64,000 bases of DNA, taken from assembly GCF_007993755.1 (NCBI RefSeq), contig NZ_CP042467.1:4178001-4242000 (forward strand), read 5' to 3'. Positions 1-64,000 of the stretch are shown here, piece after piece (position 1 is the first letter of the stretch; every line of letters starts with the position of its first letter). This DNA is from Microvenator marinus (GTDB lineage Bacteria > Myxococcota_A > Bradymonadia > Bradymonadales > Bradymonadaceae). A model generated the notes under the pieces. That model was given only the letters and a program-made list of their open reading frames with translations. It did no database searches and had not been told where the DNA came from. The position numbers were made by a program, and so were the translations under genes.

Positions 1-357
1 TACGGTGATGGGGTGGTAGGTCTCCCACTTGATGTCTCCTGAGAGCGGCTCTAGCAGCCCGGAGCGACTCCAATCGCCGACACGTTCATGCGCTGCAATG
101 AATACGTCCGGGCCGTTTCCGCGAGGAATGGCGCTTGTTAGCTTGTTTGCGAAGGCGTCGTAAGGCACGGCTAGTAGACGCGCTGGGTCTTCAGCGTTTT
201 GTGCGTTCCACGCTTTGACGACCTCTTTTAGAGCCTCTTCTTCCGCCCCTCGATACGCATGCCAAATGATAAGCTCGGCCCATGCCGTGCTCGACACGAG
301 GAACGTGAGCAGAAAAGCCACCCAAAAGCTTGAGAATCGCGGAAGTAACGGCTTCAC
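1..357 (-). CDS. ABC sugar substrate-binding protein, MalE-like (3' end beyond window)
   Basis: Reading the minus strand from a GTG at 355-357 gives 119 codons open to the window edge. The start is preceded by AAAAGGA at good spacing. The N-terminus is a Sec signal peptide (basic start, hydrophobic core FWVAFLLTFLVSS, likely cut after TAWA). The mature part begins ELIIWHAYRGAEEEAL, the usual opening of MalE-type periplasmic maltose/oligosaccharide binding proteins, followed by PDVFIAAHERVGDW. The family delivers sugars to an ABC importer in the inner membrane. It lies just downstream of a GH92 mannosidase on the same strand, so it may bind the released sugars; that is inference. The permeases, if present, lie outside the window. 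Confidence 0.75.
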   Translation of the reverse strand, partial: MKPLLPRFSSFWVAFLLTFLVSSTAWAELIIWHAYRGAEEEALKEVVKAWNAQNAEDPARLLAVPYDAFANKLTSAIPRGNGPDVFIAAHERVGDWSRSGLLEPLSGDIKWETYHPITV

Positions 358-420
358 ATTTCCTTTTCGTGATGGATTTAAGGAGTTTTGCGCAAGGGTT
401 GACCCGAGTCAATCTCCGTC

Positions 421-2706
421 TCAGTCAAATGCCTCCAAGGTGTAGACGAGGTTGATGTCTTGGCCTGCGGTCGTTTCTGGGAAAGGGTCGGCAGCAACGA
501 GTTTGCCCACGGTCCGAGACGCCCCAGGCGCCTCGATGACCAAGGTCGAATCCTCAAGCCTTATGGTGATTTTTGGGAAGAGTGGGGGCATCGGTACATA
601 GGAATTGGTTCCCACAACGGGGTAGAGGCCGATCGCGCTCCACACAAACCACGCAGACATGGTGCCACCATCGTCATTTCCGGGAAGGCCATCAGGTGTT
701 GGTGTGTAGGCTGAGTACTGGATCGCTCGTGTCCATTCGGAGAGTTTGTCTAGCCGGCCGAGCGCTGCGTAATGCGACACCGAATGGATCGACGGTTGGT
801 TAGAGTGCCAGTAGTAAGGGTCAGGGAGGGCCAGCTGTGTGCGTTCCGTAATCTCAAAAAGTCGGCTCTCTTCGAAGAACTCATCCAAGGCGGCTTCCAT
901 CGTTTCCGCTCCCATCAAGTCCCTGAGACCTTCTGGGTCGTGCAGCGGGTAGAAGCGATAATGCCAGGCTGAGCCTTCCACAAAGATTCCGCTTCTCTCG
1001 TTGTACGCCGTCTTGGACCTCAGTTCGGCCCAGGAACCGTCGGCATTTCGCGGCCAGAAGAAGCCTTCGTCTTCGCGATAGATATTCTTCCAGGAGTCCG
1101 CTCGCTCCCTAAACCGCGCGCTTTCCTCGGTTAGCCCAAGGTGGTTGGTCAGCTGAGCGAGGCCATAATCAGCCACCGACCATTCGAGAGTGTTGGACGC
1201 AGCCGAGCTGAATTCGTCGGCAGGGATCCAGCCCAACTCGGCATATCTCTCGACGCCTCGGCGCGCGTCATAGCCGCCTTCGGGGGCGCTCGCGTCGGCG
1301 ACAGGTTCAAAAAGCTCCCACGCCCGTTGATAGTCTACGCCGTCCAGGCCTTTGGCCGCGCTCTCACCGAACATCACCATCGCGGGCTCTCCCTCCATAC
1401 CAGACGTGTAGGAAAGGGCTGCCGGCCATCTCGGGATAAAGCCACCGTCCTCGCCCATTCGAATCAGGCTGTTCAGCGCGTCACGTTGGGCTTCAGGGGC
1501 GATCAGAGTCCAGAGCGGATGCAGAGTTCGATAAGTATCCCAGAGTGAAAGGTCGGTAAAATAACGCCCCTCGGTGAGTTCATGGAGCTCGCCGTTTAGG
1601 CCTCGGTACCGCCCCGCCTCATCAAGCCGTGTGGGCATTCGAAAGCAGTTGTAGAGGGCTGTGTAGAAGAGAGTGCGCTCAAGCTCTTCGCCGCCTTCCA
1701 CTAGAACCCGTGAGAGTAGTTCTTTCCACGCAGACTCTGTGGTTTCTAGCAACTCATCTCGTGACGTGGCTTCGAGCCGGTTTTCGCGAGCCTGTTCCAT
1801 GCTCTGAAACGAGATTCCGACCTTGAGAACCACCTCATCACCTGAAAATACAAGTCTGGCCGGGGCGTCTACACCACTTGCTACTGCCGACCATTGGCTG
1901 GCTTCGTCATCCCAAATCTCAACGCTTTCGGGTGTTTCCGACAATTCGATCGAGGCCCAGAGAGTGAATGGGCGGGTGCGCCCTACGTAGCTGCCGCGGT
2001 ACGTCAACTCGGTCTCAAATGTTGTGCCGTCCACGCTCCACGTTGCTGCCTCTACGCCAGAGTCCTTGAGCGAAGAGGTAGGGTCGATGAGCACGATATT
2101 GTCCTCACCAGCCTCGCCGAATGTGTAGTGATGAATCGCACTTCGGATGCCCGCGACGAGTTCAACTCCGACCTCGCCCTCATCTAGTTCTGAGCGGTAC
2201 CACCCAGGCCCCGCGGCCTGGTTTTGGTGCGTGGCGTACCACGAGCGATAGGGCCGTTCTGAGACCTCGCGTGTTGTTGGCAGGACGCGAAGGTTTCCGT
2301 AGTCTGCCACGCCAGTACCCACGAAATGCAGGTGCGAGAACCCACGGGTGTTCGGGTCTTGAGCGCGGTAGCCCGAAAAACGGTCGATCAAAGTCGAGTA
2401 GTTGGAGCCTTCGGACGTATCGGGTCCTACACGGACCATGCCGAGTGGCGCTTGTGCCGCGGGGGTTAGTCCGCCGTACGCAAACCCAAGTCCGCCCGTG
2501 CCAATGAAGGGATCCACGTAGTCGAGCATGGTGTCCGGTGTGACCGGCTCGAGTGGCTCTCCGAGGTCAGATTCTTCTCCGAAGTCTGGTTGCCAATCGC
2601 CGAGGTCAGCGGGCGCGATATCTGGGAACGAAACGCTCTCGGGTTCGGAACATCCGGCAAGTACAAGGCCGAGGAGAAGGGCGCGCAGACTATGGGATGA
2701 GGACAT
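421..2706 (-). CDS. GH92 family alpha-mannosidase, lipoprotein
   Basis: 761 residues. The N-terminus has a lipoprotein signal (LLLGLVLAGC, lipidated Cys about residue 19). The body shows glycoside hydrolase family 92 hallmarks: YVDPFIGTGG near the start, FSHLHFVGTG, LSLWDTYRTLHPL, GEPAMVMFGESAAKG and the C-terminal GNDDGGTMSAWFVWSA at about residue 676. GH92 enzymes are calcium-dependent exo-acting alpha-mannosidases that trim N-glycan or other mannosides; length matches the family. Its start overlaps the end of the upstream extensin-like gene by 17 bp, so the two are probably co-transcribed, and a MalE-like binding protein follows. Substrate linkage cannot be read from the sequence. Confidence 0.93.
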   Translation of the reverse strand: MSSSHSLRALLLGLVLAGCSEPESVSFPDIAPADLGDWQPDFGEESDLGEPLEPVTPDTMLDYVDPFIGTGGLGFAYGGLTPAAQAPLGMVRVGPDTSEGSNYSTLIDRFSGYRAQDPNTRGFSHLHFVGTGVADYGNLRVLPTTREVSERPYRSWYATHQNQAAGPGWYRSELDEGEVGVELVAGIRSAIHHYTFGEAGEDNIVLIDPTSSLKDSGVEAATWSVDGTTFETELTYRGSYVGRTRPFTLWASIELSETPESVEIWDDEASQWSAVASGVDAPARLVFSGDEVVLKVGISFQSMEQARENRLEATSRDELLETTESAWKELLSRVLVEGGEELERTLFYTALYNCFRMPTRLDEAGRYRGLNGELHELTEGRYFTDLSLWDTYRTLHPLWTLIAPEAQRDALNSLIRMGEDGGFIPRWPAALSYTSGMEGEPAMVMFGESAAKGLDGVDYQRAWELFEPVADASAPEGGYDARRGVERYAELGWIPADEFSSAASNTLEWSVADYGLAQLTNHLGLTEESARFRERADSWKNIYREDEGFFWPRNADGSWAELRSKTAYNERSGIFVEGSAWHYRFYPLHDPEGLRDLMGAETMEAALDEFFEESRLFEITERTQLALPDPYYWHSNQPSIHSVSHYAALGRLDKLSEWTRAIQYSAYTPTPDGLPGNDDGGTMSAWFVWSAIGLYPVVGTNSYVPMPPLFPKITIRLEDSTLVIEAPGASRTVGKLVAADPFPETTAGQDINLVYTLEAFD

Positions 2707-3322
2707 CGATATACCTTGAGGGTGACATGTCTAGGTGCAGGTGGTCATCGTGGCCCTGGTTTCCCGGGCCGAGAATGATGCGAAAGATATCAGGACGCGA
2801 AGCCAGTGCCCGGGTTAACTCAGCAAAAAAGACGGCCCCGTTACCGAACCAATCGCGCTTTACATAAAACGTCTTTGATTGGCCGTTTGGCAGGTTGAAC
2901 GTAAATCCGGAGACGTCAATCGCGTTGGCAAACGCGTGTTCGCTGAGCGTATTGCCCCCACGAATCGGTCTGCAGTTTAGGGTTCCCATATGGTGAAGTT
3001 TGGCCGGGGCCACGCCCATCGTGCGTTTGCCGACTTCGGCCACGAGGAGCTCGAAGTGAATGAGTTTTTCGCGAAAGAACGGATTGACCTTAACGGGGCT
3101 CGCGTAGGGAATCGTGGTGCCTTCGTAATCCACGAGAAGCATGACTGGGCATTTGGTCTTTCCTGAGTACTTTCGAGACTCGTTGTCGAGCGGGTATTCC
3201 TCGGATTGCACGGGTGCCATCCAAGTAGCCTTTTGAGGTGTCGCGCAGCCGAGGGAGCCGAGGAGACTCAAAATAAAGAGGCTGGTTGCCTTGACAAATT
3301 TTATTTTGCAAATGAGATTCAT
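2690..3322 (-). CDS. Extensin-like C-terminal domain lipoprotein (LAS/M15-type fold)
   Basis: 210 residues from ATG at 3322; a TTG six bases upstream is an alternative. A lipoprotein signal (SLFILSLLGSLGC) is followed by a domain with LSEHAFANAIDVSGF and HDDHLHLDMS, the conserved zinc-ligand pattern of the extensin-like/LAS metallopeptidase group (SEHxxxxAIDV and HxxHxH). Members are often assigned to peptidoglycan peptide cleavage, but many are uncharacterised. It probably acts in the periplasm. Its 3' end overlaps the GH92 gene by 17 bp. Its first codons overlap the Fur-like promoter of the divergent fbpA gene, so iron may influence both; this is inference. Confidence 0.8.
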   Translation of the reverse strand: MNLICKIKFVKATSLFILSLLGSLGCATPQKATWMAPVQSEEYPLDNESRKYSGKTKCPVMLLVDYEGTTIPYASPVKVNPFFREKLIHFELLVAEVGKRTMGVAPAKLHHMGTLNCRPIRGGNTLSEHAFANAIDVSGFTFNLPNGQSKTFYVKRDWFGNGAVFFAELTRALASRPDIFRIILGPGNQGHDDHLHLDMSPSRYIDVLIP

Positions 3323-3326
3323 TTTC
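3291..3326 (+). promoter_or_regulatory. Candidate sigma70 promoter with overlapping Fur-box-like operator for fbpA
   Basis: TTGACA at 3291-3296 and TGAGAT at 3313-3318 are 16 bp apart. The 19-mer at 3308-3326 matches the classical Fur box (GATAATGATAATCATTATC) at 14 of 19 positions by direct comparison and contains the perfect inverted repeat AAATGA-GAT-TCATTT. It overlaps the -10 element, as expected for repression by iron-loaded Fur, and precedes an iron-binding protein gene. It also covers the start codon of the divergent extensin-like gene. Confidence 0.6.
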
Positions 3327-3364
3327 AATTTGGGCAGCGGGCTAAGGTTCGCGATGGAGAAACT

Positions 3365-4411
3365 ATGAGTAAATTACTAGTGATGTTGAGTCTACTCGCG
3401 TTGGTCGGGTGCAAGGATAAACCAGTTGAGCCAGAAGTGGCTACCCAGACAGCTGGTGGCGAAGAGACTAAGCCGGTCAAACAAACAGTCACCCTCTACT
3501 CGGGCCGCAGCGAGGCTCTCGTCTCGCCGGTCATCGCAAAATTTGAGGAAGAGACGGGCATCGACGTTGAGGTCAAATACGGCTCTTCGGGTGAGCTTGC
3601 CGGAACCCTTTTGGAAGAAGGCGAGCGTTCGAGTGCGGATGTCTTTTGGGCTCAGGATGCTCAGACATTGGGTGTGTTGACGGAAAAAGGTCTCTTGGCA
3701 CCCATGCCGGAGAGTGTGCTCGCAAAGTCGGAATCACCTTATAAAGCACCGAACAAAGATTGGGTTGCCACAAGTGGTCGAGCTCGCGTGCTCGTCTACA
3801 ACACTGAGAAGGTCAAGGCCGAAGACCTGCCAAAAACGGTGGAAGAATTGACCGACGCTAAGTGGAAAGGTCGCGTGGGCTGGGCCCCTGAGAATGCGTC
3901 ATTCCAGGCTTTTGTGGCAGCGATGATCGAGCTCAAAGGCGCCGAAGAGACGCAAAAATGGCTTGAAGGTATGGTCGCTAACGAGCCAAAGGCGTATCCG
4001 AAGAACACGCCAGCTGTGCTCGCGACAGGCAAGGGCGAGGTGGATGTTGCTCTGGTCAATCACTACTACCTCTACAGGGTGAAGGCCGAGCAAGGACAAG
4101 AGTTCCCGGCTGAAAACTACTACTTTAAGAATGGTGCGGCTGAGTCGCTCATCAACGTGTCCGGTATGGCCATGTTGAAGACGGCGAAGAACACAGAACC
4201 CGCACAGAAGCTTGTCGAGTACCTATTGGACAAGACCGCACAAGAACATTTCGCGAACGAAACCCACGAGTTTCCCGCGGCAGCAGGTGTTGAGGCTTCG
4301 GCCAAATTGCCTCCGATGAACACGCTCAACGCGCCTGCGCTCGACGTGGCGAAGCTCTCGAATCTTGAGAAGACCGTTGAGCTCCTGAAGGCTTCTAAAG
4401 CACTTCCCTAG
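3365..4411 (+). CDS. fbpA: Fe(III) ABC transporter substrate-binding lipoprotein, FbpA/IdiA type
   Basis: 348 residues. ATG at 3365 has GGAG six bases upstream; an ORF open further upstream is rejected because this start directly opens a lipoprotein signal (LLVMLSLLALVGC, Cys16). The mature protein begins VTLYSGRSEALVSPVI, typical of the iron-binding class, and VNHYYLYRVK carries the paired tyrosines (about 234/235) that ligate ferric iron in FbpA-type proteins. Family role: capture Fe3+ in the periplasm for an ABC importer. It is followed after 12 bp by a two-domain permease. The Fur-like site upstream supports iron regulation. Confidence 0.88.
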   Translation: MSKLLVMLSLLALVGCKDKPVEPEVATQTAGGEETKPVKQTVTLYSGRSEALVSPVIAKFEEETGIDVEVKYGSSGELAGTLLEEGERSSADVFWAQDAQTLGVLTEKGLLAPMPESVLAKSESPYKAPNKDWVATSGRARVLVYNTEKVKAEDLPKTVEELTDAKWKGRVGWAPENASFQAFVAAMIELKGAEETQKWLEGMVANEPKAYPKNTPAVLATGKGEVDVALVNHYYLYRVKAEQGQEFPAENYYFKNGAAESLINVSGMAMLKTAKNTEPAQKLVEYLLDKTAQEHFANETHEFPAAAGVEASAKLPPMNTLNAPALDVAKLSNLEKTVELLKASKALP

Positions 4412-4423
4412 GCGATTAACCGC

Positions 4424-5986
4424 TTGAAGTCCCACCACGACAAACATCCCTTCTTGCACCTAATGGGTGGCATGGTCGCCCTGGCCATGCTTTTGCCTTT
4501 GGGGTGGCTTGCGCTCTACGCCCTCGAGCTCTGGGACACGGCAGCTTCAAGTGTGCTCTCCGACTCAAGCACCCTGCAAGCGTTGTGGAACGGACTTTCA
4601 CTGGCTCTGGCCGTGGCTGCAACCTGTGTGGTCATCGCGGTTCCTCTGGCGTGGTTGACCCACGCGACTGACATGCCGTTTCGAAAGTTCTTTCGGGTGG
4701 CGCTGAATCTACCTTTGGCGGTTCCTTCGTACGTCAGTGGATTTGTGGTGGTGGCCGCAGCTGGGCCGAGAGGTTGGATTCAGGAGGTGGTTGAGCCGCT
4801 CGGAATCCAGATGCCTGAGGTTTATGGATTCAATGGCGCATACCTCGCACTCCTCTTTACGTTTCCCTACGTGTTGATTCCGCTTCAGGCGGCTCTCGGG
4901 CGCATGGATTCAAGGGTTTGGGAGGCGGCGAGGAGTCTCGGGTCGTCTCCAGTTCGGGCGTTCTTCACCGTGGTCTTGCCAAATCTTCGTGGTGCCATCG
5001 GTGCCGGGGCGTTGATGGTCGCGCTCTATGTGATGAGTGATTTTGGTGCCGTTTCGCTCTTGCGATTTAAGAGTCTGAGCTATGTGATTTACGTGCGATA
5101 TCAGTCGCTTTTCGACAAAGACGAGGCGGTCTTTCTGGCGCTGATTTTGGCCATGGTAGCCATTTGTTTTGTGCTCGTTTATCGCGTCATTCGCGGGTCT
5201 CAAGCGGGGAGTTCAAAGGGCGTTGTACAGCGATGGTCCACGGTGGAGCTGGGTGTTTGGCGCTGGCCTGCATTCGCGTTCTCCTGTCTGGTCACTGCGG
5301 TGGGTGTGGGCCTTCCGGTTTTGACGGTTGGAATCTGGCTCGTTCGTGGCTTGAAGCTTGGAAATGAGATCGGTGGGCTTGCAACCTACGCGTGGTCAAC
5401 GCTCTGGATTGGGCTCGTCGCGGCCGTGATTACGGTGCTCATCGCTCTTGGTCCGGCACTCTTGGAGCGTCACGGAAACCCGCATGCTTCAAGGGTGGTT
5501 CACCTCTCGAGTCACGTGGGCTACGCGCTGCCCGGCATTGTGGTGGCGCTATCGCTGGTCTTTTTCTCGATTCGATTTGCTGGGCCATTTTACCAGACCG
5601 CCCCGATGCTGATTTTTGCGTACGTGGTGCTCTTCTTACCACTCGCACTCGGGGCCGTAGAAGACGGCTTGCGTGGCCAAAACCCGAGGTTCTACGATGC
5701 GGCGAGGAGCCTCGGCTCGTCTCCTTTACGCGCGTGGACGCGTGTGATTATTCCAGGTCTCAAAGGGGCTGTCGTGGCCGGGTTTTTGATCGTCTTTATG
5801 TCGGTCATCAAGGAGCTCCCAGCCACGCTATTACTCAGTCCGCTCGATTTTGGCTCGCTCGCCACTCGGATTTGGTCGCTCACCGAAGAGGCCTTCTTCA
5901 CCGCTGCGGCGCCTCCCGTGCTCCTGCTCCTGCTCATGGCGAGCCTGGCCCTGATTCCCAGAACGGATTCAGGGGTTGCTCGATAG
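4424..5986 (+). CDS. fbpB: Fe(III) ABC transporter permease, FbpB type (fused double permease)
   Basis: 520 residues of alternating hydrophobic helices in two homologous halves. Each half has the cytoplasmic EAA loop that docks the ATPase: EAARSLGSSPVRAFF about residue 166 and DAARSLGSSPLRAW about residue 425. The two-halves arrangement is standard for FbpB/ThiP-like importers. The start is TTG at 4424 with no strong Shine-Dalgarno, so the exact N-terminus is uncertain (ATG at 4463 is possible). Twelve bases separate it from fbpA, so an operon is likely. No FbpC ATPase follows; the next gene is an epimerase. Confidence 0.85.
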   Translation: MKSHHDKHPFLHLMGGMVALAMLLPLGWLALYALELWDTAASSVLSDSSTLQALWNGLSLALAVAATCVVIAVPLAWLTHATDMPFRKFFRVALNLPLAVPSYVSGFVVVAAAGPRGWIQEVVEPLGIQMPEVYGFNGAYLALLFTFPYVLIPLQAALGRMDSRVWEAARSLGSSPVRAFFTVVLPNLRGAIGAGALMVALYVMSDFGAVSLLRFKSLSYVIYVRYQSLFDKDEAVFLALILAMVAICFVLVYRVIRGSQAGSSKGVVQRWSTVELGVWRWPAFAFSCLVTAVGVGLPVLTVGIWLVRGLKLGNEIGGLATYAWSTLWIGLVAAVITVLIALGPALLERHGNPHASRVVHLSSHVGYALPGIVVALSLVFFSIRFAGPFYQTAPMLIFAYVVLFLPLALGAVEDGLRGQNPRFYDAARSLGSSPLRAWTRVIIPGLKGAVVAGFLIVFMSVIKELPATLLLSPLDFGSLATRIWSLTEEAFFTAAAPPVLLLLLMASLALIPRTDSGVAR

Positions 5987-6029
5987 AGAAGTGTGTGTAC
6001 GGTGGGCGTATCAGAGCTGGAGATGACGG

Positions 6030-6983
6030 ATGAAAATTCTATTGACGGGCGGCGCGGGATTCATTGGTTCTGCGGTACTTGTAGCGCTTTTGAAGCGTGG
6101 TGAAGAAGTCGTGGTGGTGGATGCGTTTGAAGAGACGCTCTACCCGAGGTGGCGAAAGGAAAAGAACCTGGAGTGGGCGCGGACGTTTGGGGATTTTGAG
6201 TTCCACGAAGTAGATATTCGGGATGCTGATTCGATGAGCGCTCTTGTCACGCCTGAGCTCAACGCGATCATTCACCTGGCAGCGGTTGCTGGCGTCAGGC
6301 CTTCGATTGAAAAGGCGCCTCTCTATTTTGATATTAACGTCACGGCTACGTCACTATTGCTTGAACTCGGGCGAAAGGCCGGGCTTGAGCGGTTTGTCTT
6401 GGCGAGCAGCTCTTCGGTTTATGGAAACAATACCAAGGTTCCCTTTGCCGAGACGGACGATGTGAGCAACCCCATCAGTCCTTACGCGGCCAGCAAATAT
6501 GCGCTTGAAGTCCTGTCCAAGACGCACGTTAACTTGCACGGTGGGCACGTATCGTGCCTTCGATTCTTCACCGTTTATGGACCTCGTCAGCGGCCTGAAA
6601 TGGCCATGCATAAGTTCATGGACCTGATCGCGAAGGGTGAGGCGGTACCGATGTTTGGTGATGGAAGGACCGCTCGTGACTACACGTATATCGACGATAT
6701 CGTGAGCGGGGTCATCGCGACCTTGGACAGGCCGGACGGGTTTAAGGTCTATAATTTGGGTGGCGATAGGGTGGTTCACTTGGACGAACTCATCGCGACT
6801 ATCGGCAGGATTGTTGGGCGCGAGCCCGTAATTCAGAAGCTCCCGATGCAGCCCGGTGATGTGCCGCTCACCAACGCGGACCTGACGATTTCGAGGGCGG
6901 AGCTCGGCTACGATCCGCAGACCACGCTTGAGGCTGGCCTTGAGGCGATGTGGCAATGGTATCAGACGTTTGAAGTCAGATAG
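6030..6983 (+). CDS. Extended SDR nucleotide-sugar epimerase (UDP-glucuronate 4-epimerase-like)
   Basis: 317 residues, cytoplasmic. The NAD-binding GGAGFIGS is at 7-14, IHLAAVAGVRPS at about 81-92, the catalytic Ser run at 126-129, and YAASK at 152-156 supplies the catalytic Tyr and Lys. This layout belongs to the extended short-chain dehydrogenases acting on nucleotide sugars; VAGVRPSIEKP-like sequence and ARDYTYIDDIV resemble UDP-glucuronate 4-epimerases (CapI/GalE-like), so it may feed surface polysaccharide synthesis. GGAG lies upstream of the ATG. It is not obviously linked in function to the iron transporter 44 bp upstream. Exact substrate is unknown. Confidence 0.82.
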   Translation: MKILLTGGAGFIGSAVLVALLKRGEEVVVVDAFEETLYPRWRKEKNLEWARTFGDFEFHEVDIRDADSMSALVTPELNAIIHLAAVAGVRPSIEKAPLYFDINVTATSLLLELGRKAGLERFVLASSSSVYGNNTKVPFAETDDVSNPISPYAASKYALEVLSKTHVNLHGGHVSCLRFFTVYGPRQRPEMAMHKFMDLIAKGEAVPMFGDGRTARDYTYIDDIVSGVIATLDRPDGFKVYNLGGDRVVHLDELIATIGRIVGREPVIQKLPMQPGDVPLTNADLTISRAELGYDPQTTLEAGLEAMWQWYQTFEVR

Positions 6984-7033
6984 ACGCCTCGTTGCGTCTC
7001 TGCTAGCCTCCGCGCGCCTGAGCCTCAGGCTCC

Positions 7034-8695
7034 ATGCCAAAGCCCCTTGGAACCCCCATGAGTGACGCAAACGCGAAAAAGATAGCCAAAGAAGTCCACC
7101 GTCGCCGTACGTTTGCGATTATCTCGCACCCGGATGCCGGTAAGACGACCATGACCGAGAAGCTCCTTCTCTACGGGGGGGCGATTCACCTTGCGGGAAG
7201 TGTGAAGTCGAGGCGTGCCGCCAAACATGCGGTCTCGGACTGGATGGAGCTCGAGCAGCAGCGCGGAATTTCCGTGACCTCTTCGGTCCTGCAGTTTCCC
7301 TACAAGAATTACGCGATCAACCTTTTGGACACACCAGGCCACGCGGATTTCTCGGAAGATACGTATCGTACGCTTGCGGCTGCGGATGCGGCCGTGATGC
7401 TTATTGACGTGGCGAAAGGTGTGGAGCCTCAGACCGAGAAGCTCTTTAAAGTTTGCCGGATGCGAAAGCTGCCGATCTTCACGTTCGTCAACAAGATGGA
7501 CCGCGAGGGGCGAAACCCACTTGAGCTTCTCGAGGAGATCGAGAATCTGCTCGGCATCAAGTCCTACCCGATCAACTGGCCAATCGGCATGGGTAAGGCG
7601 TTCAAAGGTGTTTGGGACCGCGCCGGTCAGAAGGCGCTCCTTTTCGATTCGGGTGGGCACCACGGCGAAGCTCGTGTTGATATCAAAGAGTCTACGCTCG
7701 ACGATCCGTTGCTCCTCAATACGCTTGGGCCTGTGCGTCTGCAGGAGCTCAAAGACGAAGTTGAGCTTTTGGATATTGCTGGTGATGAGTTCAGTTTGGA
7801 ACAGGTTCGAAATGGTGAGCTGACCCCTGTATTCTTCGGGTCGGCGATGACGAACTTCGGTATCGAGCCTTTCCTTGAGGCCTTTGTGGAGATGGCTCCG
7901 GGGCCAGACGAAGTTAGGGTCAAGCAGGTAGACCCGACCCGACCCGAGTTTTCAGGGTTTGTTTTCAAGATTCAGGCGAATATGAACCCGGCACACCGTG
8001 ACCGTCTGGCGTTCATCCGAATCATGTCGGGCAGATTTGAGCGTGATATGCAGGCGAAGCTCGCGCGTGAAAACCGCCAGATCAAACTCGCCTATCCACA
8101 GACGATGATGGCGCAAGACCGCGAGACCGTAGAAGAGGCCTATGCCGGTGATATCATCGGTCTTTACGATCCGGGCACCTTTCGGATTGGAGATACGATT
8201 TACACCGGTGAGGCGGTGGAGTTTACGGATATCCCGCGCTTTAGTCCGGAGCATTTTGCGATCGTCGAAATCAAAGACGCCCTCAAGCGCAAACAACTCA
8301 CCAAGGGCCTCGACCAGCTCGCCGAAGAAGGCGCCATTCAGGTCTTCAAACAACCCTACCTTGGGGAGAAGGACACGATTGTGGGTGCAGTGGGTCAGCT
8401 GCAGTTTGAGGTGCTGAAGTTTCGGCTCGAGAAGGAATACAACGCTGTGGTGCAGCTTCGCCCGCTTTTGTTCCAGCACGCTCGGTGGGTGGATGGCGAA
8501 GGCTTTGAACAGCAAAAATTCGAGCGCCAAGACTACACCAAAGTACTTTTGGACCGAGACGATAATCCCATCATCTTGTTTAGAAATGACTGGGCTCTGA
8601 ACTATTGTAAGGGTCAGTACCCCGACTTGAGATTCTTGCCGAACCCTCCCGGGACACCTGGGCTCGAGCAGCTCCACGGAAAGTTTGACCTTTGA
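7034..8695 (+). CDS. prfC: Peptide chain release factor 3 (RF3 GTPase)
   Basis: 553 residues. It has the translational GTPase motifs in order: SHPDAGKTT (G1, 31-39), RGISVTSSV (switch I), DTPGHADFSEDTYR (G3, 99 onward) and NKMDRE (G4, 153-156). The insert ELEQQRGISVTSSV and the long C-terminal domain match RF3 rather than EF-G. RF3 removes RF1/RF2 from ribosomes after peptide release. E. coli RF3 is 529 residues; an internal ATG at 7058 would give a closer length, and neither start has a clear Shine-Dalgarno. The stop overlaps the TTG start of the next gene (TTGA), so the three downstream genes are probably one operon. Confidence 0.95.
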   Translation: MPKPLGTPMSDANAKKIAKEVHRRRTFAIISHPDAGKTTMTEKLLLYGGAIHLAGSVKSRRAAKHAVSDWMELEQQRGISVTSSVLQFPYKNYAINLLDTPGHADFSEDTYRTLAAADAAVMLIDVAKGVEPQTEKLFKVCRMRKLPIFTFVNKMDREGRNPLELLEEIENLLGIKSYPINWPIGMGKAFKGVWDRAGQKALLFDSGGHHGEARVDIKESTLDDPLLLNTLGPVRLQELKDEVELLDIAGDEFSLEQVRNGELTPVFFGSAMTNFGIEPFLEAFVEMAPGPDEVRVKQVDPTRPEFSGFVFKIQANMNPAHRDRLAFIRIMSGRFERDMQAKLARENRQIKLAYPQTMMAQDRETVEEAYAGDIIGLYDPGTFRIGDTIYTGEAVEFTDIPRFSPEHFAIVEIKDALKRKQLTKGLDQLAEEGAIQVFKQPYLGEKDTIVGAVGQLQFEVLKFRLEKEYNAVVQLRPLLFQHARWVDGEGFEQQKFERQDYTKVLLDRDDNPIILFRNDWALNYCKGQYPDLRFLPNPPGTPGLEQLHGKFDL

Positions 8696-9870
8696 TCGAT
8701 TCGATTCAATCACAACTTGAGCCCTTTGTGGCCACGGGGCCGAACGACGTTCCGTTGAAAGCGGTCACCCAGGCTCTTGCGTGGGGCGTTTTGGACTCCG
8801 AGAAGTCGCAACGTACGGGTGCTTTGGGTTGTCTTGATTCGGCGCTATTTGATATTGCGAGCGTCACAAAGCTCTTCACCGCTACGCTGGCCATGATCGC
8901 GAATGACCGTGGGCTGCTTCGGTTTGAGGACGATCTCGGGCGTGTTTTTGAAGCGTTGGCCGGCGTCACTCTTGATGCTCTGCTAAATCACACTTCTGGA
9001 CTTGATGCCTGGCGGCAGTGGTATCTGGAGCTCGATGTTCCGGTTCAAGCTCACCAGCCTGATTTGGCCGCTATGAAGGCGAATCGAGAGCGCATACTGC
9101 ACGATATTCTCGAATCTGGAAGAAAGCCTCCGGGGCAGGCGTATGCCTATTCGGATCTCGGCTATATCCTGCTTGGTCGTTGTCTGGAGGAAGTCTTCGG
9201 GCAGAGTCTAGATGAGGTTGTTCGGGATGAGATTTCCGAGCCTTTGGGGCTTCAAGACACGCGCTACGTCAATCTCTTGAATGGTGAATTGCCTTTGCAG
9301 GCTGTGCAAACGGAAAGGTGTCCCGTACGTGGCGCCTCAACGAGCGCGGCCCTTTCGTCACTAGATGAGTTTGAGCGCGTTCGACATCTACCCGACGAAT
9401 CACACGGCGTGTCCGATCCCACGAGGGGGAAAGGTGTTGAAGGCGTTGTGCACGATGAAAATGCGTGGATTCAAGGTGGTGTTTGTGGGCACGCCGGTCT
9501 CTTTTCGAATGTGGAAGATCTCTTGGCGTTTGGCGCACATTTTCTAGCCATTTCCAACGGCAATTCCGGCATTGTACGTGCCGAGACTTTGGCCCATGCA
9601 TGGGACCGCAAGCACCTGCATCCTCAAGGTCATCACGTGCTCGGATGGGATACCCCAAGTGGAGAGCGCACCTCAGTCGGGCGTGGCTTTTCCAGAACGA
9701 AAACTTACGGTCACCTCGGTTTTACCGGTACCTCCTTGTGGCTCGACCTCGCGCATGAGACCGTGGCCGTGCTCCTGACGAATCGCGTCTACCCAACACG
9801 AAATAACCCCGGCATCCTCGATCTGCGCATCGCTTTTCACGAAGCTGTTTTGAACCCAGAAAGTCCATGA
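8692..9870 (+). CDS. Serine hydrolase of the beta-lactamase/class C family (PF00144-like)
   Basis: 392 residues from a TTG that overlaps the prfC stop. The active-site pattern is visible: SVTK at 57-60 (nucleophile Ser and general-base Lys) and YSD at 153-155 in place of YxN, followed by HTSGL and a C-terminal HLGFTGTSLWLD that corresponds to the third (H/K)xG element. No signal peptide is seen, so it may act in the cytoplasm, which is unusual for a penicillin-binding relative; esterases and peptidases of this fold exist. It ends with an ATGA overlap with the next gene. Substrate is unknown. Confidence 0.82.
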   Translation: MIDSIQSQLEPFVATGPNDVPLKAVTQALAWGVLDSEKSQRTGALGCLDSALFDIASVTKLFTATLAMIANDRGLLRFEDDLGRVFEALAGVTLDALLNHTSGLDAWRQWYLELDVPVQAHQPDLAAMKANRERILHDILESGRKPPGQAYAYSDLGYILLGRCLEEVFGQSLDEVVRDEISEPLGLQDTRYVNLLNGELPLQAVQTERCPVRGASTSAALSSLDEFERVRHLPDESHGVSDPTRGKGVEGVVHDENAWIQGGVCGHAGLFSNVEDLLAFGAHFLAISNGNSGIVRAETLAHAWDRKHLHPQGHHVLGWDTPSGERTSVGRGFSRTKTYGHLGFTGTSLWLDLAHETVAVLLTNRVYPTRNNPGILDLRIAFHEAVLNPESP

Positions 9871-11915
9871 AAATTTCCGTTACGATACCCTTCGAAGAAC
9901 CTCAAGCGACCCTCAGACACTACATCGAGCGTGCCTGGCCTGAGGGTTCCAAATCCGAGATATCCACGATTATCTCCACGCGTAAGGCTACGGTTGACGG
10001 GCGTCCCGAGGGGCACTCGGACCGTCGCCTACCTGCCGGAGCGACCCTGGAGTTCGAAGCGGACGAGAGCGAGGCTTCCTATGAACTACCGGACGCGGTG
10101 GATTTGGGGCGTGGCGAGGGCTGGGTCGTGGTGGAGAAGAGCATCGGCACGGTAGGACATGCCGATCACTCAGACCCGATGAATCACGTGCTCTATCTGG
10201 CCGACCTTTTGGGGGTTGATCGCGAGGAGTTCTTTCCGCTCTGGGACATGCCCGTCAATTGCGGTGGGCCTTGGCCCATCGCGATGTCTAAGGCGGATGC
10301 GACGAGGCTTCGAGAAGCCATCATGAAGGGCGAAGTCAAGACTACGTGGACGGTTGTCGCGCCCGCACCGTCGATCCCTAGAGGAGAGTTCAAATACAAC
10401 GGTTTTGTGGTCCATTACGGCACCACGCGAAAGGAAAAGGGCCTGGCTGAGCTTCAGCTCAATCCCGATTTTGCCGGAGCCAAGGCTGGTGACCCTTTGA
10501 CGTCGTTACTCGACCTTCTGGCAAGGTACGAAATCCCGGCAGTGGGCGACCGCGAGCGCGGTGGACTTATTGCTGAGGGTGGGCTTCGTCTGCACCTCAC
10601 CGCTATTTACGGGGCAGATTTTGGGCATTCTTGGAACGCCCCGAACTGGTGGCCTGGCCAGCTTCTGGCGCCGGAGGAATTGGAGCAGCAGAGCGAGACG
10701 AGCCTTCCAGAGGCTCGGCGCGATCACGGAATTCCTTCATTAACCGTTTCCAGAAAGACGTTGGAGGTCATGGCGGACGGCCATCCCTGGGCGCTTGCGG
10801 ACAAAGAGACGGGCGGCCGCGATAGCATCAAGCAGGGTACGGTCGTGCAATTGGTTAGCCCACAAGGGCAGCCCGGGCCCTACGCCTTGCTAGAACACGG
10901 CAAGGTCGCAGCGCGATATTTCACACGAGACGCCTCACTCGCCCGCAGTTTTACTGAGGAAGTGACTTATCGGCTCAATCGCGCGATTGCGCGCCGTCGT
11001 GACTTGCTCAAGAACACGGAAACCACCGATGTCTTCAGGCTGGTTCACGCTGAGGCAGACGGCCTCCCGGGACTTGAGATTGAACGCATGGGAACCTTGC
11101 TTCGCGCTGTGATTACCGGCGGTGCAGCGAATCGCCTTAAGGGAATCGCGTACGAGAATATTCTGCAGCACGATCCGGGGGCTTTGATTATCGAAGCCCC
11201 GCATTTGCGCGACGTAAGACAGGAGAAGAACCTTCCACAGGCACGCGTGGTCAAGGGCAACGCCTACCATGTCATCCCTGGAGACCGCACGATTGGCCGA
11301 GAACACGGGCTCAAGTACTGGCTTGAGCCGTGGGAAGGGATCGATGTGGGCTTCTTTGCGGACCAGCGAGACAACCGAAAACGCCTTCTGGAGACCGTGA
11401 AGCCGGGCGAGCGTTGGCTGAATCTTTTCTGCCACACGGGGGCCTTTAGTGTGGTCCTCGCGCATTGCGGTGCCGAAGTGGTCAGCGTTGATTTGAGTAA
11501 ACGTTATCTCGACTGGCTCCAAGAGAATCTGGAGCTCAACGACTTAGACGTCTCGTTGAACACCAATTTCGCCGAGGATGCACGTGAGTATGTGGCGCGC
11601 TCTAAAGGTGGCTACGACGGCATCATCGTGGATCCGCCTACGGCGGCACAGGGAAGCGCTGGGTTTTGGTCGGTTCGAAAGGACTATGAGAAGCTCCTGC
11701 TCGAGTGCCATGCCTTGTTGAATCCCGGTGGTGTGATGCTCATTTGCCGGAATGACAAACAGCAGAAAGAGCCTTTGCGTCAGTTTGTGGAGCAAACCTT
11801 GAAGGGCAAATTCGAGCGAATCGAAGACGCGCCAGCAGCAGCCGATTACCCGGGGCTTACAGGCTTTCCGGAAGGCGATGCCTTTGACGGTGTGTGGGTC
11901 TACACTTCGCCATGA
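9867..11915 (+). CDS. Fusion: S4 + catalytically dead RluA-like domain + PUA/RlmI-type rRNA methyltransferase
   Basis: 682 residues. Residues 1-65 look like an S4 RNA-binding domain. Residues 80-260 follow the RluA pseudouridine synthase fold: the tail IPAVGDRERGG corresponds to the family's hPIvGDxxYGG. At the HRLD catalytic box, however, it reads MPVNCGGPWPIAMSK (128-142), so the essential Asp is absent. From about 296 a PUA-like stretch (GHPWAL...) leads into a Rossmann methyltransferase with NLFCHTGAFSV (motif I) and IIVDPPTAAQG (motif IV), as in RlmI, which makes m5C in 23S rRNA. Probable role: RNA methylation, with the front half as an RNA-binding scaffold. It follows prfC and the hydrolase by coupled overlaps and converges on the kinase gene with a 16-bp overlap. 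Confidence 0.8.
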   Translation: MKISVTIPFEEPQATLRHYIERAWPEGSKSEISTIISTRKATVDGRPEGHSDRRLPAGATLEFEADESEASYELPDAVDLGRGEGWVVVEKSIGTVGHADHSDPMNHVLYLADLLGVDREEFFPLWDMPVNCGGPWPIAMSKADATRLREAIMKGEVKTTWTVVAPAPSIPRGEFKYNGFVVHYGTTRKEKGLAELQLNPDFAGAKAGDPLTSLLDLLARYEIPAVGDRERGGLIAEGGLRLHLTAIYGADFGHSWNAPNWWPGQLLAPEELEQQSETSLPEARRDHGIPSLTVSRKTLEVMADGHPWALADKETGGRDSIKQGTVVQLVSPQGQPGPYALLEHGKVAARYFTRDASLARSFTEEVTYRLNRAIARRRDLLKNTETTDVFRLVHAEADGLPGLEIERMGTLLRAVITGGAANRLKGIAYENILQHDPGALIIEAPHLRDVRQEKNLPQARVVKGNAYHVIPGDRTIGREHGLKYWLEPWEGIDVGFFADQRDNRKRLLETVKPGERWLNLFCHTGAFSVVLAHCGAEVVSVDLSKRYLDWLQENLELNDLDVSLNTNFAEDAREYVARSKGGYDGIIVDPPTAAQGSAGFWSVRKDYEKLLLECHALLNPGGVMLICRNDKQQKEPLRQFVEQTLKGKFERIEDAPAAADYPGLTGFPEGDAFDGVWVYTSP

Positions 11916-14900
11916 GCACTTAGATAGGCCTGCCGAAGCAACGGAACGTCGGGGTGAACGAAGCCATGTTTCTTGAGAAGTGACTCAGAAATCTCCCACG
12001 CTTCCGCCCTGAGCTGCGGGTCCGAAGAGAGCACGGCGATCAGCAAATCGTCAAAGACGCGGACCGGTAGTGAGAGAAGGCTTCCATAACGAGAGCGGCC
12101 TATCTCAGCCTGCTCAAGCGCCTCTGTTCTGCGCTCGGTCACAAAGTAGAGAACGCCAAGTCGGCCGCGCACCATCGACTCCACCACCGAGCCGGTTCGC
12201 TGCAACATCTCAATCGATCTCAAAAGGAGCTCTTCGGCCAGGTCTGGATTTCCGGTAAAACGCGCAAAATCGCCGAGGACTTGCAAGGCCATGGCCGCTC
12301 CGGTTCTAGATCCCGTCTCCTCGAACAAATCCAAAGCCCTCGAGGCCAATTCCTCTGTCTCGGGCTTTAGCGCCCGCAGTTCAATCTCTGCGAGTCCAAC
12401 CAAGTTCCACGCCTCTTCGCGCTTTGAGTTGGCAGACTTGGCCGCCTCGATACCGAGTCTATAGGCTGCCCTAGCCTCGTCTGCATTCGGCCCGTTCGAA
12501 TGGTACCAGCCGGCCCCATGATAGAGTTTTGCGGCCAGCGTTTTGTCATGGTGCCCAAGCTCTGCGGCGAGTCCGTAGTAGTGGAGAACGCCCTCGTGGT
12601 CACCGGTCACAAAGAGCGCCCCGGCCAGAGCGCGATACGCGTCCGCCCTCGCGATGGGGTCTGGGCAAGTCACGACGTGCCGCTCGAATGCCGCCTTTGC
12701 CGCCATGATGTCGCGAACGCGACCGGTAAATCTGAGCATCTCGAACCGGACGGTAACCAGCCGCACTCGCCGCGGATCATTCGGAGCCACTCCCAATCTA
12801 GCGAGGCGTCGCTCGAGCTCGTCTGCCAGTGTGCTCGCGCGCTGGTACACGTTGTGATGAAGGTATTCTTCTACGGCCAGCCGCAATTCCTCGGCGGCTT
12901 CGCCTTCCAAGCCGGCTTGGTCGAGAATTGTATGCCGTCTCTCGTGTACAGAGACTCCCGGAGCCGGCAGGGCCGCGCGGGCAAGGGCGCGGTGCATAGA
13001 CTCCCAATGGGTCGATTCACGGCACGCCTCGAGCAACTCACTTCGGTGTGAGCGTTCTTTGATCCACCATGAGGCTCCGTCGGTGCCAGCGATGCCGGTG
13101 GCCACCGCCCGATAGACTACATCGTCGGGCGCAACTTCGATTCCCAGTTCCTTCAATAGGCGTCGCCACTCGACCATCGAAATCTCGCCCTCGAATAGTC
13201 CAGCAGCTTGCATCACGAGCTCGACTTCTTCACGCTTGTCAGATGGATATTGGGCCAAGAGACGAGCTTGGATCTTGGGCCAAAAGACTGAGAATTCGCG
13301 CGAAACGTTGGACTTCGCGGCCAGGGCATAGCCCTCACTCGAAGGTACGAGTTCATGCGCCCGAATCAGGTTTTCGATAAACTGAACGGCGCGCCCCGGA
13401 TGCCCCTGAGACGCCTGTGCAACGCGCGCTGCAGCGCGCCGCTCAAGGGGTGCGACTGCTTTCACAAATGCTTCGTGCTCAGCATCACTCAAAGGGCCAA
13501 GCTCTAATTGAATAGCGTCTTGCTCAAAGGCCGCCAGCTGCTCGGCACTCTGCGGGCATATGACGTCCAATTCTCTCGCCGCAACCACCAAGAGGCCAAG
13601 CGTCTCGTCCTTTAAGAGAGCGTTCGCGATCGCCAGAGTGTCCCAGCCCCAATGCGCATCATCCACCGCCAGCACGATGGGGCCATCCAGACTCATAAGG
13701 CGTATTAGCCAGCTCAGGATTGCAAGTCTCTCGCCCGGTGTCTCGAACCTGATATGCGCGGATTCAGGCTCAAACAGCGCCGCTAACTCTTCGGCCCGTT
13801 GCTCCACCTGTTTGTCATCGATTAGCGAGTCGTTTCGTTTCAGGATTCCACGGATGGCCCCTTGCGCCTTATCTCTCAGTATATGGTCGCTGTAGCCCAC
13901 GAGCCCAAGCTTGGACCGGAGAGCCTGCACAAGTCCTTCATTGAGGCCCCCTGTCTTCGAATGCCGGGTCCGGATGACTTGGCCAGAGCCAAGCTCAAGA
14001 ACTCGAGTCAAAAACCAGTCGAGGAGTCGGCTCTTTCCACTTCCCGAGGCACCCAGAATCGAGATTTTTTGTGGCGAGTTCGTGGCCGTGCGCAGGAGTT
14101 CCCAGAGGAGTTCTCGCTCCCGATTGCGTCCCACAAAGGGCGTTTGTCGCAAGCCAAAGAGGTTGAGGCCAACCCCAAACAAGCGCTTGTCGTGCGTTTC
14201 GCTCGCCTCGACCACGTGAAAAGGTACCGGTGGGGCTTCCACTGCGAGCGCGTTGTTGTCGGTTGAGTCCTGAGTGAGAAGCTCTCCGAGTGAACTGAGG
14301 TCGCTCACGGCTGTGTGCATCGAATCGAGTGTCAAGGTTGCTACCGACGTACTTTGATGAATGGCGGCGCTAAGTCGCGACATCTTCATCCAGCGTGGAT
14401 CCTGGCTCACCATGCGGTAAAGCGCCCACGAAGCCTGTGCGGCATTGCGATAGCGTTCTTCCGGGTTCTTATGCGTCAATCGACGAAGCCACGGTTCGAA
14501 CTCGGCCGGAACGTCAAACCTCGGGGTGAGTTTCGGAAGCGGTTCCGTGAAGTGCTTCTGGGCGATTTCGATCATCGACTTGCCGTCGAAGGGAACGCGC
14601 CCCGTAGAGAGTTCCCAGATCATGCACCCGAGCGAATAGAGGTCAGTCCAAGGGCCATTCGACTGCCAGTCACCGTGGAATTGTTCGGGCGACATGTACG
14701 AGGGCGTGCCGGAGGTGGTGGAGGTCCGCTCCTCATTGATATCACTAGATGCGCGCGCAATTCCGAAATCGGTCAAAATCGGGCGCAGTCCGTGGTCGTC
14801 GTCTGATTTGAGAAGGATATTGGAGGGTTTGAGATCGCGGTGAATGATTCCGCGCGCATGAGCGTAGGCGAGCGCGTCGAAAACATCAAAGAGGACCCGC

Positions 14901-15226
14901 GCGAGCTCGGAAAATGACTTCAGCTGAAGGCCTTCTAGCGTGCCTCCTTCCGAAAGCTCCATCGCAAACCATGGTGCACCCAGCGGAAGTTTGCGGTCGT
15001 CATCTGCTTTGACCTCTCCAACATCCAGAATGTGCACGATGCCGCGGTGATTGAGCGCTGCCACGGACTGAATCTCGCGCGCGAAGGCGCGACGCCCGAT
15101 CTCGGAGTGGACGTCGTGAACGACCTTTAGCGCGACATGATAGCCGCTAGGGTGGTGTTCGGCGCGCCAAACCGCGCCCATCCCGCCTTCTCCCAAAAGC
15201 TCAATAAGTCGAAAACTACCCGGCAT
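11900..15226 (-). CDS. Ser/Thr protein kinase with AAA-type ATPase and TPR-rich C-terminus
   Basis: 1108 residues. The kinase domain is at the extreme N-terminus: LGEGGMGAVW (11-20), Lys34, HRDLKPSN (129-136), DFGIA (153-157) and GTPSYMSPEQ. An AAA/STAND-like ATPase follows, with Walker A GASGSGKS at 392-399 and Walker B LAVDDAHW at about 525. The C-terminal 500 residues are helical repeats of TPR type (for example ADAYRALAGALFVTGDHEGVL). No membrane segment is evident. This order (Hanks kinase, ATPase, TPR) is common in myxobacterial signalling proteins. An in-frame stop lies just upstream of the ATG, fixing the start. It is divergent from the lipase operon and probably monocistronic. Confidence 0.9.
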   Translation of the reverse strand: MPGSFRLIELLGEGGMGAVWRAEHHPSGYHVALKVVHDVHSEIGRRAFAREIQSVAALNHRGIVHILDVGEVKADDDRKLPLGAPWFAMELSEGGTLEGLQLKSFSELARVLFDVFDALAYAHARGIIHRDLKPSNILLKSDDDHGLRPILTDFGIARASSDINEERTSTTSGTPSYMSPEQFHGDWQSNGPWTDLYSLGCMIWELSTGRVPFDGKSMIEIAQKHFTEPLPKLTPRFDVPAEFEPWLRRLTHKNPEERYRNAAQASWALYRMVSQDPRWMKMSRLSAAIHQSTSVATLTLDSMHTAVSDLSSLGELLTQDSTDNNALAVEAPPVPFHVVEASETHDKRLFGVGLNLFGLRQTPFVGRNRERELLWELLRTATNSPQKISILGASGSGKSRLLDWFLTRVLELGSGQVIRTRHSKTGGLNEGLVQALRSKLGLVGYSDHILRDKAQGAIRGILKRNDSLIDDKQVEQRAEELAALFEPESAHIRFETPGERLAILSWLIRLMSLDGPIVLAVDDAHWGWDTLAIANALLKDETLGLLVVAARELDVICPQSAEQLAAFEQDAIQLELGPLSDAEHEAFVKAVAPLERRAAARVAQASQGHPGRAVQFIENLIRAHELVPSSEGYALAAKSNVSREFSVFWPKIQARLLAQYPSDKREEVELVMQAAGLFEGEISMVEWRRLLKELGIEVAPDDVVYRAVATGIAGTDGASWWIKERSHRSELLEACRESTHWESMHRALARAALPAPGVSVHERRHTILDQAGLEGEAAEELRLAVEEYLHHNVYQRASTLADELERRLARLGVAPNDPRRVRLVTVRFEMLRFTGRVRDIMAAKAAFERHVVTCPDPIARADAYRALAGALFVTGDHEGVLHYYGLAAELGHHDKTLAAKLYHGAGWYHSNGPNADEARAAYRLGIEAAKSANSKREEAWNLVGLAEIELRALKPETEELASRALDLFEETGSRTGAAMALQVLGDFARFTGNPDLAEELLLRSIEMLQRTGSVVESMVRGRLGVLYFVTERRTEALEQAEIGRSRYGSLLSLPVRVFDDLLIAVLSSDPQLRAEAWEISESLLKKHGFVHPDVPLLRQAYLSAHGEV

Positions 15227-15291
15227 TGAGACTTAACGCTCCGCTAGAATCGAGGTATCTTAGCGCGACCTTAATCAGGATGCATGGACCA

Positions 15292-16179
15292 ATGACCCAA
15301 ATCAACGTCGAAGACCTTTATCCGACCATGGAATGGCCCGAGGAAATGCCTCGAAAAGACGGTTTCTGGAAGGCGTCCGATGACACGGATATTTTCTGGC
15401 AGCATTTCAAAAATGACGAAGCAAAGGCGTCCATTGCCCTTATGCACGGGTACGGCGAACACTCTACGCGCTACAACCATGTTGCTGCAGCACTTGTGCG
15501 TGCCGGATTTGACGTCATGGCAATAGACGCGCGTGGACATGGCAAGAGCGCAGGCATTCGAGGACACGTCCTGGCCTACGATGACTACGTCCGAGACATG
15601 GATATGTTGGTCAACAAACTGGCCGAAGAGAGCGAGCGCCCAATCTTTTGTTTGGGTCACTCAAACGGTGGCCTCATCACCTTGAGGCACGCACTGCAAA
15701 ACAAGAATCCCAGAATCAAGGGATATATGGTCACAAGCCCGTTCTGTGGATTTAAAGTACATGTGCCGCTCCCGAAGGCCGTGCTGGGCAGGGCGATGAG
15801 CCGTGTTTGGCCATCGCTCGCGATTCCCACGGGGTTGGATGCGGAGGTGCTCTCGCATCGGCAAGAGGTCGTGGATACGTATCGCAAAGACCCATTGGTC
15901 CTAAGCAAAGCCACCGCGCGTTGGTTCACGGAGACTAAAGCGGCTCAGGGAGACTTGAGAGCCCGGGCTCGGCAGATCGAGAAGCCTGTGATTTTCTTAG
16001 TCGCCGGGGCCGATGCGCTAGCCGACCCGCATGATGCCGAGGCGATCTATCACGAGTGCGGCACGCACGACCGGCATTTCGAGGCGTTCCCAGAGCTCTT
16101 CCATGAAATTCTGAACGAGGATTCGTGGCCCGAGCATGTCCAGACTCTGGTAGACTGGATGGAAGAGAGGTTGACATGA
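15292..16179 (+). CDS. Alpha/beta hydrolase, monoacylglycerol lipase/lysophospholipase-like
   Basis: 295 residues from ATG 15292 (AGGA 11 bases upstream); ATG 15280 or 15226 are possible but would add an atypical leader. It shows LMHGYGEHSTRY (oxyanion region), AIDARGHGKS, nucleophile GHSNGG (Ser124), the acid region GADALADPHDA and the histidine in ELFHEILNE, the serine aminopeptidase S33/Hydrolase_4 pattern seen in monoglyceride lipases. No signal peptide, so probably cytoplasmic. The stop overlaps the next gene's start (ATGA), and that gene overlaps hutI, giving a three-gene operon divergent from the kinase gene. Confidence 0.85.
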   Translation: MTQINVEDLYPTMEWPEEMPRKDGFWKASDDTDIFWQHFKNDEAKASIALMHGYGEHSTRYNHVAAALVRAGFDVMAIDARGHGKSAGIRGHVLAYDDYVRDMDMLVNKLAEESERPIFCLGHSNGGLITLRHALQNKNPRIKGYMVTSPFCGFKVHVPLPKAVLGRAMSRVWPSLAIPTGLDAEVLSHRQEVVDTYRKDPLVLSKATARWFTETKAAQGDLRARARQIEKPVIFLVAGADALADPHDAEAIYHECGTHDRHFEAFPELFHEILNEDSWPEHVQTLVDWMEERLT

Positions 16180-17744
16180 AGTTCTGGCACCTTGTTCTCG
16201 TTATCGGATTGATCGTTTCCATGGGCTGTGAGGAAGAAGGCCCTGCGCTCGATGACCAGGTTCGAAACGAGATTTTTAAGGTGCTGCAATCTGGAGCTGA
16301 ACACCCCACCGATCCGTACGTTCGGGCAGAAACCATGCGGGTCTTGGAGCTCTTGAAGGATCCGGCTTTCAACAATTTTGCCGAAGGGCGGCTCAAAGAT
16401 AGCTCCGCCATGGTGCGGGTAGCCGCACTCAGAGTTCTACTCGCCAATAATCACGCCGAGGCGAGGTCGTTGGCTCTTCAGATGTTCAACGAGACGAGCG
16501 GCCCTGAGAGGCTCGCCGTGCTCAGTGCGACTCTCGAGCATGCGCCTGAGCCGGTGCAGCGCGAGCTAATTGGCCGCGCTATCCGTTCTCCAGACGAGGA
16601 AGTCAGGCGGATCGCATTTGAACAAGGCTATATCAACCGCATAGACTCGGCGATCGCGGAGTCCAAGACCCAATACCTTGAGCGCTCGCTCTATCCCGAA
16701 CTCGCTCGGTTCATGAATCTGGATGACCCAATTCTGGCCGCCCGTGCACTAGAGAAATTCTTGGAGGTAGGGCAGGCCGACCGAGCGGAGACCTTTGTGA
16801 AGATCTTTTCGCGAGGCGATGTCTCGTTGGAGGAGCGAACCCAGGCTTGTTACGTGCTTGTGGGCGCAGGAGCTCAGGCGGCAAAAGAGCATTTCACCTC
16901 ATTGCTCGAGAGGAATTCTGAGATCCTAAACGACACCAGTTTAGGTGTGCCCGTCGAGCGCGTTGAGCCCGAGCTTGTTAAATGCGCGACTCTTGGACTG
17001 ACGGCCCTTGGCGAAGAATCCACGATTGCCGATTCGCAAAAATATCTCAAAGGGGCAACCATTCAGGAGACCGTCCGAATCCTAAATGCGCTGGCGAAGA
17101 GCCCGTCCGAAGAAAGTGAGATTTCCCTTCGCGTTGCAATGCAAGATTCGCGAAATGACGTGCGAAATCGAGCGATTGAACTCTATGCACAGCGCGCAGA
17201 CGCGTCGCCCGAGGCCTTGATTCGGGCTATGAGTGGCGCGCCGTTTGCCACCCAAAAGCGAATTTCCGAGCTCTTGAGAACCAAGTTCAAAGACGCATGG
17301 ACCAAAGAACTCTCGTCGGCGCTTCAACGCACCTCCGAGGTCGACCGCACGCTCAAGATTCTTCGCGACGTGATCGTGACCCAACAAGAGGCCAACGACA
17401 TCATCATCCCGATCAAGCCTGAGCTTCAGAAGATTGCCGACGAGGGTCACGAAGAGCGTGCCCCGCTCGCCGCATATCTGCTTGCACTTACCGTTGAGCC
17501 GCTCGACGACAAGGCGATTGCCGAGCTCGACCGAAAGTTCGACGACCCTACGCGCTACGCATTTATCGAGTTCCAGGTTCGTGAGAACCATATGGACTAC
17601 CAACGCCTGTTTAGGGTGTATTTCAATGCCGATCTTTACGTGATTCGGCTTATGAGTGCGGCCGGCATGTGGCGTGCCGCACAATCGGGCGCCGCGCCAG
17701 TCGCGAGCCCCTCCAATTCCACGAATGGACCCGTAGATGAGTGA
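16176..17744 (+). CDS. HEAT-repeat lipoprotein
   Basis: 522 residues. ATG at 16176 (GAGAGG upstream, 4-bp overlap with the lipase gene) opens a lipoprotein signal (LVIGLIVSMGC, Cys about 18). The rest is made of helical pairs with HEAT/PBS-lyase-like character, for example SSAMVRVAALRVLLANN, SPDEEVRRIAFEQGY and DSRNDVRNRAIELYA. Such solenoids usually act as binding scaffolds; here the lipid anchor would place it in the periplasm or at the outer membrane. No catalytic motif was seen. Its last 8 bases overlap hutI. Function is unknown. Confidence 0.8.
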   Translation: MKFWHLVLVIGLIVSMGCEEEGPALDDQVRNEIFKVLQSGAEHPTDPYVRAETMRVLELLKDPAFNNFAEGRLKDSSAMVRVAALRVLLANNHAEARSLALQMFNETSGPERLAVLSATLEHAPEPVQRELIGRAIRSPDEEVRRIAFEQGYINRIDSAIAESKTQYLERSLYPELARFMNLDDPILAARALEKFLEVGQADRAETFVKIFSRGDVSLEERTQACYVLVGAGAQAAKEHFTSLLERNSEILNDTSLGVPVERVEPELVKCATLGLTALGEESTIADSQKYLKGATIQETVRILNALAKSPSEESEISLRVAMQDSRNDVRNRAIELYAQRADASPEALIRAMSGAPFATQKRISELLRTKFKDAWTKELSSALQRTSEVDRTLKILRDVIVTQQEANDIIIPIKPELQKIADEGHEERAPLAAYLLALTVEPLDDKAIAELDRKFDDPTRYAFIEFQVRENHMDYQRLFRVYFNADLYVIRLMSAAGMWRAAQSGAAPVASPSNSTNGPVDE

Positions 17745-19044
17745 TTTTGGCGTAGACCCTCAGACTTTTGTTGTTCATGCGGCACAGGCGCTCACCATGC
17801 CTGAGCACGCCGAGGCCCTGCATCACTGGGATCCCACGCGTATTGTGGACCGCGATCACGAGATCCTCGGGCTCATTGAAGACGCCTGTATCCTCGTGGA
17901 AAATGGTGTGATGACCTTTGTCGGTCCCTGGTCCGAGCGGCCAGCCGGCGCAAAACGCGATATTCCGGTCATGGAGTCCCTGGTGGTCACGCCCGGGTGG
18001 GTGGAATGCCACACGCATAGCGTATTTTCCGGGCATCGGGCTGCCGAGTTTGCGCTAAGAAATGCGGGCCGGCCTTATGTGGAAATCCTTGAGGCAGGCG
18101 GCGGAATTCTCGAGACTGCCGCGCGGCTTGGGCGCACGTCTCAACGTGAGCTCGAAGACCTTCTGGTTCCGCGAGTTTTGGACTTCTTGCGGCGCGGTGT
18201 GACCTGTTTGGAGATCAAGAGTGGATACGGGCTTTCCACTCAGGACGAGCTCAAAATGCTTCGAGCAGTCAAGAATGTTCAGCCTCATGTCCCGACCGAG
18301 CTCGTGGGTACGTTCCTCGGTGCACACGCGATTCCCAAGAAATACCAGTCGGATAGGCGGGCGTATATCGACCTCGTGATCAACGAGATGATTCCGAAAG
18401 TGGCCGAAGAGGAGCTCGCGCGCTACTGCGATGTCTTCTGCGATCGGGGAGCATTTGACGCCGCAGAATCACGCGAGATTTTGCTCGCGGGTCGCGAACA
18501 TGGCCTCATCCCTCGAATCCACGCCGACGAATTGACTGATGCGAACGCCGCGCGTTTGGCCGCTGAAATCGGTTGCGCGAGTGCAGACCACTTGGAATTT
18601 ACGCCTTCTGAGGTCTTCGAGCAGATGGCCAAAGCCGATGTTGTGGCTGTGTTGATGCCGGCCGTGAACCTCTTCCTCGGGACCACCGGACATATGGCCA
18701 AAGCGCGTGAGATCCTCGAGGCAGGGTGCGAAGTTGCGCTTTCAACGGATTTTAATCCGGGGAGCGCCATGACCCAAGATATCGCGCTCATGACCACGCT
18801 GGCCTGTACCCTCTACAAGATGTCTCCAGGTGAAGCCCTGAGAGCCGTCACCATAGGTGCTGCCAAGGCGCTTCGCCGTGAGGATATCGGTCGTCTACGG
18901 CCGGGTTTGCGAGCAAACCTCGCCATGTTCAACGTCCCAGACTTCTCCGTAATCCCCTACCACTTCGGCACGAATCATACCGAAGCCGTCGTGGCTAACG
19001 GAGAGTTTGTGTATTGGACTGACGATCAGGATATCGAAGAGTAG
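17737..19044 (+). CDS. hutI: Imidazolonepropionase
   Basis: 435 residues. The amidohydrolase motifs are clear: VECHTHSVFSGHRAAEF (zinc ligands H92 and H94), EIKSGYGL, FLGAHAIP, HADE and the acid in LSTDFNPGSA. HutI hydrolyses 4-imidazolone-5-propionate to N-formimino-glutamate in histidine breakdown. It is slightly longer than typical family members (about 400-420). It overlaps the HEAT lipoprotein by 8 bp. No hutH, hutU or hutG lies in the window, so the pathway is split over the genome or the operon order reflects co-expression only. Confidence 0.93.
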   Translation: MSDFGVDPQTFVVHAAQALTMPEHAEALHHWDPTRIVDRDHEILGLIEDACILVENGVMTFVGPWSERPAGAKRDIPVMESLVVTPGWVECHTHSVFSGHRAAEFALRNAGRPYVEILEAGGGILETAARLGRTSQRELEDLLVPRVLDFLRRGVTCLEIKSGYGLSTQDELKMLRAVKNVQPHVPTELVGTFLGAHAIPKKYQSDRRAYIDLVINEMIPKVAEEELARYCDVFCDRGAFDAAESREILLAGREHGLIPRIHADELTDANAARLAAEIGCASADHLEFTPSEVFEQMAKADVVAVLMPAVNLFLGTTGHMAKAREILEAGCEVALSTDFNPGSAMTQDIALMTTLACTLYKMSPGEALRAVTIGAAKALRREDIGRLRPGLRANLAMFNVPDFSVIPYHFGTNHTEAVVANGEFVYWTDDQDIEE

Positions 19045-19045
19045 G

Positions 19046-19360
19046 TTAGCCGGCGTAAACCGATTTCTCGTCTCGAAGCACATCAAATGCGTAAATTCCG
19101 GTGTCGTGCCCGTCTTCAAAGGCGATGCACATGCCGTAGTTACCTACAGCGCTCACATCGCGGATCTGGGCCGCCAGCGGTGTCCGGATTGGGTTCCACT
19201 TCAGAGGACCGCCACTATGCCCCTGACAATGCGCACAAGGGCAGTAACCACGAAGCTTTTCCGAGGAAAACTTCACTTCATAGCCATCGCTAAAAAGCAC
19301 GCGCAGCTCGCCAGATGCACTTAGATATTCGACTTCGGTTGGATGAGGTGTAGAGCCCAT
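19046..19360 (-). CDS. DUF971 (gamma-butyrobetaine hydroxylase-like N-terminal domain) protein
   Basis: 104 residues with a strong Shine-Dalgarno (CAGGAGG). The sequence has the DUF971/PF06155 layout: PTEVEYLSASGELRVLFSDG, a Cys cluster CPCAHCQGH, and the terminal YGMCIAFEDGHDTGIYAFDVLR. The domain is found alone or fused to dioxygenases and near Fe-S/Mrp genes; a metal-binding role is suspected from the Cys/His cluster but not proven. It lies 30 bp downstream of the giant WD40 gene on the same strand and converges on hutI with one base between stops. Confidence 0.85.
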   Translation of the reverse strand: MGSTPHPTEVEYLSASGELRVLFSDGYEVKFSSEKLRGYCPCAHCQGHSGGPLKWNPIRTPLAAQIRDVSAVGNYGMCIAFEDGHDTGIYAFDVLRDEKSVYAG

Positions 19361-19390
19361 TGGGGCCTCCTGAATTAAGACTCGAGACGA

Positions 19391-22300
19391 CTAGGTATCT
19401 ACGCCATATACGTGGATCGCGCCATCATCAGCACCCACCAAGAGGTACGACTTATGAGCTGTGATCGACCAAATCGCGGTGTTTAGTCGGAAAGACTGAT
19501 GCGGCTCCGAGGCCCCTTTATCGTAGACCATCACGAACCCATCCTCGCCAGCACTCAAGAGGGTTCCATCTTCCCTGAGGCACATGGCACGCGCCTGACC
19601 ACGATGTCTTAAGAGTGGGCGCGCCTGACCGTCGGTCGCGATATACGTTTCTCCGTTCGCCACACTCCAGGCCATCGTGGTGGGACTCATCGCGCAATCG
19701 AGAACCATATCGAACCCATCAAAGATATCGATCTGAAGGCCCTGTTCGTTCCAAACGCGCACGGTGCCGTCATGCCCCGCGGTCAGTGTTTTCCCGGCAA
19801 AGTGGGCAAGCCCTGCGACCGGGCCTTGATGGCCCTGATAGATGTTGAGCGTGGTCCCGGACTCGAGGTTCCACACGCGAACAACGCCGTCATACGAGCT
19901 TGAAAGCAAGATGCGCGAATCGGCACTAAACACGAGGTCCGTGACCCACGAAGTGTGCCCTTCAAGCTTTGCGTGCCGGACGCCGCCATTGGCCTGAGAG
20001 AGCAACCAAAGGTGCACTACGCCTTCGTCCCCGGCCGCGGCGAGCATAGTTCCGTCGGGGCTAAAACCAAGGGCATTGAGGCCGGTGGAGTCAACGCGGA
20101 GCTTCTGTTTTAGCGCGCCGGTCGAGCTCCAAATACACACGCTATTGTCTCCGCCACAGCTCGCAAAACTATCTCCATCGGGATGGATAGCCACTGCGTA
20201 GACCCACTCGTGAGGTGTGCGAATCTTGAACTTCTCCACAAAACTCAAGGTCTCGTGGCGCTTTCGGCGCCGTATAATTCCCGATGCCTGGGCACTCGGT
20301 TTCGACGGGCGTTTTGAAAAAAGCTCGGCGGCCTGAACGTCAAAGACCTTCGGCGGCTCTCGAAGTTCTTCAGCCATCTCCTCCATCGCATCTAACATGG
20401 ATGTAGAGGCACCGAGCTCTTCTGGTTCATCAACTTTGGTGCGTGATGTCTCGGTGCGGACGCGCTCAAAAAGTGCACTGACGTTGGCCACCATCTCGTC
20501 GGGCGGCTCAAACTCGCCACGCTCCATAGGGACGAAGCCGTCGTCAGGCACAGGATTGGTGTGCAGAAACGCGATCGGTGTGCGGTCATTTTGATTTACT
20601 GACGCATCCTTGCCCGCGTCTAGAATCGCTCGGTCGGCCGCACTCAACGAGACATCTTCAATCGGGCCTGACTCAATATCGAGATCGAAATCCGGTGGAG
20701 GTTCGACTTCCAGCTGATCCAAATCAACAACTGGGTCGGACTCTTCATGACTTAGCGCCCCCGCTTCGCTCGGTTCTGCAGGCGTCGTTGGCTCTTGAAA
20801 GCCTTTGAGCATGGGTCCAAAACCGAATGCGGTAACCCGTGGGTTCGACTCTTCCTGTTCCACGGGTCGGCCAGGCATCGGGAACGCAATCGACTCCCCG
20901 TCTCCGATTCCCGGTGAAGGCAGCTGAGAGCTCGGCTCCTCGTGCTCTGCTGCGGGCTCCACTTTGGGCTCTGCCTTCTTAACGAACGATGCCCCGATGA
21001 ACATGGTGCTCTTTGGGTCCACGGGCACACCACCAAAAGACACCTCATCTCCAACTTCTTCGGGCTCTGCCATAGGTTTAGATGAGGGCGTGTCCACCAC
21101 AATTCGGCCGGGAGGCGAGCTCGGGGTGGACTCGTCTTGGTCGGCCCGTTTGGGTTTTGGGATGGCCCCAATCTTAGGCAATGTCGGGAGCCTTGGTTTA
21201 GGGGCTTCTGCAACTGCCGCTGCGGGAATCGCCTCCTCTTGAACGGGTGTGTCCTCATGAAGATCGGTTGGTGGTTCCGGCAGAGGCTCGGGCTCCGGCG
21301 CAGGTGGTTCCGGCAGAGGCTCGGGCTCAGGTGCAGAATTCTCCGGTCCCAACGCCTTGAAGGTGGTTTGAGTACCGCTGGATGGTTGGTCAAATCCGTG
21401 GCCAGCTTCGGCCTCCTCAATCGGCGGCAACTCTTCAATCGGATCAGGTGCGCTGCCCACAGCCGACTCGAGCATAGAAAGCGCTGTTCCCGAGCGGGTC
21501 TGAGAAAACCCACTCGTCCTCAAGTCTCGGTAGCTCACACTTGGTTTGGCCGCTTCGGCGCTCGCCCATTCACGTTTCGGCGCGTCTACGTATTCGTCAA
21601 ACGTCACCGCGTCCCCAAGCTCGATGCCCGCGGAAGTGTCGGTCCCAAAGTGTTTGATCGGTTCTGCAGATAGCGACCACGTACGCATCGTGCCGTCGCT
21701 CGACACACTTAGTACGCCTTGACCAAAAGGCGCGAGCGCTTCGATCCAATCCGCGTGCGCGATCAAGCCCTTTTCAAGCTCAGGTACTCGCCAATTCCAA
21801 AATCCTAGTTGGCGGTCGTACCCTGCGGAAACCAGAGTTTCCGACCCGATGAACTGCAGGTCCGAAACGTAGTCCTTATGGAACTCAAGACAGACCCGAG
21901 CCTCAAGCGTGTGGCCGTCAAACATGCCGATGGTATTGTCCCACGACGCACTGACGATCAGCGAGTCATCGGGACTAAACTCCACGTCAACAACCCAACC
22001 AAAATGCGCGAACTGCGCGCTGATCAAGGTCCTTGTGCTCAGATCCCAGAGATAAACGCCGTTATCCATGCCGCCGGTCACAAGGCGGTTTCCATCGCTC
22101 GAAAAACGGGCTGCGAGGGCCCAACCTTCAAGGCCTTCGAGGGTGATCTCGGGCTTGAGGAGCGGCGGAGCCGAAGGTTTTGCAGGCGCTTCCGCCTCTT
22201 TATGGTCGGAAATTGCCATTGAGAAAAATTCCAGAACGTCATCACTCGTGACTTCGCTCTTCTCGCCGTCAGGTCCCTCCGGAACATCGAAGAAACCGAG

Positions 22301-22852
22301 TACGTCCTGCGGGCTAATCTCGCCGGTTTCCGCGTTTTCCAGTGTTTGGGAACTCGTCGTCCAAATCTGGATCAGGCGGTCTCGACCGGTCGAAACAAAG
22401 CGGTTTCGGTGATGGTCAAAATACACTGAAACAATGGCGTCGCGATGTGCGTGTCCGAGTGCCCAAACCGGCTCGTTCTCAATGTCCACCAAAAACACGA
22501 AGCCACGTTGGTCCCCGCATAGAATCTCGGTATGGGCACCGGCGTTGCGTGTGTCGGCGCAGGTGATCTCGGCTTTGAACTCATGCGTCCAGAGCTCTTC
22601 AAGGCTCGCCTCAGATTCCTCAGAAATCACAAGCTTCATAGCGACGAGCCGGCCGTCTTTTGTCAGCAAGACCAGTTCGTCTTCGGCCCTGAACATAAGG
22701 GCCATCAGCGATAGGCCTGGGACTTCAGTTCGCACCAGCTCTTCTGCTACTTCTCCGTCACCCAAACGGTAGATCACCAACTCACGATGGCCTTGTTCGC
22801 GCGCCACCAACGTGAAATTTTCGTTCACTGCGAATTTCGGTCGATTCAACAT
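19391..22852 (-). CDS. Giant WD40 protein: two beta-propellers joined by a long disordered linker
   Basis: 1153 residues, no signal peptide or membrane helix. WD40 blades occupy about 90-400 (for example GGMDNGVYLWDLSTR, SASWDNTIGMFDGH, SSDGTMRTWSL) and 878-1153 (GGDNSVCIWSS, SSSYDGVVRVWNLESG, AGHDGTVRVWN). Between them about 470 residues are acidic and Pro-rich (PEPEPLPEPP repeated), with low complexity. An insertion inside the first propeller carries two copies of DVL(G/E)FF at 183-188 and 205-210. WD40 propellers bind protein partners; the linker and motifs suggest a scaffold for signalling. A TATAGA hexamer lies upstream of the start but without a good -35. Function is unknown. Confidence 0.85.
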   Translation of the reverse strand: MLNRPKFAVNENFTLVAREQGHRELVIYRLGDGEVAEELVRTEVPGLSLMALMFRAEDELVLLTKDGRLVAMKLVISEESEASLEELWTHEFKAEITCADTRNAGAHTEILCGDQRGFVFLVDIENEPVWALGHAHRDAIVSVYFDHHRNRFVSTGRDRLIQIWTTSSQTLENAETGEISPQDVLGFFDVPEGPDGEKSEVTSDDVLEFFSMAISDHKEAEAPAKPSAPPLLKPEITLEGLEGWALAARFSSDGNRLVTGGMDNGVYLWDLSTRTLISAQFAHFGWVVDVEFSPDDSLIVSASWDNTIGMFDGHTLEARVCLEFHKDYVSDLQFIGSETLVSAGYDRQLGFWNWRVPELEKGLIAHADWIEALAPFGQGVLSVSSDGTMRTWSLSAEPIKHFGTDTSAGIELGDAVTFDEYVDAPKREWASAEAAKPSVSYRDLRTSGFSQTRSGTALSMLESAVGSAPDPIEELPPIEEAEAGHGFDQPSSGTQTTFKALGPENSAPEPEPLPEPPAPEPEPLPEPPTDLHEDTPVQEEAIPAAAVAEAPKPRLPTLPKIGAIPKPKRADQDESTPSSPPGRIVVDTPSSKPMAEPEEVGDEVSFGGVPVDPKSTMFIGASFVKKAEPKVEPAAEHEEPSSQLPSPGIGDGESIAFPMPGRPVEQEESNPRVTAFGFGPMLKGFQEPTTPAEPSEAGALSHEESDPVVDLDQLEVEPPPDFDLDIESGPIEDVSLSAADRAILDAGKDASVNQNDRTPIAFLHTNPVPDDGFVPMERGEFEPPDEMVANVSALFERVRTETSRTKVDEPEELGASTSMLDAMEEMAEELREPPKVFDVQAAELFSKRPSKPSAQASGIIRRRKRHETLSFVEKFKIRTPHEWVYAVAIHPDGDSFASCGGDNSVCIWSSTGALKQKLRVDSTGLNALGFSPDGTMLAAAGDEGVVHLWLLSQANGGVRHAKLEGHTSWVTDLVFSADSRILLSSSYDGVVRVWNLESGTTLNIYQGHQGPVAGLAHFAGKTLTAGHDGTVRVWNEQGLQIDIFDGFDMVLDCAMSPTTMAWSVANGETYIATDGQARPLLRHRGQARAMCLREDGTLLSAGEDGFVMVYDKGASEPHQSFRLNTAIWSITAHKSYLLVGADDGAIHVYGVDT

Positions 22853-22917
22853 AGAATCCCGAGCTCTATAGGAGACAACGACCTTACTCGATCTTTGGCA
22901 GGTTCAAAAGTCCGCAC

Positions 22918-24114
22918 CTATTTGTCCTGAAAGAATTCGACAAGTGCGTCGTGCTTGCATTGCGCGTCCGACCAGCCAAGCTCAAGGAGGGCTCCCGTAT
23001 ACTCACTTTCAAAGAGCAGATAACTCATGAAGTCGCTCTCGCGATATTCAAGGTCTATGGCGCGCTCGCCCATCATTCGAAGGATCCTTGAGCCCCACGT
23101 GTCGTCGCTGAGGCGACCGGCAATATCCGCGGCGAGTCGTCCGAGGTCCATGCTCGGCTTCAAGAGAAGGGGCTCGATCGGACGGTAGGGTTGGCCGCGG
23201 TGCGCCTCGATCACCTGATTCAGTGTGTCTTGAAAGGAGTCGCCAAACGCCTCGGTGCCACGCTCAAGCAGGTTGTTGATACGCTCCAAATACGCCAAAT
23301 CGTAGTCGAGCGGGTCTAGCAATAGGGCGTTCATCATTTTGCCGAGCAACATGCTCACCGATGGTGCCTGTGCCTGGTCGATCTCGGACTCGAGTCGCTC
23401 GGCATCGGTCTTCAGGCTAATCACCAGGACTTTTTCCGCCCCCATGCGGATGGCCGGGGCGATTGGCGTGTTCTGCCTCAGTCCCCCGTCAAAGTACCAA
23501 CGTTTGCCGATCTTCACCGATGGGAAAAGCACCGGGATAGCTGCGCTCGCGAGCACAATATCACTGGTGATCTCCCGCGCAATCGCACGCCGGCGCGGGT
23601 CGCGCGTCCAGGCAGGAAGCCGGTCCTGATGGGTTTGCACGAAGGTCGTCGCGCGCCCAGAATGTACCTCGGTGGCTGTGACCGTCAGGGTGTCCAAAAG
23701 CCCCGCCGAGATATTCTTCTCGATGGCTCCAAGTGGAAGTTCATTTCGAATCAGGTCCACAAAGAATTTGGTGTTTAAAAGCGAAAGGGTTTGGCCCGCG
23801 GGAAGCTCGACGGGGGTATCGCGCAAGAGCTGACTCAGCATCGTGACGATATTCGCGCCGGAGACCACGATGGCTTCCTCGATACGCATTCGGTGCCAGA
23901 GACTCCAGAGGCGAGTCCCGGAGTACTCGGGTTGGTCGATGGTGGAGGCGACCCAAGCGGCGTTAATGGCACCAACACTCGACCCGCAAAGGATGTCCAT
24001 GCGTGGCACGTGTCCGAGGTCGGCCTCTAGTTTCTCGATGATATAGCGCAGAACCCCCGCTGCGTAGGCACCACGAGCACCACCTCCCGATAGCACTACC
24101 GCACGTTCACTCAC
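22918..24114 (-). CDS. Patatin-like phospholipase
   Basis: 398 residues from a GTG at 24114 that overlaps the previous stop (GTGA). The N-terminus has the patatin oxyanion loop GGGARGAYAAG (10-20), nucleophile elbow GSSVGAI (Ser46) and the catalytic Asp in YFDGGLRQNTPI (about 211). These make a Ser-Asp dyad acyl hydrolase of the RssA/patatin group, with about 100 extra C-terminal residues of unknown role. No signal peptide, so probably cytoplasmic or peripheral to the membrane. It is the last of three tightly coupled genes with a BON-like lipoprotein and an ATP-grasp protein. Confidence 0.9.
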   Translation of the reverse strand: MSERAVVLSGGGARGAYAAGVLRYIIEKLEADLGHVPRMDILCGSSVGAINAAWVASTIDQPEYSGTRLWSLWHRMRIEEAIVVSGANIVTMLSQLLRDTPVELPAGQTLSLLNTKFFVDLIRNELPLGAIEKNISAGLLDTLTVTATEVHSGRATTFVQTHQDRLPAWTRDPRRRAIAREITSDIVLASAAIPVLFPSVKIGKRWYFDGGLRQNTPIAPAIRMGAEKVLVISLKTDAERLESEIDQAQAPSVSMLLGKMMNALLLDPLDYDLAYLERINNLLERGTEAFGDSFQDTLNQVIEAHRGQPYRPIEPLLLKPSMDLGRLAADIAGRLSDDTWGSRILRMMGERAIDLEYRESDFMSYLLFESEYTGALLELGWSDAQCKHDALVEFFQDK

Positions 24115-24500
24115 ATGGCCTCCTCTCGTATCTGTACATCACGCACGCCAAAAACACCTTTGAGCTCGTTCACCAAGAGTAAGGATTCGGCCTCATTGAG
24201 GTCGCCACTGATTTCCACGATCTGGTCTTCAACCCGCACCTGAATATTCGAGTGTCCCAACTCTTGAATCAGCGCCTGAACGTCATAAAGAATCTTGCTC
24301 TGTGGGACGAGGTTTGTGCGTCCTTTGTTCGTCGTCAAGGGCTGCGTATTGGTGTCGGCGAACCAGAGGATTTGCAGGTCACCTATCGGCCCAAACGCCC
24401 GCCCACCCTCGGTGTGCGGTAAAGATTCGGTTGCCGTACATGCTAAACACAAAAGGAAGATTCCCGAGATCTTAAAGTTCCTTAGACTGACGACGTTCAT
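24111..24500 (-). CDS. Small lipoprotein with BON-like domain
   Basis: 129 residues. The ATG at 24500, 4 bases after the upstream stop, opens a lipoprotein signal (ISGIFLLCLAC); an upstream extension would lie inside the previous gene. The C-terminal 65 residues read as an alternating alpha-beta unit (LIQELGHSNIQVRVEDQIVEI then LLLVNELKGVFGVRDVQI) like a BON or secretin-type domain, which often binds lipids or other envelope proteins. It is translationally coupled to the patatin gene. Function is unknown; the fold call is by pattern only. Confidence 0.7.
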   Translation of the reverse strand: MNVVSLRNFKISGIFLLCLACTATESLPHTEGGRAFGPIGDLQILWFADTNTQPLTTNKGRTNLVPQSKILYDVQALIQELGHSNIQVRVEDQIVEISGDLNEAESLLLVNELKGVFGVRDVQIREEAM

Positions 24501-24504
24501 ACAA

Positions 24505-25434
24505 TCAAATCCCGAGAGAGCCCTCGTTGACGAGTAGCGTTTGTGTGCGGCCCGCAGGGTCAACTTCCTCTGGTAGTCTCCAAAACCCAGGTCCAGATGC
24601 TGGCGAAATCTGTTCTAGGCTCTCAAATACGATGCTCTCCTGACGAATCCGGCTCGCGGAAGGATGCCACCAGATCACATTGCCAGTTGGAACCCAACGC
24701 TTGAGCTCCACGGCAAGCCTCCCAAATGTAACACGGGCGTTGATTTCAGAGAGAGGTCTGAAGACCGAAGTTTGCCCGATTTTTCCGTGAAAACCGTCCA
24801 CGCTGACCGGACCCTTCCATCCTACCTCTTTCAACTCTTCGGCGACTTTCAACGAAAGCTCAACGGCGGCTTTCGGCGCCTCAATATCAAGCCGATGCCC
24901 ACGATGTTGACCATGAGAATCGGTCAAAAGTCCCACACTTCCCAAGTACTCAACGTCCGAACCAATCGCAAAATGGACCGACCATTCCTCTTCAATCTCG
25001 ACCTTTGGCTCGGCCACCAACGGCCCTTCTCTGAGCGCATCCTCAAGCCACTTCCATTGCGCCGCCTGGGCAGGCTCACCGCCGATCATCGAAACCCTCT
25101 CTCGGCCACTCACGCCCAGTGGATGCTTGATAAGCCACGCGTGGTTGTGATCGAGCTCCCGGATTTCGTCCAGAGAATGCACCAGGCAAGACCCGTTGAG
25201 CCCCACCCCGAGTCGTTCAGCCAGCTCCCATGAAAAGACCTTCGAGTTCACCTTCCGCGCCAACTCCACGTCATCCCCGAGCCGCGGATCTAGCCCCCAC
25301 GACGCCGGGCGTCTCTCCGCGGGAATCAGGCCGCCAATATGAGTCCAACGCTCCATAAATGCCTGCATTCTGGCGTCGGCCGTCCACGCATTCCCAAAGC
25401 GCCAGGCGTATTCAACGTCCAAATTGATTTTCAT
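24505..25434 (-). CDS. ATP-grasp family protein
   Basis: 309 residues, cytoplasmic, with GAGG upstream of the ATG. Supporting features are VNSKVFSWELAERLG, then WLIKHPLGVSGRERV (ATP-phosphate-binding lysine and flexible Gly loop), EPKVEIEEEWSVHF (hinge acid) and the terminal LSEINARVTFGRLAVELKRW, the EINxR metal-binding signature of ATP-grasp ligases. Family members join a carboxylate to an amine, thiol or imino group through an acyl phosphate. It begins the ATP-grasp/BON/patatin operon and is 38 bp from a divergent FabH-like ketosynthase, so a shared small-molecule or lipid pathway is possible. Substrates are unknown. Confidence 0.75.
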   Translation of the reverse strand: MKINLDVEYAWRFGNAWTADARMQAFMERWTHIGGLIPAERRPASWGLDPRLGDDVELARKVNSKVFSWELAERLGVGLNGSCLVHSLDEIRELDHNHAWLIKHPLGVSGRERVSMIGGEPAQAAQWKWLEDALREGPLVAEPKVEIEEEWSVHFAIGSDVEYLGSVGLLTDSHGQHRGHRLDIEAPKAAVELSLKVAEELKEVGWKGPVSVDGFHGKIGQTSVFRPLSEINARVTFGRLAVELKRWVPTGNVIWWHPSASRIRQESIVFESLEQISPASGPGFWRLPEEVDPAGRTQTLLVNEGSLGI

Positions 25435-25472
25435 AGTCGACGCCTCAACTTGCGAATGCGAAACTCTTTGAC

Positions 25473-26471
25473 ATGGAAGTCTTTATCAACGGTCTTGGCT
25501 CGTGCGTCCCTGCTCGCGTGGTTTCGAACCACGATATTGAGCAGATTGTAGGCCTAGACGCTACCGAGATCGAAAATAAAACCGGGATTTCCGAGCGGCG
25601 TTGGGTGGAGCCCGGCACCAACAACTCGGATTTGGCCTACGAAGCTACGCTGCGCGCCTTGGCCGGTGCGGGTCTTCAGGCGAATGCGCTCGACGCGCTG
25701 ATTGTCGCTACGCTTTCGCCAGACGCTGGATTCCCGGGAACCGGCGTCTTTCTACAGAGACTATTGGGCTTGCAACATGTGCCCGCCTTGGACGTCAGAA
25801 ACCAATGCTCTGGCTTTCTCTATGGCCTCTCGATTGCCAGAGCCTGGCTTCAGACGGGCGCATATAAGGCAATCGGATTGGTCGGCTCCGAGATTCACTC
25901 CACAGGCTTGGATATGTCGCCAAGAGGAGGCATGACGACCGCGCTCTTTGGTGACGGCGCGGGAGCCGCCATTCTCTCAACTGAGCCGTCTCCGCTCCGG
26001 GTGGAAGATATCCGACTTGGCGCCGATGGCTCAGGCGTTGAGGCGCTCTGGTGCGAGTTGCCGGCCTCCGGCCTGCATCCGAATATCAGCGCCGAATATT
26101 TGGAAGAGGGCCGGCAGTTTCCCCAGATGAAAGGCCGAGTCGTGCTTCGCAAAGCCGTCGAAACGCTGCAAATGGAGATCACGCGTCTTCTCCAAGACCA
26201 TCAAATCGATCCGTCAGACGTGCTCTTCGTCCCGCACCAGGCCAGCGAGCTTTTGAACCGCATGATCGTCATGAACATGAAAATGGACGCCAAAAAGATG
26301 GTCTCGACCATTGAAGAGTTCGGCAATATGACGGCGGCGAGCCTGCCTGTGACGCTAGAAAGAGCTATGCAACATGAGCACTTTCAGCCCGGAACCCCTA
26401 TCGTGATGGCAGCATTTGGTAGTGGCTTTACGTGGGGCGTATCTCTACTCAGAGTCACCGACCACCCTTAG
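25473..26471 (+). CDS. 3-oxoacyl-ACP synthase III family protein (FabH-like ketosynthase)
   Basis: 332 residues. The thiolase-fold triad is complete: Cys112 in VRNQCSGF, His255 in VPHQAS and Asn285 in FGNMTAASLPV. KTGISERRWV near the N-terminus is typical of FabH. FabH condenses acyl-CoA with malonyl-ACP to begin fatty acid synthesis; paralogues such as those in olefin or secondary lipid pathways share the motifs. No acpP, fabD or fabG neighbours are present, so it may be a specialised copy. It is divergent from the ATP-grasp gene and converges on the FGE-like gene with 5 bp between stops. No clear Shine-Dalgarno is visible. Confidence 0.88.
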   Translation: MEVFINGLGSCVPARVVSNHDIEQIVGLDATEIENKTGISERRWVEPGTNNSDLAYEATLRALAGAGLQANALDALIVATLSPDAGFPGTGVFLQRLLGLQHVPALDVRNQCSGFLYGLSIARAWLQTGAYKAIGLVGSEIHSTGLDMSPRGGMTTALFGDGAGAAILSTEPSPLRVEDIRLGADGSGVEALWCELPASGLHPNISAEYLEEGRQFPQMKGRVVLRKAVETLQMEITRLLQDHQIDPSDVLFVPHQASELLNRMIVMNMKMDAKKMVSTIEEFGNMTAASLPVTLERAMQHEHFQPGTPIVMAAFGSGFTWGVSLLRVTDHP

Positions 26472-26476
26472 CGGGC

Positions 26477-27721
26477 TCAGTCGTAGGCACATCGAAAGCC
26501 AACGTCGGCACGTAGCGTGCCGGCATCCATTTCGGTCTTTGCGGTCGTCCTTAGGTCAAACGGGGAAGATGCCCATGAGCCACCGCGCACATGACCCTTT
26601 ATCGGGTCATCTCCCTGAACCCACTCAAAGACATTCCCAGCCAGGTCAAAATGTCCGAAGGGCCCCTTGCCGTCTTCGATCGCTGCGGGTGGTGCCGACC
26701 ATTCAAACCCATCGATCTTGCCAGGAATCGGGGTCTGGACCACGTCGGTCTCACCCCAATTTGCCGCGTCGGGCACCCACGAGTCTCCCCAGGGAAAGAG
26801 TCGGCTCGTATCGGATCGCGCGGCCTTCTCCCACTCTTCGTGGGTGGGGAGGCGCCCATCTGCAAACTTACAGTAGGCCTCGGCATCCTCGCGTTTCAAA
26901 CACACCGCGGGCATCTGGGGTTCTTGCAAGGACTTCGGCACGCGAATGCCCACCTGCAGTCCCTGGCTCGTGTAGACCTTGCAATCCTTGAAGTTGACAG
27001 CGCTGCACTTTCCAGCGCTTACGCAGGCGTCGTAACGCTTGAACGTGACTTCGTGCGTATCGAGCTTGAAGGCCTTCAGCTCCACCGTCTCTTCTGGGAA
27101 TTCACCCTTGAGCAGCTTTGACTCTTCGCACGCGTCTTCGTCTTCCTGGACCCGAAAACAGCTCATCAAGATAAAGGCGCGGACTTGCTCGCCGAGACCT
27201 TTGACGAATGGACCCGCAGAAACCGCGACGACTGTGTTATCCGCGCGCAGTTGAACGCTTTCCTCGTCCTTGGATGCCACGTAATAGGTGAGGAGGCCCA
27301 CTGCTGTGAGGCTGATAATCCAAAGGGCACCCAACAACCATTTGTTGGTCTCTTTTTCTTCTTCGGGGATCGCGTAAAGTCCGCTCGCGTAAGAGGGCGA
27401 GGGGTCGGCCGCATAGGCTTCGTGAGCGCGCACCGTGGGGGCTTCTTCGCCCTCGGTATTTTCTACGGCCGAGAGCCCTTCGAGCACGGTTGGGCTGTCT
27501 TCAAACCCGTTTGCTGCATTGACCGCAATGCGCTCCGGCTCAGTGTCTACACCGCGTTCCACGCGTTTAGACCTGCGCACTTGCTCCCGCGATATCAAAG
27601 GAAATCCTTCCCTCGATGTGCCGGGCCGATTGAGTCGATAGCCACAATTCTCACAGAAGGGCGCGCCTTCTTCGTTGGGCGTATTGCACTCCGGGCATGT
27701 GTTTTTCTTGAGGCCTTCCAC
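26477..27721 (-). CDS. Membrane-anchored formylglycine-generating-enzyme-like protein with zinc ribbon
   Basis: 414 residues from GTG 27721. Residues 9-26 form a zinc ribbon (CPEC and CENC). Residues 30-125 are acidic and low complexity, a single membrane helix spans about 128-148 (WLLGALWIISLTAVGLLTYYV core), and the rest is an FGE-sulfatase/SUMF1 domain: RLPTHEEWEKAARS, FPWGDSW, FDLAGNVFEWVQGD, VRGGSW and terminal VGFRCAYD. True FGEs oxidise a sulfatase Cys to formylglycine; many bacterial homologues have other or no known activity. No sulfatase gene is in the window. The ribbon would be cytoplasmic and the FGE domain periplasmic. Confidence 0.85.
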   Translation of the reverse strand: MEGLKKNTCPECNTPNEEGAPFCENCGYRLNRPGTSREGFPLISREQVRRSKRVERGVDTEPERIAVNAANGFEDSPTVLEGLSAVENTEGEEAPTVRAHEAYAADPSPSYASGLYAIPEEEKETNKWLLGALWIISLTAVGLLTYYVASKDEESVQLRADNTVVAVSAGPFVKGLGEQVRAFILMSCFRVQEDEDACEESKLLKGEFPEETVELKAFKLDTHEVTFKRYDACVSAGKCSAVNFKDCKVYTSQGLQVGIRVPKSLQEPQMPAVCLKREDAEAYCKFADGRLPTHEEWEKAARSDTSRLFPWGDSWVPDAANWGETDVVQTPIPGKIDGFEWSAPPAAIEDGKGPFGHFDLAGNVFEWVQGDDPIKGHVRGGSWASSPFDLRTTAKTEMDAGTLRADVGFRCAYD

Positions 27722-27805
27722 GGGTGTTGCGTATCCGAAATGGGTGCACTAACATGCCCGACCACTCGATGGTCAAGGCTTCGCGCCTTTTTGGGGCGCT
27801 GCCCA

Positions 27806-27833
27806 TTTCAATCACGAAAATGGTGTGTATACA
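27806..27833 (+). promoter_or_regulatory. Possible sigma70 promoter of the 27863 lipoprotein gene
   Basis: TTTCAA at 27806-27811 and TATACA at 27828-27833 are 16 bp apart in the gap between divergent genes, about 30 bp before the start codon. The -35 is weak. Confidence 0.35.
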
Positions 27834-27862
27834 AGGCTCAACACACCGACACGGAAGGTCTT

Positions 27863-28462
27863 ATGAAATTGAAATACTGGTTACTACTCTCTATTGGCCT
27901 CTTGATGGCGCCAGCTTGTGAAAAGAAGGAAGCCCCTGCGCCTGAAGCTGCCGAAGAAAAGGCTGAAGAACCAGCCGAGGCAAAAGCCGAAGAAAAAGCG
28001 CCAGAGGCTGAAGAGGCTAACGAAGATGACGGCGGAAACTGGGTTGAAGCCTCAAAGTACGGCGTGAAATTCCGCGTCCCAGCCGAGTGGAAAGTGACCG
28101 AGACCGATGAAGCCGTGTCGGCTACCGCCGAAGACGGAAGCATCACGATTATCCTCGTGGGCACAGGCAGCGAAGCTGTTTTCGAGACCGCCATGGCGAG
28201 CATTAGCCAGGAAGTGAAGTTCACTGAAATGAAGACCGAAAAGTCTTCGATGGCAGTCATCAATGGCCTCGCAGGTTTCCAAGGTGCGGGCTCGGCGGTG
28301 CTTGAGCTCGAGAGCGGCCCTCAAGAGTTCCAATTCCTCGGCTACGCGCTTCGCGTCAACCAAGAGAATGCCATCGCCGTCATGGTCTTCGCTGAAGCCG
28401 AGATGTACGAGGCGCGCAAAGAAGAGCTCGAAGGCATCATCAAGACTGTGCAGAAGTCCTGA
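27863..28462 (+). CDS. Lipoprotein with Glu/Ala-rich linker, function unknown
   Basis: 199 residues from ATG 27863 (GGAAGG upstream). A lipoprotein signal (LLLSIGLLMAPAC, Cys about 19) precedes roughly 40 residues of Glu/Ala/Pro repeats (EAAEEKAEEPAEAKAEEKA). The C-terminal domain starts KYGVKFRVPAEWKVTE and alternates strands and helices, like small envelope domains related to PsbP-type or DUF1795-type folds; that assignment is tentative. The stop TGA is directly followed by the GTG of the next gene, so the two are probably translated together. A longer upstream-open ORF covering the FGE-like gene is rejected. Confidence 0.75.
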   Translation: MKLKYWLLLSIGLLMAPACEKKEAPAPEAAEEKAEEPAEAKAEEKAPEAEEANEDDGGNWVEASKYGVKFRVPAEWKVTETDEAVSATAEDGSITIILVGTGSEAVFETAMASISQEVKFTEMKTEKSSMAVINGLAGFQGAGSAVLELESGPQEFQFLGYALRVNQENAIAVMVFAEAEMYEARKEELEGIIKTVQKS

Positions 28463-29077
28463 GTGCAAGAACCCGTCTTTATCTCCTACCGCACTGAAAC
28501 CACCGAACCGAGGCGAGGTTGGCTTGGTGACGGGCTTCGGTTTGTTTCGCGAAAACCTCTCTTGAGCGGGCTCGTCATCGGTATCAGTGCCAATGTTTTG
28601 GCCTTGATCCGAGCACCTGGGGTGGTCGAAAGCGCCCCTGTCGAAGCCGCGGTTCTAGGCCTCGGCGTCTTGCTCGTCATCACTGGTCTGTTTTCCAGAA
28701 TGGGGCCCTTTTTCGCTCTGCTCGCCGTGGTTCGTTTCGATGTGGTGCGTGCGCTGACCTATGACGGGCACCTGCTTCAATGGATGGAAGGCGAGACGGT
28801 GCGTGTAGCGATTCAGAACCCCAAATTTGGCCTCTTTGCGACCCCGCCTCCGCCTGAGGTTCTCGAAGACGCCCGCGCGCGCTCTCAGCCTTGGGATGTG
28901 AATTTTGTGGCGTGGGACGAGGACCGCGAGGCTCTGCTCACCATCGAGACGAAGCTGAGCGCCGAAGAGGCCGCAGGTCTTCGCCCCGCAGACCCAGAAT
29001 TCACCGAGTCACCCGACGAAACTCTCCCTCCTCATGTGCTCGCTCCCTTCTTGTTGATCGCCAGAAACAAGGCCTGA
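28463..29077 (+). CDS. Membrane protein of unknown function
   Basis: 204 residues from a GTG that abuts the previous stop. Two or three hydrophobic helices lie in the first half (LLSGLVIGISANVLALI, AVLGLGVLLVITGLF, PFFALLAVV); the second half is soluble and acidic with Pro-rich PPPPEVLEDARARS. I do not recognise the family. Coupling to the lipoprotein gene suggests a joint envelope role. A perfect 14-bp palindrome begins at its stop codon. Confidence 0.65.
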   Translation: MQEPVFISYRTETTEPRRGWLGDGLRFVSRKPLLSGLVIGISANVLALIRAPGVVESAPVEAAVLGLGVLLVITGLFSRMGPFFALLAVVRFDVVRALTYDGHLLQWMEGETVRVAIQNPKFGLFATPPPPEVLEDARARSQPWDVNFVAWDEDREALLTIETKLSAEEAAGLRPADPEFTESPDETLPPHVLAPFLLIARNKA

Positions 29078-29161
29078 TCGGATCCGATCGCACCCCCGCC
29101 AGATCGGGATCTGACGCATTTTCAGGGTCTTCGAGCGATCCGACCTTCCGGACCCCCGCCA
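29076..29161. repeat. GATC-rich palindromes and repeated GATCCGA...ACCCCCGCCA block
   Basis: A perfect palindrome GATCGGATCCGATC covers 29076-29089. AGATCGGGATCT at 29101-29112 is a second dyad. The decamer ACCCCCGCCA occurs at 29092-29101 and 29152-29161, each preceded by GATCCGA (29081 and 29137). The block lies between genes. It could be an operator, a terminator-like element or a remnant of a dispersed repeat. No T-tract follows the palindrome. Confidence 0.5.
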
Positions 29162-29242
29162 AAACCACTCTTTATTCACAATTTCTTGATCGAGACTTAG
29201 CCCGATCTAAGGTCAGGAGAGTTGACCCTCGTTGGAATGTTT

Positions 29243-29911
29243 ATGTCACAGTGGTTCCTTATCGACCAAAATGGTCGCCGTCCTATCCAGAAATCTCCGG
29301 ATTTTTGGTCCGAGTTTGAATATCAGCAAGACGAGATCTGGCCTGATTTTGCCGAGCTTGTGCTCATGGCTAAGCTCGAGCATATCCACATGGCCCTTCA
29401 GACCTGGGCCACCACGGTTGGGATGAAGGTCCAAGATGTGACCGAGGCCCCAGACGCCTGGGATTCGGCGGTCTTGATCGCCCGGAACGGCTCGTCCTAC
29501 TGCCTCTTTGAGTTCCCCTCGGACGATGATTTTGCGCTGATTCACGCGGAGTCTGCCGAGCTCATCGCGGGTCTATTGTCCTGCCATGCAGCGTTCTTCG
29601 GAGCCGAAGAGAGCACCGGGTTGGTCTTCGTAAATACCTACGATTTAGGCCAGATCGACGTCTCTTGGTACGACTCGGTAGAACCAGGCCCGAGTTTCGC
29701 GCGCGTTTTCCACAAGAACGGTTCGTGTACCGAAGAAGACCCCAGAGCCTACGCCCTAGAACGCATGGACATGCCCGCCACCAGCCCCTTGCTCGACCGC
29801 TACGCCTTCGTGGAGACCATGCTCAGTGGACTCGGCCTTGAGGAAGTCCGTCCAGGTATCGATCTTTCCAAGGTGGTCAGTGCTTTGCGTTTCACCCCCG
29901 TGGAGGACTGA
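29243..29911 (+). CDS. Hypothetical protein
   Basis: 222 residues from ATG 29243 (GGA six bases upstream); TTG 29222 and ATG 29237 are alternatives, and an AGGAG at 29215 sits too close to the former. It begins SQWFLIDQNGRRPIQKSPDFW and is acidic with mixed alpha/beta character and no signal peptide or membrane helix. No catalytic motif is recognised. The last 156 bp lie antisense to the 3' end of comEC. Codon use of the unshared part looks like its neighbours, so I take it as real. Confidence 0.6.
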   Translation: MSQWFLIDQNGRRPIQKSPDFWSEFEYQQDEIWPDFAELVLMAKLEHIHMALQTWATTVGMKVQDVTEAPDAWDSAVLIARNGSSYCLFEFPSDDDFALIHAESAELIAGLLSCHAAFFGAEESTGLVFVNTYDLGQIDVSWYDSVEPGPSFARVFHKNGSCTEEDPRAYALERMDMPATSPLLDRYAFVETMLSGLGLEEVRPGIDLSKVVSALRFTPVED

Positions 29912-32251
29912 GAGCCGTTGCGGCTCCATCACCAACCTGAGCGTGCCAGATTGATGCGTATGAAAGTCCTGAACGCCGCGTAGCCAGTAGCGCAAAAGGA
30001 CCTGTGGTCGTGGGTGCGAGAAGGCATTGTTCACGCCTGCCGAACTCATCGCTGCGCGCGGAAAAACGGCGTCCAAGAGAGCGTTCGAACTCGATGTGTG
30101 CGAGCCGTGATGGGGCATCTTTAGGAAGTCGAACCTCGACGCGTGTTCGAGCACCCACCACGATTCCCCAGCGAACTCCAAATCCCCGGTGAGTAGCACC
30201 CTGAAATCGTAGGCTTGAGCCTCGATCACGATGCTCCGGTCATTCTTGTGCTCCAGGTCAGCCGGTGGCGCTCGCGCGACCAGCTTTAGCGCGCCCGCCC
30301 TGTGCTCCCAAGTGTCGGCTAAGCGCAGGATCTCTCCGCCGTACCTTCGCGTCAGCTCGACCAAGTCTTGCGTAAACGCGTCTTGCTCAGCCTCGTGAAT
30401 CATCAAGGCCTTGACCTCCATGAGCTCAATCACGGCTGGGGCGCCTCCTCGGTGGTCTAGGTCAGCATGAGTAATCATAAAGACATCGAGGTGTTCCACA
30501 CCGATTTGTCTCAGATAGGGCACGACCTGCGCGCGCCCAGGATCGCGCCCGTAGAGCTTGCCTCCGGCGTCGATGAGCATCGTAAACTCCGGCGTACGGA
30601 TTAACGCGGAGTCACCCTGACCAACGTCTAGAAAGTCGATGTTCACATGCTCCACGCGGTGTACCTGGTTTGAAACCCACGCCCCGATAGAGAAGGTGAA
30701 AGCCGCCAAGAGAAGCGCCGGCCACCTGCATCTCGAGACCAAGAGAATCGCTGCGCCTGCCGTCAGCAGGAGGGTAGGGCCGAGCGGGAGCGCCCCGGGA
30801 ACCCAATTCCACGAGCTCATCCTCGCCGCGGCCAAGAGCGGCTCCACACCCAAGACCAGGGGGTGGACGGAGAACCCCATCAACCAAGCGCCTCCCAACG
30901 GCCAAATGGATGAGAGCGCTTGGCCCACCAGCATCAGCGGGAAGACAAGCGATCCAACGAGCGGCACCACGACCAGGTTCAACGGGATCGACCACCACGA
31001 GAAGAACCCAAAATGCGCGACGAGCGGCGCAAGAGTGGCCACCGACGCGGCCAGAGAGATGCCTACAAAGAGCCCAAATGCCTTGAGCCGTTTCGTGGGC
31101 TTTGTGTCCAGGCGTCTCGATTCTAAGAATGAGGGCCGATAGTGGTTGAAGAGGAGGATTCCAAACGTTGCGCAAAAGCTCAGTTGGAAGCCGATGTCCA
31201 TGGATGCGGTGGGTTCGAGCACCAAGACGAGCAAGGCTGCTGACCCAATCAAATGAAATGGGCAAATCTTTCGAATCCGCAATGATGCTGCGCCGAGCAT
31301 AAACACCCCGACGCTCGCTCTCTGAGCGGAGACGGGCGCCCCTACGAAGACTACGTACGAAAGGCATGCAAGGCACACAAACGCAGCTGCGAGAGGTTTT
31401 GCGCCCACACGCCTTGAAAGAATCGTAGAGCGACGGATGAGGCCCACGAAGACGAACCAAGCGAGCCCGGCTACTACGCCAAAATGAAGGCCTGAGATCG
31501 CAAGGATATGAGAGGTTCCGGTATCCGCATAAGCCTGCATGACGCGGTCATCCATCCATGCCTTGTTGCCTGTGGTGAGAGCCACCACAAGTCCTGCCCA
31601 CGGCGACTCGAGTGAGTTCACAATGCGCCGCTCCGTGTCGAATCGACGCGCCGAAATGACACGCGCAAAGAGGTCAAGTGGGCCAGGTTGATCACTTAAG
31701 GCCACCCACTCCTTGATCACTCCTCTGCCAACCACACCTCGTCTGTGCATGAGCGCGCGATAGTCAGTAGCCCACGGCGTGGAAGGTCTGAGGAAATCTT
31801 GCATGACCCCACAAGCTCGAACTCTCATGCCGGGTTCCGGCCCTTCATGTGTGTGGATTTCCCCCGTTTCATCGGATCTAAAAACGAGGCGCCATTCACC
31901 ATGCTGATCCCGCAAATTCGCCACGTATCCATAGGCTGTTTGACGCACCTGTCCGTTTATCTCGCCTTCCAAGCAGGTCTCCCATTTTTGGTGCAGCATC
32001 GAACGTACCGGGGCGGCGCCAACGTCCCGCTGGTCCGCGAGATTTAAGCTAATCATTGCCCCCAAAATCCCCACGAAAGCCGGTGCGAGTTGCCGGACTT
32101 TTTCGACCCTACACGCCGCGCCAAGTGCAGTGATTGCGAGGGCTGACGCTACCCAGGCATAGTCCGGCCCGGGCGGCATTCGAACGAACACCACAGACGA
32201 GAACACCCAGGCGGCACAGAATTGTACCCATGGCATGGAGTACCAACGCAA
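29756..32251 (-). CDS. comEC: ComEC/Rec2 DNA internalisation channel
   Basis: 831 residues. I place the start at TTG 32251 because AAGGAGGAGGAGG lies just upstream; the open frame continues to an ATG at 32374 without a ribosome site. In order: a short soluble N-terminus with two helices, an OB-like domain, the Competence membrane domain (HILAISGLHFGVVAGL is diagnostic, then APVSAQRASVGV) with many helices, and a C-terminal metallo-beta-lactamase-like domain (FLDVGQGDSALI, THADLDHRGGA, MPHHGSHTSS). ComEC carries single-stranded DNA across the inner membrane in natural transformation. The last 52 codons overlap the neighbour antisense, giving a tail unlike usual ComEC ends. Confidence 0.93.
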   Translation of the reverse strand: MRWYSMPWVQFCAAWVFSSVVFVRMPPGPDYAWVASALAITALGAACRVEKVRQLAPAFVGILGAMISLNLADQRDVGAAPVRSMLHQKWETCLEGEINGQVRQTAYGYVANLRDQHGEWRLVFRSDETGEIHTHEGPEPGMRVRACGVMQDFLRPSTPWATDYRALMHRRGVVGRGVIKEWVALSDQPGPLDLFARVISARRFDTERRIVNSLESPWAGLVVALTTGNKAWMDDRVMQAYADTGTSHILAISGLHFGVVAGLAWFVFVGLIRRSTILSRRVGAKPLAAAFVCLACLSYVVFVGAPVSAQRASVGVFMLGAASLRIRKICPFHLIGSAALLVLVLEPTASMDIGFQLSFCATFGILLFNHYRPSFLESRRLDTKPTKRLKAFGLFVGISLAASVATLAPLVAHFGFFSWWSIPLNLVVVPLVGSLVFPLMLVGQALSSIWPLGGAWLMGFSVHPLVLGVEPLLAAARMSSWNWVPGALPLGPTLLLTAGAAILLVSRCRWPALLLAAFTFSIGAWVSNQVHRVEHVNIDFLDVGQGDSALIRTPEFTMLIDAGGKLYGRDPGRAQVVPYLRQIGVEHLDVFMITHADLDHRGGAPAVIELMEVKALMIHEAEQDAFTQDLVELTRRYGGEILRLADTWEHRAGALKLVARAPPADLEHKNDRSIVIEAQAYDFRVLLTGDLEFAGESWWVLEHASRFDFLKMPHHGSHTSSSNALLDAVFPRAAMSSAGVNNAFSHPRPQVLLRYWLRGVQDFHTHQSGTLRLVMEPQRLSVLHGGETQSTDHLGKIDTWTDFLKAESTEHGLHEGVAVEQGAGGGHVHAF

Positions 32252-32550
32252 ACAGACCTCCTCCTCCTTATTTTCGGACGATTTGCTCAGGTGTTGAGGA
32301 TTTTTTTCACTTTTTCCCACAAGTTTTCCACAGCCCCTGTGGAATCCTCGGTTTGTCCGTTTTTTGTCACACAAATGTAACGGGCTGGGGTGTAGTCTAT
32401 GTTTTTCAACGCCTTACGGGTTTTCTTGCTGCCTCGGATTATGGCAAGGCCGTGTAAAACATGAGGAAACATGCGCATCTGGGCAAAGCCTGTGAAAAAG
32501 ATTGTGGAAAACTTTTTTGACCTAAATTTGCTCTGAATAGGGGATGTGAG
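32252..32550. other. Non-coding gap upstream of secA with DnaA-box-like inverted repeats
   Basis: This stretch holds no convincing gene. TTCCACAG-CCC-CTGTGGAA is a perfect 8-bp inverted repeat at 32326-32344. TTTTCCACA at 32324-32332 differs from the DnaA box TTATCCACA at one base, and its complement TGTGGAAAA recurs at 32503-32511. The second copy is flanked by AT-rich sequence (32491-32530). Runs of T at 32301-32315 and 32511-32518 may bend the DNA. Function is not established. Confidence 0.45.
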
Positions 32551-32578
32551 TTGACGGAAGGGATTCGGTCCCTAATAT
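32551..32578 (+). promoter_or_regulatory. Sigma70 promoter of secA
   Basis: TTGACG at 32551-32556 and TAATAT at 32573-32578, 16 bp apart; both are close to consensus. It lies about 64 bp upstream of the secA start codon. Confidence 0.65.
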
Positions 32579-32641
32579 TGCCCCACCTTTACGTGCGGGT
32601 ACGTGCTATGTGTGCACGGGAAACTCATCGGGACCGATTCC

Positions 32642-35458
32642 ATGCTTAAGATTGTTCAGAAGATTTTTGGTAGCTCTAATGACCGCTTTCTCGCGAAAGT
32701 ACAACCCGATGTCCAGTACATCGCTTCATTGGAGCCTGAACTTCAGAAGCTAAGCGACGAGCAACTCCGGGCCAAAACCGCGGCGTTCAGGACAAAACTC
32801 GATAACGGCGCCAAGCTCGACGATATCCTCCACGAGGCATTCGCCGTGGTCCGTGAGGCCTCGCGCAGAACGCTGCTAATGCGCCATTACGATGTGCAGA
32901 TGATCGGCGGCATGGTGCTCCATCAAGGCAAGATTGCCGAGATGAAGACCGGTGAAGGTAAGACCCTTGTGGCCACCTCTCCGCTTTACCTCAACGCCCT
33001 CGCCGGCAAAGGCGCGCACCTCGTGACGGTCAACGATTACCTCGCCAAACGCGATGCCGAGTGGATGGGAACCATCTACCGCTTCCTTGGGATGACCGTT
33101 GGTACCGTGATTGGGGATATGGACGAGTCGTCCAAAAAGCAGGCTTACGGCTCTGATATCACCTACGGAACGAATAATGAGTTCGGCTTCGATTATCTGC
33201 GCGATAATATGAAGTATGACCTCAACCAGTACGTTCAGCGCGACCCCTTCTTCGCTATTGTCGATGAGGTTGACTCCATTTTGATCGATGAGGCTAGAAC
33301 GCCTCTGATCATCAGCGGTAGCGCCGGTCTCTCCACTGAGTTGCCGGTCAAGGTCAACCAGTTCATTCCGTCACTCAAGAAGGATGAGGACTATCTCGTG
33401 GACGAGGAGCATCGCTCCGTGTCGCTCACAGATATTGGCGTTGAGAAGATCGAAGAGAAGATGAACATTCCGAATCTCTACGATCCGAATAACGTCGAGT
33501 TGGTCCATGCCGTTGTAAAGGCGCTGCAGGCACATACCCTCTATAAGAAAGATGACCGCTATATCGTCAAAGAAGGCGAGGTCATTATTGTGGACGAGTT
33601 CACGGGTCGCCCGATGCCGGGCAGGCGTTGGTCTGACGGCCTCCACCAGGCAGTCGAGGCCAAAGAAGGCCTGAAAGTCCAAGATGAGAATCAAACGCTT
33701 GCGACCGTTACATTCCAGAACTACTTCCGAATGTACGACAAGCTCTCAGGCATGACCGGTACGGCTCTGACTGAGGCCGAAGAATTCCACAAAATCTACG
33801 AGCTCGGCGTGATTGCGGTGCCTACCAATCGCCCGATCCAGCGTATCGACGAAGAAGACGTGGTCTACCGAAGCTACCGCGAAAAGTTCAACGCCATCGT
33901 TGAGCAAATCGTGGAGTGCAACAAGATTGGCCAGCCTGTGCTCGTAGGTACCACCAGCGTTGAGAAGTCGGAGGCGATCTCGGCCGTGCTCAAGAAGCGT
34001 GGAATCGACCACAGTATCCTCAACGCTAAACAACATGGCAAAGAGGCAGGAATTGTGGCTCAGGCTGGTCGTTTTGGTCGCGTGACCATCGCCACCAACA
34101 TGGCCGGTCGTGGTACGGATATCTTGCTCGGCGGAAGTCCTGAAGGACTCGCCGAAGAAGAAGCCGGCGCCCAAGATGTGCCGGTGGAAGCCTGGGGCGA
34201 GCAGAAAGTCGCGTACTATACCGAAGAGTACAAAGAGGCGCTGGCCAAGTACGAAGAGATTTGCGGAGAGGAGCGCGAAAAGGTGCTCGGTGCTGGCGGG
34301 TTGATGATTATTGGCACGGAGCGGCACGAATCGCGCCGAATCGACAACCAGCTTCGTGGTCGCGCTGGTCGCCAGGGTGACGTGGGACGAAGCCGTTTCT
34401 TCCTCTCCTTGGAGGACGACCTGCTCAGGCTTTTTGGTGCAGACCGAATCGCCAAGATCATGGATACCTTGAAGATGGAAGAGGGTGTGCCGATTGAGCA
34501 CCCCATGGTCACGAAAAGCCTCGAAAACGCACAACGAAAAGTTGAAGGCCGTAACTTCGATATTCGCAAGAATATCCTCGAGTACGATGACGTGATGGAC
34601 ACCCAGCGTAAGTCCATCTACGCCCTGCGTAGGAACGTGCTCAAGGGCAAGGACGACAAGGGGCGTGGCGTTCGCGAAATGACACTCGACCTCTTCGAAG
34701 AGATTGCACTCGCGACCCTCGACTCGTACGCATCAAGGGCGCTCCGCCAAGACGAGTGGGACCTTGAAGGGCTTGAAGTGGCTTTGCGCGACGTGTTTGG
34801 CCTTGAGATGACCCTCGACACGACCATCGGAAGAGACGGGCTTGAGCGACAAGTCTGGAAAGAGATTCGAGCCATCTTCCAAGAGAAAGAGGACATGACG
34901 GCTGCTGTGGCCAAAACCCTAAACGAAAGAGCTCAGGCGCAGCAGGCTGAAGTGGATGCTGGCGGCGACTGGGCAGGGGAAGAGGTCAAAGAAGTGACCG
35001 GTCGCGAGATATTCGAAGAGCAGGTACAAAATCAGTTCCTCCGCTCTATCGACCGCTACTGGCGCCAGCACCTCCAGCAGATGGAACAGCTCCGTGACGG
35101 TGTCGGTATGCGTGGTTACGCGCAGAAAGACCCCAAGCAGGAGTACAAGAAAGAGGGCTACAACCTCTTCGTGGCTCTTCTGGCCAATATTAAGACCAGC
35201 GTGGTCCGCTTTGTGTCTCAATTCCAGATTGAGTCGCCCGCATCTCTTGCACCACCTCCGGCCCATAACGTGCCGAAGAAAATCGTTCTCAACCGTCAAG
35301 ATTCGGAGACCGAAGCGGCCGAAGAGGCTCGTAAGTTCCGTCGAGAGCTTCCAAAAATCGGTCGAAACGATCCGTGTCCATGTGGCAGTGGTAAGAAGTA
35401 CAAAAACTGCCATATGAACTCGGAGAAGTCGGAAGAGGATGAAGCTCAAGCCTCATGA
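32642..35458 (+). CDS. secA: Preprotein translocase ATPase SecA
   Basis: 938 residues from ATG 32642 (MLKIVQKIFGSSNDR, the standard SecA opening); an upstream in-frame start at 32603 is not supported. Walker A is MKTGEGKTLVA (about 101-111), the DEAD-like box DEVDSILIDEARTPLIISG starts about 208, and VTIATNMAGRGTDILLGG marks the second RecA domain. The C-terminus has the SEC-C zinc motif NDPCPCGSGKKYKNCH, which binds SecB and phospholipids. SecA drives export of proteins through SecYEG. An insert at about 500-540 is acidic. A near-consensus promoter precedes it, and folB overlaps its stop (ATGA). Confidence 0.98.
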   Translation: MLKIVQKIFGSSNDRFLAKVQPDVQYIASLEPELQKLSDEQLRAKTAAFRTKLDNGAKLDDILHEAFAVVREASRRTLLMRHYDVQMIGGMVLHQGKIAEMKTGEGKTLVATSPLYLNALAGKGAHLVTVNDYLAKRDAEWMGTIYRFLGMTVGTVIGDMDESSKKQAYGSDITYGTNNEFGFDYLRDNMKYDLNQYVQRDPFFAIVDEVDSILIDEARTPLIISGSAGLSTELPVKVNQFIPSLKKDEDYLVDEEHRSVSLTDIGVEKIEEKMNIPNLYDPNNVELVHAVVKALQAHTLYKKDDRYIVKEGEVIIVDEFTGRPMPGRRWSDGLHQAVEAKEGLKVQDENQTLATVTFQNYFRMYDKLSGMTGTALTEAEEFHKIYELGVIAVPTNRPIQRIDEEDVVYRSYREKFNAIVEQIVECNKIGQPVLVGTTSVEKSEAISAVLKKRGIDHSILNAKQHGKEAGIVAQAGRFGRVTIATNMAGRGTDILLGGSPEGLAEEEAGAQDVPVEAWGEQKVAYYTEEYKEALAKYEEICGEEREKVLGAGGLMIIGTERHESRRIDNQLRGRAGRQGDVGRSRFFLSLEDDLLRLFGADRIAKIMDTLKMEEGVPIEHPMVTKSLENAQRKVEGRNFDIRKNILEYDDVMDTQRKSIYALRRNVLKGKDDKGRGVREMTLDLFEEIALATLDSYASRALRQDEWDLEGLEVALRDVFGLEMTLDTTIGRDGLERQVWKEIRAIFQEKEDMTAAVAKTLNERAQAQQAEVDAGGDWAGEEVKEVTGREIFEEQVQNQFLRSIDRYWRQHLQQMEQLRDGVGMRGYAQKDPKQEYKKEGYNLFVALLANIKTSVVRFVSQFQIESPASLAPPPAHNVPKKIVLNRQDSETEAAEEARKFRRELPKIGRNDPCPCGSGKKYKNCHMNSEKSEEDEAQAS

Positions 35459-35808
35459 AGGTCTTTGTTCAAAACCTCAAATGTCTGGCTAAACACGGCG
35501 TCTATGAAGAAGAGCGTATCGAAGGACGCGCCTTCGAAATCGACCTCGCTGCCTGGGTGCCCGATCCCTCTGAGCGAGACGCTCTGAGCGCCACTCTTGA
35601 CTACCGGCAGCTCGCCCAAATCATCATGAAAGCCATGGAAGGACCGAGTGTTCATCTGGTGGAAACCCTCGCGGAAGACATCTTGCGGAATGTGTTTGAG
35701 ATAGACTCTGTTTCAAAGGCTGAAGTGACGATTCGAAAGCGTGCCACTGGGGTTCCGGGAGAGCCGGAATTCGTGGGCGTTTCACTTGCGCAAGAGAGGA
35801 ACTCCTAG
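35455..35808 (+). CDS. folB: Dihydroneopterin aldolase
   Basis: 117 residues, the family's usual size. KHGVYEEER near residue 13, ATLDYRQLAQII and SVHLVETLAEDIL match FolB substrate-binding and catalytic regions. The enzyme converts 7,8-dihydroneopterin to 6-hydroxymethyl-dihydropterin and glycolaldehyde in folate synthesis. The ATG overlaps the secA stop, and the site-2-protease gene starts 2 bp after its stop, so it is the middle of a three-gene operon. No other folate gene is near. Confidence 0.9.
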   Translation: MKVFVQNLKCLAKHGVYEEERIEGRAFEIDLAAWVPDPSERDALSATLDYRQLAQIIMKAMEGPSVHLVETLAEDILRNVFEIDSVSKAEVTIRKRATGVPGEPEFVGVSLAQERNS

Positions 35809-35810
35809 AC

Positions 35811-36743
35811 ATGTTCTACGATCCAAGTGGTTGGAAGGTGGGCTCGCTTGCCGGCGTGGATATCTCGATATCTTTTGGCTACATTTTTCTCTTGATGTTC
35901 TACATCGTGATGAATGGGGTCAGGGCGGGGATTCTCTTTGCCGCTGCCGTGACGCTTTCGCTCCTCATCCACGAGATGGGACATGCGGTGGTCGCCAAGT
36001 ACTACAAGCTACGCCCCTCGGTCTTGCTACACGGCTTTGGAGGGCTTTGTTTTCACGATGTGGCGAAATCCGACCGAGACGATGCGCTGATCGTGCTCGC
36101 TGGCCCCATCATCGAGATCATCTTCGGCGCGCTAGCATTTGCACTTCTGGCCGTTGTTCCCTTGACCGGCGCACTCAACCAGTTTGTCTACCTCTTTGGG
36201 TTTGTGAGTATCTTCTGGGGCGCCATCAATCTCTTCCTTCCTCTTTGGCCATTGGACGGGGGAAAGCTCTTGAATCTGATCATGCGACGATTCACGAACG
36301 ACGCCCGCGCACAAGATCTTTCGCTCAAAGTCAGCGTTACCGTGGCCATCCCGATCGGGGTTCTGGCCCTGATCAACGGTCAGTTCTTCATCACGCTTCT
36401 GATCTTTTTCATCATTCTGGACAATATCAACACCCTCAAGAGTGGTGCCGATATCGTGGGAAGGCGCTCCACGCCTAAGGTTTCGAGCTTTGCCAAAGAA
36501 TTGCTCGCGAACGCCGAGAAGGCCCTGGAAGAAGGGGATTTCCGTGAGGCGTACCGCACTTGCCATCAGATTCGCTCAAATGGAGACGTACTTAGCGATT
36601 CCATGCAGACCCGAATTTGGGAAATTTTGGCGCTCACGGCCTACCAACTCGAAGAGTATGAAGAGGCTGAAGGTTGGCTCAAACGCGCTCCGAATTCCTC
36701 GGCGCTAAAAGAAGTGCGTTTGCAGCTCGAATCTAGGGCTTGA
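35811..36743 (+). CDS. Site-2 protease family (M50) membrane protein
   Basis: 310 residues. HEMGH at 54-58 in a membrane helix and NLFLPLWPLDGGKLL near residue 143 give the HExxH plus NxxPxxPLDGG pair of intramembrane zinc metalloproteases. About six membrane helices cover residues 20-210. The last 80 residues form a soluble helical-repeat tail (ALEEGDFREAYRTC, AYQLEEYEEAEGWL), probably TPR. Such proteases cut membrane-bound anti-sigma factors or signal peptides; the target is unknown. Part of the secA-folB operon. Confidence 0.88.
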   Translation: MFYDPSGWKVGSLAGVDISISFGYIFLLMFYIVMNGVRAGILFAAAVTLSLLIHEMGHAVVAKYYKLRPSVLLHGFGGLCFHDVAKSDRDDALIVLAGPIIEIIFGALAFALLAVVPLTGALNQFVYLFGFVSIFWGAINLFLPLWPLDGGKLLNLIMRRFTNDARAQDLSLKVSVTVAIPIGVLALINGQFFITLLIFFIILDNINTLKSGADIVGRRSTPKVSSFAKELLANAEKALEEGDFREAYRTCHQIRSNGDVLSDSMQTRIWEILALTAYQLEEYEEAEGWLKRAPNSSALKEVRLQLESRA

Positions 36744-36808
36744 TTCACTTGCTTATAGAGGGGGGATGGGCAATAGTCGGCCCCACAATCTTTTAGAAGA
36801 ATCGTGGG

Positions 36809-38383
36809 ATGCCTATGAATTCCAAATTTATGATGAGCGCGTTTTGCGCATTGGTTGGCCTTCCGCTCTCCCTGAGCGCACAAGGCCTTGCGACCTCGGA
36901 CCGTGTCACGACTGCGCCCGTGGAAAACCCTGAGTTCTTCGAGCTCGACGCGAACTACTCGTTCTTTGTGCAGAACGGCGATCTGCCCGGTTTTTCCGCG
37001 AGTGACGAGTCCAGTGCATTCTCGCTCTATCAGAGGGCTAGAGTGGGTGGCGCTCTCAACTGGAGCACCCTCAAACTCAAAGTGGAACTCGATGGTGTGA
37101 CCGGTAAACTCTACGGGGACGATATCCCAGAAGTTCCTGAGCTGGTCAGGACCCAAGCACGCCAGTTTACCAATCTGGACGAGAATTGGGTGGATCCTAG
37201 AGAGATCTACGTCACATGGAGTCCGGGACTCGCGGAAGTTCGACTGGGCCTGATGACCAGCGATTTTGGCCTTGGCCTCGTTGCCGACGATGGCCGAGAC
37301 GAAGACTGGAAGCTCTTCAATAATAAGTGGGGCGGCGATCGCGGCGTGAGGCTCCTGGTGGCTACCAAGCCACTCGCGGCCTTTGCGACTTCGAGAACCA
37401 TGAAGAATGTCTACCTCGGCCTCGGCGCGGATGTGGTCTTCCAAGATGATAACGCCAATTTCATCGATGGTGACCGTGCGCTGCAATTCATCGGGACCAT
37501 TTTTTACCGAGATACAAATCCCGCAAACCACGATGATACCGAGTTCCTCGGCGTGTACGCGGCGTATCGTCAGCAGACTGACCGTGAAGTGCGCGACGTC
37601 ACCCCTGAAGACGAGCTCAACGTGCTCGCCCTTGATATCTCGGGGTCAAAGTCTTGGACGGCGGACGACCTCTGGATTAGCCTTGGCGCCGAAGCGGCAC
37701 TACTTTCCGGCGACACCACAAGGACGTACACACAATCGGGTGAAACCAGCACGAGTTTGCTCGCGCTCGGTGCCGCAGCTGAGGCGCAACTCACATGGAA
37801 GCCAGCAAACGTTTCGTTGAAGATGCTCTCCGGCTATGCGTCCGGCGATGCCAACCTCGATGACGACACCGTCTACAGATTCCGCTTCGACCCCAACTAC
37901 AAAGTGGGTCTGGTCCTCTTCGACCAGTATATCCCAGCTGTGACGCGTGAGTCTTACGAGCGAGTCACCGACCCGACGCGCTCGGGAGAACCCCAGCGTG
38001 GTGTCTTTGGTTTGGTCAATGATGGTGCCATTGAAAACGCGGTCTACCTAAACCCGCAGCTCCTCTTTGGACGCCCAAACGGGTTGATGACCGGCGTGGG
38101 CCTGCTCTGGGCGTGGTCTGCCGAGCCCTTCTACGATCCATATTCGACCTTCGCGAGCGGCGGTACGCCAACCGGTATCAACGGGCGTTCCGAGGCGACC
38201 CGTGACCTTGGACTCGAGGTCGATGTGGCGGCCCAGTACAGGTACAAGATCGTATCTGACCTGACTCTAGACCTCAAAGCCGAGTACGGAATCTTCTTCC
38301 CGGGTACAGCTTTTGACGACGCGCAGGGCAATTCCGCAGCTGCACAGAGTCTGGTCCGCGCACGCGTCGGCCTCTCGTGGTGA
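36809..38383 (+). CDS. Outer-membrane beta-barrel protein, function unknown
   Basis: 524 residues with a Sec signal (FMMSAFCALVGLPLSLSAQG). The mature part alternates amphipathic strands and turns rich in Asp/Asn/Gly, for example LNWSTLKLKVELDGV, EVRLGLMTSDFGLGLV and RARVGLSW at the very end; a terminal aromatic residue is typical of barrel proteins recognised by the BAM complex. No specific porin family is recognised. ATG 36809 is used; ATG 36815 is close. An imperfect hairpin (36782-36808) lies right before the start. The next gene starts 8 bp after the stop, so both are probably one operon. Confidence 0.75.
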   Translation: MPMNSKFMMSAFCALVGLPLSLSAQGLATSDRVTTAPVENPEFFELDANYSFFVQNGDLPGFSASDESSAFSLYQRARVGGALNWSTLKLKVELDGVTGKLYGDDIPEVPELVRTQARQFTNLDENWVDPREIYVTWSPGLAEVRLGLMTSDFGLGLVADDGRDEDWKLFNNKWGGDRGVRLLVATKPLAAFATSRTMKNVYLGLGADVVFQDDNANFIDGDRALQFIGTIFYRDTNPANHDDTEFLGVYAAYRQQTDREVRDVTPEDELNVLALDISGSKSWTADDLWISLGAEAALLSGDTTRTYTQSGETSTSLLALGAAAEAQLTWKPANVSLKMLSGYASGDANLDDDTVYRFRFDPNYKVGLVLFDQYIPAVTRESYERVTDPTRSGEPQRGVFGLVNDGAIENAVYLNPQLLFGRPNGLMTGVGLLWAWSAEPFYDPYSTFASGGTPTGINGRSEATRDLGLEVDVAAQYRYKIVSDLTLDLKAEYGIFFPGTAFDDAQGNSAAAQSLVRARVGLSW

Positions 38384-38391
38384 GGTACTCT

Positions 38392-41300
38392 ATGAATAAG
38401 CGACTTCTCCTTGCGTTCCCGCTCATTGCTTTTGGTTGTCTTGAGACGAATGAGACCGCCAAAGGCTTGCGTGTGGCCGCCGATAACGGTGGCTCCCAGG
38501 TTGTTTTCGACGTTGATGCACGGCCACTTCCGGAAATCCCTTTCCCGAACGATGTCGCGATGATCGTTGACCCGAGCATGCCTACAGGCCTGCGACTCAA
38601 CGTTTCCATGATCGCTCCAACCGAGCTCGAGTCTGAGATCCGCGGAAAGGCGAATAAGCTCGATGGTTTCGGCACTTTCGGCCCGATTACCGTGGAGTTC
38701 ACGCGTCCACTCAATCTCCAAAATATCATCGATCGGCATCGCGAGCCCGCACCGGATCTGACCAATGACGCGGTCTATCTCGTGAACGTGGACCCCGATA
38801 GCCCCGAGTTTGGGCGATTCGAAGTGCTCGACCTCGGTTCCGGAAACTATCCGGTGACCATGAAGAACCCCGCCAAATACTTCGATTTTGATAATCGAGT
38901 CATGGGGTCCAACCTCGTGTTCGAGTCCGTGCAAGAGGTGGATTCGAATGGCAATGGAGTGCTCGATCCTATTGAGGATACTGACGATGACGGCGTTTGG
39001 GATACCCCAAATGTTCTGAGCGCCGGTGGAGATCCTCTTGAGCCGGGACAAATGCTCGAGTTCTATGAGCGCGAGACCAACACGCTCATCATCCGAACCC
39101 TGGATGTATTGAGACCCGCAACCCGCTACGCCGTGGTCTTAACCTCGGCGCTCCTCGACGAAGATGGCAATCCCATCAATTCGCCGTTTAAGTACATCAA
39201 TCACACACGCCAAACCTCGGATCTAGAGCCTTTGCGCCAGATCCTGCCCGAGGCGTTTCCAGGGCGATTTGATAAGAACTTGGAGCATGTTCGCTTCGCG
39301 TGGACGTTTACCACTCAGTCCTCGACGCGCGAGCTCGAGGCTATTCGAGCCGGACTCTATGGTCATGGCCCGCTCTCGTGGCTCACTGAGGACTTCCCGG
39401 CCGAGATGAATATCATTCACACGATGCGCGCCGAGCCTGAAGAAGGTGAGTCGAAGCTCGTTACCAAGATCCCGAGAATCGCCATTCAGGCGATCATTGA
39501 GGCGCTCGCGGACGACCTCTCTCCGGAAGGAAAAGAGGCGATGATCTCCTCGTTTGATAACGTGGATTATTTCATCTCCGGCAGCATGGTGACCCCGTAT
39601 TTCCTGGTGGACCGTGACGGACTCTGGGGAACCCCGGATGAAATCGCTGAGCGCCGCAACATGTTCGATGACGACGAATCCTTTGATATCGACGTCAACA
39701 ACGGGCGGGCCGCGGTCGGCAAAGACCTCCTGAGTTTTTGGTGTTCGATCCCCAAAGAAACAGAAGCCCGAAAGCCTCCGTTCCCCGTGGTGATCTACGG
39801 TCACGGATACGGGTCCGCACGCGTGGAAATGCTTGGGTTTGCAAGTGCGGCAGCGCGCCTCGGTATAGCCTCGTGCGGCCTAGATGCTGCCGGGCACGGC
39901 CTTATCCTGCCTGACGATATCAAGAACGACCCGTTGATCCCTCTGGTTTTGCGCAACACGAACCTCGAGAACTTGATCCCCGTGCTCGAGCATAACCGTG
40001 CTCGTGACCTTAACAATGACGGTGAGCGCGATTCCGGAGGCGACTTCTGGACCGCTGACATCTTCCATACACGAGACATCTTGCGCCAAACGGTGGTCGA
40101 CCACATGCACTTCGCTCGCATGTTGCGCTCTTGGGACGGTGAGAAGAGATTCCCGGCCGAGCCGGATACCAACGACGCCTTCGTACGCGCTGCAGGTTCG
40201 ATTGTCGCGGGCTTTGATGCCGATGGTGATGGCCAGCCCGAAATCGCCGGTGACTTTAACGGCGATGGCATCGTAGACCTCGGCGGCGAACAACCCGCGT
40301 ATATCTGGGGGCAATCGCTTGGCGGAATCGTTGCGCCTATCGCAGCCGGCGCCGATCCTGCGTTCCGTGCCACGGCACCCGTCGCGGGCGGCGGTGGCTT
40401 GCTCGATATCGGATACCGCTCATCACAAACAGGGGTACCCGAGGCGGTCATTCTTCCAGTGCTTGGGCCCGGCCTCATCGGTCGGCCACAGCTCCACTGG
40501 GACGACGAAGCAGGCTGGACTCCAAGCGGCACCATCGATCTCGAGTGGCTCGTAACGTCCGCAAACCGAGCGCAATACATCCGATTTGCCACCCTGAATG
40601 GCATGGAAAACGGTGACCGAGTTATCCTCAGAAACCTGCGCCGCGAGGAGCGGCCGGAACTCGTCGAAGCCAACAAACTTCGCTCGTACACGGTTGTTCG
40701 AGATGGGTCGTTCAGGACCTCGATTGCTACTTCAGCGATCAGCGCCACAGAACGCCGATTGCGCCTTGGTTTCGATGTTCATTTGGATGCAACTGACCTC
40801 TACAAGAGGCAAGGGGAGCCGGAAGCTGGCCTGCGTGCTGAGTACTTCAGGCGCCGTGACGGCCGCGTCTATCCTGATGAACCCGTGATCGTGTCCGACC
40901 TAAATCAGGACTTTTCCGGAGAGCTGCCGGTTGAGGGCGCACGTCCATCAAGCTTTGGCGCGCGATTTGAGGGTATCTTGAGTGGGTCTGGTGAATACGA
41001 TGTCCGAATCGAAGCCGCGGGCCGCGCTGAGCTCTTCGTGAATGGCGAACGCGTGATCAGAACCTCTGGAGGGCAGGGCTCAGAAGATATCGAGATCGAC
41101 GAACACGCCCATATTCGTCTGGAGTACTTTTCAGAAGGCGCGCCAGGAGCGCTTAAAGTCTATTGGACACCTGATGGTGGTGCCGAGAGTTTGATTCCGG
41201 CAGACGCGTTTTCCACCCATCTTCCGCTCACACCTCAAGAGCTCGAAGAGTTGGAAAAGCGCACCATTACGTCTCTTGGAACAGACGCTCGGTCGTTTGG

Positions 41301-42129
41301 AGATCCAATCGTGATCGAGGTTTATGGCGCAGATGGACGGCTTAAGCAGACCATCGATACCTTCGAGAGAGATACGATTTTCGAGAACATTCTCTACCCT
41401 GCAGGCTCCCCTCTGGCGGCGCTTCGAGACGGGTATGGCATGAAGCGACAAACACCAGATTTCAGGCGGTTTCTTGGCCTCGCACAGCATCTCGTGGACG
41501 CAGCTGATCCGGCGGTTTGGGCGCGAACCTTCCATCGCACGCCGCTCAGCTTCCCCTACGAGACCAACCCCGAGTATCAGACCGGCGAAACCAACGCGCT
41601 CTACGTGCCGACAGCGGGCGACTCGTCCGTCCCTGTATCCACGGGCTACGCCATGGCACGCGCCGGAGGGGTCTTGAACTATCAGCAAACTGATGCGCGA
41701 TATGGAAAGACGCCAAACCAGTACTTGATCGATAATTTCGTCTTTGAAGGTGTGCACTGGTTGGATCGTTTCGCCACGCATCCTCGCACTCTTTTTGACC
41801 ACGACGACTTGGATAATGGGCTCTTCGTGAGTAACCGTTGGGAAGAGCGTGAGTTCAACGTGAATGTTGACGCTGAGAAGCCGCTGAGAGCTACGGTGAA
41901 CACTTCTAGAGGTGTTAGCGCCCTACGAGTCCCCTACTTGAACGAAGAGGGTGAGCATGGCTTCTACTTGCCCGATCCGAACCGTCCCTTTGATATCGAC
42001 GCATTCATGGCGAATCAAATCGCGCTCTACTTTGCGTACAAAGGTGAGCAGATTTCAGATGACCCGTGTTTGGCCACCTTCGACCTTTCAGCATGTGATT
42101 GGTACAGCGACGCGTGGTCGGCAGACTGA
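38392..42129 (+). CDS. Giant lipase-like lipoprotein with inserted PA14 domain
   Basis: 1245 residues from ATG 38392 (GAGG six bases upstream). The lipoprotein signal ends FPLIAFGC. The N-terminal 450 residues have Ig-like character (IPFPNDVAMIVDPS, DPIEDTDDDGVW calcium-type loop), as in bacterial virulence-factor-like lipases. The alpha/beta hydrolase core follows: YGHGYGSARVEMLGF, AAGHGL and nucleophile GQSLGG (Ser642). A complete PA14-like domain lies at about 813-943 (LRAEYFRR, ELFVNGERVIR, IRLEYFSEG, KVYWTPDGG). The likely acid Asp1077 (AGDSSVP) and His1122 (EGVHWLD) come after it. PA14 domains bind carbohydrates. It probably acts at the cell surface on lipids or glycolipids. Confidence 0.8.
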   Translation: MNKRLLLAFPLIAFGCLETNETAKGLRVAADNGGSQVVFDVDARPLPEIPFPNDVAMIVDPSMPTGLRLNVSMIAPTELESEIRGKANKLDGFGTFGPITVEFTRPLNLQNIIDRHREPAPDLTNDAVYLVNVDPDSPEFGRFEVLDLGSGNYPVTMKNPAKYFDFDNRVMGSNLVFESVQEVDSNGNGVLDPIEDTDDDGVWDTPNVLSAGGDPLEPGQMLEFYERETNTLIIRTLDVLRPATRYAVVLTSALLDEDGNPINSPFKYINHTRQTSDLEPLRQILPEAFPGRFDKNLEHVRFAWTFTTQSSTRELEAIRAGLYGHGPLSWLTEDFPAEMNIIHTMRAEPEEGESKLVTKIPRIAIQAIIEALADDLSPEGKEAMISSFDNVDYFISGSMVTPYFLVDRDGLWGTPDEIAERRNMFDDDESFDIDVNNGRAAVGKDLLSFWCSIPKETEARKPPFPVVIYGHGYGSARVEMLGFASAAARLGIASCGLDAAGHGLILPDDIKNDPLIPLVLRNTNLENLIPVLEHNRARDLNNDGERDSGGDFWTADIFHTRDILRQTVVDHMHFARMLRSWDGEKRFPAEPDTNDAFVRAAGSIVAGFDADGDGQPEIAGDFNGDGIVDLGGEQPAYIWGQSLGGIVAPIAAGADPAFRATAPVAGGGGLLDIGYRSSQTGVPEAVILPVLGPGLIGRPQLHWDDEAGWTPSGTIDLEWLVTSANRAQYIRFATLNGMENGDRVILRNLRREERPELVEANKLRSYTVVRDGSFRTSIATSAISATERRLRLGFDVHLDATDLYKRQGEPEAGLRAEYFRRRDGRVYPDEPVIVSDLNQDFSGELPVEGARPSSFGARFEGILSGSGEYDVRIEAAGRAELFVNGERVIRTSGGQGSEDIEIDEHAHIRLEYFSEGAPGALKVYWTPDGGAESLIPADAFSTHLPLTPQELEELEKRTITSLGTDARSFGDPIVIEVYGADGRLKQTIDTFERDTIFENILYPAGSPLAALRDGYGMKRQTPDFRRFLGLAQHLVDAADPAVWARTFHRTPLSFPYETNPEYQTGETNALYVPTAGDSSVPVSTGYAMARAGGVLNYQQTDARYGKTPNQYLIDNFVFEGVHWLDRFATHPRTLFDHDDLDNGLFVSNRWEEREFNVNVDAEKPLRATVNTSRGVSALRVPYLNEEGEHGFYLPDPNRPFDIDAFMANQIALYFAYKGEQISDDPCLATFDLSACDWYSDAWSAD

Positions 42130-42160
42130 GGCTTAACGGCCTGAGGCCTAACGGCCTTTT
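42129..42160. terminator. Tandem 15-bp repeat forming a short terminator-like hairpin between convergent genes
   Basis: Two 15-bp units (42129-42143 and 42144-42158) differ at two bases. The second gives AGGCC-TAAC-GGCCT followed by TTT on the plus strand, a short stem with a weak T run. It overlaps the stop of sctQ on the other strand, so it could end transcription of the lipase-like gene. Confidence 0.4.
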
Positions 42161-43242
42161 GAGATGATTCGGACGCCCACGCGCCCCTCAACGTTGACAA
42201 GCTCTCCGCGGCCGAAGACTTGGTCGTTCACGAGGAGTTCCACGGGCTCACCCATCAATCGATCGAGCTCAATGATTGACCCGGCTCCAAGCCGAGCGAG
42301 TTCGTCCACATTTAGGCTTACTCGCCCCATCAATACATCGACTTGGACCGCTGAGAGATTTAGTGCAGCGGTCTTTTCGGGGTCACTCATCTCAAACTCC
42401 TGAATCGAGATCGGGTCATTCACCTCGGCCACCCAAACCTTCTCATCATCCCTTTCTTCCTCTCTTAGAGTCATAGCCAGATCGCCGCGGTCTAGGCGGA
42501 GTCGAAGAGGCCAGGGAAGCTCAAGCGGCAGCTCTTGTTGAAGGAAAAGAATATCACCGACTTCGAGTTGGTGGAACTCCACTTCTTTCAGGGTCTGGCT
42601 GCCCAACCACAGCTTGGCGCGGCAGACGAGGTTCGGAAGTTTTCGACCCCATTCCACAGGCTTGCGTCTGAACCGAAACTCGTTCCAAAACAAGGAGTCA
42701 GCCAAGATCCTAAAGAGGCCGTCGCCCCACTCCGCGCTCACGATCCAGGTAAAAGTCAGGCTATCAGCACGTTTCCGGACGTGCTCCACCAGGCTTGGAT
42801 GTGGGGGCGAAGAATCCACTTCAATGGGCCCAAGCCCGAGGTTTTTCAATCCCCGAAGAAGCTTCAATAAGATGTAGAGCGCGCCCGAGAAGTCAGCCAC
42901 GGTGTTTCTCGCCATCTCAATATTTCGAGTCTCCTCCATCTTGAGCCTGCGCATCAGAGATTGAACCGTCTGCGCTTCGAGAATGATGTAGGCCTTGTTT
43001 TGTTTCGGGGTTCGAATCTGCACCACAAATGTCTGAGGCGTAATCTCGGTCTTCTCACTCGGCTCGATTCCTTCAAAGTCCACGCGAAGCCTTCCGAGAT
43101 TGTCCTCCAATTCCTCGGCGAGGCTTTCCAGATTAGCGCCCATATCGGTGATGTCCACGTTCGCGATCAACTCGTTGACGATTCGCATGAAAGGGCGTTG
43201 TACCTGCTCGAGCTCTTCAAATGGAAATGGTCTGACTCTCAT
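42148..43242 (-). CDS. sctQ: Type III secretion C-ring protein, SctQ family
   Basis: 364 residues. The N-terminal two thirds have weak FliM/SctQ-like features; the last 70 residues form a SpoA (FliN/SctQ) domain: VDVLMGRVSLNVDELARLG, GSIIELDRLMGEPVELLVN, GRGELVNVEGRVGVRI. SctQ builds the cytoplasmic sorting platform that loads substrates for type III secretion. The start overlaps the stop of the SctP-like gene (ATGA), a pairing known from type III operons, which supports the call. A flagellar origin is less likely because no flagellar gene is near. Confidence 0.78.
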   Translation of the reverse strand: MRVRPFPFEELEQVQRPFMRIVNELIANVDITDMGANLESLAEELEDNLGRLRVDFEGIEPSEKTEITPQTFVVQIRTPKQNKAYIILEAQTVQSLMRRLKMEETRNIEMARNTVADFSGALYILLKLLRGLKNLGLGPIEVDSSPPHPSLVEHVRKRADSLTFTWIVSAEWGDGLFRILADSLFWNEFRFRRKPVEWGRKLPNLVCRAKLWLGSQTLKEVEFHQLEVGDILFLQQELPLELPWPLRLRLDRGDLAMTLREEERDDEKVWVAEVNDPISIQEFEMSDPEKTAALNLSAVQVDVLMGRVSLNVDELARLGAGSIIELDRLMGEPVELLVNDQVFGRGELVNVEGRVGVRIISKGR

Positions 43243-43976
43243 TGCGCCACCTCAATCTTGGAGAAGTTGACCCCGTTTTCTTTCGCCTTTGCCTGTAGGT
43301 CGGAACGGGAGAGCATGAGGAGCGACTTGAGCTCAGGGTTGTCGGCTCGCATCCTCAACTCGATCCCGTCCTCCTTCTTCCAGAGGCGCACACGAACATT
43401 GCCTCGGCCCGGACACTCCACGTCCATCATCAGGACCTTCCGACCTTTGGAATCCTCTCCCATCTGCCCGGACGTCACCATAGTCTCGATCAAGCGCTCC
43501 ACCACTTCGTGTTTGGCTTGTGGGCTCGCCGCGGCCTCGACCACTGGCGCTTGAATCGACCCGGCACTCATCTGCGGTTGCAGGCCCATCGCAACGGCCT
43601 CGTCTGGCGAGAGTTCGGCGGCAAATTCGGACTTCGAGTCCACCTCTTCTTGGAATTGGACCCCCTCTTCGGACTTCGGCAAATCGGTGCCTTCATTGAC
43701 CTTGGAGAAACCGACCTCAGCGTCCTCCGAGGGGGAGTCTAAACTCTTTTCACTCTTTAACTGGCCTGATTCTTCCTTTAACAGGCCTGATTCTTCATCG
43801 GTTTTTCGCGCCTCTCCAAGCTCAAGCTTCGGGTCCTTCTTCGCTTGAAGTTCCTCCTTGCCTGACTTGGACTCGAGGGCTTCCTTAAAGCTCTTCTTGG
43901 GTTCGGCCTTAGCCGCTTCCTTTCGAAGACGCTGAACATCCTGAACGTCCTTTCCACTGATTTTTGAGATGGACAT
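43239..43976 (-). CDS. sctP: Type III secretion needle-length regulator, SctP/FliK-like
   Basis: 245 residues with AGGTGAG upstream of the ATG. The first 160 residues are charged, low in complexity and probably disordered (LKEESGLLKEESGQLKSEK style repeats). The C-terminal 80 residues match the FliK/SctP substrate-switch domain: RVRLWKKEDGIELRMRADN, LKSLLMLSRSDLQ, NGVNFSKIEV. Such proteins measure needle length and switch substrate class. They vary greatly in sequence, so the call rests on the C-terminus and on coupling to sctQ. Other type III genes are absent here. Confidence 0.7.
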   Translation of the reverse strand: MSISKISGKDVQDVQRLRKEAAKAEPKKSFKEALESKSGKEELQAKKDPKLELGEARKTDEESGLLKEESGQLKSEKSLDSPSEDAEVGFSKVNEGTDLPKSEEGVQFQEEVDSKSEFAAELSPDEAVAMGLQPQMSAGSIQAPVVEAAASPQAKHEVVERLIETMVTSGQMGEDSKGRKVLMMDVECPGRGNVRVRLWKKEDGIELRMRADNPELKSLLMLSRSDLQAKAKENGVNFSKIEVAQ

Positions 43977-44044
43977 CGACTCACCTGGAAAAAAAGGCCT
44001 CCTATATATTTTCGGCCACTTTTCTCAGGTGTTGCGAAAAAAGT

Positions 44045-44242
44045 TCATTTTTTATATCCGCACGCCTTACATTCTCGGTCCGGCAACATCAAAAACACCC
44101 CGTAAACTGAGAGGATAAAGCTTGCGCTGAACGTGATCAAAAAGAGCACGACTCCAATCACGACCAGCGAAAAACCGATCACGATTCGCCAGATGGGCGC
44201 GCGGGTGGGGAGTTCGGTTTTACAACGGGGGCAGGAATTCAA
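44045..44242 (-). CDS. Small zinc-ribbon membrane protein of the efflux operon
   Basis: 65 residues from a TTG with GGAG six bases upstream, directly after the stop of the RND-TolC gene. CPRC at the N-terminus and CKAC at the C-terminus would form one zinc ribbon, with two membrane helices between (WRIVIGFSLVVIGVVLFLI and SFILSVYGVFLML). The ribbon halves would meet on the cytoplasmic side. It is the last gene of the adaptor/pump operon. It may modulate the pump; family unknown. Confidence 0.65.
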   Translation of the reverse strand: MNSCPRCKTELPTRAPIWRIVIGFSLVVIGVVLFLITFSASFILSVYGVFLMLPDRECKACGYKK

Positions 44243-44253
44243 GTGGTCTCCGG

Positions 44254-47200
44254 CTATTCGCCGGCTAGGTTGCGCAATCGCTCAACGGCCAGCTCAACAG
44301 CGAGTGTGTCCTGTAGCAAAGCCAGACGGGCAAGTGCAACCTGATCATCCGCATTGATGACGTCGAGCTGGGTTGCAGCGCCGTATTGATACGCAATCTG
44401 AGCTTGTTTCTGGGCGGTCTCGGCGAGCTCCACCTGAGTCTTTCCGCTCTCCATCTGGGTAAGGCTCGAGAGGTAATCAGCCCACGCCGTCTCAATCTCG
44501 GCCTGGATGCCAGACTGCAGCTTTTGCTCGTTCAATCGTGCGGCGATCAATTCGGCTTCGACTTTATCGACTTCACCCTCTCGAAAACCACCGTCCCAGA
44601 TCGTCCAATTTGCGCCGAACGTCAGTACCCATCTCGGATCCGAGGGGCTCAATGCGGTCCCCTTTTGCCCGGCGTAGGTGAAGGTCGCCGAGAGTGTCGG
44701 CAAGTAATTCAGGTACATCTCGGTCTTTCGGAGCTCGCTAAACTCGATATTTTTCTCGGCCTCACGCACATCACTGCGCGTCTTGGACTCGTTTCGAATC
44801 TTCTCAATGTCCACATCCGTGGACACCTTCGTCTCAATCACGTCAAAGTCCGCTGGAGTCTGCAGAAGGTCCGCGAGCCCGGTCCGCACGTTGGAAAAGT
44901 TGAGTTTTGCGCTCTCTACGGCTTTCTGGGCCTGCACCACCTGAAGTTCAGCTCTGGTCACCTCAAAATCCGTTGCAGTCCCGGCGTTCTTACGCGCTCG
45001 GGTCGCCTGAAGCAGGGTCTCGGCTGAGATGAGCTGTTCTTTGGAGATTTCCAGCACGCGCCGCGTTGTCAGCAATCCGTAGTAGGATTGGATCACACCC
45101 AGCTCAAGTTGGCGTGTCAGGGACTCCACAGATAGGTCTACAAGCTCTTCTTGGAGGTAGGCTTGGCGGAGCAGCGAAAGCGCTCGGAAATTGGCTCTCA
45201 GGCTCGCTGAGACGCTCCAGTTCCAAGTCGTCTTAGGCTGGATGACGATCGGTTCGGGCTCCATGCCAGGTGGAAGTAAATCACCACCACCAAAATCAGC
45301 CACAACTTCTTCTTGGTTAACAGAGTAATTCGCTCCGGCACTGAAGGTCGGAATCACCGTGGACCAGGCCTGCCGAACCAACGCATCAGCCACCTTGTAC
45401 TGAGTTTGCAGCGTCTTGATGTCCAGCGACTGCGTCTTGAGCAGCTTGCGGGCGTCGTCCAAGCTCAGCGAACGAGTCGCCTCGATATCGAACTCCGAGA
45501 GGTCTCGTTGCCCCTCGAAAATATTGCTGGATTCGATGTCCTCCGGCGTGGTGAAGAGCTTTTGCTCAAGCGGAGCTTCAGTGGGCTCAGCGCCAGCTTC
45601 CTGCGCCTGCAAGGCGATAGGGGAAAGCGCCACAATGAAGAGAATCGCCGCAGAAACGCTGCCTTTGAAGATCATCTTGCGGACCTTCTCCGAGGTGGAC
45701 TCGAAGAGGTCGTACATCACTGGCACCACGATGAGCGTCAGCAGCGTAGACACGGCGAGTCCGAACGAAACCACCCATGCCATTGGGCCCCAGGTTTCAA
45801 CCGAGCGCCCGCCGAAGACAACCTGTGCATTGACGAAGTCGAGGCTGATGCCGACCACCAAGGGTAGCAGGCCGAGCACGGTCGTCGTTGCGGTCAAGAG
45901 GACCGGACGCATACGAACCATTCCGGCCGTCATCGCGGCTTCGCGTATGCTCATGCCTCGTTCGCGCAGCTGATTTGCGAAGTCGATGAGCACGATACCA
46001 TTGTTCACCGCCACACCGGCGAGGCTGATCACACCAATGCCGGTCATGATGATGCCAAAGGGCAGCTGCCCGACCACCAGCGCCATGAAGACGCCGATCA
46101 AGCTCATGATCACGCTACCCATGATGATTAAGGGTTGGAGCAGCGAGTTGAACTGGGTCACCAAGATGAGCACGATGAGGAACAATGCCGCAAGGAGTGC
46201 GCGCCCAAGGAACTCGCCAGCCTCCTGCTGGTCCTCGTTCTCGCCGGTATATCGAATGCTATAGCCAGGTGGAATCTTGAGCTCCTCAAGCCGAGTCTGG
46301 GCTTCCTTAAGGAGGTTCGCAGGGAGGTAGCCAGACGCGGCATTGGCCGTCACGGTCACCACGCGATCCTGGTCCTTTCGTCGAATCGAGCCCGCTCCGC
46401 CTTTGACCTCAAAGCTCGCCACTTCGGTGATCGGAATGTGGAAGTGGTCGTTGTTGACGATATAGAGGCTCGAGAGATCCTCGATACTTTGGCGTTTGTC
46501 GTCCGGAAGTTTGACGGTGATATCGTATTCCTCGTCGCCTTCTCGGTAGACTGTGGCTTCCGTACCATTGATGGCCGTACGAACGGTTTGTGAAACTAAT
46601 CGGGTATCAACGCCCGCAACCGCAGCACGGGCGCGGTCAACCACCACGTGGACTTCAGGGCGCGAGAGTTCCGCGTCGTCTTGGAGGTCGATGATACCGG
46701 GGATGGTCTTGAGAATCTCGCGAATATCCCTTGCGACCGTTGCCATCACAGCAAGGTCATCTCCAACGATCTCGATATTCACAGGCGCACCCGCAGGCGG
46801 GCCCATCGACTCGGTTTTGAGCACCACAGACGCACCTGGTACGTTGGCGTAGATCGCACGCAGCTTATTCATGAAGACGTCTGGGTGCATGGGCTGGTCT
46901 TCAACGTCCACGAGGTCAACCGAGATACGAGCGTAATGGTCGGCGTTGCCGCCAGCTGCCATACCTCCGCCTCCGCCTTTGACGCCGATATCTGCGATCC
47001 ATGCCTCGATGAGCTCGGGCTCGGTTCTGATCGGCTCTTCGATGCCGAGCGCCATCAAGCTGGTCTCGTCGATTCGAGTTCCGTCCGGAAGTTCTATATT
47101 GATCTCGAACTTCTCAGGCGTTGTCTTGGGGAAGAATTCCACGCCGAGCTGTGCCATGCCGAAGATTGCCATGGAGCCGAAGAGGGCTACTACAGATGTA

Positions 47201-48810
47201 GCGATCACCACGATTCGGTGATTGAGCGCCCACTCAAGGCTCGCGCGATAGACCCGGTAAATCCGATTGTCTGGAAGCTGGAATTCGTCCACCTCCTCAC
47301 CGGGATTGACCTTCAGGAGAGTTGCACAGACTGTTGGATTGATCACAAGGGCCACGAAGAGCGAGGAAACAAGGGTGATGATGATGGTTCGCGGAAGATA
47401 TCCCATGAACTCGCCCATCACGCCTGGCCAGAATAGCATCGGGAAGAACGCGCCCACCGTAGTCGCGGTGGAGGAAATCACAGCCCAGCCCACCTCTTTG
47501 GTGCCATCCATCGCTGCAGTGACGCGATCTTTGCCCTCGGACGCGTGACGGTAGATATTTTCTACGATCACGATCGCATTATCCACGAGCATGCCAAGCG
47601 CAAGCACAAGGCTGAAAAGAACCACCATGTTCAACGTGTAGCCAAGCGCGCTGATCACCATGAAGCTGATAAGCATGGAGAGTGGCACGCTGATGGCCAC
47701 GAAGAACGCGTTTCGCGCGCCGCCCATGAAGAAGAAGAGGGTCGCCAGCACGAGGATTAGGCCGGAGATGATATTGTTCTCGAGGTCATGAACCTGAGCC
47801 AGAATCATCACCGACATGTCGTTCAAGACCTTGATGTTGACGCCCGCAGGGATGCGCGCTTCGTAGGTTTTGAGCAGTTCCTTAACGTCATCAGCGATAT
47901 CGATGATGTTCTCGCCAGAGCGCTTCATCACTGAAAGAGAGACGTTATTCGACGTGAACTCAACCCGCTCTTCACCGCGCTCGTCCCACGAAGTGAGTCG
48001 TGAGTAAGTCTTCGGATCTTTGAATGTATCTTCGACTTCGGCGATATCGCGCAGGTACACCGGATTTCCGCCCGGCGCCTTGATGACGATATCCTCGATC
48101 ATCTGCACGTTCTCAAACTCACCGGGCACACGGACCGTGTACTTCATCGGGCCAACATCGATCGCTCCGCCTGGTAGGTTGATGTTCTCAGCCTGAATCT
48201 TGTTGATTACATCGTTGAGAGAGACCTTGTGATAAGTGAGCTTCTCGGGGTCAACGAGCACCTGGATCTCGCGCTCTACACCACCAGCGAGGTCCACACG
48301 CAGTACGCCGTTGATCTTTTCGATATCGTCTTGGATGTCCTCGGCCAACTCCTTAAGACGAAGCGGGTCCATATCCCCGGCCACGTTGACGATCATGATC
48401 GGCCAATCGCTCGAGTTGATCTCGATGACTTCGGGATCCTCGGCATCCGGCGGAAGATCTGGCTTGGCTTTGTCGAGACGGTCTCGTATTCGTTGGAGCG
48501 CGTCTTCAATATTGATCGACGGCTCGAACTCGAGCGTGATCAAAGACACACTTTCCGCGGAGGTCGAGTTCATCCTCTTAAGCCCCGTGAGGCCCTTGAA
48601 TTCTTTCTCCACTGGAATGGTGATCAACGTCTCGATATCGGCAGGGGACACGCCAAAGTAGGCTGTGCTGACGATCACCACTGGAATCGCAACCTCAGGC
48701 GCAGCCTCACGCGGTAAGCCTTGATACGAAATCATACCCCCGATGAAGAGGATGAAGATCAAGACCCAGACCGAAGTGGAGTGGGAAATTGAGAAGTTCG
48801 TAACCTTCAT
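44254..48810 (-). CDS. RND efflux pump fused in frame to a TolC-like outer-membrane channel
   Basis: 1518 residues. Residues 1-1040 are a full RND (AcrB/HAE1-like) transporter: STAYFGVSPADIETLI, membrane segment LGMLVDNAIVIVEN with the proton-relay Asp, VEFFPKTTPEKFEI, GVISLAGVAVNNGIVLIDF and the final helix ending VMYDLFES. At residue 1046 a Met begins a typical Sec signal peptide (MIFKGSVSAAILFIVALS...LQAQ). Then comes a TolC/OEP domain with two helical repeats (SLDDARKLLKTQSLDIKTLQ, NYLPTLSATFTYAG, WTIWDGGFREGEV). Normally these are separate proteins in two membranes. The frame is continuous, with no stop or shift. The adaptor gene overlaps its start (ATGA). Confidence 0.92.
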   Translation of the reverse strand: MKVTNFSISHSTSVWVLIFILFIGGMISYQGLPREAAPEVAIPVVIVSTAYFGVSPADIETLITIPVEKEFKGLTGLKRMNSTSAESVSLITLEFEPSINIEDALQRIRDRLDKAKPDLPPDAEDPEVIEINSSDWPIMIVNVAGDMDPLRLKELAEDIQDDIEKINGVLRVDLAGGVEREIQVLVDPEKLTYHKVSLNDVINKIQAENINLPGGAIDVGPMKYTVRVPGEFENVQMIEDIVIKAPGGNPVYLRDIAEVEDTFKDPKTYSRLTSWDERGEERVEFTSNNVSLSVMKRSGENIIDIADDVKELLKTYEARIPAGVNIKVLNDMSVMILAQVHDLENNIISGLILVLATLFFFMGGARNAFFVAISVPLSMLISFMVISALGYTLNMVVLFSLVLALGMLVDNAIVIVENIYRHASEGKDRVTAAMDGTKEVGWAVISSTATTVGAFFPMLFWPGVMGEFMGYLPRTIIITLVSSLFVALVINPTVCATLLKVNPGEEVDEFQLPDNRIYRVYRASLEWALNHRIVVIATSVVALFGSMAIFGMAQLGVEFFPKTTPEKFEINIELPDGTRIDETSLMALGIEEPIRTEPELIEAWIADIGVKGGGGGMAAGGNADHYARISVDLVDVEDQPMHPDVFMNKLRAIYANVPGASVVLKTESMGPPAGAPVNIEIVGDDLAVMATVARDIREILKTIPGIIDLQDDAELSRPEVHVVVDRARAAVAGVDTRLVSQTVRTAINGTEATVYREGDEEYDITVKLPDDKRQSIEDLSSLYIVNNDHFHIPITEVASFEVKGGAGSIRRKDQDRVVTVTANAASGYLPANLLKEAQTRLEELKIPPGYSIRYTGENEDQQEAGEFLGRALLAALFLIVLILVTQFNSLLQPLIIMGSVIMSLIGVFMALVVGQLPFGIIMTGIGVISLAGVAVNNGIVLIDFANQLRERGMSIREAAMTAGMVRMRPVLLTATTTVLGLLPLVVGISLDFVNAQVVFGGRSVETWGPMAWVVSFGLAVSTLLTLIVVPVMYDLFESTSEKVRKMIFKGSVSAAILFIVALSPIALQAQEAGAEPTEAPLEQKLFTTPEDIESSNIFEGQRDLSEFDIEATRSLSLDDARKLLKTQSLDIKTLQTQYKVADALVRQAWSTVIPTFSAGANYSVNQEEVVADFGGGDLLPPGMEPEPIVIQPKTTWNWSVSASLRANFRALSLLRQAYLQEELVDLSVESLTRQLELGVIQSYYGLLTTRRVLEISKEQLISAETLLQATRARKNAGTATDFEVTRAELQVVQAQKAVESAKLNFSNVRTGLADLLQTPADFDVIETKVSTDVDIEKIRNESKTRSDVREAEKNIEFSELRKTEMYLNYLPTLSATFTYAGQKGTALSPSDPRWVLTFGANWTIWDGGFREGEVDKVEAELIAARLNEQKLQSGIQAEIETAWADYLSSLTQMESGKTQVELAETAQKQAQIAYQYGAATQLDVINADDQVALARLALLQDTLAVELAVERLRNLAGE

Positions 48811-49937
48811 AGCGCGCCTCTATCGGCCTCTGCAGCGTCTTCGACAACCTGAGCCTTTCCGCTCGGCGCCACTTCGGCCGCATTTGAATCCTTGACCTCT
48901 TTGACCGACCTGATTTTGGTCCCGTCTGCGAGGCTTCGGTGTCCTTTCACAATCAAACGTTCGTTGGGTTTAAGGCCTTCTTCAACTACGACAATCGAGC
49001 CCTTTGCTGGCCCGAGCTTGACAACGCGGAGCACGGCTTTACCCTCATCTCCCTCTCCGTCAAAAATCATGGCCTCGGGGCGCTCAAATCCTTCGAGAAT
49101 AGCCTCGCGTGGGACCACCACTACTTCGCCATAGTCCTTTCGAGGAACCACAACCCGTGCCCGCATTCCCGGGAGAATCGAGTGGTCAGCGTTGGCCACG
49201 TGAATCTCAACGGGGAAGGTTCGTGTGTTGGCGGTCGCGAGGATGGCGCGCTTCTTCACCTTACCTTCCACGTATTTCTCAAGGGCCGGAATCCACACTT
49301 GGACATCCGTTCCTTCCGTGACGAAGCGCACGTCGCTCTCGGCCACGTTGGCGATCACTTTTACCGTGTCAAAATCGACGATATGGGCGAGCGGCGAGCC
49401 GGGATTAACGTACTCGCCCTGCTCGGTCATCTTCTGCGCCACAACACCGTCGATGGGGCTTCTCACATTGGTCTTGCCCATGCCGACTCGGGCCTGCTTG
49501 ATGTTCAAGCGAGCGCCGTCAACTGAGCTCTGGGCCTGATCGAGTTGCTGTGGAGTCGCAAGGCCCTGGCCCGCGAGCTGCTTTGTGCGTTGAAACTCAC
49601 GCTCTGCGCTCTCGAGCTGGCTTTCCAGCAGGGCGATTCGCGCGGAATCCACTTGAGAATCCACACGCAGAAGCATGGCGCCTTTCTTGACGCGTTCGCC
49701 TTCTTCAAACGGGGCCGAGAGCACACGCCCGGGCGCTTCCGCCGCAACGTGCACCTCGTGAATGGGCTCCACCACACCGGAGACATCGACCATGTCGACA
49801 AAGGCTCGTGTACTCACCTTCATGGTCTCCACCGGAACGGCGGGTACGACCACCTCGGCCTTCGCCTCCTCTGGTGGCTTGCAGCCAGCACTGAGTCCCA
49901 TCCCAATCAACACAACAAAAATCCATTTTTTCGACAT
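48807..49937 (-). CDS. RND efflux periplasmic adaptor (HlyD/AcrA family) lipoprotein
   Basis: 376 residues from ATG 49937 with GGAGAAGG upstream. Lipoprotein signal ends GMGLSAGC (Cys19). It has the membrane-fusion layout: beta-barrel/lipoyl half (VSGVVEPIHEVHVAAEAPG), a coiled-coil hairpin (RIALLESQLESAEREFQRTKQ), the second lipoyl half (VRSPIDGVVAQKMTEQGEYV) and a beta-barrel plus proximal domain. It links the inner pump to the outer channel. Its stop overlaps the pump start. It is divergent from the TetR gene, across a shared operator region. Confidence 0.93.
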   Translation of the reverse strand: MSKKWIFVVLIGMGLSAGCKPPEEAKAEVVVPAVPVETMKVSTRAFVDMVDVSGVVEPIHEVHVAAEAPGRVLSAPFEEGERVKKGAMLLRVDSQVDSARIALLESQLESAEREFQRTKQLAGQGLATPQQLDQAQSSVDGARLNIKQARVGMGKTNVRSPIDGVVAQKMTEQGEYVNPGSPLAHIVDFDTVKVIANVAESDVRFVTEGTDVQVWIPALEKYVEGKVKKRAILATANTRTFPVEIHVANADHSILPGMRARVVVPRKDYGEVVVVPREAILEGFERPEAMIFDGEGDEGKAVLRVVKLGPAKGSIVVVEEGLKPNERLIVKGHRSLADGTKIRSVKEVKDSNAAEVAPSGKAQVVEDAAEADRGAL

Positions 49938-50043
49938 GAGCCTTCTCCAATGGTTGGCCGCTTCGTAGATGTGAGGTTGATGCGACAAACGAAACACAGT
50001 TTCAAGCTTTTTTTGTGTGGCAAAATTGGCACAACAAAATTGC

Positions 50044-50100
50044 TTGACTTTCAGTTTATTGAACGCTTATTAAAACAGCTTGAACGAGCGTTAAATAAAC
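50044..50100 (+). promoter_or_regulatory. tetR promoter with overlapping 14-bp inverted-repeat operator
   Basis: TTGACT at 50044-50049 and TATTAA at 50068-50073 are 18 bp apart. The arms GTTTATTGAACGCT (50054-50067) and AGCGTTAAATAAAC (50087-50100) form an inverted repeat with one mismatch and a 19-bp spacer. TTGAACG also recurs directly (50059, 50080). The right arm region has an AACG-AG-CGTT dyad. Position suits autorepression and control of the divergent pump operon. Confidence 0.6.
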
Positions 50101-50114
50101 CTCGGCAAATTCTT

Positions 50115-50768
50115 ATGTCAAAAACAGAAATTCCCCAAATGATTGCGGGCTCCGAGTTCGCGGACGGCGCGAAAAAGATTTTGGCCGGTGCGGCCGAGAT
50201 GTTTGCGCTCAAGGGCTATGCTGCCACTTCGGTCAGACAAATCGCGGAAGCAGCCGAGATGTCGGTGCCCATGGTTTACTACTATTTCCCAGGCAAAGAA
50301 GACGTCTTCAAAGCCCTGATGGAAGTCGTGATGAACCACGTGGAAACCGAGCTGGTGCGTACGTTTCCGCAAGATGGAACGCTGCGCGACCAGCTTGTCC
50401 ATGTGCTCGACTTTCACGTCCGACTCGGGATGGAGAATCCCAAGATGGTGGCCATGATGATGAGCACGATGCTCGGCCCGCAAGAAGGACGCCCTGAGTT
50501 CCCTATGCATGAGCAATATGAGGATCATATCCAGGGAATTGCACATCTCTTCGAAAGGCAAAAGCTACGGCCAGGGATGAAGCCGCGCTTCCTCGCCACA
50601 CAATTTTTAGGATTGAAAAACCACGTCATGATCTCGTGTACCGCGCTTGAGGACTCAAGGATTGCGCATTACCACGATGAGATTCGCGAGAATTTCTCTC
50701 CAGAAGGCATTGCCCTGATGGTGGATCAGTTTTTGTTTGGGGCACTCGACCCCGAGGGGCAACGATGA
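50115..50768 (+). CDS. TetR/AcrR family transcriptional regulator
   Basis: 217 residues from ATG 50115; a longer open frame upstream would run through the operator and adaptor gene and is rejected. The N-terminal helix-turn-helix is typical: ILAGAAEMFALKGYAATSVR, QIAEAAEMSVPMVYYYFPGK, EDVFKALMEVV. The C-terminal ligand/dimer domain is variable, so the ligand is unknown. It is divergent from the RND operon and overlaps the ECF sigma gene (ATGA). Probable repressor of the pump and of its own operon. Confidence 0.9.
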   Translation: MSKTEIPQMIAGSEFADGAKKILAGAAEMFALKGYAATSVRQIAEAAEMSVPMVYYYFPGKEDVFKALMEVVMNHVETELVRTFPQDGTLRDQLVHVLDFHVRLGMENPKMVAMMMSTMLGPQEGRPEFPMHEQYEDHIQGIAHLFERQKLRPGMKPRFLATQFLGLKNHVMISCTALEDSRIAHYHDEIRENFSPEGIALMVDQFLFGALDPEGQR

Positions 50769-51373
50769 AGACCAGTAATGAGTGGAGAAACGAATACGAA
50801 CATGTACTCGCCAAAGGCGTCAGGAATGAGACCTACGAGTACGAAGCAGGCATTCTCAATGAGATTTCTCAGGGAAATACAGACGCCTTTGACGCGGTGG
50901 TCGCCGTGCACTCAGGCCGGGTTTTTAGATTGGCGCGCCGCATCGTCAAGAACGAGGACGATGCGTTCGATGTAGCTCAGGACGTCTATTTGACCATGCA
51001 CCGAAAGCTCCCGGAATTCAGGGGCGAGTCCGAGATTGGAAGCTGGCTTCACCGCGTAACTTGCAATGCTGCGCTCATGTATCTGCGAAAGAACGCTCGG
51101 CATACCGGCCATCTCAATGACGAGGTCTTGGAGCAGGTTGGAAGCCCAGAGCGAATCGAAGACGGAGTCCATAATCGGCAAGTGATCAAGCATTTGAAAG
51201 CCGCGTTCGGTCGCCTTTCAAAAAAGCATCAGCTCGTCTTGCAAATGCGGGTCGGCGAAGACCTCTCCATCAACGAGATGGCCGATTCGCTCGGGCTCTC
51301 GGTTCCCGCTACCAAATCTCGCATCCATCGTGCGCGTCTTGCGCTCCTCGCGAGCACGGACGTCCCGATTTAA
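50765..51373 (+). CDS. ECF-type RNA polymerase sigma factor
   Basis: 202 residues, ATGA overlap with tetR. Region 2: AFDAVVAVHSGRVFRLARRI, DAFDVAQDVYLTMHRKLPEF, IGSWLHRVTCNAALMYLRK. Region 4: LSKKHQLVLQMRVGEDLSI then EMADSLGLSVPATKSRIHRA. The N-terminal 30 residues are extra. ECF sigmas are usually held by an anti-sigma factor encoded next door; none follows here, only the protease lipoprotein on the far side of a 109-bp gap. Co-translation with TetR suggests ligand-controlled sigma supply. Confidence 0.9.
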   Translation: MKTSNEWRNEYEHVLAKGVRNETYEYEAGILNEISQGNTDAFDAVVAVHSGRVFRLARRIVKNEDDAFDVAQDVYLTMHRKLPEFRGESEIGSWLHRVTCNAALMYLRKNARHTGHLNDEVLEQVGSPERIEDGVHNRQVIKHLKAAFGRLSKKHQLVLQMRVGEDLSINEMADSLGLSVPATKSRIHRARLALLASTDVPI

Positions 51374-51394
51374 GCCCGACTACACATCTCATTC

Positions 51395-51459
51395 ATTTGC
51401 AAATAATTGAATAATGGCTTAGTTCCTGCGTCTGTGAGGGACTTTCGGTGTTTGCAAAT
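51395..51459. promoter_or_regulatory. Repeated ATTTGCAAA sites upstream of the protease gene
   Basis: ATTTGCAAAT (perfect 10-bp palindrome) at 51395-51404 and TTTGCAAAT at 51451-51459 lie in the gap before the protease gene, about 55 bp apart, a plausible pair of sites for a dimeric regulator. No convincing promoter hexamers were found between them. Confidence 0.35.
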
Positions 51460-51482
51460 CAAGTCGTAGAGGAGTCGTTATA

Positions 51483-53501
51483 ATGCGTTGGCTATTTCTG
51501 TTCGGAATCTCTCTCTGGGTTGCCTCATGCGGAGACGCAGATACCCCTGTTGATGAAACACCGGCCGGAAACGGCGGAAAGGGCGATATCATTGGAGATG
51601 ACGACCGACGAGACGAGTTTTCCGAAGACGTCTCTGACGCACTCAAGAAGCTTGGGGCCTCCACGGCGATGGTGATCGAGAACGCTGTGCTCGGAGAAGC
51701 CCTTGACGGCGCCTTTACTCCCGCAAGCCAGCTATTGGGCGAGTCGTACTATATGTGTCCGGACGAGACCAACTGGACTCAACCCGTGACAGGAATGTGT
51801 AGCGCGTGGCTTGTGGCTCCCGATATCATCGTGACCAACGGACATTGTGTAACCAGCCAGCCCGATTGCGACAAGAAGTCCTTCGTCTTCGACTACGCCA
51901 AAAAGTCACCCGACGACACGCTTTCTACGATTCCTCAAGAGAATGTCTTTGCCTGTGACCAGGTCCTCGCGTGGGATTATACCAGTGATTGCGATATCGA
52001 CTTCGCGGTGATCAAACTCGACCGGCCTGTAGAAGGCCGCGAGCCCCTCAAAGTGCGTCAGGCCGGAGCAGACCTCAAAGGGGATTCCCTGGTTGTCATC
52101 GGGCATCCTTTCGGAATCCCAAGGAAATATGCGCTTAAAGGCGAAGTGCTCCTGGATGGAGCAAACGCGTTCACCACCACGCACGATATCATCGGCGGAA
52201 ACTCAGGGTCGGCCATTTTTGATGCCGAAACCGGCGAAGTTCAGGGCCTCGTGACATGCGGTGGGTCAAATTTCGAATGGGAATACTACAACGAAGGATG
52301 GGAGCTCGAGACCAAGACCGGGAAACCATGTGATTCAACCTGTGATGATGCCGGCGAATACACCGACGGCACGTGGGAGGGGCAGTGTGTTGAAGGCCGC
52401 CGCCGCGCATGCGCGTGCGACGAAGGTCAGCTCGTCTGGCAAACACGTCCTTGCTTGAGTTTCGAGAACGACACTGAAGGCCAGTGCACTCGTGAGTACC
52501 GAACCACCGAAGATGCCTGCCGTACCGCACCATGGCTTTGCGCCCCAGCGCTCGCCCAGCACACCCACCATTTCGCCGGCTATATCGGAGAATGGGACGT
52601 CTACACTCAGGCAGACTTGGCCGTGCTCGAGGCTGGCGCTGAGCAAGACCTCAAGATCACGGTTCCAGAAGGCCACGCCCAAGCCCTAAGTGTAGCCGTT
52701 GAAATCTCAGAGCCAGACTACGTGATCGACGGCGCGAATATCGTCTGGGATCTCGAGGCCACTCTGGTTCACCCGAATGGGACGGAGTTCCCGCTCTCGG
52801 GACAGGGCCTATATTACGGCGGCCAAACATACGAATTCTCCAATGTTCCTACGTTACAGACTCAACCCTTTGAGGTTCCCTTCCTGATTTCAGGCGCATA
52901 CGGGCTCGAAGCCGGTGGTGAGTGGACCTTGAAGCTCAAGAATGCCGGGACCTTCTACATTCCGATCAAATCGTGGTCGATTCAGGTTCTTGAGCGTCCA
53001 GAGGCGGAAATCACCGTGCCGCAAATCGCGTGCGTAGGCGATTGCCAAAGTCCCTATCTTGGGTGGCCCGACCCCATCATCGACACCTTTGAGGGTGAGG
53101 CGGTGGAATCTAACGTGGAAGGCGTTGAGGGTGAGCTCGCCCTAGGCTGGCGCGCTGAAGTGATGGATGCCGAGGGTCTCGATTACGAAGTCTTTAAATC
53201 GAGAAAGAGTCAGACCATGGCGATGACGAAGGGAGAGTTCGCGATCATCAAGGATTTCGGCTCTGACCTCGGCGATCGGACACTGACGGTGGACTACCGC
53301 TATGACGGCATCGGCTGGTTCCAAATCTGGGCCGGAGATCATATTCTCTTCACCAAGAACAACTTCTCTCAAGAGACGACAACCGTGACCTTGCCTGCTG
53401 GCGCCTCAAATATCCGGTTTGTGCTCGGGGCGACCAATCAGAGTCAGGCGCATGAGCTCACACTCTTCAGCCTCTCAATCTCTCCGCCTGCTCAGGAGTA
53501 G
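51483..53501 (+). CDS. Trypsin-like serine protease lipoprotein with P-domain
   Basis: 672 residues from ATG 51483 (GAGGAG upstream). Lipoprotein signal ends LWVASC (Cys16). The V8/trypsin-like domain has the complete triad: His121 in VTNGHCV, Asp173 in CDIDFAVIKLD, Ser241 in IIGGNSGSAIF. A Cys-rich link follows (CDSTCDDAGEY, CACDEGQ), then a proprotein-convertase P-like jelly roll at about 380-505 (ITVPEGHAQALSVAVEI, ATLVHPNGTEFPLSG, GEWTLKLKNAGT). A second beta-rich domain ends the protein. Probably an exported, surface-anchored protease. The upstream ECF sigma gene is separated by a gap with repeats. Confidence 0.88.
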   Translation: MRWLFLFGISLWVASCGDADTPVDETPAGNGGKGDIIGDDDRRDEFSEDVSDALKKLGASTAMVIENAVLGEALDGAFTPASQLLGESYYMCPDETNWTQPVTGMCSAWLVAPDIIVTNGHCVTSQPDCDKKSFVFDYAKKSPDDTLSTIPQENVFACDQVLAWDYTSDCDIDFAVIKLDRPVEGREPLKVRQAGADLKGDSLVVIGHPFGIPRKYALKGEVLLDGANAFTTTHDIIGGNSGSAIFDAETGEVQGLVTCGGSNFEWEYYNEGWELETKTGKPCDSTCDDAGEYTDGTWEGQCVEGRRRACACDEGQLVWQTRPCLSFENDTEGQCTREYRTTEDACRTAPWLCAPALAQHTHHFAGYIGEWDVYTQADLAVLEAGAEQDLKITVPEGHAQALSVAVEISEPDYVIDGANIVWDLEATLVHPNGTEFPLSGQGLYYGGQTYEFSNVPTLQTQPFEVPFLISGAYGLEAGGEWTLKLKNAGTFYIPIKSWSIQVLERPEAEITVPQIACVGDCQSPYLGWPDPIIDTFEGEAVESNVEGVEGELALGWRAEVMDAEGLDYEVFKSRKSQTMAMTKGEFAIIKDFGSDLGDRTLTVDYRYDGIGWFQIWAGDHILFTKNNFSQETTTVTLPAGASNIRFVLGATNQSQAHELTLFSLSISPPAQE

Positions 53502-53510
53502 TCTTCGGAA

Positions 53511-54692
53511 GTGTCCAAGTTCTCCGACAAACTCAAGCGTTTGCATCAGTCACGAGTCAGGGCATTGGAAGCCTCCGAGGCCGAAGGGCCGAAAGGTGTT
53601 TTTCTCGCTGAGGACGTGGCTCATGACGCGGCCGAGGCCGCTCAGGTAGATGCCGCGCCCGATGAGCTGCGATTACTCGAGCGGAATTGGCGGCCTGAGC
53701 ATCAACACGGCAGATATCGTGTGGGTGAGATGGCGCAAAGTGGCTTTGGCCAGTCGTTTGACGGGCAATTGAGTTTGTTGAAGGACTTTCCCCCGGAGTC
53801 TCTCGGGTTTTTTGATATCGAGACTTCTGGGTTGGGTGCCGATTCGGTCGCGTTTTGCATAGGTCTTGGTACCTGGAGCAGTGGTGAGTTTCGACTTAAG
53901 CAATGGGTGATGACGCGGCCAGAGCTTGAAGCTGAAAGCCTCGAGGGTTTTGCGGCGGAGCTTGAGCGCCTTTCAGGAATTGTCTCTTTCAATGGCAAGA
54001 CCTTCGATGTGCCTCGGGTTCAGGGGCGGGCGACCCATCACGGTCTGGCTGACCCGTTTCGAAATCTGGTGCACTTGGATCTTCTCGTGGTGGCGCGAAG
54101 TCTTCTCGGCCGAAAAGATGGCTTGTCTCTGGGGGATCTGGAGCGTCAGTTCTTGATGTATTTTCGGCATGGTGATGTTCCCGGAAGTCAGGCACCTCTG
54201 CGCTGGAAGGAATGTGTTGAGGGTAAGGGCTATACGGCTATCGAGGCGCTCGTCACGCACAACGCGTTCGACGTTCTGAGCCTCGCCGGCCTCCTGCACC
54301 ATTTCGGTGCGCTGGATGGTCCTGACGTTGTGAGGCCTTCGAAGGTGGCCAAACCCGTTCGGGACACCGAGTTGTCTAGAGATTTGCGGAAGTTGAGTGA
54401 GCGTCCCCACCGAATGTTGATCAAGAAGGGGCGCAAAGACGCTGGTGCCGTAAGGGGAGTGGTGCCTGTACCCGACGTTCGCAACTCGTTTGGCGAGCGT
54501 TTGGCGGATTTGAGGCACACCTACGGGTTGAAGAAGGCGGCCGGTGAAACTGAGGATGCGGTGGCATGCCTGCACGAGCTCGTGTCGCTATCCCCCACAA
54601 ACGCATTCGCGCTCCTAGAGCTCGCCAAACACTACGAAGCCATTGGAGACGCGGAGCTGGCGGCGCACTTCAGGGGGCGCCTGAAGTTTTGA
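53511..54692 (+). CDS. YprB-type ribonuclease H-like exonuclease with TPR tail
   Basis: 393 residues from a GTG, AGGAG upstream. FFDIETSGLG gives the DEDD-type acids Asp102 and Glu104; FNGKTFDVPRV (Asp166) and HNAFDVLSLAGLL (about 253 onward) supply the others, as in the YprB/RNase_H_2 (PF13482) family. The last 50 residues are a helical repeat pair (AAGETEDAVACLHELVSLSP). It probably degrades nucleic acid in the cytoplasm; substrate unknown. It lies 65 bp upstream of ileS. Confidence 0.85.
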   Translation: MSKFSDKLKRLHQSRVRALEASEAEGPKGVFLAEDVAHDAAEAAQVDAAPDELRLLERNWRPEHQHGRYRVGEMAQSGFGQSFDGQLSLLKDFPPESLGFFDIETSGLGADSVAFCIGLGTWSSGEFRLKQWVMTRPELEAESLEGFAAELERLSGIVSFNGKTFDVPRVQGRATHHGLADPFRNLVHLDLLVVARSLLGRKDGLSLGDLERQFLMYFRHGDVPGSQAPLRWKECVEGKGYTAIEALVTHNAFDVLSLAGLLHHFGALDGPDVVRPSKVAKPVRDTELSRDLRKLSERPHRMLIKKGRKDAGAVRGVVPVPDVRNSFGERLADLRHTYGLKKAAGETEDAVACLHELVSLSPTNAFALLELAKHYEAIGDAELAAHFRGRLKF

Positions 54693-54757
54693 GCCCTCGT
54701 AGACATTTCTTTTTCCATTGTGCTATCTGGCGAGTTCACCGGTACGGAGAGTGAATC

Positions 54758-57646
54758 GTGAGCGTGGATTACAAAGATACCCTGAACCTTCCAAAGACTG
54801 ATTTTGAGATGCGGGCAAACCTTGCACAGCGCGAGCCTGCAATGATTGAACGGTGGGAATCTTCCAAGATTTACGATCGCATGATTGAGGCGAGGCGCCA
54901 GCAAAACGCCCCACAATTTCTGCTTCACGACGGACCTCCGTACGCCAACGGCAACATTCACCACGGGCACATCTTGAATAAGGTGCTCAAAGACTTCGTG
55001 GTGAAGTTCAAGAATATGGACGGCTTCAAGGCGGAATTCGTTCCTGGCTGGGATTGCCACGGCCTGCCGATCGAGCATCAAGTGGACAAGGAGCTCGGCG
55101 CCAAAAAGGCCGAGATGTCCAAGGTTGATGTGCGCAAAGCTTGTCGAGTTTATGCCGACAAGTACGTCAGCATCCAGCGCGATGAATTCAAGCGCATGAT
55201 GGTTTTTGCGGATTGGGAAAATCCCTACAAGACCATGAGCTATCAATACGAGGCGGCTACGGTTCGAGAGCTCGGGAAGTTTCTCGGGAAGGGGCTTGTC
55301 TACCGCGGCTTGAAACCTGTGCACTGGGATTGGGCGTCACAAACCGCTCTCGCTGAGGCTGAGGTTGAATACGCCGAGCACACCACCGAACATGTTTACG
55401 TGAAGTTTCCGTTTGAACACCTTCCAGAGGAGCTCAAAGGGGCCAACAAGGACCTGCCAACTTACGTGGTCATCTGGACCACTACGCCCTGGACGCTCCC
55501 GGCCAACCTCGCTATCGCGCTTCACCCTGAGCTCGACTACCAGTTCGTAGAAGTTGCGGGTGAAGTCCTTGTGATTGCCGAGGGGCTTCGAGATAGTACG
55601 CTCAAAGCCTGTGGAATCGAGGACTTCGAGGTGCTCAACACCTTTAAGGGTCGAGTGCTTGTGGGCGAGTTGGGTGAGGGCCGTGGTCTTGAGGCGGCGC
55701 ATCCGTTTATCGATCGACCATCGGTGCTTCTGCCAGCTGATTACGTCACTCTGGAACAAGGTACGGGCTGCGTACATACCGCACCAGGACACGGCCAAGA
55801 GGACTTCGGGCTGGGTCAGGTTTTTGGGCTTGAAACACTTTGCCCGGTAGACTTCCGTGGCTGCTTTATGGAGGCGCTCGTCCCGGAATGGGGAGGAATG
55901 CACGTCTTTAAGGCGAACCCACTTATCCAGGAGTTCCTCGCTGAGCGCGGCCTTCTGCTCAATAAGGTAGGCGACAAGATCAAGATCGAGCGCTATCCGC
56001 ACGGATGGCGCTCTAAGAAACCCGTGATTTTCCGCGCGACCACACAGTGGTTCATCGCCATGGAGGCCGAGAGTGCCAACCAGCAGAATGAGCAAGTGGT
56101 GGGTACGCAGCGTGCCGACATGGACCTCAGAGGTGCTGTGCTCTCCGAGATCGAGAAAGTGCAGTGGGTGCCGAAATGGGGTCGCGACCGAATCGTCGGC
56201 ATGGTGGAGAATCGCCCGGATTGGTGCATCAGCCGCCAGCGTTCCTGGGGCGTTCCAATCACTGTCATGCACTGTCAATCCTGCGGAAACGTGCTCGCCA
56301 GCGAGGCGATTGCGAATCATGTGGCCGACCTTGTCGAAGAAGAGGGCGCCGACGTCTGGTTCGAAAAGAGCCCAGCGGAGCTTGTGCCTCCCGGCACGTC
56401 TTGTGCCAAGTGTGGTTCAGGCCCCGAGTCGTTTTCGAAGGAAAACGATATCCTCGATGTTTGGTTCGACTCCGGCACGTCTTGGGCCGCAGTGCTCGAA
56501 GGGCAACTCAAGCTCGGAACCGTGGCTGACCTCTACCTAGAAGGTAGCGACCAGCATCGCGGTTGGTTCCAGTCGTCGATCATGTGTGGTGTGGGAACTC
56601 GTGGGCACGCTCCGTACCGTACCTGCCTGACGCACGGCTTCGTGATGGACACCGAGGGGCGCAAATACTCGAAGTCCTCCAAGAATTTCGAGCCGCCTCA
56701 GAAGATGATCGACACCTACGGAGCTGAGATTCTGCGCCTCTGGGTGGCCGCCGTGGATTATCGCGGGGATATCTCGCTTTCCACCGAGATTATCAAGCGG
56801 ATGTCGGACGCGTATCGAAAGGTCAGAAATACCTTTAGATTCTTGCTTGGTAATCTGGACGGATTCGACCCAAATCACGACCTCGTGGCGTATGAAGATA
56901 TGCTCGAAGAGGACCGTTGGCTATTGAATCAAACCGCGGAAGTCGTCAACCGATGCCGCCAGGCCTACAACGAGTACCAGTTCCACACGGTTTTCCATAC
57001 GAGCGTTCAGTTCTGTACGGTCGACCTTTCGAACGTACACCTCGATTTGGCTAAGGATCGCATGTACTGTGATGCTGCGGACTCCAAGGCGCGCCGCTCC
57101 GGTCAGTCTGCGTACTTCTTGACCTTGCACGCTCTCGTCAGAGTGCTTGCGCCTGTGCTTTCGTTCACGGCCGAAGAGGTGTGGGACCTGCTCCCGAAAT
57201 TGGCTCAGGACCCAGATAGCGTGCACTTGACTGACTTTCCGTCGAAGACACTTGTCGAGCCGTGGTTGGACTCAGAGCTCTCGGAGCGCTGGGAGCGCTT
57301 GCTCGAGATTCGAGGCGAAGTGCAGAAAGCCCTTGAGGCGGTTCGAGCTCCGAAGAACAAGAAAGAGCCCGGACAGATTGGTTCAAGTCAGGAAGCCGAC
57401 GTGACAGTTTGGGCGACCGGCTCAGATTTCGACTTGCTCTCTAAATACCAGTCTTTCCTCGCTACCCTCTTCATCACGAGCTACGCGCGTGTGGAGAAGG
57501 GCGATGAGTTCAAGGTCGACGTGGCCGTGGCGACGGACGAGAAATGCCCACGATGTTGGAATCACTGGGTCAAGCCAGATTCTGAACATGAAATCTGTCC
57601 GCGTTGTGCCAATGTCTTAGCCGACGGTACCCACAAGCTAGACTAG
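54758..57646 (+). CDS. ileS: Isoleucyl-tRNA synthetase
   Basis: 962 residues from GTG 54758 with GGAG upstream. Class I signatures: HHGH at 68-71 in PPYANGNIHHGHILNK (HIGH box) and KYSKS at 636-640 (KMSKS box, Met replaced by Tyr). The editing domain has the usual WTTTPWTLPANLAIA, and the C-terminal zinc site CPRCWNHW...CPRCA is complete. It charges tRNA-Ile. No T-box-like leader is present, as expected outside Firmicutes. It overlaps the convergent SDR gene by 9 bp. Confidence 0.97.
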   Translation: MSVDYKDTLNLPKTDFEMRANLAQREPAMIERWESSKIYDRMIEARRQQNAPQFLLHDGPPYANGNIHHGHILNKVLKDFVVKFKNMDGFKAEFVPGWDCHGLPIEHQVDKELGAKKAEMSKVDVRKACRVYADKYVSIQRDEFKRMMVFADWENPYKTMSYQYEAATVRELGKFLGKGLVYRGLKPVHWDWASQTALAEAEVEYAEHTTEHVYVKFPFEHLPEELKGANKDLPTYVVIWTTTPWTLPANLAIALHPELDYQFVEVAGEVLVIAEGLRDSTLKACGIEDFEVLNTFKGRVLVGELGEGRGLEAAHPFIDRPSVLLPADYVTLEQGTGCVHTAPGHGQEDFGLGQVFGLETLCPVDFRGCFMEALVPEWGGMHVFKANPLIQEFLAERGLLLNKVGDKIKIERYPHGWRSKKPVIFRATTQWFIAMEAESANQQNEQVVGTQRADMDLRGAVLSEIEKVQWVPKWGRDRIVGMVENRPDWCISRQRSWGVPITVMHCQSCGNVLASEAIANHVADLVEEEGADVWFEKSPAELVPPGTSCAKCGSGPESFSKENDILDVWFDSGTSWAAVLEGQLKLGTVADLYLEGSDQHRGWFQSSIMCGVGTRGHAPYRTCLTHGFVMDTEGRKYSKSSKNFEPPQKMIDTYGAEILRLWVAAVDYRGDISLSTEIIKRMSDAYRKVRNTFRFLLGNLDGFDPNHDLVAYEDMLEEDRWLLNQTAEVVNRCRQAYNEYQFHTVFHTSVQFCTVDLSNVHLDLAKDRMYCDAADSKARRSGQSAYFLTLHALVRVLAPVLSFTAEEVWDLLPKLAQDPDSVHLTDFPSKTLVEPWLDSELSERWERLLEIRGEVQKALEAVRAPKNKKEPGQIGSSQEADVTVWATGSDFDLLSKYQSFLATLFITSYARVEKGDEFKVDVAVATDEKCPRCWNHWVKPDSEHEICPRCANVLADGTHKLD

Positions 57647-58600
57647 ACCTTCGGCTTTCAGCCATTCAATCGTAGGCTCAAGGGTTGCGCGTGCGTCGCG
57701 AAACGTGATGCCGAGCTCTTTGGTCGCCTTTTCGTTGGAAATGAACCAGAATTTAGTCGCGTACGGAATCACAAGTGGATTGTAAGGAAGGGGAAGCCGC
57801 AAGGTTTGACCTACCTTCGTCAATGACTTGATCCAAGGCGTCGGGACCACGACCACCTTCTTGTTCAATCCGAGGATTTCCAAGGTCAACTGGGCTAGGC
57901 CCTCAATCGTGAGGTTCTCGCCGCCCAGAATATAGCGTCCGCCCGCTTTTCCCTTTTCCAATGCGGCGATCACACCATCTGCCACGTCTTCGACGTGCAC
58001 CACGGCCGTGCCGCCACGCGTCACCAAAACCACCGGACTCGTCGCGAAATCCACAAGGTTGCCAGCCGTGACCATTCCCGTATCGTGCGGCCCGTAGACC
58101 TCGGCAGGGCACACCGTGACGACTCTCAAGTCCGAGTACTCTTCACAAATCTTTTCGGCTGCGTTCTTGCTCATCGCATAGACGAGAGACGGGTCTTTGA
58201 GCGTAAACTCGGTGTCTTCGTTCTGGACCACCGCATCGTCGGTGCCGTTGACCGCGATGGTGCTCGAACAGTAGACCACATCGAGCCCACCATGATGCCG
58301 CGCCGCATCGAGCACATTGCGTGTACCGTCCTCCACGATCTGCTTCATATAGGGCGAGTTAATGTCGTCCCACGACGATGGGCTGGCCAGGTGGATGACC
58401 GCATCGCAGCCATCTATACCCTCGATCATGAGTTCTTTGGAGCGCACATCGCCCTTAAACCGTTCCCATTCTATGCCGTCGATCCGCGATGTATCCGACG
58501 ATTCACGAACCAAACAACGGACACTATGGCCTTGTTCGACGAGCTTCCTGACCACATGAGAGCCGATAAAACCGTGACCACCCGTGATAAATACTTTCAT
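57638..58600 (-). CDS. NAD-dependent epimerase/dehydratase (dihydroflavonol-reductase-like SDR)
   Basis: 320 residues. GGHGFIGSHVVRKL at 7-20 binds the nucleotide, CDAVIHLASPSS follows, and YAMSKNAAEKIC supplies catalytic Tyr and Lys. The SDR-e type is close to 4-dihydromethyltrisporate/dihydroflavonol reductases and steroid or sugar epimerases; VYGPHDTGM and HVEDVADGVIAAL are typical. Substrate is unknown. GAGG lies 8 bases before the ATG. The minus-strand M23 gene lies 73 bp upstream of it. Confidence 0.85.
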   Translation of the reverse strand: MKVFITGGHGFIGSHVVRKLVEQGHSVRCLVRESSDTSRIDGIEWERFKGDVRSKELMIEGIDGCDAVIHLASPSSWDDINSPYMKQIVEDGTRNVLDAARHHGGLDVVYCSSTIAVNGTDDAVVQNEDTEFTLKDPSLVYAMSKNAAEKICEEYSDLRVVTVCPAEVYGPHDTGMVTAGNLVDFATSPVVLVTRGGTAVVHVEDVADGVIAALEKGKAGGRYILGGENLTIEGLAQLTLEILGLNKKVVVVPTPWIKSLTKVGQTLRLPLPYNPLVIPYATKFWFISNEKATKELGITFRDARATLEPTIEWLKAEGLV

Positions 58601-58672
58601 CCTGACTACCTCGAAGTCCTAAAATCCAAGGCTCTTCTACTTCGTTGTCAGGACAAGACCAACGCCAAAAGT

Positions 58673-59695
58673 TTATTGGAACTTCTGAACGAGAGCAGCG
58701 AAGGCCGCGCGGTCTGACTCAGGGAGGGTGCGGCGGGTGGTGCCGTGGTAGTCGATGGGGTCGATGACTTTTGAGCCCTTGTTGAGTTGGTAGTGGAGGT
58801 GTGGGCCTGTCGAGCGGCCAGTATTGCCGCTAAGCGCGATGAGGTCGCCAGCTTTGACGCGAGTTCCGGGCTTAACCTTGGATTCCGAGAGGTGCAGGTA
58901 CTTGGCCAGAACCCCATCTGAGTGCTCGACCTCTACGCAACCTCCATTGGCTGCGGTGTTCCAGTTCACGCGCGTGACGACTCCGTCATACCCCGAGTAG
59001 ATAGGTGTGCCGACGTCCACCTTGAAGTCCATTCCGTGGTGTGTAGGCCGGTCCTTGAGCAGGCTCGTGATTTGCTCGTACTCCTTGAGAGGGCTCTTTT
59101 TCAAGATATGTGGAATCTCGGTGCCGTCTTCGGACCAATACGACGGGTATTTGTCGCCCGTTGCTTTGAATCGGTACGCGCTGATGGTCTTCCCTAGCTT
59201 CTGGGATTCGAGGCGCGCGGCCTCGATGACAACGACGTCCGAGGTGCCCATGCTCCATGAGGCTTGAAGGGTATCTCCGGCTCTCAAGTCCTTCCTGAGG
59301 TCGAGGTCCCAGACCAGAAGCCGTGAAACCGTGGCGCTGACGTTATCGCCATAAGGGGCGGCAGGCTCAGCAAGAGTATGTGGGATGCTGATGTTGATAG
59401 GTACTCGGACGGACTTCAAAGCGTTGTCGGTAGGCGCGGCTTCGGCGGGTGCGTCTGTGGGTGGTGTAGCCACTGGTGGGGCTGGGTTTTCCGCGACCAA
59501 CGGCTCGGCCACAGGCTCAGCAACCTTAGCCTCTTCCGCAACGGGCTCAGGTTCTGCAACGGTGTAGGAAGATAGTGCGGGTGCGGGTGTGGCTTCGGGG
59601 TCCGGTGCCAGGAGTGCCCCAATGAACACGCAGTTAAGCGTGGCCGACGTAGCAAAAGCAGCGAGCAAAAATTTGGGGTTCTCAAAGAGATTCAT
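58673..59695 (-). CDS. M23 family metallopeptidase, membrane-anchored
   Basis: 340 residues. An N-terminal hydrophobic segment (FLLAAFATSATLNCVFIGALL) acts as a signal anchor. Residues 30-90 are Ala/Pro/Glu-rich. A short beta domain leads to the LytM/M23 core with HHGMDFKVDVGTPIYSGYDG (zinc His and Asp), YLHLSESKVKPG, and GPHLHYQL (HxH). M23 enzymes cut peptidoglycan cross-bridges, though some regulate amidases. The ligands appear complete, so catalysis is plausible. Same strand as the SDR and beta-helix genes but with gaps of 73 and 93 bp. Confidence 0.9.
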   Translation of the reverse strand: MNLFENPKFLLAAFATSATLNCVFIGALLAPDPEATPAPALSSYTVAEPEPVAEEAKVAEPVAEPLVAENPAPPVATPPTDAPAEAAPTDNALKSVRVPINISIPHTLAEPAAPYGDNVSATVSRLLVWDLDLRKDLRAGDTLQASWSMGTSDVVVIEAARLESQKLGKTISAYRFKATGDKYPSYWSEDGTEIPHILKKSPLKEYEQITSLLKDRPTHHGMDFKVDVGTPIYSGYDGVVTRVNWNTAANGGCVEVEHSDGVLAKYLHLSESKVKPGTRVKAGDLIALSGNTGRSTGPHLHYQLNKGSKVIDPIDYHGTTRRTLPESDRAAFAALVQKFQ

Positions 59696-59788
59696 AGATG
59701 TCCTCGTACGTCAAACCACCGCAAACCGCCGCGGTGCACGTACATAGGATCACAGGTCCGAGATCTTGGCAAAAAATTCTGCACATAA

Positions 59789-61015
59789 CTAGAGAGTGCA
59801 CGGCGTTGAAGTCTGTGTGTTGCCGGAGGTTCGCAGGCGCACGGCGCCAGCAGGCGCGCTACATCCCGTTGTGCTATCGTCTTGGAAGTAGTGGAAGGTG
59901 CCGAGAGGACTACACGTCCAGTTGCCGTCGAGCGTGTTATCACGAAATTGGTTCTGCCAGCTCGGACACTCCGGCGTTGTTTTGGTACAGTCCGTGCGCG
60001 CATCGTGGTCGCAATACCAGTCGGTGTATCCGGCATAGACGCCGACCTTAGTGAATCGATTTCCAGTGATGGTATTGTCGTTGGAAAAATCTCGAAGTCG
60101 AACCGGGTCGCCCGTACTGCCTTCGAACCGGTTGTTCTCGATTTTGTTTCGGTCCGACATATGCGCGGCATAGATCGCATGAATCAGACCGCCGCTACTC
60201 AGGTTTACGACGTCCACAAAGTGATTGTTCCGAATCAGATTATCGTCGGAGTTCACAAGTCTGACGGCCGCAGTTGACGTGGGCGCCGAGGCGTTAAAGA
60301 CATTGCCGATGCGCTCGAAATAGCAGCCAAATATACGATTGGAGCCATTTGAGTTTGCCTCGGCATTTCGGTCGCCATTGAGTGAGATTGCGGTCGTGTA
60401 ATTGCGCACCCGAATATAGTTGAAGTCGAGGTTGGTCTCCTCGCCCGCACTATGTCGTAGTTGAAACCAGGTTCCGCCAGGGCAATCAGACGCGCTGAGG
60501 CATCCGTCAAAAATAGGGCGTTCGTCGTCAGGAGTTGGGCGAGTGAATTGAATGGTGTGAACGGGGTGTGTGTAGGTCCACACCACCTTTTGGCCGCGGT
60601 AGGTCCCGGGTTTGATCATGATGATGACATCGCGATCGGGCTGATCGTTGGACAGGATTTCGTGTGCTCGATTCAACGTCAGTAGGGGCGCATCCTCGCT
60701 GCCCGCGTTGGAATCGGAGCCATCTGGAGCCAACCAGAGTACGTAGGGTCCAGTGGGTTCAGGCTCAGGCTCTGGTTCGGGATCTGCGTCAGGTTCGAGA
60801 TCTGGAATATCCTCGAAATCTGGAACGTCCTCGAGATCTGGAGCGTCTTCGAGATCTGGAACGTCTTCGAGATCCGTGTCTGCTGGTGAGTCTGGAACAC
60901 CCATGTCTGGCGTCGAGTTAAGCACCGGTGGGTCTTGTTCACCGCACGAACAAAGCACGAACAGGACCACGAAGATTGTCACCATCTTCAAATGAACGTT
61001 GTTTAAAAAACTCAT
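59789..61015 (-). CDS. Right-handed beta-helix lipoprotein
   Basis: 408 residues from ATG 61015 (AAGGA upstream); a TTG 6 bases earlier is the other option. Lipoprotein signal (FVVLFVLCSC). Residues 40-90 are tandem LEDVPDLEDAPD-like repeats and a run of Pro-Glu, a flexible acidic stalk. The rest is parallel beta-helix-like: PGTYRGQKVVW, NRIFGCYFERIGNVF, NLIRNNHFVDVVN, NKIENNRFEGSTG, NTITGNRFTKVG, as in NosD/pectate-lyase-like folds. Such proteins bind or cleave polysaccharides; no catalytic residues are identified. It would sit on the cell surface. Confidence 0.8.
   Translation of the reverse strand: MSFLNNVHLKMVTIFVVLFVLCSCGEQDPPVLNSTPDMGVPDSPADTDLEDVPDLEDAPDLEDVPDFEDIPDLEPDADPEPEPEPEPTGPYVLWLAPDGSDSNAGSEDAPLLTLNRAHEILSNDQPDRDVIIMIKPGTYRGQKVVWTYTHPVHTIQFTRPTPDDERPIFDGCLSASDCPGGTWFQLRHSAGEETNLDFNYIRVRNYTTAISLNGDRNAEANSNGSNRIFGCYFERIGNVFNASAPTSTAAVRLVNSDDNLIRNNHFVDVVNLSSGGLIHAIYAAHMSDRNKIENNRFEGSTGDPVRLRDFSNDNTITGNRFTKVGVYAGYTDWYCDHDARTDCTKTTPECPSWQNQFRDNTLDGNWTCSPLGTFHYFQDDSTTGCSAPAGAVRLRTSGNTQTSTPCTL
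60795..60873. repeat. 18-bp tandem repeat (4.4 copies) inside the beta-helix lipoprotein gene
   Basis: Units start at 60795, 60813, 60831 and 60849 (consensus TCGAGATCTGGAACGTCC, few mismatches), with a partial fifth. They encode the acidic LEDVPD-type repeat on the minus strand and keep the frame, so copy-number change would alter the stalk length without disrupting the gene. Confidence 0.85.
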
Positions 61016-61148
61016 CTCCAAATCCTTACTAAAGCAGGGTTCCTAGCTCGTCGACCGGTACAAGACTGACTACCCCAAGAACCAAGCCTAGATCAAAGGT
61101 CCACCCAATCATCTTGCACACATTTACCTCAATGCGGTCAGAGCCTCA

Positions 61149-61177
61149 TTGTCTCGCCGAATTTCTCAGACTATAAT
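61149..61177 (+). promoter_or_regulatory. Strong sigma70 promoter of sixA
   Basis: TTGTCT at 61149-61154 and a perfect TATAAT at 61172-61177, 17 bp apart. Predicted transcription start near 61184 leaves a leader of about 77 nt. Upstream, 61016-61148 shows no gene. Confidence 0.7.
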
Positions 61178-61184
61178 CTCCGCG

Positions 61185-61258
61185 AGCAGTCTTTCTGCTT
61201 CGTACATCTGAGGAGGAGAGCCCTCCTCTACATTTAACCACCCTGATTTTGGAGGGGG
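61185..61258 (+). promoter_or_regulatory. Structured leader of sixA with competing pairing at the ribosome site
   Basis: AGCAG-TCTTT-CTGCT (61185-61199) is a first small hairpin. GAGGAGG (61210-61216) pairs with CCTCCTC (61222-61228). The same CCCTCC can also pair with the Shine-Dalgarno GGAGGGGG just before the ATG. Two mutually exclusive structures are therefore possible. Regulation is not shown. Confidence 0.4.
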
Positions 61259-61260
61259 AC

Positions 61261-61773
61261 ATGAAACTTATTTTGATTCGACATGCAAAGAGCTCACATA
61301 AGCACGGCCTGCCTGATCATGAGCGTCCGTTAAACAAGCGCGGCAAAGGTGATGCACCCGTTATTGCGTCTTATATGGTTGCCCTTGGCCACATCCCGGA
61401 GCTCGTGATTTCGTCAGATGCCCGCCGGTGCCTCGACACCTGGGAGCTCATGGCTGAAGTCCTGAAAAAGTCAGGTCATGAACCTGAACTCCAGGAAAAC
61501 CGCGTGCTCTATGACGTGGCCCACCAGAACGGTGCCTGGCATGACTTCTTAAACGTGCTTCGTTCGGTGCCCGAGGGCGTCGAGTCCCTGGCGCTTGTGG
61601 GGCACAACCCAACCATGGAAGACCTCGCGCGTTCTCTGGCGGGCGAAAGCGTCACAGTGACCACATGCAACGTGGTTGTTTTGGAGGGCGAGGCTCGGAC
61701 TTGGTTTGAATTTCTTGGGAGGAGTGGTGTAGAAGTGCTTGCGCATTTAAGTCCAAGAGAACCCCGGTCGTAG
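61261..61773 (+). CDS. sixA: Histidine phosphatase family protein, SixA-like
   Basis: 170 residues from ATG 61261 (GGAGG upstream); an upstream GTG is not needed. LILIRHAKSS (Arg7, His8) is the RHG phosphohistidine core, and VGHNPTMEDLA holds the second His. SixA removes phosphate from phosphohistidine, for instance on phosphotransferase or phosphorelay proteins. The lengths and the HERPLNKRGKGDAP box match SixA. The next gene begins 3 bp after its stop, suggesting an operon. Confidence 0.9.
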   Translation: MKLILIRHAKSSHKHGLPDHERPLNKRGKGDAPVIASYMVALGHIPELVISSDARRCLDTWELMAEVLKKSGHEPELQENRVLYDVAHQNGAWHDFLNVLRSVPEGVESLALVGHNPTMEDLARSLAGESVTVTTCNVVVLEGEARTWFEFLGRSGVEVLAHLSPREPRS

Positions 61774-61776
61774 TCC

Positions 61777-62856
61777 ATGTCCCTGGAGATCAGGCCCGTC
61801 ATAAGCGAACGCGATATCTGGGCGTTCGACAAACTCGGCCTGAGCCTCTACCGGGAGTTGGATCTGGGGCTTCGGCCTTTGCACACTCGAAGTTTCCTTC
61901 GAGAGTCCCACCCCTATTATCGCCGAGCGAGGTCGCAGGCGTGGGTGGCGTTCGATGGGAAACACGCGATTGGCAGGATCGCTGCAACCATAGATCACCG
62001 GCGTTTTGATGACGGGACAGGCATTGTTGGGCTTTTTGACTCGGTTGAGAGTAAGGAGGTCAGCCATGCGCTTCTCCACGTCGCCCAAGACTGGTTGCGG
62101 GTCCGCGGTGCCAGGCGCGCTATCGGGCCGCTCCTTCCTGGCGCGATCGTCAACGGCGGCCTGATGACGAGCGGATTTGAAGAGCCAAACCCTCAGGGTG
62201 CTCTGCCTGGCCACCCCTATTATTGGGAGCATTGGGAGTCAGCCGGGTGGAAACACGAAATCGACCTCTACACGTGGAAAGTCGGGCATCAGCCAGCGCC
62301 TAAACAGGTTCGGCAGATCGCACGTCTGGTTCAAGAGCGGCGGGATCTGGAGGTTCGTCGTCTGAGCAAGACCCATTTTGAACGCGATCTGGATCTCATG
62401 ACGATGATCTACAACGCGGCGTGGGCAGGCACGTGGGGCTGGGTCCCGGCGGATCGGGAGGATTTGCGGGCCTATCTGCAGCCTGACCTCATCGATTTTG
62501 AGGTCTCAAGGCTGGTTTTCATCGCCTCCAAACCCGCTGCTATGGCCATTGTGATGCCCAATCGCACTCCGCTTTCTAACCTGAGCCGCCCCCAGCGAGT
62601 GCTCAGTCGACTGATGCGTCCGGAGACCTTTCGGGTCGCACTTTTTGGTGTCGTACCCGAATACCGCGGTCATAAGGTCGGCGGGCTTGCTATTCATCTC
62701 TATATCCGTATGCTCCACGCCGCGCGAATGGCTGGATATCATAGCGGTGAAGCTACGTTTACGAGTTCTCTAGACGAGATCCCCAACAATGGAATGGCCA
62801 TCATTGGGGCCGAGCTTGCTCATACGTATAGAATCTGCTCAAAGTCCTTTGTTTAA
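61777..62856 (+). CDS. GNAT-like N-acetyltransferase family protein
   Basis: 359 residues. The N-terminal half has IRPVISERDIWAFDKLGLSLY and VAFDGKHAIGRIAATIDHR, resembling a large GNAT-fold family of delta-proteobacteria; the second half shows VVPEYRGHKVGGLAIHLYI, similar to an acetyl-CoA-binding loop (RxxGxG/A is changed to RGHKVG). It is therefore a double-GNAT or related acyltransferase with a possibly altered cofactor loop. Substrate is unknown. It lies 3 bp from sixA. Confidence 0.55.
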   Translation: MSLEIRPVISERDIWAFDKLGLSLYRELDLGLRPLHTRSFLRESHPYYRRARSQAWVAFDGKHAIGRIAATIDHRRFDDGTGIVGLFDSVESKEVSHALLHVAQDWLRVRGARRAIGPLLPGAIVNGGLMTSGFEEPNPQGALPGHPYYWEHWESAGWKHEIDLYTWKVGHQPAPKQVRQIARLVQERRDLEVRRLSKTHFERDLDLMTMIYNAAWAGTWGWVPADREDLRAYLQPDLIDFEVSRLVFIASKPAAMAIVMPNRTPLSNLSRPQRVLSRLMRPETFRVALFGVVPEYRGHKVGGLAIHLYIRMLHAARMAGYHSGEATFTSSLDEIPNNGMAIIGAELAHTYRICSKSFV

Positions 62857-62873
62857 TGATGGATGAAAGAAGT

Positions 62874-62890
62874 TGCGCTACGATAGCGCA
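62874..62890. repeat. Perfect palindrome TGCGCTA-CGA-TAGCGCA before the kinase gene
   Basis: A 7-bp perfect stem with a 3-base centre lies 16 bp before the kinase start codon. No T run follows, so it is more operator-like (or an RNA hairpin) than terminator-like. Confidence 0.5.
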
Positions 62891-62905
62891 GCGGTCTGGA
62901 ATCAA

Positions 62906-64000
62906 ATGGAAAAAATCACAAGCACATCCGAAATGGAGGAGCCACGGGTACTTCTCGCTGCTGAAGATCTTCTCGGCTACGTGATCGATGGGCGCTACCG
63001 TCTCGATGAGGTGCTTGGCGAGGGCGGCATGGGCGTGGTGTATCGCTCTCATGAGCCGAGGCTGCAGCGGGATATTGCGGTCAAGCTTCTGAAGCCAAGC
63101 GAGGTCCAGGGCACTAAGCGAATCGAGAGGTTCCAGCGTGAACTCTCGATCATCGCGGGCCTCTCGCATCCAAATATCGTGCGGGTCTACGACTCAGGGA
63201 TGGATGAAGACGTTGCGCTGCACTTTATCGCCATGGAGCTTGTGGAGGGGATTTCGCTCGACCGTGTGCTTCGGCATCACCGAGTGGCACCGAATCTCGC
63301 GCTAGAAATTGCTTATCAGATTTGCGGTGCCCTGACCGAGCCTCACGCTCACGGCATCATCCATCGTGATATCAAGCCCGAGAATACACTCGTCACCGTC
63401 ATGTCCGACGCGAGCCTTCAGGTCAAACTCCTGGATTTTGGCATCGCTCGGACTCACGCGACGGAGTCCGAGCGGCTCACAACCACAGGCGTTGTGATGG
63501 GCACGCCAAGGTATATGGCGCCGGAGTCGGTTCAGGGCGGCGAGATAGACGCACGCACAGACCTCTATTCTGTGGGCGTGATACTCTATGAGATGTTGGC
63601 CGGCAGGACCCCGTTTTCTGGCGTGACCCCCGTGGCGACGATGATCGAACACGTGACCAAGGCGGCTCCTCGTCTCGATGAGGCCGTGCAAGGCTTTGAG
63701 TATCCTCGCATCGTCGAGTTGGTGCGTCTCCTCCTTGAAAAGGACCCGCGAAAACGCCTCGATTCGGCGCGATCGGTGCGCGAAATGATCGATTCGATTC
63801 GCGACGAACATGGATTCAAACGGCTCCGGCTCAGCCCGGGGAACACCAAGGCAGCCCTCCAGCCCTATTTGAGCGAGATTGAGCCCACTCAGACGGACCC
63901 CGATGAACTCTTCGGGACCTACGAATCCACTTTGCCACTAGGACACGACGAGACGCCCACGGAATCAGCCATGTTCCCTGTCCCGGCGGGAGTGGCTCGT
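62906..64000 (+). CDS. Ser/Thr protein kinase (3' end beyond window)
   Basis: 365 codons from ATG 62906, open to the window end; ATG 62933 is a possible alternative. Kinase motifs: LGEGGMGVVY (37-46), Lys60 in DIAVKLL, HRDIKPEN (153-160), DFGIA (177-181) and GTPRYMAPESV. The lobe ends about residue 300, and the last visible residues (LFGTYESTLPLGHDETPTES) are acidic and linker-like. The kinase resembles PknB-type bacterial Hanks kinases. A palindrome precedes it. The rest of the protein, probably a sensor or effector domain, is outside the window. Confidence 0.9.
   Translation, partial: MEKITSTSEMEEPRVLLAAEDLLGYVIDGRYRLDEVLGEGGMGVVYRSHEPRLQRDIAVKLLKPSEVQGTKRIERFQRELSIIAGLSHPNIVRVYDSGMDEDVALHFIAMELVEGISLDRVLRHHRVAPNLALEIAYQICGALTEPHAHGIIHRDIKPENTLVTVMSDASLQVKLLDFGIARTHATESERLTTTGVVMGTPRYMAPESVQGGEIDARTDLYSVGVILYEMLAGRTPFSGVTPVATMIEHVTKAAPRLDEAVQGFEYPRIVELVRLLLEKDPRKRLDSARSVREMIDSIRDEHGFKRLRLSPGNTKAALQPYLSEIEPTQTDPDELFGTYESTLPLGHDETPTESAMFPVPAGVAR

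Follow-up and report, generated by a model that had tools for sequence, protein, structure and literature searches.

A single gene of Microvenator marinus raises the question of how two parts of an efflux pump that belong to different membranes come to share one reading frame, and whether the product works as one chain or as two. The window (the whole stretch analysed, 64,000 nucleotides, positions 4,178,001 to 4,242,000 of contig NZ_CP042467.1) holds on its minus strand one stop-free frame of 1518 codons with an ATG start, at 44254-48810, read directly from the window DNA. The frame encodes an RND transporter followed by a TolC-type outer-membrane channel (OMF). An initial annotation had placed it at exactly these coordinates and left two fates for the product, a chain that spans the envelope or one that is cut. 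The second is clearly favoured, both by the junction site and by the short spacing between the two parts in many relatives, and the first is not. The gene very probably encodes a polyprotein that signal peptidase I would cut into RND and OMF, made 1:1. The suggestion that fixed 1:1 synthesis is compatible with a 3:3 pump is supported.

Both parts are complete, which supports the initial reading of one gene for a transporter and a TolC-type channel. Pfam ACR_tran matches residues 4-1036 over profile positions 2-1020 of 1021, with 742 bits (cut-off 28), which describes a full-length RND transporter. The C-terminal part carries two Pfam OEP repeats (154 bits for both together, the stronger one at 1345-1517) as well as a TolC fold. 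OMF homology begins near residue 1112 (about 1112-1517) rather than at about 1075 as first proposed; the residues before it form a signal-like segment (1040-1069) and a linker (1070-1111). An AlphaFold2 monomer model of the protein from TM12 to the end yields a confident, complete TolC fold (mean pLDDT 86, OMF body mostly above 90), with low confidence for the signal segment and the linker. The best Foldseek matches to the OMF model are TolC, OprN, OprM and CusC (TM-score 0.65/0.73 to TolC, 1ek9). The solved RND structure closest by sequence is MdtB (9lyq), and no fused RND-OMF chain is found in the PDB, where the best matches listed span the RND half only. Table 1 gives the coordinates.

Table 1. 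Features of the fused RND-OMF locus, in window coordinates.
Feature	Position	Strand	Details and basis
Fused RND-OMF coding sequence	44254..48810	-	1518 aa; ATG 48810-48808, stop 44256-44254; Pfam ACR_tran + OEP
RND transporter, residues 1-1036	45703..48810	-	Ends VVPVMYDLF after TM12; Pfam ACR_tran
Internal signal-peptide-like segment, residues 1040-1069	45604..45693	-	SEKVRK MIFKGSVSAAILFIVALSPIALQA; sequence; equivalent A-x-A segment in relatives
Predicted signal peptidase I cut, A1069/Q1070	45603..45604	-	LQA/QEAG; motif inferred from sequence
Acidic linker of 42 residues, 1070-1111	45478..45603	-	Low AlphaFold2 pLDDT, probably disordered
OMF (TolC/OEP) body, residues 1112-1518	44257..45477	-	Pfam OEP; AlphaFold2; Foldseek
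In-frame ATG (M1046), possible internal start	45673..45675	-	Not conserved; AAGG 8 nt upstream (45684-45687)
Periplasmic adaptor (RND_mfp)	48807..49937	-	Lipobox LSAGC; TIGR01730 215.8 bits, above cut-off
Divergent TetR-family regulator	50115..50768	+	217 aa; Pfam TetR_N

The surroundings are those of a tripartite RND operon. The adaptor gene is present where the initial annotation had it, upstream of the RND-OMF gene, and its TGA overlaps the RND ATG by 4 bases (ATGA); relatives conserve this order. Together, the neighbouring adaptor and TetR genes would suit a drug or amphiphile pump. The transporter reaches the cut-off of none of the named NCBIfam RND subfamilies (RND_permease_2, 627 vs 1250 bits; 2A0602, 390 vs 940; CusA/CzcA 2A0601, 449 vs 701). 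The proton relay of AcrB (HAE-1) is formed by two adjacent Asp residues of TM4 and a Lys of TM10. The window's protein lacks this relay, with VDN in TM4 (residues about 410-411) and VNN in TM10, and nearly its whole clade, fused and split members alike, shows the same residues; proton coupling in this clade may differ from that of AcrB. The region between the adaptor and TetR genes contains two imperfect inverted repeats, at 50002-50047 (22 nt, 77%) and 50054-50100 (21 nt, 81%), which are candidate TetR operators. An ECF-type sigma factor gene (50765-51373) has a start that overlaps the TetR gene stop by 4 bases (50765-50768), which suggests that these two genes are co-expressed.

RND family transporters have 12 helices and a cytoplasmic C-terminus. 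The RND part of the polyprotein would insert co-translationally with those 12 helices and leave its C-terminus in the cytoplasm, and segment 1040-1069 would then serve as an internal Sec signal peptide that carries the OMF half across to the periplasm. Cleavage by signal peptidase I after A1069 would release a 449-residue OMF, which would reach the outer membrane by its assembly route and trimerise. The inner membrane would retain an RND protein of about 1069 residues, to which the signal helix may stay attached as a further, 13th TM helix. The adaptor, encoded by its own gene, would bridge the two proteins, giving an ordinary tripartite pump under the divergent TetR regulator.

By its sequence the junction has the form expected of a polyprotein: the two proteins that it joins are each complete, and between them lies a signal-peptide-like segment with an A-x-A-type site. 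Beyond TM12 the chain reads ...VPVMYDLFESTSEKVRK-MIFKGSVSAAILFIVALSPIALQA/QEAGAEP..., with the predicted site at ...FIVALSPIALQA/QEAG, between residues 1069 and 1070 (L at -3, A at -1, glutamine at +1). The order of elements in the segment (positive stretch, hydrophobic core, proline, A-x-A-type site) is that of a Sec signal peptide. Every one of 40 fused proteins scored has the junction helix, with a mean 11-residue hydropathy of 2.66 (lowest 2.09) and a net charge ahead of the core that averages +1.9. A strict A-x-A follows the helix in 33/40 of them, as against 32/422 control hydrophobic peaks taken from their own RND halves. Removing near-duplicates and narrowing the stretch leaves 31/37 against 28/390. 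Shuffling the same residues 2000 times yields a mean of 18.2 and a maximum of 25, so the signal stands above what an alanine-rich composition produces. The strict motif is missing at a few junctions (e.g. L049, with GWTQD), and the best the window itself offers is L-x-A. The same junction, with A-x-A or something similar, occurs in CusA-type fusions of named Bacteroidota isolates, and split relatives (L092, L094, L131, L133) have an ordinary signal peptide at the equivalent place.

Two proteins could also arise at translation, were the OMF to start with its own signal peptide at the internal ATG at 45675-45673 (M1046), leaving the full-length frame as a by-product. The window makes this look plausible, for M1046 follows a modest Shine-Dalgarno-like AAGG by 8 nt and is itself followed by a textbook signal peptide. 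However, a Shine-Dalgarno match as good turns up by chance at 669/3805 (17.6%) of the in-frame start codons of RND halves, and the nearest orthologue (L013) has no ATG at that place. Nor do 22/40 fused genes have an ATG in the junction; 5/40 have no ATG, GTG or TTG there, and several Bacteroidota fusions likewise have no junction start codon. As a general mechanism, internal initiation is rejected by these junctions, and it would in any case leave unexplained why the RND stop codon is missing throughout the family. It is an unlikely account of the gene, though in the window it may add to the supply of OMF.

A product that is never cut is more doubtful still. The junction helix would be a 13th TM helix and the linker a tether from the inner-membrane trimer to the outer-membrane channel. 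The continuous frame invites this reading, as does the linker length, about 30-73 residues in most members of the window's family, which if fully stretched could be just enough to cross the gap. But A-x-A-type sites are kept well above chance, and in about half of the fused homologues only 9-17 residues separate the core from the OMF. An OMF measures about 140 A in length; its periplasmic alpha-barrel is 100 A long, and helix H1 sits midway along this barrel, in the equatorial ring (PMC8277102). We estimate that the distance from the inner membrane to H1 exceeds 100 A, since the lower part of the barrel, the joint with the adaptor and the periplasmic domain of the RND protein lie between. In 19/37 fused proteins the OMF starts 9-17 residues past the end part of the helix core, a spacing that cannot bridge such a distance, and these proteins must therefore be cut. 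The window's 42-residue linker is marginal as a fully stretched tether, one that length alone permits. It is not a tether by design, because the free OMF of the split relative L092 has a comparable extension, its signal peptide and OMF body lying about 45 residues apart, and the linker is therefore not specific to fusion. It is accordingly very improbable that the gene yields a single uncut chain, and there is equally little to be said for a trans-envelope pump of three uncut, covalently tethered chains that would anchor transporter and channel to each other in the window's own, long-linker lineage.

The polyprotein reading presupposes that the fused frame is real, and its distribution leaves little doubt of that. 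All fused and split calls were made on stop-free ORFs computed on DNA, as the open-frame lengths from homology searches sometimes crossed stops. Among 26 genomes searched within the order, the window's genome and 17 others of its family carry the fused orthologue (53-67% identity over full-length matches; 1509-1599 aa if the gene lies entirely on its contig), while the remaining three genomes of the family show no close copy. The sister family is mixed: the gene is fused in two genomes (L095, L096), and in three (L092, L093, L094) the RND gene has its own stop. Beyond these two families, stop-free fused frames (1489-1640 aa) are present in more than ten other genomes of the phylum, and in L131, L133 and L134 adaptor, RND and OMF are three genes in the same order. 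L132 and L136 encode close RND homologues with an adaptor, and no adjoining OMF gene is recognised there. A stop or frameshift lost in sequencing or assembly, for which the split relatives in the sister family might be taken to speak, is next to impossible and is ruled out by the fused orthologues, all 18 found in the family being stop-free in independent assemblies; the missed stop that the initial annotation wished to see excluded is excluded on the same ground. The fused frame is a conserved feature of the lineage, given stop-free fused orthologues in the family, the sister family and the phylum.

Relatives in which two separate genes occupy this locus, put forward earlier as a refutation, do exist in the sister family and in other lineages. 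They point to recurrent fusion and fission rather than to error, since all family orthologues are fused. A careful RND tree, built from 46 domains, requires 6 changes between the fused and the split state, and well-supported branches force at least 5 of these; a wider, quick RND tree requires 9, of which at least 7 are forced in the same way. These counts do not tell gain of the fusion from loss. The OMF tree is broadly congruent with the RND tree, and the sister family has pairs of split and fused relatives (L092-L096, L094-L095); the same partners have therefore been joined or separated in place. Frequent interchange would be expected if both states give the same mature parts.

RND and OMF in one chain are not peculiar to this gene; the arrangement recurs across the phylum and also in CusA-type pumps of Bacteroidota. 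The latter fusions (L108, L109, L110, and L106 at a contig end) probably have a separate origin, being distant on the RND tree. Chains of 1439-1469 aa with a like junction occur in Flavobacterium, Spirosoma, Hymenobacter, Runella and others, in named isolates also on plasmids, and are annotated merely as CusA/CzcA family transporters. They differ from the window's protein in belonging to the heavy-metal branch and in having the adaptor gene downstream, not upstream. The RND-OMF architecture is thus already in public annotation, unremarked. Our literature search, most subscription papers being outside its scope, found no description of fused or single-polypeptide RND-OMF proteins, or of such polyproteins with internal signal peptides, a weak negative; the passages on fusions in reviews and in a pump paper likewise describe no RND-OMF fusion.

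Well-known tripartite RND pumps (MdtABC, AcrAB-TolC, MexAB-OprM) resemble this system in having a full RND transporter, an adaptor and a TolC-fold OMF, as well as in the single operon and the TetR neighbour; they differ in that RND and OMF here share one reading frame. A parallel for the junction is FbcH, the cytochrome b/c1 polyprotein of Bradyrhizobium japonicum, in which a polytopic inner-membrane protein is followed first by an internal signal peptide and then by a partner that is exported, the whole being cut by signal peptidase. The window's protein shares this layout, with export and cutting here predicted from sequence. FbcH differs in that it serves a respiratory complex and its partner stays at the inner membrane.

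If the prediction holds, one entire type of efflux pump is synthesised as a polyprotein, so that pump and channel are equal in number and leave from a single place in the membrane. The repeated rise or break-up of the fusion makes fused and split relatives natural tests of whether co-synthesis matters in pump assembly. Proteins of about 1450-1600 residues that carry no annotation but "RND transporter" would hide an OMF, and surveys that count OMFs would miss these channels. More speculatively, the RND protein may retain a 13th helix from the signal peptide, and this helix could play the part of the small helix protein AcrZ.

Several further cases may be recorded. OprM-type channels carry a lipobox. 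A Bacteroidota HAE-type RND-OMF fusion (L107:2354-6916) has a lipobox, LGSC, at its junction, which suggests cutting by lipoprotein signal peptidase. It is a single case: ten other candidates (L179-L188) prove to be separate genes on DNA, and HAE-type fusions are rejected as a widespread class in Bacteroidota. The window's genome encodes a second, distant RND-OMF fusion (G000:C1:3650280-3654656; L005:1453-5907), a frame of 1485 codons with a signal-peptide-like junction, FPVWASA/ETP. In the fused proteins L097 (G004), L130, L135 and L138, TM12 and the signal helix are set apart by a long cytoplasmic stretch that is polar and rich in glycine or acidic residues, and that reaches about 60 residues in L097.
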